From positions 1 to 38,691 of the forward strand of contig NZ_JACJRC010000041.1 of the NCBI RefSeq assembly GCF_014697025.1: a stretch of DNA of 38,691 bases, given 5' to 3'. Source of the stretch: Alkalinema sp. FACHB-956. GTDB lineage: Bacteria; Cyanobacteriota; Cyanobacteriia; Leptolyngbyales; Leptolyngbyaceae. The notes under the pieces were generated by a model. The model saw only the letters and a list, made by a program, of their open reading frames with translations, did not search any database and was not told where the DNA came from. A program made the position numbers and the translations under genes. Shown one piece after another: positions 1 through 38,691 of the stretch; position 1 is the stretch's first letter; each line of letters starts with the position of its first letter.

Positions 1-2
1 TT

Positions 3-107
3 GAAAAGTGTTGGGCTTGGTTGAAAAGTCGGATTCGTCGCCAGTTAGATCAGTACCCAACTTTGCGCGAGGCCATAGAAGCTGTCCTCCATCAGGCAGC
101 GTCCTAA
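3..107 (+). CDS. C-terminal fragment of an IS630-type transposase (runs off left edge)
   Basis: The frame is open from the window edge to a TAA at 105-107 and encodes 34 residues. It begins EKCWAWLKSRIRRQL and ends with an amphipathic REAIEAVLHQAAS tail. A conserved glutamate, then WxWLK with basic residues, then a short helix is how I remember the end of IS630-family DDE transposases after the last catalytic acidic residue. Most of the gene lies outside the window, so neither the intact length nor the inverted repeat can be seen. It ends only 15 bp from the stop codon of the convergent receiver-histidine kinase gene, so the insertion probably trimmed or abutted that gene. Confidence 0.6.
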   Translation, partial: EKCWAWLKSRIRRQLDQYPTLREAIEAVLHQAAS

Positions 108-122
108 CTAAACTGGCTACAG

Positions 123-1400
123 CTATAACTGAATAATGAAAGTAGAGCCTTTTCCAAGCGTGGATTCTAGGCTCAAATGCCCACCATGTTTTTCTTCGAT
201 AATTTGACGGGCGATCGCTAAGCCTAACCCGGTTCCTTTGCCCACGCCTTTAGTTGTAAATAAGTGGTCGAAAATCCGTGATTGAATCTCTTCGTCCATG
301 CCTTTGCCGTTATCCTGAATCCGAATTTCGATCGTACTAGGCTCTTGCATAGTGGTTTGAATTGTAATCTCCTGAGGATTGATTTTGAAATCGTTAAAGG
401 TCGCTTTATCAGCCATTTCATCAAACATATCGATCGCGTTCGCAAGAATGTTCATGAATACTTGATTGAGTTGACCTGGAAAGCATTCGATCTCAGGAAT
501 TTCACCATAGTTTTGCGTGACTTGAATTGCGGGGCGGTATTCGGTTGCTTGAAGGCGATATTTGAGAATCAGCAACGTGCTGTCAATTCCGTCATGGAGG
601 TTTGCACGGACTTTGTATTCTGTATCGGCCCGGGAGAAGGTGCGCAGACTTGTGCTGATGGATGCGATGCGATCGGTGGCCCTCTCCATAGAATCAAGTA
701 ACTTGGGTAAGTCCTCGCTCACAAATTCAAGATCGATGTTTTCTGCATGACCTTGAATCTCACTAACTGGATTGGGGTAATGTTTTTGATACAGCGATAG
801 ATGGGTCAGTAACTCATTGATATAATGCTTGCCATTATCGATGCTGCCTCTGAGGAATCCGACGGGGTTATTGACTTCGTGAGCCACCCCAGCAACTAAC
901 CCACCCAAGGAAGCCATCTTTTCATGCTGGATGAGGTTTAGTTGAGAATGGGCGAGTTGATGCAAAGCAGCTTCCAATTCTGCTGTGCGTTCTTGCACCC
1001 GTTCTTCCAGATGTTTGGTTAATTGATGTAATTGTAAATGGGTGTTGACCCGTGCCAAAAGTTCTGCGGCTTGAAAGGGTTTGGTGATATAGTCTACGGC
1101 TCCGAGCGAGAGACCGTAGACTTTGCTGTCGGTGTCAGCCAGCGCCGTCATGAAAATAATGGGAATCGCCGCTGTTGCGGGATTGGCTTTCAACTGCTGG
1201 CACATTTCAAAGCCATTGAGCCCTGGCATTTGGACATCGAGCAGAATCAAATCGGGAAGGTAGGTTTGTAGGCGTTTAAAAGCACGATTGCTATCTAACA
1301 CTGTGGCAACGGTATAACCTGCATTGTTGAGAACTTCGCTGGCAATTTCTAAATTGGCAGGGGTATCATCGACGACCAAAATTCTAGATTCATTCAGCAT
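123..1400 (-). CDS. Receiver domain-histidine kinase hybrid (response regulator with C-terminal kinase)
   Basis: This 425-residue cytoplasmic protein has no membrane segment. Residues 6-118 form a receiver domain with the acidic pair D11/D12, phospho-acceptor D55 in [11 protein letters not shown]85 and K107. A coiled coil (about 120-160) leads to a phosphoacceptor histidine in GVAHEVNNP (H174). An HATPase domain follows, with N box NILANA (317-322), DNGKGM (363-368) and GKGTGLGLA (388-396). It probably takes phosphate at D55 and uses that to control its own kinase. Its ATG lies inside the 3' end of the upstream hybrid kinase gene (11-bp overlap), so the two are probably co-translated partners. 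The kinase half closely matches the end of the 1816-residue kinase nearby, which points to duplication. The paralogue has about three more residues at the C-terminus, and the IS630 fragment ends 15 bp beyond this stop. The output target is unknown. Confidence 0.93.
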
Positions 1401-4077
1401 TGCCTGTTGCCTCTATCAGGTAAGTTTGCAGCACTTGTTCGATCTCTTCGCCTTGGAATTGCTTGGCTAATTGTATGAGCGGAGTGGCAAAGCTGGCATA
1501 TTGGGCGTCAGTCTGTACGATCGCGTCTAATTGCTGTCGCAATCCTTTCAAATTATCTTGTTGAGCGAGTTCCAGCAGTTGCATTAGCACTTCAGTGGGT
1601 GGGGGAATCAGGTCGGTCACTACGGCTGAGGACGAGGAGGCATCAGGAGAAAGGGCTTCACATTGCCACTCCAGGTCTGTATACAGGGCGATCAGCTTGA
1701 ATAACTCGCTAGCATCTACTGGTTTGGGGAGAAAGTCATTCCCACCGGCATTTAAGGCCATCCGTTGATCTTGCTGGGCAACGGATGCAGAGGAAACCAG
1801 AACTTTTAACCGCTGAAAATCTTGATTCTGCCGAATTTGTTGGAGAAACTCAAACCCATCCATCACAGGCATCGCCAGATCTGTAATCACTAGGTCGGGC
1901 CGTTGCTGGCGCAGTTTTTCCAGGCCTTCCTGTCCATGCTCAGCTTCGGTGATTGTGAAGCCCAGTGGTTCCAGTAGATTGACCAAGACGGCGCGGTTCT
2001 CCCAGCGATCGTCTACCACCAGGATATGTCGGCGCTGTCCAGCGTACCCGATGATGCGTTGTTGACCTGTGATGGTTGCTTGCTCAACCCAATCCGGGGC
2101 GATCGCCAATTCCACCTCAAAGAAAAAGTCGCTACCGACTCCAGGCTGGCTCTTGACTTGGATCGTTCCGCCCATCAGTTGGACAATCTGTTGGCTAATG
2201 GTGAGCCCCAAGCCTGTGCCTTCGGCTTGGCGTTTGCGATCTCCGACCTGTTCAAATGCCTGGAAAAGTTTGTCGAGGTCTTCAGGCGCAATTCCAACCC
2301 CCGTATCGGTCACTTTAAACTGGATACGAGCCATCCCCGGTTGAGTGCAAGGTAATAATTCCACACCGAGGGTCACAGAACCGCGATCGGTAAACTTGAT
2401 CGCATTGCTCAGTAGGTTGATTAATACTTGCCGCAGGCGCTTTTCATCCGTGGTGATCCCGATCGGTAAGTTGGAATCAAATTGATTAATAAATTCAATG
2501 CCTTTTTGGTCAGACCGAATGCGGCAGATTTCGACTACATTTTGCAGAAAGGAGCCAAAGTGGAAGGCTTTGGGCATGAGCTCAAGTTTACGGGCCTCAA
2601 TTTTAGATAAATCTAAAATGTCGTTGATTAAGGTGAGTAGATGGGAGCCACATTCATAAATGATATTAATGCCATGGTGATCTTTCTCGGAGAGGGTTTT
2701 TCCTTGCCCTAAGATCTGGGCATAGCCGAGAATCCCGTTGAGGGGTGTTCTCAGTTCATGGCTCATATTGGCCAAAAATTCGCTTTTTGCTTTGTTTGCT
2801 TCATCCGCTAAGACTTTAGCCTCGGCCAGCTCAGCGGTACGATCGATAACCCGTTGCTCAAGTTCTCGTTCATTTTCCCGCAGTTGGGACTCCGCTTTTT
2901 TCTGTTTTCGGATTGCATTGCCTAAAATGACAATGGTGAGACCCCCAAAAACAAAGATGGTTGTCACGAACCACACTAGCTCACGATATTGCTCGTAAAA
3001 CGAGGGCTCTCGGTGCAAAAGCAGACTTCCCGGTGGAAGATTATTGAGATCAAGACCGGCTCGCTTCAACTGGCGAGCATCAAACATCCATTGATTCTCA
3101 GACTTGGTAATCGGTGCAATGTCCTGAACGGGTTTACCCTCTAGAATCTGCTCCACCAATTGAACGCCAAGACTGCCGTGATAAACACCATCTAATACTT
3201 TGCCGCCAACTGCACCATGCTCCACATACATTCTCGTATCGGTGTAAATGGGATTAGGGATTTGATTGCTCAATAGCTCAGCGACCTTCTCAAAGCTCAG
3301 CAAGGGCCCATCCGGTTTGCCTACTCGCAGTTGTCCAGATGTGTAAATGGGCCAATTATCTGGATATTTGTCCAATCGGCTTAATACTTGCCCATCCACA
3401 ATGTCGCTTTCTACTACCAGGTTTTGAGGAGCCCCTGGCATTCCCTTTAAAGCTTGTAACTCTTTGACTCGAGCCTTGCCAGTTTCGGTAGAGTCAGCGA
3501 TGACAATCAAGTGGTCAGAACCAGTTTGGCGTTTGGCTTCTACGATCGTTTCAAAAACGCTATGCGTTTCAAAAACGCCCGTCAACCAGGGGATGTGCAG
3601 AAGTCTTTCTTGAACCTTGTTTACGCCTAGAAAAACCACCGGGAGATTTTGGAAGTATTCATCATGCGTTTTGAGAATTAACTCCATCCCCGGATCATCG
3701 GTTACCATCAGGGCCTGAAAGCGAGTGTCTTGGTATTTCGTGCGTAAATAATCTAGGAACCGTTTCTGATAGTGTAGGCTTGGGTAGCGTTTGGCATCTA
3801 GAAATTCATGGTAAACCGTGACTTTGTGACGGCTCCTGAGAAATCCTTGATCAATCCCTGTCTTTTCCATCTCAGTCCAAGACAACTCTGTATGGTACGA
3901 GTGAAGGACTAAGACATTCTTCTGGTCTGAATCAGGGGTTCTAGGCTTAGCCCACACCCAACTGATGCTCCCTGAAACCATTAGTATCACTGGAATGAGG
4001 AGAACCGTGGATACGATTCTCAGTCTCTTCCGAGGTATATCATTGCTGAGGTTAGATGGAAGAGATTTGGTATTCAT
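1390..4077 (-). CDS. Hybrid sensor histidine kinase with periplasmic ABC-substrate-binding-like sensor
   Basis: The protein has 895 residues. A basic N-terminus and hydrophobic helix (20-43) act as signal anchor. Residues about 53-345 resemble the ABC_sub_bind family (PF04392, TrpX-like), seen in [15 protein letters not shown] and a [13 protein letters not shown] stretch, and should be periplasmic. A second membrane helix (367-388) leads into a coiled coil, HisKA (H440 in NMSHELRTP), HATPase (N554/N558, DTGVGIA 591-597, GTGLGL 620-625) and a receiver (D689/D690, phospho-acceptor D733, K785). The last 95 residues are helical and resemble the tail seen on other cyanobacterial hybrid kinases; I see no clear HPt histidine motif in them. 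The ligand cannot be inferred; family members bind small molecules such as amino acids. It lies between the giant kinase and the receiver-kinase, all on the same strand, so a shared phosphorelay is plausible. Confidence 0.92.
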
Positions 4078-4212
4078 AGGGGCAGATGGGAAGGCACGGT
4101 AACGATCGGTCTATCGATCGCGCTAGGTAGGCTGGACAGTGGATACTGAACCTGAATGATTCAACCGGAACATTGGTAGCAGGAATCTGCAACTCACTCA
4201 ATGAATTTTAAG

Positions 4213-7200
4213 TCACGACTGAGGAATTTTAACCATAAATGTGGTACCTAGTCCAAGGGTAGAAGTACAGAATATTTTCCCGCCATGTTTTTTCTCCACA
4301 ATTTGACGGGCGATCGCGAGTCCTAACCCCGTGCCTTTGCCCACCCCTTTGGTTGTAAACAAATGGTCGAAGATACGCGACTTCACTGTTTCCGTCATTC
4401 CTTTGCCATTATCACTAATCTGAATCTGAATCTGGTTTGAATCAGTAGTTGTACGAATCGTAATCTTCTGAGGATTGGCTTGTAATGCATTAAATGACTG
4501 GGTTTGGGCCATTTCGTCAAACATATCGATCGCATTGGCCAGGATGTTCATAAAAACCTGGTTTAACTGTCCTGGAAAACAGTTGATTTCAGGTAAATTA
4601 CCATAATCTTGAATGACCTCGATCGCAGGACGAAACTCGTTAGCTTTGAGACGATACTTGAGAATTAACAATGTACTATCCAAACCTTCGTGAAGATTGG
4701 CTCTGACTTTGTGTTCTGTATCTGCGCGGGAAAATGTGCGTAGGCTGGTACTGATGCCTTTAATGCGATCGCTGGCACCCTGCATTGAGTTGAGTAACTT
4801 GGGTAAATCTTCCGTGAGAAATTCTAAATCAATGTCGTCTGCTTTCTCTTGGACAGGGGAGGCTGCTTGGGGATGGTGTTGCTGATAGAGGGCAATGTAG
4901 TCGAGAAGATCTTGGACGTAGTCTTGGGCATTGTTGATGCTGCCATTGAGGAACCCGATCGGATTGTTGATTTCGTGGGCGACCCCAGCGACTAAATTGC
5001 CCAGGGATGCCATTTTTTCGCTTTGGACAATTTGCAGTTGGGATTGTTCCAATTGTTGGGCATAGCGTTGGGCTTTTTGGTAGAGTTGGGCATTTTCGAG
5101 GGAGATGGCGGCTTGGGTGCAGAGGACGTTGAGAATGAGGATGCGATCGTTGGTAAACACGCCACTGGTAGAGCGATTTTCCAGATACACAATGGCGCGT
5201 AAATTGCCCTGGTTGAGAATGGGTAAACACAAGACACTCTTGGGTTGATGGTGATGCAGGTAATCGCCAATTACAGGCAAGTCGGTCTTGAGGTCGTCGA
5301 TCGCAACCGTTGTCAGGCTATGCTTCACATACTGAATCAACTTGACGGGGACGCTGGGATTATCCTCTAGGGGTACAGATTGCAGTATCACCTGTTCTAG
5401 GTTTGCCATCACCCGCACTTGCCATTGGTTGTCTTCGCAGAGTATCAAGGTGCATTGATCGGCCCCAGAGTTTTCGATCATTTTCTGGGTCAGGGTTTGC
5501 ATCAGTTCATTGAGTTCGATCGTGCTAGCTAAGGTCTGAGAGACTTGTAGCAGAGTAACAAAATCGAAGGTGTGATTAATGTTGCTGCGGGTGGAACTTT
5601 TGCTGGAGGTGGAATGGAGTGAGTAGGCAGGGGCTGCGATACTCGCTAGGGTTTCTAAAACGGTGAGCGGTTGCTGATTAGTTTGCAGGATGGGTTGCAG
5701 CAATTGGGGATAGCGTTTCTCTAAGTCAGCAACTTTGGCGCTGGCTCCCCAACGGGCATAGCCATAGTAGGCTTCTTGCAGGTAACCTGCGGCGACTTTT
5801 TCCTTGCCCCAACCGAGATAGAACTTGGCGGCCAGCTCATTGGCCAAGGCTTCTTCCTGGAGATAACCGTTTTCCTTAGCGCTGACGATCGCGTGATCGT
5901 AGAGGTCGATTGCCTCCGCTTTGTACCCATGAATCCGGGCTTTCTCGGCCTGAATTAAGAGGCATTTGTGGCGAATATTTTCAGGACAATCTTGTTGCCA
6001 GTGGTTTAGGCGTTCTTCTAACGGCAGAATTGATTGCCAATGGCCCTGTTGTTGAGTCTCGTCAGGGGGCTGCTCAAGTAGCACCAAATGCATCAGCACT
6101 ACATAAAAGACACTGGAAGGGACTTTGGCATGGCTGGGAATCGTCGCCTCAATAATACTGAGGTGGGGAATTAACCCGGAGTAAGTGTCCGGTTGATCAA
6201 ATAAATAGGCATGGCGGATTTTGACTGAATAAAACCAGGCCAAATGGTACGGTGTATTACAGTATTTCTGTAAATACTCCGCTTCCCTGAAGTGGGTGTC
6301 ATCAAATGTGAATGGCGTTTGGGTTAAACCCAGGAGCTGCCGAATGGGCTGTAACACCCCCACCGTTAAGGCATCTAAGTTTTCTAAACTCTTGATTTGA
6401 TGCAGGAAGGCTGCGTGGGCTTGAGCGATCGCATACAGGTCTTCCAGATTTTTGCCGTAGGTCAGGCGATCGGAGCCACTCTGCATCATCATGAAGCCCA
6501 CCGTTAGCCAGTTACCAGCCTCCATCCCATACTTGTAGGCATCCTCATAATAGCGATCGGCTTCCCGTAAGGGACGCTTCCAACTATGCACATCGGCTGC
6601 AAATAGGAAATTGGTCATGCCGCGCACATCAGCATTGTCAAATTGTTCACACAGTTGCACAGCCATGTTGCCAAATTGATAGGCTTGGGTGGCATTTTTA
6701 AGCAAAGCATTGGCAATGAGCCCGTAACCCACATAGCCAAAGGGTGACATATCGCTGTTGCCATACTGCAAGGACAGGGTTGTCATTTTAGCCAAAGCGA
6801 GCAAAGCTAAGGTGGGTTGTCCAGCCAGCCATGCGGCATAGAACAGAATTTGTAAAATTCGCAACTGCTCGGCAATCACGGCATCGACCATTTTGGGTAA
6901 TTCCAGGATCGATTCAATGGTCTGTTGCTGCAAAAATTGCTCGACCGAGGCAATTTCAGCATCCAGGCAGTGCTGAATGCTCTCGGGTTCCTGGGGAATA
7001 GACCAGCCCAACAACTCAAGACTTTGGCGTTGAATGGCGATCGCTTCCGCATTACGACCCTGAAGCTGATATTGGGTCATCTGCACTCGATAAATCACGG
7101 CCTGATCTAGCGGATTTTGCGCCTGCGCTAGGGCAACTTGATAGAGGGCCTCGGCGCGATCGAAATCACTACTCAAGTAAGCGGCTTCTGCACCGTGACG

Positions 7201-9663
7201 ATGCAGCGCATAGACCAAGGCGTAGTCAGTTTCCCAGGCATTCGTTGGCAACAGTTCAATCCCAATTTGACAATAGGTCTGTGCAGCCTGATAGGCCGTT
7301 GAGAGTTTTGCCTTTTCTCCGGCTTGAAGATTCAACTGTGCTAATTGATGCTGTTGAGCAGGCAGTGAGATCGTTTGCTTGCCTAAATTGAGATGGTTAA
7401 CAATGTCAAAAATTTTGTCTCCCGATGGTTGCGCTTGGGGGTGTTGTAATAGGTCTTGCCATAACAATTGGCCAATTTGCCAATGGGTGACCGCTTTTTG
7501 TTCGGCTGGAATCAAGGAGTAAGCGGCTTGTTGGATGCGATCGTGCAGGAATCGATACACAGGATTGATACTGTTCTGAACATCAGATAGCGTGCGCGCT
7601 TCTACCTGAAAGAACTTGTAAACCTGAGTAGTGGGTATAATCAATCCCTCTTGCAATGCCTTCCATAGAGCCGTTGCCGCCTCCGTTGGGGCCTGCTCGG
7701 CCACGATCGCTAGGGTTGCTAAATCAAACTGATTCCCGACACAAGCGGCTAGCTTTAAGACAGACTGGGTCTCCTCTGGTAACTTCTGCAATTGCAAGGC
7801 CATAAACTCAACCACATCATCTGTGAGGGCGAGGGCATTGACTTGAGCCATGTCACATTGCCAATAGCCCTGATCGAGATTGAAGGTAATGCATCCATCC
7901 TCATGCAGTGCTTTGAGAAACTGGGTTGTGAAAAAGGGATTGCCTTGCGTTTTACGATCTACGAGTTGAGTCAGGGGTTGTGCCACTGTGCGATCGCACT
8001 GCAAGGTATCAGCAATCAGCCGATTGGTCTGCTCTAGGGCTAGTGGGGCCAGGGTAATGGTGTTGACGATCGTACCGACTGTTTTGAGTTCCTCGAGTGT
8101 CAGCATCAACGGATGGGCCGGGGAGACTTCGTTATCTCGGTAAGCTCCCAACATCAGCAAATAGCCATGGTCCTGCATCAGCAACTTCATCAACTGGAGT
8201 GATGCTAAATCGGCCCATTGTAAGTCATCGATAAAAATGACCAAGGGATGATGGGTTGTGGTAAAAACCTGAATAAACTTCTGGAACAGTAAGTTAAAAC
8301 GGTTCTGGGCTGCGGTACCAGAAAGTTTTGCGATCGCTGGCTGTGCCCCGATAATCTGCTCTAGTTCGGGAATCACTTCAATCAAGACTTGCCCATTTTC
8401 GCCTACTGCTTCTAAGATCTGTACTTTCCATTCGGCTAATTGGGCCTGGGACTCGGAAAGCAGTTGCCCCATTAAATCGCGCAATGCCTGGACAAATGCC
8501 GAGAGGGGAATGTTGCGATTGAACTGGTCAAACTTCCCTTTAATAAAATAACCCTGTTGCCGCGTAATGGGTTTATGCACTTCGTTGACCACTGCGGTTT
8601 TCCCAATTCCAGAAAAACCAGCCACTAGCATCAGTTCCGACGCACCCTGCGCCACTCGCTCAAAGGCATTCAGCAGCGTCTGGACTTCGGCTTCTCGTCC
8701 GTAGAGTTTTTCGGGGATGAGGAAGCGATCGCTCAAGTCTTGCTGGCCTAATTTAAACTCAGCGATCGCCCCCGTTGCTTGCCACTGGGTCAAACACTGT
8801 TGCAGGTCATGCTGGAGTCCGAGTGCGCTTTGATAGCGATCTTCCGCATTTTTCGCCATGAGTTTGGCGACGATCGCAGCGACCATTCCCGGCACCGCTG
8901 GATTGACCTGATCGACGGATACCGCTAATTTTGCGATGTGACAATGCACCAGTTCCATGGGATCGTCTGAGGCAAATGGTAACTGACCGCTCAACAGTTG
9001 GTACAGCGTTACACCCAGGGCATAGAAGTCAGCGCGATAATCAATACCGCGATTCATTCGTCCGGTCTGCTCGGGGGCTAGATAGGCCAGGGTGCCTTCT
9101 AAGATATTGGGGTTCTGGATCTCTTGGGTTTCCTTAGGGAGCAGGGAGGCAATGCTGAAGTCGATCAGTTTGACCTGTTTCGACTCAGGATGCATCAGGA
9201 TATTGGCGGGTTTAATGTCTTTGTGGATGACGCGGTGCAGGTGTAGATCGTGGAGGATCGTAGCCAGTTGCAGGGCGATCGCCAACACCTCTTCCCACTG
9301 GAGAGACTGGTGCTGAAGATATTGGCTTAAGGAAATGCCTCCCCAGTCTTCCATGATGAGGGCATAGCCATTACCCAGCGGTTCCAGACTCAAAGGTTGC
9401 ACAATCCCAGGCAGGTTGAGATTCTTGGCAATGGTATATTGGTTGCGGAACTGTACCAATTCGTTGAAGCTGGGGTACTCTTGATTGAGCACCTTAATCA
9501 CTACAGGTTGCTCTGAAATCACTACAGGTTGCGCTGACTTCTTCTTTAGGGCACGGTAAACGGTGGTGTGAGATCCGTTATAGAGAGTCTCAACCAAGTC
9601 ATAGTGAGGAAGCTGTACCGACACTGAAGACAGGGAACTGGCAGAGGAAGTCATAGGATTCAA
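4213..9663 (-). CDS. Giant Ser/Thr kinase-AAA ATPase-GAF-histidine kinase fusion
   Basis: This 1816-residue protein is of the cyanobacterial type that joins an N-terminal eukaryotic-like kinase to a C-terminal histidine kinase (HstK/multi-kinase type). The kinase domain (about 21-290) has VIK (K57), HKDIKPAN (147-154, D149), DFS in place of DFG (168-170) and APEQT. A LYGREAEV linker starts the AAA_16-like ATPase, with P-loop GFSGIGKT (349-356) and Walker B VIFIDDLQWAD (475-485). A long helical, TPR-like region fills about 640-1330. A GAF domain lies at about 1364-1530, then HisKA (H1563 in GVAHEINNP) and HATPase. No membrane segment is visible. A 7-residue tandem duplication (QPVVI twice) sits directly before K57. 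DFS at the DFG position is not unusual for this family and need not mean loss of activity. It is probably transcribed toward the two sensor kinases, with a 135-bp gap to the next gene. Confidence 0.92.
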   Translation of the reverse strand: MNPMTSSASSLSSVSVQLPHYDLVETLYNGSHTTVYRALKKKSAQPVVISEQPVVIKVLNQEYPSFNELVQFRNQYTIAKNLNLPGIVQPLSLEPLGNGYALIMEDWGGISLSQYLQHQSLQWEEVLAIALQLATILHDLHLHRVIHKDIKPANILMHPESKQVKLIDFSIASLLPKETQEIQNPNILEGTLAYLAPEQTGRMNRGIDYRADFYALGVTLYQLLSGQLPFASDDPMELVHCHIAKLAVSVDQVNPAVPGMVAAIVAKLMAKNAEDRYQSALGLQHDLQQCLTQWQATGAIAEFKLGQQDLSDRFLIPEKLYGREAEVQTLLNAFERVAQGASELMLVAGFSGIGKTAVVNEVHKPITRQQGYFIKGKFDQFNRNIPLSAFVQALRDLMGQLLSESQAQLAEWKVQILEAVGENGQVLIEVIPELEQIIGAQPAIAKLSGTAAQNRFNLLFQKFIQVFTTTHHPLVIFIDDLQWADLASLQLMKLLMQDHGYLLMLGAYRDNEVSPAHPLMLTLEELKTVGTIVNTITLAPLALEQTNRLIADTLQCDRTVAQPLTQLVDRKTQGNPFFTTQFLKALHEDGCITFNLDQGYWQCDMAQVNALALTDDVVEFMALQLQKLPEETQSVLKLAACVGNQFDLATLAIVAEQAPTEAATALWKALQEGLIIPTTQVYKFFQVEARTLSDVQNSINPVYRFLHDRIQQAAYSLIPAEQKAVTHWQIGQLLWQDLLQHPQAQPSGDKIFDIVNHLNLGKQTISLPAQQHQLAQLNLQAGEKAKLSTAYQAAQTYCQIGIELLPTNAWETDYALVYALHRHGAEAAYLSSDFDRAEALYQVALAQAQNPLDQAVIYRVQMTQYQLQGRNAEAIAIQRQSLELLGWSIPQEPESIQHCLDAEIASVEQFLQQQTIESILELPKMVDAVIAEQLRILQILFYAAWLAGQPTLALLALAKMTTLSLQYGNSDMSPFGYVGYGLIANALLKNATQAYQFGNMAVQLCEQFDNADVRGMTNFLFAADVHSWKRPLREADRYYEDAYKYGMEAGNWLTVGFMMMQSGSDRLTYGKNLEDLYAIAQAHAAFLHQIKSLENLDALTVGVLQPIRQLLGLTQTPFTFDDTHFREAEYLQKYCNTPYHLAWFYSVKIRHAYLFDQPDTYSGLIPHLSIIEATIPSHAKVPSSVFYVVLMHLVLLEQPPDETQQQGHWQSILPLEERLNHWQQDCPENIRHKCLLIQAEKARIHGYKAEAIDLYDHAIVSAKENGYLQEEALANELAAKFYLGWGKEKVAAGYLQEAYYGYARWGASAKVADLEKRYPQLLQPILQTNQQPLTVLETLASIAAPAYSLHSTSSKSSTRSNINHTFDFVTLLQVSQTLASTIELNELMQTLTQKMIENSGADQCTLILCEDNQWQVRVMANLEQVILQSVPLEDNPSVPVKLIQYVKHSLTTVAIDDLKTDLPVIGDYLHHHQPKSVLCLPILNQGNLRAIVYLENRSTSGVFTNDRILILNVLCTQAAISLENAQLYQKAQRYAQQLEQSQLQIVQSEKMASLGNLVAGVAHEINNPIGFLNGSINNAQDYVQDLLDYIALYQQHHPQAASPVQEKADDIDLEFLTEDLPKLLNSMQGASDRIKGISTSLRTFSRADTEHKVRANLHEGLDSTLLILKYRLKANEFRPAIEVIQDYGNLPEINCFPGQLNQVFMNILANAIDMFDEMAQTQSFNALQANPQKITIRTTTDSNQIQIQISDNGKGMTETVKSRIFDHLFTTKGVGKGTGLGLAIARQIVEKKHGGKIFCTSTLGLGTTFMVKIPQS
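9496..9537. repeat. 21-bp tandem duplication inside the giant kinase gene
   Basis: Two adjacent 21-bp copies (9496-9516 and 9517-9537) differ at one base. On the coding strand they give two seven-residue blocks, S-A/E-QPVVI, immediately before the catalytic lysine of the kinase domain. The frame is kept. Confidence 0.9.
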
Positions 9664-10035
9664 GCGGCAGGCAAGTAGTGGAATCTTCCCTAAAATGCCC
9701 AGAAACCTAAATGCCTAAACGCTCCCATGGGAAGAACTTAATAGACCGTGATAGTCCGTAGATCAGAATTAATGGGCTTGGGTTAAAGATGGAAGGGTGG
9801 GTATTAAACGTTAGGGCCGAAACTTTTCGGTCGTTAACCTATCGGTATCCACTGATCAATTCCGAAATCGTGAGATCATCCATTCTTCCGCCTCAAATTT
9901 TTACGTTGGAACATCTGGGTCTAGGTTGCGTCTTGGAGGGGTATGGAAATCTTGCACTCCGGTTGCAGGAGCTCTGTTTGCGGTTTCCACTTATTTCGCC
10001 TTGTTCGCTGTCCTCAGTTTTCTGGATTAAGTTCT
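9664..10035. other. Divergent intergenic region between giant kinase and omp85
   Basis: These 372 bp separate two divergently oriented genes and must hold promoters for both. I see no convincing -35/-10 pair, RNA gene or terminator. An in-frame ATG at 9943 could extend the Omp85 gene by 31 codons, but the extra residues hold several Cys and Arg and come before a perfectly good signal peptide, so I treat it as leader. Confidence 0.6.
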
Positions 10036-12306
10036 ATGCGTTTCTCCACCGTTGCAGTTTGCGCCCTGACCGCCCTTTCCGCATTGGATATCACGCAGCA
10101 GCCCGCCCAAGCCGCCACCCCCACTTCAGCCTCTCAGTCTCAGGCCAATGATGTTGTGGTTAATACGGAAGAAGTGCCCGTTGCGCTGCCTGCGACAAGG
10201 GCGATCGCCCAACCGGAAAAGTTATCCATGCCTGAACGGGCGACACTTGGGCAAATAAATGCTGTGGCAGGCTCAACAAACCCCCGATCGGCAAGCCCCC
10301 GATCGGCGATCGTACAATCCGCTGAAAACTCAGATCCTCAAATTGTTGCAGCGAAAACGCAATCAACGAAAACGCAATCAACGAAAACGCAACCAGTGGC
10401 CGCTCTCCCATCTTCGATCGCGCCGTCGAAGACTCAACCCACCCGAAAAACGACTGCCCAGAATCCTAAGCCCTCTCAACCTAAGCCCTCTCAACCTAAC
10501 CCATCCTCTGCGAGCAAAACTCCCAGCCCAGCAACCAAGCCAACCCTTGCGCCGGATTTGGCGGTGATGGTCACGGAGGTGACGATTTCAGGGGTGGATG
10601 AGGAATTGCAACGCATTGCCCGTCAAGCGATTTCGACACAACCCGGTGGTCAAACGAGTGGCAATCAACTGCAAGCTGATATCGCAACGCTATTAGAAAC
10701 CGGGTTATTCGCCAATGCAAAGGTTAATAGTCAAGTTAATAATAATGGAGTTGCAGTTAATTTTGTTGTAGAGCCTACGATCGTTCGATCGTTGCAATTA
10801 ATTAACACTAAGGTTCTACCACCAGAAATTGCCAATCGTATCTTTCAAGATCAATTTGGGAAACCGGTTCAGCCCGCTAAACTTAATCAAGGGGTGCGGG
10901 ATTTGAACCAATGGTATCGCCAGAATGGTTACGGTGTAGCGACGATCTTGGGGCTGGAATCTACCCGTGAGGGTGTGCTGCGCATCACCGCAGCGGAAGG
11001 CCAAATTAGTGATATTCGCATTCGCTTTGTCGATGAATTTGGTCGCACGGTAGATGACCAAGGTAAAACTATTCAAGGTCGTACCCAAGAGAGCTTTATC
11101 CGCCGAGAAATCAAGTTGGCGAAGGGGATGCCTTTCCAGGAAAGTGCAGCTAAGGCGGATCTCGATCGCTTAGTCAAAACAGGATTGTTTTTAGGTGGAC
11201 GAGTGACCCTAGAGGGCGATCCACAAAATACGATCGTGGTTTATAACCTGGCTGAACAACAGGCCCGTCGAGCCAATCTGGGGGGTGGCTATAGCAGTGA
11301 TGCCGGACTCTATGGCAGTGTTTCCTACAGCGATTTCAACTTTAATGGTGTAGGTCAACAGATTGGCGGTAGTGTTCTAGTTGGTTCTAAAGATGTTCAA
11401 TTTAACGGACGCTTTAGCAATCCCTATCGCGATAGTAATCCTAATGCCTGGGGCTATAGCATCAATGGTTTCCGGGAACGGGGTCTATCCCGTGTATTTG
11501 ATGATGATATTAAATTGGCCAATGGCGATCGGGTGCGGGAAGGTCGCTTTGGAGGTGGGGTTGCCTTCAATCGTCCCTTAGATAAAAACCAAGACTGGCA
11601 AGGTTCGATCGGGCTCAATTACACGCGCGTCAGTCTGCGGGATCAGAATGGGAACTTGGTGAAACAGGATAGTCAAGGCAATCCCCTGTCTTGGAGCGGC
11701 ACTGGACTCGACGATCTCTACACCGTTGGCTTTACCGCCTCTCGGGATAAACGCAATAATCCCACCAATCCCACCCAAGGTTCGGTTCTCAGCTTGAGTA
11801 CTGAGCAATCAATTCCCATTGGCGTTGGTAATGTTCTATCCAATCGCTTAACAGCTAACTATAGCCAGTACATTCCCATTGGTATTTTCAATCGTTCTCA
11901 AGATCCCACCAAGCAGGAAGTGTTGGCCTTTAATGTGCAAGCTGGCACGACGATCGGAGACCTGCCGCCCTACAATGCCTTTACCCTCGGAGGTGTCAAC
12001 TCTGTGCGGGGTTACGGTCAAGGCGAAGTGGGGACGGGGCGGAGCTACGTGCAGGCGTCGGCGGAATATCGCTTCCCAATTTACAAAATTGTTGGAGGTA
12101 CCCTCTTTGCCGATTACGCCTCTGACTTGGGTTCCAGTAATGCTGTGATTGGAGAACCGGGAGTTCAGCGGGGACGCCCTGGTAACGGGTTTGGCGTCGG
12201 GGCGGGGTTGCGAGTCAATTCCCCCTTGGGGATTCTCCGGGCCGATTGGGCGTTCACCGATCGGGGTGACAATCGCATCCAATTTGGCTTAGGGCAGAAG
12301 TTCTAG
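10036..12306 (+). CDS. Omp85-family outer membrane protein (BamA/Toc75-like), three POTRA domains and barrel
   Basis: I chose the ATG at 10036 because it opens directly into a signal peptide (MRFSTVAVCALTALSAL, cleavage after the AQA/AA around residue 27), giving 756 residues. A low-complexity Ser/Pro/Thr/Lys linker spans about 30-172. Three POTRA-like repeats follow at about 173-410. The C-terminal 345 residues alternate polar and aromatic positions as in a 16-strand barrel. The VRGY motif of the L6 loop is at 657-660 and the protein ends in a barrel-type ...QFGLGQKF. It should sit in the outer membrane and insert or translocate beta-barrel proteins. Cyanobacterial Omp85 proteins have three POTRA domains and are relatives of plastid Toc75, which matches. 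The linker contains several tandem repeats. It is convergent with the export operon, so linkage to it is positional only. Confidence 0.93.
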   Translation: MRFSTVAVCALTALSALDITQQPAQAATPTSASQSQANDVVVNTEEVPVALPATRAIAQPEKLSMPERATLGQINAVAGSTNPRSASPRSAIVQSAENSDPQIVAAKTQSTKTQSTKTQPVAALPSSIAPSKTQPTRKTTAQNPKPSQPKPSQPNPSSASKTPSPATKPTLAPDLAVMVTEVTISGVDEELQRIARQAISTQPGGQTSGNQLQADIATLLETGLFANAKVNSQVNNNGVAVNFVVEPTIVRSLQLINTKVLPPEIANRIFQDQFGKPVQPAKLNQGVRDLNQWYRQNGYGVATILGLESTREGVLRITAAEGQISDIRIRFVDEFGRTVDDQGKTIQGRTQESFIRREIKLAKGMPFQESAAKADLDRLVKTGLFLGGRVTLEGDPQNTIVVYNLAEQQARRANLGGGYSSDAGLYGSVSYSDFNFNGVGQQIGGSVLVGSKDVQFNGRFSNPYRDSNPNAWGYSINGFRERGLSRVFDDDIKLANGDRVREGRFGGGVAFNRPLDKNQDWQGSIGLNYTRVSLRDQNGNLVKQDSQGNPLSWSGTGLDDLYTVGFTASRDKRNNPTNPTQGSVLSLSTEQSIPIGVGNVLSNRLTANYSQYIPIGIFNRSQDPTKQEVLAFNVQAGTTIGDLPPYNAFTLGGVNSVRGYGQGEVGTGRSYVQASAEYRFPIYKIVGGTLFADYASDLGSSNAVIGEPGVQRGRPGNGFGVGAGLRVNSPLGILRADWAFTDRGDNRIQFGLGQKF
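10281..10494. repeat. Three short tandem arrays in the Omp85 linker
   Basis: Three separate arrays of 15-bp units lie within this span: 10281-10310 (two copies beginning CCCCCGATCGGC), 10351-10395 (three copies of a CGAAAACGCAA core, encoding repeated KTQST) and 10465-10494 (two perfect copies of CCTAAGCCCTCTCAA, encoding PKPSQ). All are multiples of three and keep the frame, in a region that is probably a flexible periplasmic tether. Confidence 0.9.
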
Positions 12307-12315
12307 TGCAACGTT

Positions 12316-12343
12316 GGGCTGAGGTGAGAGTCAACTTCAGCCC
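12316..12343. terminator. Hairpin between convergent omp85 and ABC ATPase genes
   Basis: GGGCTGAGGT (12316-12325) pairs with ACTTCAGCCC (12334-12343) with one G-T wobble and an 8-base loop. It lies where two convergent genes meet and overlaps the last codons of the minus-strand gene. Neither side has a clear T tract, so it may be a weak bidirectional terminator or a 3' mRNA end stabiliser. Confidence 0.4.
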
Positions 12344-13053
12344 CCGATCGTGTGGCCGATATCTTCCGGAGCCATATTCGGTTCCAACACCTTACCATCC
12401 TTAAACCAAATGACCCGACGGGTACAGCGGGCCACTTCTGGCTCGTGGGTCACCATGACTACGGTCATCCCACTAGCATTTAAATTACCAAAAATGTCTA
12501 AAATTTCGTGGGTCGTTTGGGAATCTAATGCGCCCGTGGGTTCATCCGCTAGCAATAGGACAGGATGGTTGACGATCGCCCGGGCGATCGCCACCCGCTG
12601 TTGTTGGCCTCCGGACAGCTGAGTCGGTTTGTTATTTAAGCGAGACTCCAACCCGACTTTCACGAGGGCTTCCTTAGCCCGCTCCCGTCGTTCTGCGGGA
12701 GGTACAGCGGCATAGATCATCGGCAGCATCACATTTTCCAAAGCGGTCAGTTGGGGGAGTAAATGGAACTGCTGAAAGACAAACCCTAGTTTTTGATTGC
12801 GAATGTGGGCTAATTCCTTGTCAGGCAACGTTGCGACCTCGACATTATCTAGATAGTATCGCCCAGAGGTTGGTTGATCGAGGCAGCCGATAATGTTCAT
12901 CATGGTTGATTTGCCAGAACCCGATGCCCCCATGATGGAGCAATATTCACCGGCTTCGACCGTGAGATCAACGCCTGCTAATGCGTTTACCGTAATGTCC
13001 CCCATTCCGTAAACTTTAGTGATTTCTTCTAGTCGAACGATCGTGTTATTCAT
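12337..13053 (-). CDS. ABC transporter ATPase, MacB/LolD type
   Basis: These 238 residues form a complete stand-alone nucleotide-binding domain: Walker A GASGSGKST (42-50), Q loop in FVFQQFHLL, signature LSGGQQQRVAIARA (146-159), Walker B VLLLADEPT (165-173) and the H-loop histidine in VMVTHEPEVA. The insertion pattern and the LxQFHLLPQL stretch place it in the MacB/LolD/FtsE-like group. Such proteins power an FtsX-type permease that does mechanical work across the periplasm. It is the last gene of a three-gene minus-strand operon after the permease (149-bp gap) and the adaptor. In Escherichia coli MacB the ATPase and permease are one chain; here they are separate. Confidence 0.95.
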   Translation of the reverse strand: MNNTIVRLEEITKVYGMGDITVNALAGVDLTVEAGEYCSIMGASGSGKSTMMNIIGCLDQPTSGRYYLDNVEVATLPDKELAHIRNQKLGFVFQQFHLLPQLTALENVMLPMIYAAVPPAERRERAKEALVKVGLESRLNNKPTQLSGGQQQRVAIARAIVNHPVLLLADEPTGALDSQTTHEILDIFGNLNASGMTVVMVTHEPEVARCTRRVIWFKDGKVLEPNMAPEDIGHTIGG

Positions 13054-13180
13054 AACCGTTATTAATTGTGATGTTTAGAATTTATGAGTTTCATTGGTCA
13101 ATGTGAACGATTGAGCAGACGTGACCAGTGATTGGATTCTCTGAGCAGTCCAGATTCAACATCAGGGCGATCAATTCTAG

Positions 13181-13216
13181 TTTTTTAAGCACTGCGTATT
13201 TTTTAAGCACTGCGTA
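13181..13216. repeat. 18-bp perfect tandem duplication at the 3' end of the permease gene
   Basis: TTTTTTAAGCACTGCGTA occurs twice in a row (13181-13198 and 13199-13216). The second copy contains the last codons and stop of the MacB-like permease gene; the first lies just beyond the stop. The gene product is unchanged. Confidence 0.93.
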
Positions 13217-14420
13217 ACGCCACGATCGGATCAAGCTTAGCCGCCTGTCGTGCTGGAATCACCCCAAAAACTAATCCGATCGAACCTGACACACCCACCG
13301 CTAGGCCAATGGCCCCCGCTGATACTGCGGCTTTCAACGGTGTAAAGGTTGAAACTAGATAAATTCCACTCACCCCGACCAGCGTTCCCAACAGCCCCCC
13401 TGCGGCAGATAGCAGCACCGCCTCAATCATAAACTGCACCAAAATATCTGACTGCGCTGCCCCGATCGCCTTCCGCAAACCAATTTCCTGGGTTCGCTCC
13501 GTGACTGACACGAGCATAATATTCATAATGCCAATCCCACCCACGAGCAACGAAACCCCTGCGATCGCCGCCAACATCGCGGTTAAGCCGCCGGTAATGG
13601 TTCCCACAATGCGCAGAATATCCTTCTGGGTTTGGACCGTGAAATCATCTTCATTGACAATTTTGTGGCGGAGACGGAGTAAGTTGGTAATTTGAAATTC
13701 TGCCGCTGGAATACTTTGTTCATCCTTGGCTGAAATGGAAATGAAGGTCAAATCTAGGCCATAGGGGGAGGTTCGTCCTGTGAGGGATGTGGCACTCGTG
13801 GTGAGGGGAATGTAAACGGCATCGTCTTGGTTACTGCCTAGGAAGGAACCCTTTGCCTGCATCACTCCCACTACTTCAAAGCTGACGTTGCGGAGACGGA
13901 TTTTTTTACCGATCGGAGACTCTTGGCCGAAAAAATTAGCCGCGACCTCTGAACCCAAGACCGCAATGCGCCGATTACGATTCAGATCATCCTCAGTTAA
14001 AAATCGCCCCTGGGCAACATCAAAATCTCGCACTGTCAAAAATTCCGGTGTAGTGCCGACGACTAAGGAACTGCGATTGCGGCCTCCATAGGTCAAGGTC
14101 AGTTGGCTTTGGCGTTGGGCGGCGACTTCGGCAACCGAGGGCACCTGGGTCGCGATCGCCTTCGCATCATCCCAAACCAAGTTTCTCGGTAATTGAGAGG
14201 TGCGTTGGCGGGCTGATCCGGAGCCGGGGGTGACAAACAAAACATTGGGGCCTAGGGATTCAAACTGTTCTGAAGCCAACCGCTGTGCCCCTTGCCCAAT
14301 CCCAATCATAGCGATGACTGATGCATTGCCAATGATCATCCCCAACATCGTCAAGGCTGTTCTCAGCTTATTAGATGTTAGTGTTTTCGATGCCATTCCT
14401 AAACTTTCGACCCAGTCCAT
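13203..14420 (-). CDS. MacB-like ABC transporter permease (FtsX fold)
   Basis: I start at the ATG at 14420 rather than the TTG two codons upstream, because GGGAG lies seven bases before it. The 405-residue product has an N-terminal membrane helix (about 20-42, within MLGMIIGNASVIAMIGIG), a large periplasmic MacB_PCD-like domain (about 45-265) and three C-terminal helices of the FtsX type. The cytoplasmic loop SVTERTQEIGLRKAIGA is the classic family signature that couples to the ATPase. It probably forms a homodimer with two copies of the downstream ATPase and contacts the MacA-like adaptor encoded upstream. The substrate cannot be read from the sequence; relatives move macrolides, lipids, heme precursors or peptides. 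Confidence 0.94.
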   Translation of the reverse strand: MDWVESLGMASKTLTSNKLRTALTMLGMIIGNASVIAMIGIGQGAQRLASEQFESLGPNVLFVTPGSGSARQRTSQLPRNLVWDDAKAIATQVPSVAEVAAQRQSQLTLTYGGRNRSSLVVGTTPEFLTVRDFDVAQGRFLTEDDLNRNRRIAVLGSEVAANFFGQESPIGKKIRLRNVSFEVVGVMQAKGSFLGSNQDDAVYIPLTTSATSLTGRTSPYGLDLTFISISAKDEQSIPAAEFQITNLLRLRHKIVNEDDFTVQTQKDILRIVGTITGGLTAMLAAIAGVSLLVGGIGIMNIMLVSVTERTQEIGLRKAIGAAQSDILVQFMIEAVLLSAAGGLLGTLVGVSGIYLVSTFTPLKAAVSAGAIGLAVGVSGSIGLVFGVIPARQAAKLDPIVALRSA

Positions 14421-14511
14421 CCCCAATCTCCCTCAGTACTACTACCAATCCGTTGAATAGAAGGAATCTGTTGTGTGGCTTAACTTCCCGTTGTGAGTTG
14501 ATTTTCAAGCT

Positions 14512-15972
14512 TTACTTATTCTGATCATCCTTCACAATTTGATCGAGTTTTTGCCCTTCCGGTAGCGAGACAAAGACCCGCTCCCCTGCGTTAATGCCAT
14601 CCAGAATTTGGGTCTGACCTTCTTTTTTGCCATCGGCATTGCGCTTATCTTGGGTTGCCCCGATCGTCACCTGTTGGAACTTGGGCTTGCCTTTTTCATC
14701 GGGGACTAGGACTCCCGTTTTTCCGCGCTTCGTTACGATCGCCACCGTCGGTACCACTAACGCTTCGAGTTGTTTCCCGATAAACTCTAAATCGGCGTTC
14801 ATGCCCGAGCGTAATTGGTCTTTTCCGGTGACTAACTTAATCCGCACTTGGAAAAATTTGACATCCCGCTCTTCGATCGCCTCCGGTGCAATTAACCGCA
14901 CTTGCCCCTTAAATTTTTCTTCAGGGAACGCATCCACCATGATTTGGGCTTCTTGCCCCGGCTTAACTTGGCTAATATCCACCTCCGGCACCTTGGCAAT
15001 CACCTCTAACTCACTGGCCAAGGCCACGATCGACGTTGAGGTTGCGCCGGTTCCTGAGGCAGATGCCTGGGTCGTTGGAGTCACAAAGGCTCCCACCGAA
15101 GCATAGCGCTGAGTCACCAATCCCGAAAACGGTGCCCGAACCACCGTATCCGCAATGCGATTTTCCACCGCCTTCAGTTGCGCGATCGCCGCCGCCAACT
15201 GGGCTTCTTGAATGGCAATATCCCCAGAACTTCCGGTCTGGTCTTGCTGATCTAACCGCTCTTGGTTGCCCACGACCTGCGCTTGGGCTTGGATCAATTG
15301 GGCCTTGGCTTGGGAAAACTGCGCCTTCGCCTGTCGGAGTAATTCGCGAGAATTTTGCTCTTTGCGAATAAATTCATCCAAGCTATTTTCTGAGATCGCA
15401 CCTTCTTTCTGGAGCATTTCCTGGCGCTGGCGTTGGCGCGTGGCAAACTCTAGCTGCGACTGGGCATCCGCCACTTGACCTTCCGCCCGCACAATTTCGC
15501 CCTGAGACCGCAAAACTTCACCCTGAGACTTCCGCACATCGGCTTGCACCTGGCCCACGACTTCCGGTCGCACTGGATTTTGCAACTGGAGGAGCCGTGC
15601 CCGCGCTGCCTCTACATTGGCCAACGCCTGTTGTCGTTCCCGCTCTAAGTCCGACGAGTCCATGCGCGCAAGGACTTGCCCTTCCTGGACGTAGTCGCCC
15701 TGCTCAACCAACAACTCCATCACCCGTCCAGCACTCTTGGGACTGACGTTCACGGTTTGGCGCGGTGTGACGGTTCCACTGGCTTTGACCCGGAGCGTCA
15801 ATTTTTCCGAAGCAACGGGTGTGGTTAATTTCTCGATGTCCAATGCCTTCGATCGGGGTTGTAAAGGCCCCAAACGGGCGATCGCGGGCACAGCAATCAC
15901 AAGAACTACCGCCCCTGCTATCCACCAAACCTTGGGCGTCTTTTTGAGAGTGGTTAATGAAGGAATACGCAT
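14512..15972 (-). CDS. Periplasmic adaptor (HlyD/MacA-like membrane fusion protein)
   Basis: This 486-residue protein has an N-terminal membrane anchor (16-34). The first half of a lipoyl domain follows (about 60-106, ending in the QGDYVQEGQVLARMD turn). An unusually long coiled coil rich in Gln, Ala and Glu (about 107-270) comes next. The second lipoyl half contains VRAPFSGLVTQRYASVGAFV, and a beta-barrel and membrane-proximal domain run to the end. A Ser/Thr/Ala-rich stretch interrupts the second lipoyl half. It should bridge the inner-membrane permease encoded 91 bp downstream and an outer-membrane channel. No TolC-like gene is in the window; the adjacent Omp85 gene is of a different class. 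It is the first gene of the adaptor-permease-ATPase operon, so its promoter should lie in the long gap upstream. Confidence 0.93.
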   Translation of the reverse strand: MRIPSLTTLKKTPKVWWIAGAVVLVIAVPAIARLGPLQPRSKALDIEKLTTPVASEKLTLRVKASGTVTPRQTVNVSPKSAGRVMELLVEQGDYVQEGQVLARMDSSDLERERQQALANVEAARARLLQLQNPVRPEVVGQVQADVRKSQGEVLRSQGEIVRAEGQVADAQSQLEFATRQRQRQEMLQKEGAISENSLDEFIRKEQNSRELLRQAKAQFSQAKAQLIQAQAQVVGNQERLDQQDQTGSSGDIAIQEAQLAAAIAQLKAVENRIADTVVRAPFSGLVTQRYASVGAFVTPTTQASASGTGATSTSIVALASELEVIAKVPEVDISQVKPGQEAQIMVDAFPEEKFKGQVRLIAPEAIEERDVKFFQVRIKLVTGKDQLRSGMNADLEFIGKQLEALVVPTVAIVTKRGKTGVLVPDEKGKPKFQQVTIGATQDKRNADGKKEGQTQILDGINAGERVFVSLPEGQKLDQIVKDDQNK

Positions 15973-16342
15973 GTAGAGGCCCTTATGCTGGATGAGTGAC
16001 TGAACCCAGAGAATGCTGTTTCAGAAATCTGCTGTTAGAAATGATAAGTAACAATATGTTAACTATCCTAATACAATTCTTAATGCAATCATGATTTCCT
16101 AACCCTTCTCCTTGCGTTGATCCTGCCACCTATCCTGCTATTAGGTTTGGGGACTCGGAGGTGAGATTGCGCTGAGATGATAGACAGAATAAATCGCGAT
16201 CAATTCATGACGGAATGGATGCAAAGATTGCCGACCTTCGGAGTTGATTCTAGCGAAAGGAATGGGATGATGTCCGGGACTTTAGTCAGATCTTGCGTCA
16301 GATCTTTGCAAGCAGTTCTAGGACTTTGGTCATCCTGCTGGG

Positions 16343-16374
16343 AGGAGTGGTTTAAAAGAGGAGTGGTTTAAAAG
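16343..16374. repeat. 16-bp perfect tandem duplication
   Basis: AGGAGTGGTTTAAAAG occurs at 16343-16358 and again at 16359-16374. It is intergenic and not a multiple of three. Confidence 0.93.
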
Positions 16375-16524
16375 CTGGCAAGGATGCTTGTGCAAGCTCG
16401 TCATGATAAAAGCTGCTTCTTGTGAAAGCGGGTTCTTGTCAAAGGGTGCGTCAAATTGCAACTGGATTTTTGCGACCTCTGCTTGCAACTGCTCTCACCC
16501 GTTTACAATGGGATTTCTCTGGAT

Positions 16525-16562
16525 CCTCATCTAAATTGGGAGAGGTGAAAATTTAGATGGGG
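16525..16562 (+). promoter_or_regulatory. Long stem-loop upstream of the RGG-tail gene
   Basis: CCTCATCTAAATT (16525-16537) pairs with AATTTAGATGGGG (16550-16562) over 13 positions with one T-G wobble and a 12-base loop containing GGGAGAGG. A second partial copy of the right arm (CTTAGATGGG, about 16568-16577) could compete for the left arm. No T tract follows, so it is not a standard terminator. A leader RNA structure for the gene 370 bp downstream is one possibility. Confidence 0.4.
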
Positions 16563-16930
16563 CAAACTTAGATGGGTCAGAGAAGTTTTCGGACTTTCGA
16601 TCGGGATCACACATTGGAGAGGGATAGAAGTCAGTATCATAAGCGTAGGGATGCGGGCAGTCGGCAGCCTAGAGTTTCCTTGTCCAAAAATTCCCTGCAA
16701 TCCTGTCTATAATGGTGCCCGACGACAGTACTACAGCCTTTTATAGAAAATTTTTCGATAAAAGTGCGGGAAACTGTACGGATCAACCAATCATCAGATT
16801 GCATTTTGTATCATGAAATCTTTCTGAATGAGTTGCTCTGCTAGTTGTTTCTTTGACTTTTCCAGAGTGGCCCCTTCAGATAGGATTCAGATCGAAGCAT
16901 GTCTATGCTCTCCGCTTGTGACGATAGCCT

Positions 16931-18280
16931 ATGAGTCCTGTGCCAAATCGACCTCAGCCACCTAAGTCGTCTGCATCTCAACCGAGTTCAACCGACGAGT
17001 CCTTGCCGATCTCCTCCGAGGAGATCACGTCTGCTAGCCCCGAAACTTCCCCGTCTGAAGCGGATAGCTCCGTGCCCAAGCTGGTGAAGCCGCCTGCTCG
17101 ACCTGTCCGTCCGGTCGCCCCCCCGCCCGAACCTGATCCTCCTGCACCGGAACCCGTTGCGGCGGCTTCTGCTCCTCAACCAACTGAAAAGGTTGAGGGT
17201 AGTGTGGTGACCGCTACTGATGTGGATTCCGCTGCCTCCCCAGTTCTGGATGATTCTGACTTGTCTCGGATCCGTCCTATCCCCGCCCCCAGTGAGCCGA
17301 TGCAGTATCGCGCGATCGGGCTAGTGCGAGGTTGCTATGCCCCCTCGGAGGAACAGTTCACCCGAGGAACCCTCACGACCAGTGATGGTACCGAAATTGA
17401 AGCCGTGTTGCTGGGACGGGTCATGAGTCTGGTGAAAAACCATCTCCCCCTAGAGCAACCGCACCTGTGGGTCGTCTATCCCCGCACCCGCGAACGGGAA
17501 GAGACCCTTCACTTGCAGATCGTGGGTGTGTGGGAGCCCGAAAATTTGAATCGCTCTGATGAAGACGAGGCGATCGGGGATGCTGACCTCCTGGGAGATG
17601 TTGAAGAGGCTGAAGACGGTGAAGAGATTGAAACCGTTGAAGAGGATACAGCGGTTGAAGATGAAGCAGCGTTGAATGCAGATGACGAACTGGCCTCTGC
17701 CAGTGCGGAGTCAGTAGCGGATGGTACTGATTTTAGTAACCGCCCCTATATTCCTTCCTCTGAAGTCGAGGATAACTATTTCTCTATCCGAGGAGAAGTT
17801 GTTTACCACGAGCCTGGGGATAAGCATATTGTTGTCAAAATACAACAAATGCTGAAGAAAAAGGTTAAGGGGGCTTCTTCCACGAAATTCTTTAAGCTCA
17901 ACTTGGAAGGGAACTTAACGGGCAAAGTCTTGGGTTATTTCTGGGATCTCCATGTCCAGCGGGAAGGCCAAGCCTTAGTCATTCAGGAAGGTACCCAAAT
18001 TGCCATGGTGATGCCGAAAAAACGCACCCAACGACCGGACGGTCGCGGCGGCTTCCGAAGAGGCGGCGGTGGCGGCGGCGGTGGTGGCCCTCGGCGTCCC
18101 GGTGGTGGCGGTGGTGGTGGCAGACCCGGATTTCGGAGTGGGGGTGGCCGCAGACCAGAAGGTAGACCGGAAGGTAGACCAGAGGGTAGACCTGCCGCAC
18201 CCAGTCGGCGTGAACCCGGTGCAGCGCCTCCTCCAAAGCCAGTGATCAAAAAACGAGACCATAGTGAAACCGGTGGTTGA
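16931..18280 (+). CDS. Conserved cyanobacterial-type protein with disordered N-terminus and Gly/Arg-rich tail
   Basis: I do not recognise a named family. The 449 residues fall into four parts. Residues 1-115 are Pro/Ser/Glu-rich and probably disordered. Residues 120-205 look folded (MQYRAIGLVRGCY, then LLGRVMSLVKNHLPLEQPHLWVVYP). Residues 208-265 are very acidic. A second folded part (about 278-365, SEVEDNYFSIRGEVVYHEPGDKHIVVKIQQ) is followed by a basic tail from about 370 with poly-Gly runs, RGG motifs and GRPE repeats. Such tails usually bind RNA or drive condensation, so an RNA-associated role is inferred. The region around FFSIRGEV and VLGYFWDLHVQREGQ reads like an OB-type beta domain, but that is a guess. 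No signal peptide. A strong hairpin follows the stop. Confidence 0.85.
   Translation: MSPVPNRPQPPKSSASQPSSTDESLPISSEEITSASPETSPSEADSSVPKLVKPPARPVRPVAPPPEPDPPAPEPVAAASAPQPTEKVEGSVVTATDVDSAASPVLDDSDLSRIRPIPAPSEPMQYRAIGLVRGCYAPSEEQFTRGTLTTSDGTEIEAVLLGRVMSLVKNHLPLEQPHLWVVYPRTREREETLHLQIVGVWEPENLNRSDEDEAIGDADLLGDVEEAEDGEEIETVEEDTAVEDEAALNADDELASASAESVADGTDFSNRPYIPSSEVEDNYFSIRGEVVYHEPGDKHIVVKIQQMLKKKVKGASSTKFFKLNLEGNLTGKVLGYFWDLHVQREGQALVIQEGTQIAMVMPKKRTQRPDGRGGFRRGGGGGGGGGPRRPGGGGGGGRPGFRSGGGRRPEGRPEGRPEGRPAAPSRREPGAAPPPKPVIKKRDHSETGG
18152..18193. repeat. 12-bp tandem repeat encoding GRPE units
   Basis: Three copies of a 12-bp unit close to AGACCAGAAGGT (18152-18187), plus half a copy, encode GRPEGRPEGRPE in the tail of the Gly/Arg-rich protein. 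Copies differ at single bases. Confidence 0.88.
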
Positions 18281-18361
18281 TGACTCCTGTTTCTGAGCAC
18301 AGCAGCCTAGTTGCTTGAAGACTGCAATCGCCTTCTACAGCAGCTAGGGGAATCCATAGGC

Positions 18362-18389
18362 AAGCCTGGGTCAGACTTGACCCAGGCTT
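18362..18389. terminator. Perfect 12-bp hairpin between convergent genes
   Basis: AAGCCTGGGTCA (18362-18373) and TGACCCAGGCTT (18378-18389) pair perfectly around a GACT loop. It lies between the plus-strand RGG-tail gene and the minus-strand hydrolase gene, the right place for a shared terminator. The T tract is poor on both sides, with GGGGGTTTT only 11 bases further on the plus strand. Confidence 0.6.
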
Positions 18390-18438
18390 CATCGTGCTTG
18401 GGGGTTTTCCTGATCTGAACACTCCCCCTCTGGTTGCT

Positions 18439-19338
18439 CTATTCTGGGTGCTCTATTACTGTGTTCTCTACTGCTGAGTCATCGATGCCTGTCACAAAGC
18501 CCACGATCGCCCCTAGGAGTTCTGCGGGAGCATCCGATCGCATCAAGTGACCACTCGTTTCGAAGATTCGTAACACGGCTCCGGGGATCAGTTGGGCGAT
18601 CTCTTCGGAAAACTCTGGCGCACAAATCCAGTCATGGCGGGCACCCAAGACTAGGGTCGGAGCAGTAATGTTGGGTAACTCTGGCCGCAGGTCAAAGGTG
18701 CGTAGAAAGCCGCCAAAGGCTGCATTAATTGCATCCACCGAAAAAATGGTTCGTCCGCGTCCCGCAGCCCCCTCTGCTGTCTGAGGCTTTTGGGAATAGA
18801 GGGGAGCCATGACTTGGAAATATTCCGCGAGTTGCGCTTCTGTTTCAAATTCCGCCTTCCAGAGGCGATCTGCCATCTGCTGTTGCTCCGGGGTGCCCCG
18901 CATCGCCAAAATCGCCTTAGCCCGGTCTAGGAAGCCGCAGTGGGCAGCAGTGGCATAGACAATCAGGTAAGCAACGTTCTGGGGATAGCGGGCCGCATAG
19001 GCCATGGCTACCATGCCCCCGTAGGATCCTCCAACCACGACAATTTTTGCGAGGCCGAGATATTGGCGCAGGGCCTCCAGATCTTCCACGTTGTTGTCCA
19101 GTGTGTAGGTCGATCGATCGCCCCTCGCCGATCGCCCTTGGCCTCGATGATCGATATACACCAGCTGGAGGTGATGGGCAATGGCGGAAAAGGTGGGTTT
19201 GTAACTCGTATGATCTGCCCCCGGCCCGCCATGGAGCAAAAAGGCCACGGGTTTCTCCCGCATTTGATCGCCCTCAGGAACGAGGCCCGCACCTTCCACA
19301 TCAAAGAAGATTTCCGTATCCCGAATTTTGGCTCGCAT
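18439..19338 (-). CDS. Alpha/beta hydrolase, proline iminopeptidase-like
   Basis: The 299-residue protein has a complete alpha/beta-hydrolase core: oxyanion motif HGGPG (36-40), DHRGQGRS (63-70), nucleophile elbow GGSYGG (S105), acid D236 in LGARHDW, and H264 in SGHLM. The HGGPG plus GGSYGG combination and the size match the proline iminopeptidase (S33) group, but that group also holds lactonases and amidases, so the substrate is open. There is no signal peptide, so it is probably cytoplasmic. It lies 53 bp downstream of the DUF39 gene on the same strand and may be co-transcribed with it. Confidence 0.9.
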   Translation of the reverse strand: MRAKIRDTEIFFDVEGAGLVPEGDQMREKPVAFLLHGGPGADHTSYKPTFSAIAHHLQLVYIDHRGQGRSARGDRSTYTLDNNVEDLEALRQYLGLAKIVVVGGSYGGMVAMAYAARYPQNVAYLIVYATAAHCGFLDRAKAILAMRGTPEQQQMADRLWKAEFETEAQLAEYFQVMAPLYSQKPQTAEGAAGRGRTIFSVDAINAAFGGFLRTFDLRPELPNITAPTLVLGARHDWICAPEFSEEIAQLIPGAVLRIFETSGHLMRSDAPAELLGAIVGFVTGIDDSAVENTVIEHPE

Positions 19339-19391
19339 CGCTAGTTTTTTCCCTCAATTCTCGCAATACTCCACCCTTGAAGCCCTAGGCT

Positions 19392-20588
19392 TTAGTTCCC
19401 TCGCATGTCTTGGGGAATAAATACCCGATCGCGGGGAAGCTCTGCAACGGGATCCGTCAGAAGGAATTGCCCATTTTGGATCCAAGACTTCAGTTCGATC
19501 GCCACTTGTCGGGAGAGGTACAAACTCGCCAAGGGCGCAACCCGTACCAGCTTGCCATCAATACTCAGCTTGCCAGACTTAAGTTGGGCATAGCTTACCA
19601 GCCCAAAGGTGGGTCGGACTCGGCGCGGAATCGAAAAATCCACGACCGGCGCGACCAGATCCTTATCCTGCACGGCACAGTGGGCCACCACCTCTTCCGT
19701 CAGTACGGGCAGTGGAATGCCGACCCCCAGCATGACCGATGCCCCATAGCCCTTGAAATAGCAGCCCCTGACCCACCGGGTATCCATTTGTTTCGCATCT
19801 CCAATCAACGCGAGGGTCGCCGCAGGGCCGATCGGCGTCTCGTTGGGCAATCGTTTCTGTAACGGAAAATGCTGCGTTCCTTCCCACGTGACATAGCCAA
19901 TTCCCCCGCCCAGAAAAATTCGGGTGCCAATCCCCACGAGTTGCAGCTTGGGATCATTCAGTAACGGGGAAATGGCACCGGGGTTGGAGTACACCGCATT
20001 GCCCAATTGAGGTTGCAGCGTCCCCAGGTAGGTATAGAGCGGGCGCTCTCCCCCGTTCACGCCGACAATGAAGTTTTGGTAGAGGTTGCGGGGATTGAAG
20101 AGATAGAACTGGTTAATCCGATCGCGATGAATCGTGGTTTCAAAGGAACTCCGGGGATAACAGTCCGTTACCTGGCCGATCGCCCGCAAGCTCACTGATT
20201 TTCCCGCAATCAGATCCTCGATCACATGACCGCCCCCTCGGTAACGCCGATTGGGATCCCGTGATTCTTCCTCAATGTTGTCATTGGCGCTGCCGTACTC
20301 CGCTAATTGGCTGGCTCCGAGATATAAATCTACGGCCCCAAAACCCGAATAGGCTGGTACGCCATCGACCCAACATTGGCGAATCTTAATTGGTGGATCC
20401 GTTTGCCCCAGGTTTAAAATTGCGCCAGAGGACTCCATCGGTTCAAAGGTGCCCGTCGTCACCACATCGACTTCCTGGGCGGTTTGAGCGACACCCACTT
20501 CGGCCACGCGGGCTTTGAGTTCTTCGACGGTGAGGACAGCGGCCTTGCCTGCCTGAATTTTTTCGTTGATTTCGGGGATCGATCGCAT
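19392..20588 (-). CDS. DUF39/HcyBio family protein (putative homocysteine biosynthesis)
   Basis: The 398-residue sequence matches my memory of the HcyBio (DUF39, PF01837) family throughout. It has an N-terminal helix pair, then VVTTGTFEPMESSGAILNLG, IKIRQCWVDGVPAYSGFGAVDLYLGA (C72), TDCYPR (C143), FLGGGIGYVTWEGTQH and RGCYFKGYGASVMLGVGIPLP (C276). In methanogens such proteins take part in making homocysteine from aspartate semialdehyde with reduced sulfur. The cyanobacterial role is less clear. Three conserved cysteines fit persulfide or thiol chemistry. The methanogen protein I recall works with an NIL-ferredoxin partner, and none is visible in this window. The end of the protein does not show CBS domains. 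It is probably first in a two-gene unit with the hydrolase. Confidence 0.88.
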   Translation of the reverse strand: MRSIPEINEKIQAGKAAVLTVEELKARVAEVGVAQTAQEVDVVTTGTFEPMESSGAILNLGQTDPPIKIRQCWVDGVPAYSGFGAVDLYLGASQLAEYGSANDNIEEESRDPNRRYRGGGHVIEDLIAGKSVSLRAIGQVTDCYPRSSFETTIHRDRINQFYLFNPRNLYQNFIVGVNGGERPLYTYLGTLQPQLGNAVYSNPGAISPLLNDPKLQLVGIGTRIFLGGGIGYVTWEGTQHFPLQKRLPNETPIGPAATLALIGDAKQMDTRWVRGCYFKGYGASVMLGVGIPLPVLTEEVVAHCAVQDKDLVAPVVDFSIPRRVRPTFGLVSYAQLKSGKLSIDGKLVRVAPLASLYLSRQVAIELKSWIQNGQFLLTDPVAELPRDRVFIPQDMRGN

Positions 20589-20693
20589 GCCAATCCTGGC
20601 CTATTGCCTAGCTGATGAGTAGTGCCCCCATTATCCCCCACGGACTCCGGAGCGCTGGCTATCCAGCCGATCGAAAAAAAATTCAGAAAATGT

Positions 20694-20723
20694 TTGACAA
20701 ACCCCTGGATAGTCTGCCATTAT
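20694..20723 (+). promoter_or_regulatory. Promoter of tRNA-Asp
   Basis: A perfect -35 TTGACA (20694-20699) is followed after 18 bp by CATTAT (20718-20723; 4 of 6 to TATAAT). Transcription would start about 30 bp before the tRNA. Confidence 0.6.
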
Positions 20724-20760
20724 AGATTTCGTCGAGAGGCCGCGAGGCCGAAGACCACAA

Positions 20761-20834
20761 GGGACTGTAGTTCAATTGGTTAGAGCACCGCCCTGTCACG
20801 GCGGAAGTTGCGGGTTCGAGCCCCGTCAGTCCCG
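20761..20834 (+). tRNA. tRNA-Asp (anticodon GTC)
   Basis: A full cloverleaf can be drawn. The acceptor GGGACTG pairs with CAGTCCC, the D arm contains AGTTCAATTGGTTAGAGC, the anticodon stem CCGCC/GGCGG holds the loop CTGTCAC (anticodon GTC), and the T arm is GCGGGTTCGAGCCCCG with an appropriate TTCGA loop. The discriminator base is G, as in tRNA-Asp. CCA is not encoded. Confidence 0.97.
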
Positions 20835-20910
20835 TAGAAAATTTGGAAAACTTGATTATAAAACTGATGTAGCAATTACTTGCTTATTAGGTTTTATTCT
20901 TGGTAAAGCG

Positions 20911-22473
20911 ATGTCTAACTGGTCGCCGCTGAAATTCCTGTTGCCTCTGTTCTTAGCAATTTTGCTGGGTTTGGGGATTTATGGTGTGCAGGCCCAGCGG
21001 GTTCATGAACTGGTGTTGGCTGCCGGATCGCCATCTGGGGAAAGCTATCTCCTTAGCCGCGCGATCGCCCAAGCCGTTGCTAAAAATCATCCCAATCTTC
21101 AAATTAAGGTTATCTCGACCTGTGGCAGTGCCCAGAACTTAGACCTCTTGGAATCGGGTAAGGTGGCCCTCGCAACGTCTCAAGCCGATATTCCCGCGAG
21201 TTCTAATGCCCGATCGATCGCGGTGCTCTATCGCGATATTTTCCAACTGGTTGTGCAGCCTAACTCAACTATCCACCACATTACGGACTTAACCCATCAA
21301 ACCATTGCGCTCCAAGCTGACAGTGGAGAACAGCGATCGTTTCAGGAAGTGACCCAATATTATGGGTTGGATCCAGTTGATTTACAAACTACCCCTTGCC
21401 AACCGCCGCTCAGCGATCGTGCCGATGGCTTTGAAACCCGCCAAGCTGACGGGGTGTTCCGGGTGCGAACGTTGGGTAATGATTACATTGAAAAGCTAGT
21501 GCGGCAATTTCATGGGCAGTTAATTCCGATCGAACAAGCGGATGCTCTGCAAATTCATAACCCGGCCTTTGAAACGGCCACTATCCCTCAGGGAGCCTAT
21601 CAAGGGAATCCTGCGATTCCAGCCCAGCCTTTACCGACCGTTGCTGTTAAACGTCTTTTGCTCGCGAGTAAGACGCTGGATAAACGCTGGGTGCGCCAAA
21701 TTACCCAAACCTTGGATGAGCACCGTTTGGATATTGCTAATGCCCTGCCTCCAGAACACAGTCAATTGCGATCGCTCGTGACTAACATTAGCCAGCCCAG
21801 TAATGCCATTGGCACTGGAATTCCGATGCATGTGGGTGCCCGTGCCTATTACGATCGCAATAAGCCTACGTTGTTCTCGTTTATTCTGGAAAATGGGTCA
21901 ACGTTTGTCACCTTAGGTACCCCTGCGATCGCGGCGATGCTTTGGATTTGGCAACGCTTTCTAGAACGCTGGCAGCAACAACAGAACTTGGCTGAGGATT
22001 ATATTCGTGAAGCGACTCAAGCAATGGCTGAGGAAACCGAGGTAGATCCCAAACTACGACAAAAAATACTCCGGGATAAGCTCTTGAAGTTGGAGCAACA
22101 ATTTAACCAAGCTGCGACGGCATTGGTTAACGAAGCGATTTCCCAGGAATCCTTTCGGACATTCAATGAAGCTTACACGACGACTAGAACCGTTCTAGAT
22201 CGCCGAATAGCCCAAGCATCGGAAGAATTAGCCGATCGTTACATTGCACAGTTAGTCAATCTATCCCAGCGATCGACCCTGCCGACCCCACCGCCATCAA
22301 CCCAAGCTACGTCGTCTAATCCAGTCGCTTCTAGTACTACTCAAACAGTTCACCAGCAGGAACTTGCTCAAATTCTGGAAGAAATTGAAACCAGTTTGCT
22401 CAATAAAGAGCTGTCTCAAGAATCGTTCCGCACTTGCCTAGACGCCTATCGCCTCGCCTGGGAAAAGATTTAA
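20911..22473 (+). CDS. TAXI-family substrate-binding protein with C-terminal membrane helix and cytoplasmic module
   Basis: The ATG at 20911 is the sensible start: it opens into a membrane or signal helix (8-28), whereas a longer frame would begin inside the tRNA. The 520-residue product has a TAXI domain (TRAP-associated solute-binding, about 33-310) with [19 protein letters not shown], a [14 protein letters not shown] stretch and [11 protein letters not shown] second membrane helix (about 328-350) follows. The last 170 residues are helical and charged, with two related segments, [14 protein letters not shown] (about 410-423) and [14 protein letters not shown] (about 500-513), separated by a Pro/Ser/Thr linker. 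Ordinary TAXI proteins stop after the binding domain. No TRAP permease genes are nearby. The layout (periplasmic binding domain, helix, cytoplasmic tail) fits a sensor or scaffold rather than a transporter subunit. Confidence 0.85.
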
Positions 22474-22486
22474 CAATTTCCTAGGT

Positions 22487-22912
22487 CTACGGTGAATCAT
22501 GCCCTGATTGCTCAATGGGGTGTCTCAATGGGGGCTCGATCCTAGGGCTGTGTTGTTCAAAACTATGTTGTTCAAAACTGTGTTGTTCAAAACTATGTTG
22601 TTCAAGCAATTGAATGGCACGAAACCAGTAGTATGCTTCTGATTTTCCTGGTCGGCCAAATCTCGCTTTGGCTACCCATTGTTCTGCGGCTTCACGATCG
22701 CCCTGGAATAAATCAATTAACTTCTGTTGTAATTCTGGTGATGCTGGGGGCCGATCGCGCAATGCTTGAAAGCGACTTTTTCCTAAAAGAACGCGCAAAT
22801 TGGCTGAATGCTGTGAATGTTGTTTTTTAGGAGTTGTACTCCCCAACCATTGAACTGTAACAATACCAATGGCAACTCCAATCAAAATGCCAATTAATAG
22901 AACATTCAGCAT
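22487..22912 (-). CDS. Small membrane-anchored protein of unknown function with EQHSF repeats
   Basis: The 141 residues begin with a long hydrophobic helix (MLNVLLIGILIGVAIGIVTV). A short Ser/His/Gln-rich piece follows, then a helical part (about 45-100) with LLGKSRFQALRDRPPASPELQQKLIDLF and AKARFGRPGKSEAYYWFRAIQLLEQ. That middle part looks like a conserved cyanobacterial domain, but I cannot name it. The C-terminus is built from EQHSF repeated three to four times by a 15-bp tandem array. It is convergent with the TAXI gene (13-bp gap) and lies beyond the terminator of pilT, so it has its own promoter. Confidence 0.75.
   Translation of the reverse strand: MLNVLLIGILIGVAIGIVTVQWLGSTTPKKQHSQHSANLRVLLGKSRFQALRDRPPASPELQQKLIDLFQGDREAAEQWVAKARFGRPGKSEAYYWFRAIQLLEQHSFEQHSFEQHSFEQHSPRIEPPLRHPIEQSGHDSP
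22551..22605. repeat. 15-bp tandem array in the small membrane protein gene
   Basis: The unit TGTTGTTCAAAACTA/G occurs three full times (22551-22595) plus ten bases (22596-22605). Copies two and three differ only at the last base. Each unit encodes five residues (EQHSF) on the minus strand. Confidence 0.93.
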
Positions 22913-22974
22913 AATTTTAATCAGTGATCTGATGACTAAAATATCTTCAATGTTAATTTGAAAAATAACACTAG

Positions 22975-23004
22975 AAAGATAAAAGGACAGGTATGACCCT
23001 GTCC
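22975..23004 (-). terminator. Rho-independent terminator of pilT
   Basis: On the minus strand, GGACAGG, a six-base loop and CCTGTCC form a 7-bp stem (22985-23004), followed at once by TTTTATCTTT. It lies 88 bp beyond the pilT stop. Confidence 0.75.
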
Positions 23005-23091
23005 CCTAAGTACAAACATTTCATTGAAAAAGACACCAGGTCAGGTAATGCGGTAATACTTGGAATTCTGATGGGATTAAATCCGATCGCC

Positions 23092-24480
23092 TTACACCCG
23101 ACCACGTAGCATTTGCGCCATTTCGTTGACCTTCGGAGCCATTTCCAGCGCCACTTCTTCCGTAATCCGCCCTTCTTCGTACAGCTTGTAGAGCGATTGG
23201 TTCATTGTACACATGCCGTCAAAGCCGCAACGGGCAATCACACCTTCAATTTCATCCAGTTCACCCCGACGGATGTAGTCTCGAATGGCATCGGTGTTAA
23301 TCATGATGTCGTGGAAAGCAGCCCGCTTGCCATCCGTCGTCCGACACAACCCTTGGGCAATCACTGCAATTAACGATTCTGCCAACGCAACACGCATTGC
23401 TGGTTGTTCTTCCGGTTGATACAACCCTAAAACCCGTTCAATGGTTTTGACAGCACTGTTGGTGTGCAGGGTTCCCATCACCAAGTGCCCGGTCTGGGCC
23501 GCTTTTAGAGCCGTATTCACCGTTTCCTTATCCCGCATTTCCCCCACCAGAATCGCGTCGGGGTCTTCCCGTAGGGCTGCTTTCAGCGCGTTGTCAAACT
23601 TGAGGGTGTTAATGCCAACTTCCCGGTGCTTAATCAAGCATTTTTGGCTGGTATGCACAAATTCGATCGGATCTTCGATCGTAATAATGTGCTTTGGCAT
23701 TTCCTTATTCATGTAGTCAATCATCGCTGCCATCGTGGTTGACTTACCGGAACCCGTTGGCCCCGTCACCAAAATCAACCCCTTATGGTAGTGACAAATA
23801 TCTTTGAACACAGGTGGCAGATTTAACTGCTCCATGGTCAGGATTTTCAGGGGAATCAAGCGCATGACCATACTGGGGCCATGGAGCGCATCGAAAATAT
23901 TGATCCGAACCCGTGCAAACTCGTACTGGGTTGCCCCGTCATAATCTAGGGTTTTCTCAAATTTCTCAATGTCTTCTTCACTGAGAACTTCGCGCATCCA
24001 ACTATAGAACGTTTCACGATCGGTCACAGGCCAATCCGTCGGCTCCATTTGTCCGCGATCGCGATAACGGGGAATTTCGCCCACGCCTAGGTGAACATCG
24101 GAATAGCCTTTGTCAAACGCCCGCCGAACAATTTCCGCTAAGGTTGGTGAGCCATTCTGAGGCCGTGCAGATTGGAAGGGCGAGGCCGCTGCCCGGTGCT
24201 TCGCGGGGGGATTCATGGCGGTAGAGTCCCCATTCGCCTTAGCTGGCTCCGGAGGCGCACTGGGGACAGCTTTAACTTCTGTTGCCTGGGTCTGGGTTGA
24301 ACGATCGTACTGAGAACTGGTGACAATTCCCGTCGCGTCGGTCGAGGGTGGCATGACCCGAGTGGACTCCGGTTCCATAACCACCGTTGTCCCGCCTGGA
24401 CGCATGGGGGGAGGGGGGGCCGGAGGAACCCGTGGAGCGGGAGGAGGCGTAATGGATGGGCGCTGAGATTCTGGTGTCAT
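23092..24480 (-). CDS. pilT: Type IV pilus retraction ATPase PilT (long form)
   Basis: I start at the ATG at 24480 (MTPESQRPS), giving 462 residues; the 33 codons upstream are hydrophobic and unlike any PilT. Residues 1-110 are Pro/Ala/Ser/Thr-rich and disordered. Then come the PAS-like N2 domain (LAEIVRRAFDKGYSDVHLGVGEIPRYRDRG) and the RecA-like ATPase. The latter has Walker A GPTGSGKST (240-248), an Asp box (IEDPIEFVH), Walker B DPDAILVGEMRD (306-317), a His box (HLVMGTLHTNSA) and a C-terminal AIRDYIRRGE motif. It should depolymerise type IV pili for twitching motility. The length and long N-terminus are closer to the PilT2 type of cyanobacteria than to the shorter PilT1; that is from memory. 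No pilB or pilC is adjacent. Confidence 0.93.
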   Translation of the reverse strand: MTPESQRPSITPPPAPRVPPAPPPPMRPGGTTVVMEPESTRVMPPSTDATGIVTSSQYDRSTQTQATEVKAVPSAPPEPAKANGDSTAMNPPAKHRAAASPFQSARPQNGSPTLAEIVRRAFDKGYSDVHLGVGEIPRYRDRGQMEPTDWPVTDRETFYSWMREVLSEEDIEKFEKTLDYDGATQYEFARVRINIFDALHGPSMVMRLIPLKILTMEQLNLPPVFKDICHYHKGLILVTGPTGSGKSTTMAAMIDYMNKEMPKHIITIEDPIEFVHTSQKCLIKHREVGINTLKFDNALKAALREDPDAILVGEMRDKETVNTALKAAQTGHLVMGTLHTNSAVKTIERVLGLYQPEEQPAMRVALAESLIAVIAQGLCRTTDGKRAAFHDIMINTDAIRDYIRRGELDEIEGVIARCGFDGMCTMNQSLYKLYEEGRITEEVALEMAPKVNEMAQMLRGRV

Positions 24481-24603
24481 AGGTACTCTGGTACGATAGA
24501 ACCCTAGATACGATCGCGAAAAATCAAGAAAAAGATTCCATAGATACAAGATTTCCCAGAGTCGCATCCAAAGTATCAAGCGTGCCCCGAATTAGTTTGC
24601 GTT

Positions 24604-24825
24604 ATGACTTCTCAGAATTGGTATATCGTTCGGCAATCCACAGGCCATTGTGAGATCGTGACAGAGTCTGATCTCCATGGCGATCCGGCTGACTATGAAT
24701 CCCTTGAAAGTGAGACGCCTGAAAGGGGCTCCCCAATGAAGCGCTGGGGGCCGTTGAGTTCCCGGAATGAAGCAATTGCCAAACGAGTTGGCCTCATCCG
24801 ATCGGGCCAATGTAAGCCAAGCTAG
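24604..24825 (+). CDS. Small conserved cyanobacterial protein (73 residues), unknown function
   Basis: The product starts MTSQNWYIVR, has GHCEIVTESDL, and ends with KRWGPLSSRNEAIAKRVGLI and a CKP tail. Similar proteins (a WYIV...G.CEIV start and a WGP...EAIARRVGLIRAGKC end) are familiar from cyanobacterial genomes, which makes this a real gene. No function is known to me. The middle (about 25-45) is acidic and looks loop-like. It is transcribed divergently from pilT with 123 bp between the starts, and is convergent with the S41 protease gene. Confidence 0.82.
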   Translation: MTSQNWYIVRQSTGHCEIVTESDLHGDPADYESLESETPERGSPMKRWGPLSSRNEAIAKRVGLIRSGQCKPS

Positions 24826-24887
24826 CGATTGCCCAGTCCATTTTTCACGCTAAAACTAGTTCCCAGTCTAGATTAATTGTTATTGAA

Positions 24888-26225
24888 TTAATTGTTAGTT
24901 GAGGCGTCATTCGTTGATGAACTGGTTTTCGATTCCGCCGATCGGACGGGTTTCTTAGCAGTGGCTTCTTCAGTCAACGTTTGTAAGGCTTTCGCGAACT
25001 GAGGATCCGCAGGGGTACCAATTTTGTCGCGATCGCGGATTAACTCCTTCTGTTGTGCTTCGGTCAGTTTGATTTCCACATCGGGGTCGATGCCATGCTT
25101 GTTAATATCTCGTCCCAGAGGCGTGAGATACTTGGCGATCGTCACCGCTAAACCGGATTCGCTGGAATCGGCCCGTAGCTCCCGCACTGACTGCACCAAT
25201 CCCTTGCCAAAGGTTCTTGTCCCAATCACCTTGGCGCGCTTATTATCCTGGAGCGCCCCGGACAGGATTTCACTGGCACTGGCTGATCCGCCATCCACTA
25301 ACACTACCAAGGGCTTATTGGTTAAGGCAGAATTATTAGCTAATTGCCGATCGGATTCGCCCTGGCGATCCACCGTAGAGACGATCGCCCCTTCCTGGAG
25401 CCACATGCGGGCAATTTCCACGCTGGCGTTGAGCAATCCCCCCGGATTCGATCGCAGATCCAAAATGTAACCGGAGACTTTCTTCTGCTCTAGCTTTTGA
25501 ATCGCGTCCCGCATTTCCCGAATGGCTGGGGCACTAAATTGCACGAGACGAATGTAGCCGACATCCCCGCTTTTGGACGGCTGCACCGAGAAACGAACGG
25601 GATGAATTTCGATTTTATCTCGACGGAGCTTATAGTCTAGGATTTGGCTCCCGCGCTGAATCGTGAGAATGACTTCCGTGCCAACGGTGCCTCGAATTAA
25701 GGTGACTGCCTTATTGACATCCATGCCTTCCGTGGATTGGCCATCAATTTTGACAATGATGTCCTTGGAGAGGATACCCGCTTTGGAGGCTGGGCTGCCT
25801 TCGATCGGAGAGACGACGGTGAGCTTCTTGGTTTTCTCATCCGCCGCCAACTGAATCCCCACCCCGGTTAATTCCCCCGAGGTGTCAATTTTCATGTTTT
25901 TAAACTCTTGGGGATCCATGAAGCGAGTGTAGGGATCCTTCAGCAGCTTCAGCATCTCACGAACTGCTTTGTAGGCATCCTCTTTTGTGGCGTAATTACG
26001 ATCGAGATAGTCCCGCCGCACAGCTTTCCAATCGTTTTGATTGAAGGTGCCATCCACATAGGTATTGTCGATGATCTGCCAAACCTCATCCACAATTTCC
26101 TTAGAGCTATCTTTCAATAAAAAGGCAGATCCCTTAGAAAGATGGATTCCCGCGCCGGTAATGGTCACGGCACTGATGGTGATCGCAGTGGTACCTAAAA
26201 CCAGTGCACGTTTTGTCAAAACCAT
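24888..26225 (-). CDS. Carboxyl-terminal processing protease (S41 family, Ctp type)
   Basis: The 445-residue protein has an N-terminal export helix (about 7-27), a helical domain (40-110), a PDZ domain (about 113-198) and the S41 catalytic core. The core shows LDLRSNPGG (256-263), catalytic S316 in GGSASASEI and K341 in TFGKG, with the usual 25-residue spacing of the Ser/Lys dyad. A Ser/Thr/Asn-rich tail ends it. It is secreted or anchored at the lumen or periplasm and trims protein C-termini. Cyanobacteria have several paralogues, of which CtpA matures photosystem II D1. The opening MVLTKRALVLG and the overall sequence feel closer to the CtpB/CtpC group, so I do not assign D1 processing. Confidence 0.93.
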   Translation of the reverse strand: MVLTKRALVLGTTAITISAVTITGAGIHLSKGSAFLLKDSSKEIVDEVWQIIDNTYVDGTFNQNDWKAVRRDYLDRNYATKEDAYKAVREMLKLLKDPYTRFMDPQEFKNMKIDTSGELTGVGIQLAADEKTKKLTVVSPIEGSPASKAGILSKDIIVKIDGQSTEGMDVNKAVTLIRGTVGTEVILTIQRGSQILDYKLRRDKIEIHPVRFSVQPSKSGDVGYIRLVQFSAPAIREMRDAIQKLEQKKVSGYILDLRSNPGGLLNASVEIARMWLQEGAIVSTVDRQGESDRQLANNSALTNKPLVVLVDGGSASASEILSGALQDNKRAKVIGTRTFGKGLVQSVRELRADSSESGLAVTIAKYLTPLGRDINKHGIDPDVEIKLTEAQQKELIRDRDKIGTPADPQFAKALQTLTEEATAKKPVRSAESKTSSSTNDASTNN

Positions 26226-26349
26226 GGCAATGGGACTCTAAGGAAGGACTGAAAAACTGTGTTCAATCTAGCATAGCGAAGAATCTGAGTGCATGCTGTG
26301 AAAATTGTGCCAAGTAGGCACGCCCCCAGGGGATGCGCAAAAAAAGATT

Positions 26350-26379
26350 ACAAAAAAAGCGGGGGATTGGCCCGCTTTG
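26350..26379 (-). terminator. Rho-independent terminator of ispG
   Basis: On the minus strand, AAAGCGGG (from 26379 down), a seven-base loop and CCCGCTTT form an 8-bp stem that runs directly into a TTTTTTT tract. It lies 95 bp beyond the ispG stop and before the protease gene. Confidence 0.82.
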
Positions 26380-26380
26380 T

Positions 26381-26400
26381 CAGTAACTATCAGTAACTAT
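26381..26400. repeat. 10-bp perfect tandem duplication
   Basis: TCAGTAACTA occurs twice in a row beside the ispG terminator. The following 60 bases hold looser GATCAG and ACTAACTG echoes. Confidence 0.9.
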
Positions 26401-26473
26401 TTGATCAGCTTGATCAGCAACTAACTGCTTGATTAGCCACTAACTGTGCTTCAGTTCAGGTTGAGTGGGTGAC

Positions 26474-27700
26474 CTAGGGATCAATCCAGCGACCATCGGC
26501 TTGAATCAAGGCAATCAATTCCTGCACCCCTTCTGCTTCAGGAACGCGCTTGATTTCCTCGCGGCCTCGGTATAGGGCGATCGTGCCGGCCTGCTTGCCG
26601 ACGTAACCGTAGTCCGCATCGGCCATTTCCCCAGGGCCATTGACGATACAGCCCATGACGGCAATGTTCAACCCAGTCAGGTGGTTCGTGGCTTCCCGTA
26701 CCTTTTGCAGCACTTCTTGCAGGTTAAATAGTGTGCGACCGCAGGAGGGGCAGGCGACATATTCCACCATGGTGCGGCGCAATCCCAGGGCTTGCAAAAT
26801 GCCGTAGCATACGGGGATTTCTTTTTCGGGATCTTCCGTTAGGGAAACGCGAATCGTATCGCCGATGCCTTCCGCCAACAGGGTGCCGATCCCCGCTGTG
26901 GACTTAATCCGGCCATATTCGCCATCCCCCGCTTCCGTAACACCGAGATGCAACGGATAGGCCATGCCCAGCTCATCCATGCGTTTCACCATGAGGCGGT
27001 TTGCCGCCAACATGACGGGGACTTTAGACGCCTTGAGAGAGAGTTCTATATTGTAGAAATCAAGGGATTCGCAGATGCGGATGAATTCCAATGCTGACTC
27101 TACCATTCCTTCCGGAGTGTCGCCGTGGGTAAATAACATCCGTTCTGCCAGGGATCCGTGGTTGACCCCAATTCGCATGGATTTGTTCTGCTCCCGCAGG
27201 GTCGTCACGAGCGGTTCTAGGGTTTCCCGAATTTTCTGGCCAATGTCGTCAAATTCTTCACGGGTGTATTCTGTGCGGCCTTCCTGGGGCTTTTCAAACA
27301 CGTAGAGACCTGGATTGATCCGCACGTTATCCACATGCTTTGCGGCTTCTAGGGCGATCTTTAAGCCGTTGTGGTGGACATCGGCGACCAGGGGAACGGG
27401 TTGGTAGGTTTTGAGCAACTGGGCTCGGATTTCCTCCATTGCCTTCGCGTGGGCCATGCTGGGGACGGTGACCCGGACGATTTCGCATCCAATTTCATGC
27501 AGGCGACGAATGGCGGCAACCGATCCCTCTACGTCGAGGGTGTCTTCATTAATCATCGATTGCACTGCTACCGGGTAGCCTCCGCCGATCGTGATGCTGC
27601 CCACAGGCACTGCGCGGGTTTTGCGACGATGAATGGTGGTGTCCGTGGAATATTGGCTGACCGATGTCGCCGTTGCAATGGGATTGGGCAAGGTTTGCAT
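26474..27700 (-). CDS. ispG: 4-hydroxy-3-methylbut-2-enyl diphosphate synthase (GcpE)
   Basis: This is a full-length 408-residue IspG. The TIM-barrel half begins at [19 protein letters not shown] and contains QSMINEDT and RINPGL. The C-terminal iron-sulfur half has the three cluster cysteines C317 and C320 (ACPSCGR) and C351 ([10 protein letters not shown]), with E358 of NGPGE as the fourth ligand expected from family knowledge. It converts cyclic methylerythritol diphosphate to HMBPP in the MEP pathway that supplies carotenoids, phytol and quinone tails. Plant and cyanobacterial enzymes take electrons from ferredoxin. A clear terminator follows. The upstream 238 bp contain a 17-bp tandem repeat but no obvious operator. 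Confidence 0.97.
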
Positions 27701-27880
27701 ACGCTGTCTATGGGTGTCTTACAGCAAAGGGAACGGAATCTTTCCTGTTTTCAAGATTGCCATAGAAAGGGCGTTTTTGCCTGCGTTAAGCAGCACAGTC
27801 GAACTTTTTTTGTCACGATCGCGACGATCGGGCCTTGGCGCGATCACGCCCATTGAGGGGAGTTGATGGTGAATGTGGGG

Positions 27881-27931
27881 GTACGGGTAAACGTGGGGTA
27901 CGGGTAAACGTGGGGTACGGGTAAACGTGGG
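27881..27931. repeat. 17-bp perfect triple tandem repeat upstream of ispG
   Basis: GTACGGGTAAACGTGGG occurs three times without a mismatch (27881-27897, 27898-27914, 27915-27931), preceded by a partial GTGGG. It lies between the ispG start and the 3' end of the small gene on the same strand. Confidence 0.95.
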
Positions 27932-27938
27932 GGGATTC

Positions 27939-28151
27939 CTAGGCAGCGGCCAGGGATGCTTTCAGGTCTACCTGCAGCCGAGATTCCTGCTGAACCAAGC
28001 CCTTCATGGCAGCGGACTGCAACTGCATAAAGGCTGCCCGATCGTCTTCGTCATACTTGTGACTCAAGAGGAGCCGTAGTTTTTCTTCGGCTTCGATCGA
28101 AAGTAACCCTGTTGCCAAAGCCTGTTGAACAATTTCACGGATACTGGTCAT
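27939..28151 (-). CDS. Small conserved cyanobacterial protein (70 residues), unknown function
   Basis: The sequence MTSIREIVQQALATGLLSIE, then EEKLRLLLSHKYDEDD, then AFMQLQSAAMKGLVQQESR is an all-helical, soluble protein. I have seen the same pattern (a short N-terminal helix, an LR-LL pair, KYD, and AAM.G.V.QES) in many cyanobacteria, always uncharacterised. It has no Cys, no membrane helix and no DNA-binding motif that I can see. It lies upstream of ispG on the same strand, separated by the 17-bp repeats. Confidence 0.8.
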   Translation of the reverse strand: MTSIREIVQQALATGLLSIEAEEKLRLLLSHKYDEDDRAAFMQLQSAAMKGLVQQESRLQVDLKASLAAA

Positions 28152-28661
28152 AGCAACACCCCAAGCACAATGGATAGGACAAAATTAGATCAATGACTAA
28201 AAAATTGGGACTTAAAGACTGATTGCTGGAAAATCTAATTGCCGAAGGGACTCAAGGTTCCAGCCATTTTCAAGAAGCGATGGAGCGAACAGACGTTTCA
28301 TCTACGTAAAGTCTCTGCACGGTAGCCCGATCAGGATAATCCGATGGAGAGTTGCTTCAAATCTTGACAGTCAGTGATTTCAGGAAATTCTTTGATAAGT
28401 ATGTACAGATATACGGTGTAAACCCTCCCAAATTTTATAAAACAGACTACAAAATTGTAGAGATTTTGAGGATTTGGCAATGTTTCTAGAATATATTCCA
28501 TGATTTCCCGATAAAACCTGAAACTGTCTCAGCTAGAAACTTTTGAGCTGCAACAATTTCTGGGCTCAGCACCATGGCTGTGGTCGGTAGGGTCTGCGAG
28601 AAATTCAGCAAGAGTGATAGGTTGGTATAGCACCCATTCAGTTTCATAGGTTTCTTTTTTT
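28152..28661. other. 510-bp intergenic region, AT-rich, no gene seen
   Basis: It separates the divergent small gene and the ABC-F gene. It is AT-rich around 28370-28520 and holds only minor inverted repeats (CTACAA..TTGTAG at 28447-28460). I see no tRNA, riboswitch or small open frame with a ribosome binding site. It must contain both promoters. Confidence 0.6.
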
Positions 28662-30623
28662 GTGGGCATTCTGACGCTGCGATCGATTCAAAAAGACTTT
28701 GGAATTAAGGAAGTATTGCGGGATGCCAACTTCAGCTTGGAGCCGAGCGATCGGGTGGGCCTAATTGGCACCAATGGTTCAGGAAAATCCACGCTGTTGA
28801 AAATGATTGCGGGACTTGAACCCGTCGATGGTGGGACCATCGAGTTTCAAAATGGCCTGCGCGTGGTCTATCTGCCCCAACAACCGCCCGTGGACGAGAC
28901 TCGAACGGTACTGGAGCAGGTCTTTGCAGATAGCGGAGACAAAGCATCGTTGGTGCAGCAGTATGAGGAACTCTCGGAGCAGTTAGCCAAGGTCGGGCAT
29001 CACCCCGATTTGCTTAACCATGATCAACTTATGGGGCGACTCTCCCAAGTTATGCAGGAAATGGATCGGGTGGGTGCCTGGGAATTGGAAACCAAGGCCA
29101 AGATCATCCTGAGTAAATTGGGGATCCAAGATTTTGAGGCCAAGGTCGGTGATTTATCCGGCGGGTACCGTAAGCGGATTGCGATCGCGACGGCGCTGTT
29201 AGCGGAACCGGATGTGCTGCTGATGGATGAGCCGACGAACCATTTAGATGCGGATTCGGTGGATTGGTTACAGAGTTACCTGGCGCGGTACCGGGGGGCG
29301 TTGTTGCTGGTCACCCACGATCGCTACTTTCTGGACAAGGTGACCAACCGCATTCTGGAAATCGATCAGGCGGATTTATATCCCTACGACGGAAACTATT
29401 CCTACTACCTAGAAAAGAAATCAGCCCAAGAAGAATCCGCTGCCAGTTCCCAACGCAAGTTTGCGGGGGTGCTGCGGCGGGAGTTGGAATGGCTCAAGCG
29501 AGGCCCCAAGGCGCGTAGCACCAAGCAAAAAGCTCGCATCGATCGCATCCAAGCCATGCGGGAAACGGAATTTAAACAAGGCCAGGGCAAGGTGGACATT
29601 TCCACCGCTGGACGGCGCATTGGCAAAAAGGTGATTGACCTGGCGAAGATTAGCAAAGCCTACGGCGATCGCACGTTGATCAAAGATTTTTCCTACGAGT
29701 TCAGCCCCGAAGACCGCATTGGCATCATTGGCGGCAATGGCGCAGGCAAATCGACGCTGATGAATATCATCACGGGGCGCGTTCAACCGGATGCGGGCAC
29801 GGTGGAGATCGGCAGTACGATTCAGTTTGGCTATTTTGACCAGCACTCCGAGGATTTAGACAGCGGGATTAACAATAATCAACGGGTCATTGACTACCTC
29901 AAGACGGTGGCGGAGTTGGTCAAGACGGCGGATGGCTCGGTGATTACGGCGTCGCAGATGTTGGAGCGCTTTTTATTCACGCCGAATCAGCAGTATGCAC
30001 CGATCGGGAAACTGTCTGGGGGCGAGCGGCGGCGGCTCTTTCTGCTGCGGGTGTTGATGGCGGCCCCTAATGTGTTGATTTTGGACGAGCCGACCAATGA
30101 TTTGGATGTGCAAACGTTGGCGGTGTTGGAGGAATACCTAGAGGACTTTAAGGGCTGTGTGATTGTGGTGTCCCACGATCGCTATTTCCTCGATCGCACG
30201 GTGGATTCGATTTTTGCCCTGGAACCGGGCGGCAATATCAAACGCTATCCCGGCAACTATTCCGTTTATCTGGACTACAAAAAAGATGAAGTGAACGAAG
30301 CGGAGGCGATCGCGCCAGCCAAGGGGAAGGTGGAGGCGGTCGGCAGCGATCGGGCAGAAGCCGCAACGCCCAACGCTCCGACGACTAGCAAATCAGCGGA
30401 TAAACCCCGGAAGCTGTCCTACAAGGAAAAGCGGGAGTTTGAACAACTGGAAACCGACATTCCTAAAATGGAAGCGGAAAAGGCTGAGATTGAAAAAATG
30501 CTGTACGAAAATCCTCCAGCGGGATACAGCGAAGTGCAACAGTTATCGGAACGGTTGGCCTTTCTCAATACGGAAATTGAGCGTTGTACAGAACGTTGGC
30601 TGGAGTTAGCGGAGTTTGCATAG
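28662..30623 (+). CDS. ABC-F family ATPase (Uup/EttA-like)
   Basis: I use the GTG at 28662 because the product then begins right at the first ABC domain; no upstream ATG fits. The 653-residue protein has two ATPase domains and no membrane segment. The first has Walker A GTNGSGKST (36-44), LSGGYRKR (about 165) and DEPTNHLD. The second has GGNGAGKST (about 357-365), LSGGERRR (about 451) and DEPTNDLD. A linker of about 80 residues rich in Lys, Arg and Glu joins them. A Uup-type coiled coil closes the protein (about 580-653). ABC-F proteins act on the ribosome, resolving stalled or slow elongation; Uup members also affect DNA integrity. It is monocistronic, and two GC-rich hairpins follow. Confidence 0.94.
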   Translation: MGILTLRSIQKDFGIKEVLRDANFSLEPSDRVGLIGTNGSGKSTLLKMIAGLEPVDGGTIEFQNGLRVVYLPQQPPVDETRTVLEQVFADSGDKASLVQQYEELSEQLAKVGHHPDLLNHDQLMGRLSQVMQEMDRVGAWELETKAKIILSKLGIQDFEAKVGDLSGGYRKRIAIATALLAEPDVLLMDEPTNHLDADSVDWLQSYLARYRGALLLVTHDRYFLDKVTNRILEIDQADLYPYDGNYSYYLEKKSAQEESAASSQRKFAGVLRRELEWLKRGPKARSTKQKARIDRIQAMRETEFKQGQGKVDISTAGRRIGKKVIDLAKISKAYGDRTLIKDFSYEFSPEDRIGIIGGNGAGKSTLMNIITGRVQPDAGTVEIGSTIQFGYFDQHSEDLDSGINNNQRVIDYLKTVAELVKTADGSVITASQMLERFLFTPNQQYAPIGKLSGGERRRLFLLRVLMAAPNVLILDEPTNDLDVQTLAVLEEYLEDFKGCVIVVSHDRYFLDRTVDSIFALEPGGNIKRYPGNYSVYLDYKKDEVNEAEAIAPAKGKVEAVGSDRAEAATPNAPTTSKSADKPRKLSYKEKREFEQLETDIPKMEAEKAEIEKMLYENPPAGYSEVQQLSERLAFLNTEIERCTERWLELAEFA

Positions 30624-30695
30624 CGCGAGTGCAATAAACAAAATTGTCCCCCACAAATCCCCTGTACTGGGACGCAGAATTCACTTTCGGGGGGT

Positions 30696-30748
30696 GTCGG
30701 GGGAGTAGAGTCCCCTGACATGGCAGGGGGGCGGGGAGAAGTTCCCCG
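30696..30748. terminator. Two GC-rich hairpins between convergent genes
   Basis: GTCGGGGGA (30696-30704) pairs with TCCCCTGAC (30711-30719) with one wobble and a six-base loop. Then CGGGGA (30732-30737) pairs with TCCCCG (30743-30748) around GAAGT. They lie between the ABC-F gene and the convergent GTPase gene. T tracts are missing, so they may be mRNA end structures or an interspersed palindromic element rather than simple terminators. Confidence 0.45.
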
Positions 30749-30803
30749 ATCTTTGCTGCGTAGCAGCCCCGACGATCGAGCCGCACCACGCAAAGCGATC
30801 GAG

Positions 30804-31652
30804 CTAAGGAGTGGCGGGCGGGAGTTCCAGGGCGATCGCCCCCAGTTTACCTACACGGAAATCATTGAGGATCAGTTTGGCCGATCGATCCTTGCTGCCG
30901 TGGAATTTTAAATCCGCGAGGTCTTGCACAAAGTCTTCACCGGTGATGTCGCTGGCGTTAATTTCGTAGCGATCGGTGAGCGGTTGTTCTTGGTGCTGCG
31001 TTTTCAGCAAATCGATGAAATGGGCTGCAATCCGCTGGTGGTCGTAGGCCGCTTCACCGATGTCGTCACAGATTGCCAATTTAATGGCCGCATCTTGGTC
31101 ATCCAGCTTGTTGGGCAACACCCCCGGTGCATCTAACAATTCAATTTGGTCGGAAATTCTCACCCAGCGCAGTGCCCGCGTCACCCCTGCCCGTCGTGCA
31201 CTGTCCACTACCCGCTTGCCCAACAGGCGATTGATAATGGCTGACTTGCCCACATTGGGAAAGCCAATGACCACACAGCGGATGGGACGCGGTAACATTC
31301 CCCGTTCCTTGCGGCGGCGATTGATGGCGGCTCCGGCTTGCTTGATGGCTCCGGCCAGTTCCTTGATCCCCCGTCCGCCGTGACCATCGGTAAATTGCGG
31401 CGAAATGTCGTTCTCCTTCAGCCAAGCTTGCCACTGTTGCCGGGTTTCATCGGGAATCATGTCCATGCGATTCATTACCAGCACCCGTCCCTTGGTGCCA
31501 ATCCACTGGCCCACATTGGGGTGATGGGTGGCAAAGGGAATGCGGGCATCGCGCACTTCCAACACCACATCCACTTTTTTGAGTTGATCGGTGAGGAGCC
31601 GTTCGGCCTTGGCAATATGGCCGGGATACCATTGAATCGGAGGTGTGGACAT
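30804..31652 (-). CDS. ylqF: Ribosome biogenesis GTPase (RbgA/YlqF family)
   Basis: I start at the ATG at 31652 (MSTPPIQWYPGH), which gives the usual 282-residue length; the upstream in-frame extension of 12 residues is unlike the family. It is a circularly permuted GTPase. The G4-like NRMD (61-64, normally NKxD) comes first, then G1 GFPNVGKS (130-137), the G2 threonine (T158) and G3 DAPG (174-177). The N-terminal WYPGHIAKAERLL and a basic C-terminal part are typical of RbgA/YlqF. It assists late assembly of the 50S subunit. Arg in place of Lys in NKxD is a mild departure. Confidence 0.95.
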   Translation of the reverse strand: MSTPPIQWYPGHIAKAERLLTDQLKKVDVVLEVRDARIPFATHHPNVGQWIGTKGRVLVMNRMDMIPDETRQQWQAWLKENDISPQFTDGHGGRGIKELAGAIKQAGAAINRRRKERGMLPRPIRCVVIGFPNVGKSAIINRLLGKRVVDSARRAGVTRALRWVRISDQIELLDAPGVLPNKLDDQDAAIKLAICDDIGEAAYDHQRIAAHFIDLLKTQHQEQPLTDRYEINASDITGEDFVQDLADLKFHGSKDRSAKLILNDFRVGKLGAIALELPPATP

Positions 31653-31914
31653 TTTGAATAGACTCGGCAAGCTGGGCGAAATTACCATGCGGGATGGCAG
31701 TCTTTTAGCGTATCAGCTTATCGATCGTATCCAGCGCCCTTCTGCCTTGGGGAGATCGAACTAGAAGCGATCGAAGTTGTGGTTCAGGCGGCATCCAACA
31801 GCTGTGAAAATTGTGAGCAATCCCCCCAATAACCTGATTTGAGGAGCACCTAACTGGTAGAAATGTTCTACACTCAATAATCTGCCCCATCCATTTTTAG
31901 GATCCTCCATTACA

Positions 31915-32040
31915 ATGTCTGCTAATCTGCCTGCTGATCTCATCGATCCGCACAGCCTTTGGAGTCTGTGGGTGCCGCTGGTCTTACTCAGCACGATCGC
32001 CGCCGCTGCGATTTATTTCTCCCGAATTAAACTTCGCTAA
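31915..32040 (+). CDS. 41-residue single-helix membrane protein
   Basis: An ATG at 31915, 12 bases after AGGA, opens a frame of 41 codons ending at 32040. The protein has a short polar N-terminus (MSANLPADLIDPHSLWSLW), one membrane helix (VPLVLLSTIAAAAIYF) and a basic end (SRIKLR). The basic C-terminus after the helix places that end in the cytoplasm. The size and design match small photosystem, cytochrome or NDH subunits of cyanobacteria, but it is not PsbM, PsbX, PsaM, Ycf12 or PetN as I know them. I infer that it is translated from its clean start, codon usage and place directly before scpA. Confidence 0.6.
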   Translation: MSANLPADLIDPHSLWSLWVPLVLLSTIAAAAIYFSRIKLR

Positions 32041-32102
32041 TCTAGCCTCCTTCTTCATTCGTCCACAATTCGTCCACCCCTTATCGTTTGGCAGGTCAAT
32101 TC

Positions 32103-32957
32103 ATGGCTCTTTCCCTAGCGCGGGACGCGATCGCATTTTTGATTGACTTAGCAGAAACGGGAGAAATTGATCCCTGGGATGTCAATGTCATTGATGTCAT
32201 CGATCGCTTTTTGAATGACCTATCGCCCTTTGCCGCCAATAATCGCAACCAGTACGAAGCCAACCTGTCCCAATCCGGCCAAGCCTTTCTCTACGCCTCC
32301 ATGCTGCTATTGCTCAAGGCCGACAGCATGAATCCGACGGCGCAACCTGCCGACGATGGCCTCTTGGAAGAGGGGGAATTTTTTGACGACGACAGCTTGG
32401 GACTCGCGGCCTTGCCCATGAATTTGGAGCGTCGGTTGCGCCGCCGTGCCGTGGCCCAACCCCCTAAACGGCGACGGGTGACCTTGCAGGAATTGATCGA
32501 CCAACTGGAAATCATTGCCGCTGCCCTAGAAGAAGGCCCCCGCGAACGCAAAAAAGTCCGCCGTCCCAAACCTCACTCCCGATCGCAGGCCATCCGCACG
32601 ATCGCCCAACTGGCCCACCAGGAAAATCTGACGGAAATGGCCGTCATGCTGGAGGAATTTTTTGTTGAACATTGGGATACCCTATCGCGGGGTCAGGACT
32701 GGATCGACTTTGATTTGCTGCTGGAATTTTGGCTAGCGACCCGAGCACAGAGTTCAGAACAACTCCACCGCCACATTGTCACCGATGAACGAACCCACGA
32801 ACGGGTGGGTGTGTTCTGGGCGTTGCTGTTGCTCACGTCCCAGTCCAAGGTGGAACTGTCCCAGGAATCGTTCTATCAAGATCTGCGGGTGCGCACTTTG
32901 CTGCAACTGCGCGATGTCAACCTGGAAGAAGCCATGGCGGTGGCTCTACCGGATTAG
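32103..32957 (+). CDS. scpA: Segregation and condensation protein A (kleisin)
   Basis: The ATG at 32103 has AGG eight bases upstream and starts the conserved N-terminus (MALSLARDAIAFLIDLAETG). I prefer it over a TTG five codons earlier. The 284-residue protein has the kleisin N-terminal helices with EIDPWDVNVIDVIDRFL, ASMLLLLKADSM, an acidic linker (about 95-130), a basic RRRVTLQELIDQLE part, and a C-terminal winged-helix-like segment ending RDVNLEEAMAVALPD. ScpA bridges the SMC heads with ScpB to condense and separate chromosomes. ScpB and SMC are not in the window. Confidence 0.93.
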   Translation: MALSLARDAIAFLIDLAETGEIDPWDVNVIDVIDRFLNDLSPFAANNRNQYEANLSQSGQAFLYASMLLLLKADSMNPTAQPADDGLLEEGEFFDDDSLGLAALPMNLERRLRRRAVAQPPKRRRVTLQELIDQLEIIAAALEEGPRERKKVRRPKPHSRSQAIRTIAQLAHQENLTEMAVMLEEFFVEHWDTLSRGQDWIDFDLLLEFWLATRAQSSEQLHRHIVTDERTHERVGVFWALLLLTSQSKVELSQESFYQDLRVRTLLQLRDVNLEEAMAVALPD

Positions 32958-32990
32958 TGGCCCGATCACACATAGTTTTATGCCAATCTA

Positions 32991-33023
32991 TGCAAATAAG
33001 TTGCAAATAAGTTGCAAATAAGT
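32991..33023. repeat. 11-bp perfect triple tandem repeat
   Basis: TGCAAATAAGT occurs three times without mismatch (32991-33001, 33002-33012, 33013-33023), 33 bp past the scpA stop. Eleven base pairs is close to one helical turn. Confidence 0.95.
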
Positions 33024-33239
33024 ATTGATTGAGGGTTTTTATCCCCCCTCCATCGCCTACTTTTTTAGATATCCTTAAAAGATGGCCTTAATAGAGTCTT
33101 TATACTTTCGTGAAGGCCAAATCTTATCTGGGTACTTTACAATTGGCGAGGATTCTAGAGAAATGTTACACAACTTTCAGGAATCCTGGCAGCGTAATGG
33201 GAAATCATTTGATTGGTGTTGGTTGAGAGAGATAAATCT

Positions 33240-34418
33240 ATGAAAGCCATGATTCTGGCCGCAGGTAAAGGAACACGGGTGCGCCCCATCACTTACACTG
33301 TGCCTAAACCGATGATTCCGATCCTCCAAAAGCCAGTGATGGAGTTTCTGCTTGAATTGCTGAAACAGCATGGCTTTAACCAAATCATGGTGAATGTCAG
33401 CCACTTAGCCAAGGAAATTGAAGGATACTTCCGAGATGGCCAACGGTTTGGGGTGGAAATTGGCTACTCCTTTGAAGGGCGGATTATTGATGGAGAATTG
33501 GTGGGTGAAGCGGTAGGATCCGCTGGTGGAATGAAGCGGATTCAAGATTTCCACCCCTTCTTTGACGATACCTTTGTGGTGCTCTGCGGGGATGCCTTGA
33601 TTGACTTGGATTTAACCAAGGCCGTGCAGTGGCACCGGGAAAAAGGCTCGATCGCGACCATTATTATGAAAACAGTGCCCCGCGAAGAGGTGTCTAGCTA
33701 TGGGGTGGTGGTGACCGATGAAACGGGTCGGATCAAAGCTTTCCAAGAAAAACCCTCCGTGGAAGAAGCTCTCAGCACAGACATCAACACTGGGATTTAT
33801 ATTTTTGAACCTGAAATTTTAGATTACATTCCCTCCGGTGAGGAGTATGACATCGGTGGGCAGTTGTTTCCAAAATTGGTGGAAATGGGGGCTCCTTTCT
33901 ACGGGTTGCCCATGGATTTTGAATGGGTAGATATTGGGAAGGTTCCAGACTATTGGCATGCAGTGCGGGCTGTCCTCAATGGCGAAGTGAAAAATGTCTC
34001 GGTGCCGGGTCGGGAGGTGCGGCCTGGGGTCTACGCGGGGCTGAATGTGGCTGTGAACTGGGATAAGGTCAATATTCAAGGCCCGGTGTATATCGGGGCG
34101 ATGACCTGTATTGAAGATGGGGCGACGATTATTGGCCCGTCAATGATTGGCCCGAACTGCTGGGTGTGCAGCGGTGCTACGGTTGATAACAGTGTGATCT
34201 TTGATTATTCCCGGTTGGGGCCAGGGGTGCGGTTGGTGGATAAACTGGTGTTCGGTCGCTATTGTGTGGACAAAACCGGGGCCACGATCGATGTGCAGGC
34301 GGCGTCCTTGGACTGGTTGATTACCGATGCACGGCAACAGATGCCCACGGATCCTTCGATCGAACGACAGGCGATCGCGCAGTTACTCGGTGTCGAGGAT
34401 CAACTGGCTCAACTATAG
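33240..34418 (+). CDS. Sugar-phosphate nucleotidyltransferase (mannose-1-phosphate guanylyltransferase-like)
   Basis: The ATG at 33240 begins directly at MKAMILAAGKGTRVRPIT, the nucleotide-binding signature (G-x-G-x-R-x-x-P) followed by PKPMIPI. The 392-residue protein has LCGDALIDLDL (metal-binding D118), the EKP motif in FQEKPS, and NTGIYIFEP. From about 250 a left-handed beta-helix of hexapeptide repeats runs (GPVYIGAMTCIEDGATIIGPSMIGPN). The C-terminal helix tail is variable. The family makes NDP-sugars; GDP-mannose is the best guess, while glucose-1-phosphate uridylyl or thymidylyl activity cannot be excluded. The product would feed cell-envelope or exopolysaccharide synthesis. It is followed after 31 bp by the ion channel gene. 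Confidence 0.9.
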   Translation: MKAMILAAGKGTRVRPITYTVPKPMIPILQKPVMEFLLELLKQHGFNQIMVNVSHLAKEIEGYFRDGQRFGVEIGYSFEGRIIDGELVGEAVGSAGGMKRIQDFHPFFDDTFVVLCGDALIDLDLTKAVQWHREKGSIATIIMKTVPREEVSSYGVVVTDETGRIKAFQEKPSVEEALSTDINTGIYIFEPEILDYIPSGEEYDIGGQLFPKLVEMGAPFYGLPMDFEWVDIGKVPDYWHAVRAVLNGEVKNVSVPGREVRPGVYAGLNVAVNWDKVNIQGPVYIGAMTCIEDGATIIGPSMIGPNCWVCSGATVDNSVIFDYSRLGPGVRLVDKLVFGRYCVDKTGATIDVQAASLDWLITDARQQMPTDPSIERQAIAQLLGVEDQLAQL

Positions 34419-34449
34419 GTGATGTCGTTAGCGTTAGCTCCTATTTTGT

Positions 34450-35355
34450 ATGACCTTCCGTGAGCGTGTCGCATCTTACCTTGAGGATATCGAAACCCCG
34501 ATCGGGCGAGTCGTCAATCTGCTGATTACCGGATTGGTTTTGCTGTCCTCAGCGATTTTTGTGGCAGAAACCTATGCTCTCCCAGAATCTGTTAAACCTT
34601 GGCTAGACCAGGGTCAAATGGCGATTCTGGGATTGTTCGTGTTGGAGTATGGGTTGAGATTTTGGTGTAGCGATCGCAAAGTTAAATTTGTTTTTAGTAT
34701 TTACTCCATCATTGACTTACTGGCGATCGTGCCATTTCTGTTGGGAAATTCCAATGGGGGCTTTTTGCGAATTTTCCGTTGGATTCGGATCCTGCGGTTG
34801 ATTCGCTTTTTTGGAGGGAAAACGATCTTTGGCTATGTCAGTAGCGAAGATGTTGCGATTTTTACTCGAATTCTCTTTACGATTTTTTCGATTATTTTTG
34901 TCTATGCTGGTTTGATTTACCAGGTTGAACACACAAGTAATCCCCAAGCGTTTGCAACGTTTTTAGATTCGATTTATTTCTGCGTTACAACGATTACTAC
35001 GGCTGGCTTTGGTGATATTACGCCGATTTCCCAAATGGGACGGTTCTTGACGATTTTGATGAGTATTACGGGATTGATCTTTATCCCTTGGCAGTTGGGC
35101 GATTTAGTCCGGCGGCTGGTGAAGACAGGGGATCAAGTGCAAATCATCTGTCGGCAGTGCGGTTGGTCAATTCATGATGCCGATGCAAGGTTTTGTAAGG
35201 TCTGTGGAACGGAGTTGCCCGTGAGTTCTCCTAGCCCAGAACCGCTTGTGTCGGATGGAGAACCTGAGTTGGATCTGCCCCGCGATCGCGCCTATCCCAA
35301 GGCTGTTGCGACGCAGAATAGCAAGGCTTCGGTCCATTCGACGATCGCGCCGTAG
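34450..35355 (+). CDS. Voltage-gated-type cation channel with C-terminal zinc ribbon
   Basis: The 301-residue protein has six membrane helices in the order of a tetrameric voltage-gated channel. S1 is at about 21-41, S2 about 55-72, S3 about 82-98, and S4 at 105-121 carries Arg at 107, 110, 113, 116 and 119 (FLRIFRWIRILRLIRFF). S5 lies at about 137-158 and S6 at about 199-217. The selectivity filter reads TTAGFGD (183-189), where potassium channels normally have TVGYGD. After S6 comes a zinc ribbon, CRQCGW ... CKVCGTEL (C234, C237, C249, C252). A proline-rich, acidic tail runs to 301. The zinc ribbon is a domain I would not expect on a channel and may sense metal or redox, or bind a partner. 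The last 64 bp overlap the end of the convergent cobS gene. Confidence 0.9.
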   Translation: MTFRERVASYLEDIETPIGRVVNLLITGLVLLSSAIFVAETYALPESVKPWLDQGQMAILGLFVLEYGLRFWCSDRKVKFVFSIYSIIDLLAIVPFLLGNSNGGFLRIFRWIRILRLIRFFGGKTIFGYVSSEDVAIFTRILFTIFSIIFVYAGLIYQVEHTSNPQAFATFLDSIYFCVTTITTAGFGDITPISQMGRFLTILMSITGLIFIPWQLGDLVRRLVKTGDQVQIICRQCGWSIHDADARFCKVCGTELPVSSPSPEPLVSDGEPELDLPRDRAYPKAVATQNSKASVHSTIAP

Positions 35356-36059
35356 GTGTCCCCGGTTTGGCCGCCGAGTTTGTGCTGTAACCAGGCTCCG
35401 GTGAGGTAGGCGGTGAGGGGGCCTGCGATCGTGAGGCCCAGGGCTAAGCGGGATTGGGCAGGATGGAAGACAGACAGGAATCCGCCGAGGGCGATCAGCA
35501 GTAGCAAATTGGGCACGGTTTGCCAGCGGGATTGGATCGCTTCTTTGTGGAAGGCTCCTTTGCCTTGGGCTTTGAGGTAGGGATAGGCGGCGATCGCCCA
35601 CAATTGTCCCCAGCGAGCCCAGCCTAGGGTCAACGCTAAAATCATTGGGCGGCCTGTGGGGAGGCTGCTGAGGGCTAGGATTTTGAGTACCAGAATCATG
35701 ACTGCTACCATGGCTCCGAAGGCTCCCGTGCGACTGTCTGCCATGACGGTTAAACGGCGATCGGGATCCATAACGGCTAATCCATCGGCGGTGTCCATAG
35801 CTCCGTCCAAATGCAGTCCGCCGGTGAGCCTGAGTCCTGCGCCAACGAGGAGACCCGATCGGGCGAGAAGCGGCAGATGCAGCCCCTGGAGGCCCCAGTC
35901 TAGGAGTCCTAGCCCTAGGCCCAACCCTAGGCCAACCCACGGTGCAAATTGGGCAATTCCCCGAAAATCTTGGGGCCAATGGGAGGGCACGGGAAGGCAG
36001 GTATAAAAGGTGACTGCGCTAATAAATTTTGGGAGGATTCCCCTGAGCATCCATGCCAT
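35292..36059 (-). CDS. cobS: Adenosylcobinamide-GDP ribazoletransferase
   Basis: The 255-residue integral membrane protein carries the CobS active-site motif GGLHLDGAMDTADGLA (80-95), preceded by TFYTCLPVP and followed by DSRTGAFG (108-115). It joins adenosyl-GDP-cobinamide and alpha-ribazole (phosphate) in the last steps of cobalamin assembly. In cyanobacteria the product is usually pseudocobalamin. A run of Gly-Leu dipeptides (about 43-52) is encoded by a CCTAGG-rich tract at 35900-35940. No other cob gene is in the window. Its 3' end overlaps the channel gene by 64 bp. Confidence 0.93.
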   Translation of the reverse strand: MAWMLRGILPKFISAVTFYTCLPVPSHWPQDFRGIAQFAPWVGLGLGLGLGLLDWGLQGLHLPLLARSGLLVGAGLRLTGGLHLDGAMDTADGLAVMDPDRRLTVMADSRTGAFGAMVAVMILVLKILALSSLPTGRPMILALTLGWARWGQLWAIAAYPYLKAQGKGAFHKEAIQSRWQTVPNLLLLIALGGFLSVFHPAQSRLALGLTIAGPLTAYLTGAWLQHKLGGQTGDTYGAIVEWTEALLFCVATALG

Positions 36060-36567
36060 GGGTGAATAGGTTGATAATTCCGGTGTGGGGAACTGATGGG
36101 AGTTCTCCTTTCGCAGACTACCATGGCTGTGCTGGCCTCAGGGTGGCAGACTTTGGCCCCGCTCCCCTGAATAAGTATGGAATATGTGTGAAAACTGAGC
36201 GGAATTGAGTATAACTGAGGGAACTTGTTCACTAGTTTTCTTCGTCCTGTGTGCTCTGTTCGATCGTGAAATCTCTTCTTCATATGGGTTGTTTCGTTGG
36301 TTGGCTCAACCGTTCACTCAAGTTTCTAGGGTCTTCCTGGATTTTGTTGGATCAGCTCAAGGTACTGACGCACCGCCCTCGATCGTCCTATCGGATTAGG
36401 CAATTTGTGGGAAAGATCTCGGTGTTGCAGCCTATGCTGGATGGCCGATCGGGTTGCTTATGATGAAGAACAATGGATGGCCCCATTTGCGATCGATCAT
36501 TCCCTTGGGATAGTTGCATCACCCCCAGTCAAACGTTCTTAAAGGATCTAGTTCACCCAGGCTTGCT
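36060..36567. other. 508-bp intergenic region between cobS and the next plus-strand gene
   Basis: It lies between divergent genes. The 120 bp next to cobS carry GC-rich inverted elements, with a GGCCAAAGTCTGCC stretch (minus strand, near 36150) that vaguely resembles a B12 box. The conserved cobalamin-riboswitch core is missing, so I do not call one. A 70-codon frame at 36251-36463 has no known relative. Nothing else stands out. Confidence 0.55.
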
Positions 36568-37041
36568 ATGAGTCAAAATTCTTCTTCCCGACCTGCCAGA
36601 TTTCCTGCTCCTTGTATTGTCGATCGGGGGCTTGTGGTTGATAAGCGGGATATGCAACGGTTGCTGACGGATTTGCGGCGTGTGCGCTATCTCTATTTCC
36701 AGGATGGCAAGGTTGCGTCGGAGGGGGAGGGCTGCATTGTTGAGGTGATTGCAGACCCCCAGAGTTCGACGTTGGTGGCGAATCGATCGCTGTATATCAA
36801 TGTTTGTAGTTTTGACTATTTGGAGTTGCGGCAGGTGGCTGGTGCTGGGGGCGAGGGGCAGCAGGCTTGTTTTGATTTGGTGCAAGAGAGTTGGTTGCTG
36901 CGGTTGCTTCCGGTGTCTGATCCGTTGCAGGCGAGATCCGATCGACAGTTGAATGCGGCGGCGTTGGAGGCGGTGGTGGCGGATGTGCTGTCTGCGAGTT
37001 GGGATCCTCAGTTTGATGATGAGGATGGGGTGGATTTTTAA
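36568..37041 (+). CDS. Conserved cyanobacterial hypothetical protein (157 residues)
   Basis: The ATG at 36568 (MSQNSSSRPARFPAPCIVDRG) is the likely start; 18 further codons upstream are possible but less natural. The protein has an extended N-terminus and a mixed alpha/beta core (DMQRLLTDLRRVRYLYFQDGKVASEGEGCIVEVIADP, LVANRSLYINVCSFDYLEL). The acidic C-terminus ends DPQFDDEDGVDF. I believe similar proteins occur widely in cyanobacteria, without assigned function. No membrane segment, signal peptide or catalytic motif can be seen. Codon use (many TTG, GAT and GCG) fits the host, unlike the module to its right. Confidence 0.75.
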   Translation: MSQNSSSRPARFPAPCIVDRGLVVDKRDMQRLLTDLRRVRYLYFQDGKVASEGEGCIVEVIADPQSSTLVANRSLYINVCSFDYLELRQVAGAGGEGQQACFDLVQESWLLRLLPVSDPLQARSDRQLNAAALEAVVADVLSASWDPQFDDEDGVDF

Positions 37042-37185
37042 GGGAATTGCTAGGTTCTGGTCAAGGCTAGGCATCCGGGATGTGCCTAAAGGGGCGATCG
37101 GTTGCCTCTAAAATTTCGTCTGTGATTGCACAGGCTACGGTTTCGATGTTGGGATTATTCAACTGCCTGTTTGGCGACGGGAGGG

Positions 37186-37269
37186 TTAGGCGGGTGCTTT
37201 TAACGACTCATAGGGCTGGATGCGCACGTCGGCTGGAATTCCTTAAGCTAGGTCAATGATGAAGCTTTT
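37186..37269 (-). pseudogene. Possible remnant of a protein C-terminus
   Basis: On the minus strand the frame reads KSFIIDLA, stop, GIPADVRIQPYESLKAPA, stop. Composition and ending look like genuine protein, but an in-frame TAA splits it and nothing convincing continues upstream. It could be the tail of a gene lost when the neighbouring module came in. The signal is short, so this is weak. Confidence 0.25.
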
Positions 37270-37429
37270 CTAGATTTTTGTCTGAAAATGACTGCCCACG
37301 AAACAATTTGAAAAGCCGATCGAATTTTACATCCCAAAGATGGTTGAGAAAATACACGATCGCTCTCAACTACCCCGATCGCTGCTTTCGCGGACGGTTT
37401 TCTGGGGCAATGAGCCAGTTACTTTTGCT

Positions 37430-37493
37430 AAAACCTCGATCGATCAAATGCTGGGAAAACGAACGGATCAATGTCGCAAAAACCTCGATCGAT
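37430..37493. repeat. 15-bp direct repeat
   Basis: AAAACCTCGATCGAT occurs at 37430-37444 and at 37479-37493, 49 bp apart, each preceded by a GC(T/A)-like context. It may be a duplicated regulatory or target site. Confidence 0.8.
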
Positions 37494-37683
37494 GAGTCCG
37501 CGTCGAGTCTCGAATGACATTGATGATGCGATCAGGAGAGCGATCGTAATAACCACAGCTTTGAAACGCAAGCTGAAATGCTAGAAAGACAGAGAATAGA
37601 AAGATATTTTTCTCTCTGGGTAGTCAGTATAACGACTAATACTTTGCAAATACTAAGCATTAACAGTGTGACTCAAAGCTGTA

Positions 37684-38235
37684 TCATAAAGCATCTGCGG
37701 TTTCTCGCACAGACTGAAGAAACTGAATGATCTCTTGAACAACTGTAGCTTTACGGAGAACTTCAAGATCTTCATTTGTGAGTTGATCGACCAATTGAGC
37801 CTGAGTCTGAAAATTCTTCGATTGAGAAATCAATAGCTTTAAAGCTTGCCAAGGCTGGTACACTGCCAGACTCAGCACATCTTGAGAAGGCACATACCCG
37901 AGTAGACGCGAAAGTAGGGAAACATCTTGAAAAAAAATGATTTCGAGAGTAGGAACAGCCAGTATTACTTTAACTGGTGTATTCACAGCAATGTTTCCAA
38001 CAATTTCTTCAGTATCTTTAAGTCGTTGTTCAACTTGCTCCGGGATAGTTGCATCAGCATCCGCCACGATTGCAACAGGAGATTGTCGGCGAACAATCAA
38101 AGATCGAGCTAGCGATTTGACAGCAGAGAGTCCACCCGCCGCAACAATCTCAACATTGCTAATGAATTCTTCTGGAAGCAGACGTTTCAATAGTTGTGCG
38201 TCACGCTCCCCCTCACATACAATGTAAGCTGTCAT
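37684..38235 (-). CDS. TOPRIM-domain protein, probable nuclease partner
   Basis: The 183-residue protein begins with a TOPRIM fold: MTAYIVCEGERD (E8 or E10 as the catalytic glutamate), then a helix, VEIVAAGGLSAVKSL, and VAIVADADA with the DxD pair D59/D61. A VPTLEIIFF segment (94-102) resembles the proline-and-glutamate motif seen after the core in OLD-like and lone TOPRIM proteins. The rest is helical. There is no ATPase, zinc or DNA-binding domain. TOPRIM proteins of this type occur in phage-defence systems next to ATPases or nucleases. Its ATG overlaps the TGA of the upstream nuclease gene (ATGA), so the two were probably translated together. The gene lacks CGATCG, unlike the rest of the window. 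It appears intact, but its upstream promoter is cut off by the IS3-type element. Confidence 0.75.
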   Translation of the reverse strand: MTAYIVCEGERDAQLLKRLLPEEFISNVEIVAAGGLSAVKSLARSLIVRRQSPVAIVADADATIPEQVEQRLKDTEEIVGNIAVNTPVKVILAVPTLEIIFFQDVSLLSRLLGYVPSQDVLSLAVYQPWQALKLLISQSKNFQTQAQLVDQLTNEDLEVLRKATVVQEIIQFLQSVRETADAL

Positions 38236-38569
38236 GGAATATCCCTCTCTCTAACATCATAGTCAGGTAGCCCATCTTCTACGCATACGCGATATTTAAG
38301 AAGGAGCAGTTCACAGATCGACTCTCGCTCTAAAGCATATTTTAGCTCTTCTCCACTCCAAAGCAGAATTGTCTGAGGCAATGAAAAGTAGGAGAGATGG
38401 CGGGCTTGATCAGTAAATCCTGTTCGACTAAAGACCAGACCAAGCGTACTGGCAGGACGACGCAAAAGTTGATTACGCAGTTTAGCGATTGGTGCGATGT
38501 CAACATTCACCCTATCGGCAAAGTCTTTGCTCTCTACTAGACAAGACAGCCCTGAACAGTAAACTACGG
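38232..38569 (-). pseudogene. PD-(D/E)XK (Mrr-like) nuclease gene truncated by an IS3-type element
   Basis: The host-derived frame encodes about 112 residues from VVYCSGLSCLVESKDF to VRERDIP. A LVESK segment gives the E-x-K half of the PD-(D/E)XK motif. The following part, with QLLRRP and GLVFSRTGFT, resembles Mrr-type restriction endonucleases. The aspartate half and any N-terminal recognition domain would be further right, but the IS3-type end starts at 38570 and replaces them. An in-frame TTG inside the IS end could allow a shortened product with the element's residues, without a full active site. The gene joins the TOPRIM gene by an ATGA overlap. Confidence 0.7.
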
Positions 38570-38691
38570 TGGACCCCAAAAACTGGACAGGTAGTTAAGC
38601 TCTGAAAACTCAAACTGTGATAGGAGTATTTCATGGGCAATAAACGCAAACAATACAGCGCCGACTTCAAAGCCAAAGTAGCCTTAGCGGC
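38570..38691 (+). mobile_element. Left end of an IS3-family element (runs off right edge)
   Basis: TGGACCCCAAAAACTGGACA (38570-38589) is a typical IS3-family inverted-repeat end starting with TG. It is followed after 43 bases by the transposase orfA. It sits inside the nuclease gene. The other end and target duplication are beyond the window. Confidence 0.85.
38633..38691 (+). CDS. IS3-family transposase OrfA, N-terminal part
   Basis: The ATG at 38633, with AGGAG nine bases upstream (38622-38626), starts MGNKRKQYSADFKAKVALA. The K-(R/K)-x-Y-S-x-x-F-K-x-x-V-A-L-x-A pattern is the start of the HTH_8-type OrfA of IS3-family elements. It continues past the right edge. Confidence 0.88.
   Translation, partial: MGNKRKQYSADFKAKVALA

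What the first reader, a model, noticed from the sequence alone, without database searches (positions are those of the whole stretch)
37684..38579. Two-gene PD-(D/E)XK nuclease plus TOPRIM module, possibly an undescribed defence system
An Mrr-like nuclease fragment (LVESK, GLVFSRTGFT) is joined by an ATGA overlap to a small lone TOPRIM protein (VCEGERD, VADADA). I know of TOPRIM paired with an ATPase (OLD, Gabija) and of Mrr alone. A compact Mrr-type plus small TOPRIM operon is not a system I can name. The strict translational coupling suggests a complex.
Basis: partly seen in the sequence, partly recalled or inferred. Interest (0 to 1): 0.75.

Follow-up and report, generated by a model that had tools for sequence, protein, structure and literature searches.

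The report
Nuclease–TOPRIM gene pair, broken here
A small mobile pair of bacterial genes, a DNA-cutting enzyme and a partner protein of the OLD/Gabija fold, recurs across several phyla; in the genomes compared the cutter is often lost while the partner stays, not the reverse, which suggests that the partner keeps the cutter in check, and here the cutter has been split by a jumping gene.

Summary
On the minus strand a PD-(D/E)XK nuclease fragment (38567-38232) overlaps a 183-aa TOPRIM gene (38235-37684) by ATGA. The nuclease is not whole: its first ~75 of 186 residues, with catalytic E and D, are replaced by a multicopy IS3-like element that ends the contig. Intact orthologues exist. The pair recurs: 62 of 66 loci found with the nuclease have a TOPRIM gene directly downstream (41 with the same overlap, one a natural fusion), in nine phyla. 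It travels as a ~1.2-kb cassette (93% DNA identity between genera whose other matching genes are 67-76% identical). The TOPRIM model matches the catalytic region of Class 2 OLD nucleases, without the ATPase. In the cyanobacteria sampled, 37 loci have both genes intact, 23 an intact TOPRIM gene with a broken or absent nuclease, none the reverse. Nuclease catalytic residues are nearly invariant, but 27 of 93 TOPRIM proteins have changed E or DxD. I favour a toxin/immunity-like module: nuclease as effector, TOPRIM protein as restraint. Toxicity and defence are untested; defence-island enrichment was not clear. No named system for the pair was found in PADLOC 2.0.0 or the papers searched.

The parts
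37684..38235 (-). TOPRIM gene (183 aa): OLD-type TOPRIM with helical extension, no ATPase domain. E8, D12, D59, D61, T96, E98 correspond by motif order (my reading) to Bp OLD E400, E404, D455, D457, T506, E508; a match for K562 was not sought
   Evidence: ORF; AF2 pLDDT 94, pTM 0.88; best PDB neighbours OLD C-terminal regions, Z 12.5 and 12.0; metal ligands from PMC6755086 passages
38232..38567 (-). 3' remnant of the PD-(D/E)XK (Mrr_cat) nuclease gene, residues ~75/76-186; keeps ExK (VESK) and Q, lacks the N-terminal catalytic E and D
   Evidence: 94% identical to the intact orthologue in L011
38232..38235 (-). ATGA overlap of nuclease stop and TOPRIM start
   Evidence: the same -4 overlap in 41 of 62 loci
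38565..38691 (.). end of a multicopy insertion element (IS3-like, family name recalled) that interrupts the nuclease gene and ends the contig; transposase-like start at 38633 on the + strand
   Evidence: seven further copies at 99-100%, one more at 91%
37677..38567 (-). remaining part of the mobile two-gene cassette; DNA homology ends 7 bp past the TOPRIM gene in one other genus (G028) and in its last codons in another (G012)
   Evidence: 93% over 880-891 bp; whole cassette 1234 bp between L027 and L028

Best explanation
A mobile two-gene toxin/immunity-like module. Gene 1 is a ~185-aa PD-(D/E)XK nuclease, the effector, harmful to its host if unrestrained. Gene 2, coupled through the stop/start overlap, is an OLD-type TOPRIM protein without an ATPase; it binds the nuclease and holds it back, releasing it on some trigger (inferred: phage infection or other foreign DNA). 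The OLD two-metal site may add DNA or metal sensing or a second cutting activity in most members, but seems not to be needed for the restraining role, since paired members exist with the site eroded or the helical region missing. In this genome an insertion element has split the nuclease, leaving an orphan TOPRIM gene. Shown: pairing, overlap, fusion, predicted folds, cassette mobility, one-sided loss, uneven conservation of the two active sites. Inferred: toxicity, neutralisation, complex formation, trigger, defence role.
For: Pairing: 62 of 66 loci found with the nuclease; in the other four the nuclease is a fragment or only a weak relative. 41 of 62 have the -4 overlap and 55 of 62 lie within -4 to +8 bp (TOPRIM start chosen by script). 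Natural fusion in a Caldithrix MAG. N and T distances correlate, r 0.90 over 51 loci, 0 of 1000 permutations (shared ancestry alone gives a high r). One-sided loss, cyanobacteria, 386 phylum genomes and 217 genomes of one family (overlapping sets), both queries on each (lesions read): both intact 37, T intact with N broken or absent 23, N intact with T broken 0, one unresolved at a contig end. Lesions are diverse: insertion, stops at four places, frameshifts, truncations, internal deletion, absence. The genes are of equal length (~183 codons), so equal loss would be expected without selection. N: E 78/78, D 78/78, E 77/78, K 77/78; T: E..DxD in 66 of 93; 21 of the 27 others sit beside a full-length nuclease. 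Short T proteins that lack the helical region pair with intact N (L148, L149); in Bp OLD, removing the helical domain impairs both nicking and cutting (PMC6755086 passage).
Against: No experiment. The loss asymmetry was tested in cyanobacteria only, mostly one family; related genomes may share lesions and I placed none on a tree. One of the 23 (G318, second locus) is ambiguous. I counted the short T type as intact (3 of the 23, 2 of the 37); counted as broken it would give 20 T-only and 2 N-only. An own benefit of the TOPRIM protein would give the same asymmetry; T in nuclease-less loci is still constrained (nearest-partner dN/dS median 0.36 of 19 against 0.24 of 33, non-independent). 66 of 93 T proteins keep E..DxD, unexpected for a pure inhibitor. 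In Bp OLD single changes of metal ligands had no visible effect on cleavage, and only about 9 of the 93 have two of the three residues changed, so many 'degraded' sites may still work. AF2 gave no interface score; the fusion model (pTM 0.77) does not test binding of separate chains.
Confidence: 0.5

Rival explanations
1. A two-nuclease restriction/defence complex: the PD-(D/E)XK and the OLD-type TOPRIM subunits both cut invading DNA, as a compact Gabija- or type IV-like system without an ATPase.
For: TOPRIM fold nearest to OLD and Gabija GajA (Z 12.5 and ~10); nuclease half near R.BspD6I small subunit, FokI, Can2 and MspJI/AspBHI; mobile cassette; the L018 pair faces an ORF that looks like a DNA methylase (my reading); one plasmid copy has type I R-M genes nearby; 66 of 93 TOPRIM proteins keep E..DxD; some PADLOC families are commoner near than far.
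Against: 27 of 93 TOPRIM proteins changed E or DxD, 21 of them beside a full-length nuclease, though single changes may be tolerated; PADLOC families in all 257 near against 225 far; does not by itself explain the 23:0 loss.
Confidence: 0.25
2. The TOPRIM protein has its own useful role (DNA processing or regulation) and the nuclease is a dispensable addition; the asymmetry reflects selection to keep the TOPRIM gene.
For: Intact TOPRIM orphans without a nuclease remnant in the fetched stretch (G494, G274, G229, G543); TOPRIM still constrained there.
Against: Nuclease active site nearly invariant and its dN/dS lower (0.07-0.19) than that of the TOPRIM gene (0.18-0.24) in the close trio; both are patchy together: TOPRIM profile in 55 of 217 genomes, nuclease profile in 56 (the latter with some other Mrr-like proteins).
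Confidence: 0.15
3. A DNA-repair or recombination accessory pair (OLD/RNase M5/primase-like TOPRIM with an EndoMS-like nuclease).
For: PD-(D/E)XK neighbours include EndoMS and a Pyrococcus repair endonuclease, Z ~9.
Against: Patchy, horizontally moving, frequently broken; repair genes are usually stable (general knowledge).
Confidence: 0.07

Closest known systems
OLD family nucleases, Class 2 / Gabija GajA (C-terminal catalytic region)
   Same: Whole TOPRIM protein aligns with the OLD C-terminal region (164 of 183 residues, Z 12.5) including the helical part; metal ligand motifs in the same order
   Different: No ABC ATPase domain; partner is a PD-(D/E)XK nuclease, not a helicase; E or DxD changed in 27 of 93
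PARIS (AriA/AriB) and AbiL (AbiLi/AbiLii)
   Same: Two-gene operons with a separate TOPRIM protein; PARIS chain 8ux9_A Z 9.6
   Different: There the partner is an ATPase and the TOPRIM protein is the toxic effector (PARIS: PMC12839542 passage; AbiLii and TOPRIM_OLD toxins with AAA antitoxins: PMC10440598 passages); here the TOPRIM protein looks like the restraining partner
Mrr_cat restriction nucleases (PF04471)
   Same: Mrr_cat above Pfam's cut-off in 3 of 5 intact nucleases; E-D-ExK-Q
   Different: Only ~185 aa, with the Mrr_cat match over most of it; TOPRIM neighbour in 62 of 66 loci
HEC-01 (PADLOC candidate)
   Same: Weak match of the TOPRIM protein to HEC-01B (E 3e-4)
   Different: Nuclease matches no PADLOC model; HEC-01A-like protein among 2 of 150 near neighbours only
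Type II toxin-antitoxin modules of reverse order (recalled)
   Same: Two small overlapping genes, effector first, one-sided loss, cassette mobility
   Different: Partner is an OLD-type TOPRIM, not an antitoxin fold known to me; toxicity untested

Membership tests
Mrr_cat PD-(D/E)XK nuclease | Profile match to PF04471 | tested here: met
   L011, L010, L018 above cut-off 21 (24.8, 23.4, 26.1 bits); L012 and L014 below it (19.9, 18.5); the window fragment itself has no match
Mrr_cat PD-(D/E)XK nuclease | E, D, ExK catalytic residues | tested here: met
   78/78, 78/78, 77/78, 77/78 in relatives; the window copy has lost E and D with its N-terminus
OLD family nuclease | OLD-type TOPRIM plus helical region | tested here: met
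   Z 12.5, 164 of 183 aligned to 6nk8; one Foldseek hit at E <= 0.001, 6njv, an OLD C-terminal region
OLD family nuclease | N-terminal ABC ATPase in the same protein or operon | tested here: not met
   183-aa protein; ATPases turn up near the pair only singly
Gabija | GajA with GajB helicase | tested here: not met
   No ATPase domain in the TOPRIM protein; no helicase among immediate neighbours that I recognised, and none in the 25 families printed
PARIS | AriA ATPase + AriB TOPRIM | tested here: not met
   Partner is a nuclease; AriA-like model matches 6 of 150 near and 2 of 137 far proteins
HEC-01 | HEC-01A + HEC-01B | tested here: inconclusive
   Only weak HEC-01B matches of the TOPRIM proteins; HEC-01A matches 2 of 150 near proteins
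Toxin-antitoxin module | One gene toxic alone, other neutralises | not testable with these tools
   Only indirect: 23 T-only against 0 N-only loci
Anti-phage defence system | Protects against phage / sits in defence islands | tested here: inconclusive
   PADLOC families 257 near against 225 far in all, single families up to 6 near and 2 far (only the top 25 are printed); no phage assay

The most novel reading that the evidence does not exclude
An OLD-type TOPRIM, elsewhere the cutting effector of Gabija, PARIS and AbiL, has here become the immunity or sensor subunit of a separate PD-(D/E)XK nuclease: a toxin/immunity class in which the restraining protein is itself a (sometimes dead) nuclease that could sense DNA or metal directly.
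Probability: 0.4. Interest if true: 0.75.

Novelty: new variant of a known kind. Interest (0 to 1): 0.58.

Why it matters
Lone small TOPRIM proteins in genomes are hard to interpret. If this one restrains a nuclease, it reverses the role that TOPRIM proteins have in AbiL-type TOPRIM/AAA pairs, gives a compact two-gene model of nuclease control with a natural single-chain version, and yields profiles that can annotate both proteins in nine phyla. The prediction is simple to test by co-expression.

Tried and rejected
Rejected: that the nuclease ORF in the window is complete (intact orthologues are ~75 residues longer at the N-terminus; the ORF start at 38579 lies in the insertion element). Rejected: a consistent third gene (immediate flanks of the 62 loci differ; AAA ATPases, ABC transporters and SbcC-like proteins turn up only singly or in near-relatives). 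No support for phage carriage: no match in 50,697 phage records or in IMG/VR with the window TOPRIM protein (close relatives only) or the nuclease alignment; plasmids: 3 of 72,556 records. PDB sequence searches gave nothing at E below 0.8. Chloroflexota: of 331 genomes, six matched the nuclease profile and only the centre itself is of this family, so the loss asymmetry could not be tested there; the TOPRIM search on that phylum was not run.

Dropped before the 37/23/0 count: TOPRIM hits G254 and G232 (E 6.5e-5, 5.5e-4) and Mrr-like hits in frames mostly of 220-370 aa (E 7e-11 or weaker) as other families; the relatives search, where only the TOPRIM query was run; both-broken loci G452, G562, G624, G491, G504, G591:C29; nuclease fragments alone G620 (second), G616:C32, G575:C1162 (contig end), G128:C29 and a second one in G489; a TOPRIM fragment in G600:C1124; G235, where the contig ends inside the TOPRIM gene. 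For the neighbour scan 19 of the 62 paired loci were left out by hand, mostly as near-duplicates, and 11 of 161 near proteins (ten short ORFs and one over-long one) were dropped to meet the limit. Census one search counts only distinct rows of at least 150 columns from all loci held, orphan TOPRIM genes included, so short-type TOPRIM proteins are not in the 93 and six of the 27 changed ones lie beside a broken or absent nuclease.

Full report
WHAT IS IN THE WINDOW. The window is contig C41 of a 6.16-Mb genome in 59 contigs. On the minus strand near its right end lie a 183-aa ORF, 38235-37684, with VCEGERD and VADADA, and just upstream an ORF that carries LVESK and GLVFSRTGFT; stop and start overlap as ATGA. 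The last ~127 bases of the contig are the end of a repeated element with seven further near-identical copies. The upstream ORF therefore starts in the element: only residues 75-186 of the nuclease remain, 94% identical to the intact orthologue, and the N-terminal half was not found elsewhere in the genome (the DNA query had no positive control in that genome). The break falls between the catalytic D (EQVDG) and the ExK motif. The remnant still shows low dN/dS (0.11-0.19 against two intact relatives), so the insertion looks recent.

THE FAMILY. Among 97 relatives searched with the TOPRIM protein (own genome included), 11 matched; several loci show the intact pair. A profile of six nucleases found 66 loci in the collection of 84,980 species genomes; in 62 a TOPRIM relative follows on the same strand. 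In L088, L089 and L091 the nuclease is a fragment and L092 is only a weak relative (29% identity). Of the 62, 41 have the -4 overlap and 55 lie between -4 and +8 bp. Tree labels give nine phyla: Cyanobacteriota, Planctomycetota, Chloroflexota, Thermodesulfobacteriota, Acidobacteriota, Bacteroidota, Myxococcota, Calditrichota and Pseudomonadota (many are metagenome bins); one Rhizobium plasmid carries it. In a Caldithrix MAG the two are one 357-aa frame. Distances of the two proteins correlate (r 0.90, 51 loci, 0 of 1000 permutations), as co-inheritance predicts.

MOBILITY. The window's cassette is 93% identical over 880-891 bp to cassettes in two other genera, at places with other flanks, while the other matches of at least 200 bp between this part of the window and those two genomes are 67-76% identical. 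Between L027 and L028 the shared block is 1234 bp: about 121 bp before the nuclease, both genes, 4 bp after. I saw no transposase in the block. In the nuclease tree the phylum labels are clustered (as low in 0 of 200 shuffles) but need 15 changes where 8 is the least, with Planctomycetota inside a cyanobacterial group; deep forks are poorly supported, so transfer between phyla is likely but occasional.

FOLDS. The window TOPRIM model (37 rows, pLDDT 94, pTM 0.88) is closest to the C-terminal regions of Burkholderia and Xanthomonas OLD proteins (Z 12.5 and 12.0, 164-165 residues), then T. scotoductus OLD (11.5), GajA (about 10) and a PARIS chain (9.6); unrelated lumazine synthases reach 9.8, so only the OLD rows stand clearly out. 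Foldseek has one hit at E <= 0.001, also an OLD region. E8, D12, D59, D61, T96 and E98 fit Bp OLD E400, E404, D455, D457, T506 and E508 by motif order, my reading of passages of PMC6755086. The fusion model (25 rows, pLDDT 91.9, pTM 0.77) puts the nuclease half near AF1548 (13.1), the R.BspD6I small subunit (12.9), Can2 (12.1) and FokI (11.6) and its TOPRIM half again near OLD (12.6). Pfam: Mrr_cat above cut-off in 3 of 5 intact nucleases; the TOPRIM protein only below cut-off (DUF3226, Toprim_3, OLD-like_TOPRIM).

WHICH GENE IS NEEDED. In 386 genomes of the phylum and 217 of one family (overlapping sets) both profiles were run and lesions read on fetched DNA. My classification: both intact 37 loci; TOPRIM intact with nuclease broken or absent 23; nuclease intact with TOPRIM broken 0; one unresolved at a contig end (G235); six loci with broken TOPRIM and no intact nuclease; five nuclease fragments alone. 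The 23 include one ambiguous nuclease (G318 second locus, 155-aa frame) and three short-type TOPRIM proteins (G600, G615, G598:C341); two of the 37 (G598) have the short type too. If the short type were called broken, the count would be 35, 20 and 2. Lesions include the insertion here, stops at four places (G547, G545, G616, G121), frameshifts (G564, G600), truncations, an internal deletion (G350) and absence (G494, G274, G229, G543), so many are independent, though I did not place them on a tree; single stops and frameshifts could be sequencing errors, which should hit both genes alike. In these sets each intact nuclease whose downstream DNA was held had a TOPRIM partner. Under equal loss of two genes of equal length, 23 to 0 is very unlikely; even a dozen independent events would be.

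WHICH ACTIVE SITE IS NEEDED. Among distinct rows of at least 150 columns, the nuclease has E 78/78, D 78/78, E 77/78, K 77/78, Q 75/78; the TOPRIM protein has E and DxD together in 66 of 93. Of the 27 others, 21 sit beside a full-length nuclease (for example L047, L048, L062, L063, L067) and about 9 have two of the three residues changed, some conservatively. Against a strong reading: in Bp OLD single changes of these ligands had no visible effect on cleavage (PMC6755086 passage). Short forms without the helical region also pair with an intact nuclease (L148, L149). In the close trio dN/dS is 0.07-0.19 for the nuclease and 0.18-0.24 for the TOPRIM gene. TOPRIM genes whose nuclease is gone show slightly higher dN/dS (medians 0.36 of 19 and 0.24 of 33 nearest-partner values read; non-independent, weak).

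INTERPRETATION. The nuclease is the constant effector; the TOPRIM protein is required beside it, perhaps not always as an enzyme. That fits a restraint or immunity role, as for orphan antitoxins or orphan methyltransferases (recalled analogies). It differs from AbiL and TOPRIM/AAA pairs, where the TOPRIM protein is the toxin and the AAA protein neutralises it (PMC10440598, passages read). Toxicity, binding and trigger are inferred.

DEFENCE? PADLOC scans of 150 near and 137 far neighbours matched 257 and 225 families; only the top 25 of each are printed. Single families reach 6 near (AriA and mads_3 6, PDC-S03, mads_2 and mads_8 5 each) and 2 far. Such models may also match ordinary ATPases and kinases (inference), so I call enrichment unclear. 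Pfam shows Uma2 and AAA_21 in 5 of 150 each, and otherwise, among the 25 families printed, mostly transport and metabolic domains. The Leptolyngbya plasmid copy has type I R-M genes and alkaline-phosphatase-domain (perhaps PglZ) pieces nearby. Defence is plausible but not shown.

NOVELTY. PADLOC gives only weak HEC-01B matches for the window and three other TOPRIM proteins (best E 2.5e-6, L018), with one weak AbiLii match, and none for five intact nucleases. Paper searches (listings and beginnings of abstracts) and passages of PMC12839542, PMC10440598, PMC3710099, PMC10952713 and PMC10568477 speak of TOPRIM with ATPases, and of PD-(D/E)XK alone or with other partners, but in what I saw not of this pair. 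The library lacks most subscription journals, so absence there is not absence from print.

Noticed in passing
window 38565-38691 and L002-L008: A multicopy insertion element (IS3-like) whose near-identical copies lie at the ends of seven other contigs of this genome: the assembly breaks at its copies.
   Followed up: partly
window 37601-37657: A ~57-bp stretch just downstream of the TOPRIM gene recurs elsewhere in the genome (95% at C33, shorter matches on three other contigs): a dispersed repeat.
   Followed up: no
L027 ~7720-7815 and ~9215-9300: Similar direct repeats flank the cassette within about 0.3 kb on both sides in Scytolyngbya (seen by eye); possibly a dispersed repeat family linked with its insertion.
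   Followed up: no
L148, L149, L150, L073, L085, G598: A short type of the TOPRIM partner lacks most of the OLD-like helical region (about profile 105-143) yet stands beside the nuclease; a distinct subtype.
   Followed up: partly
G350:C11:71850-72500 (L200): An internal deletion fuses the first ~44 nuclease residues in frame to a whole TOPRIM protein (222-aa frame).
   Followed up: no
L149 634-17021: On Leptolyngbya plasmid1 the pair is followed by pieces annotated as alkaline phosphatase domain (perhaps PglZ), with type I R-M genes about 8-14 kb upstream: possible remnant of a BREX-like island.
   Followed up: no
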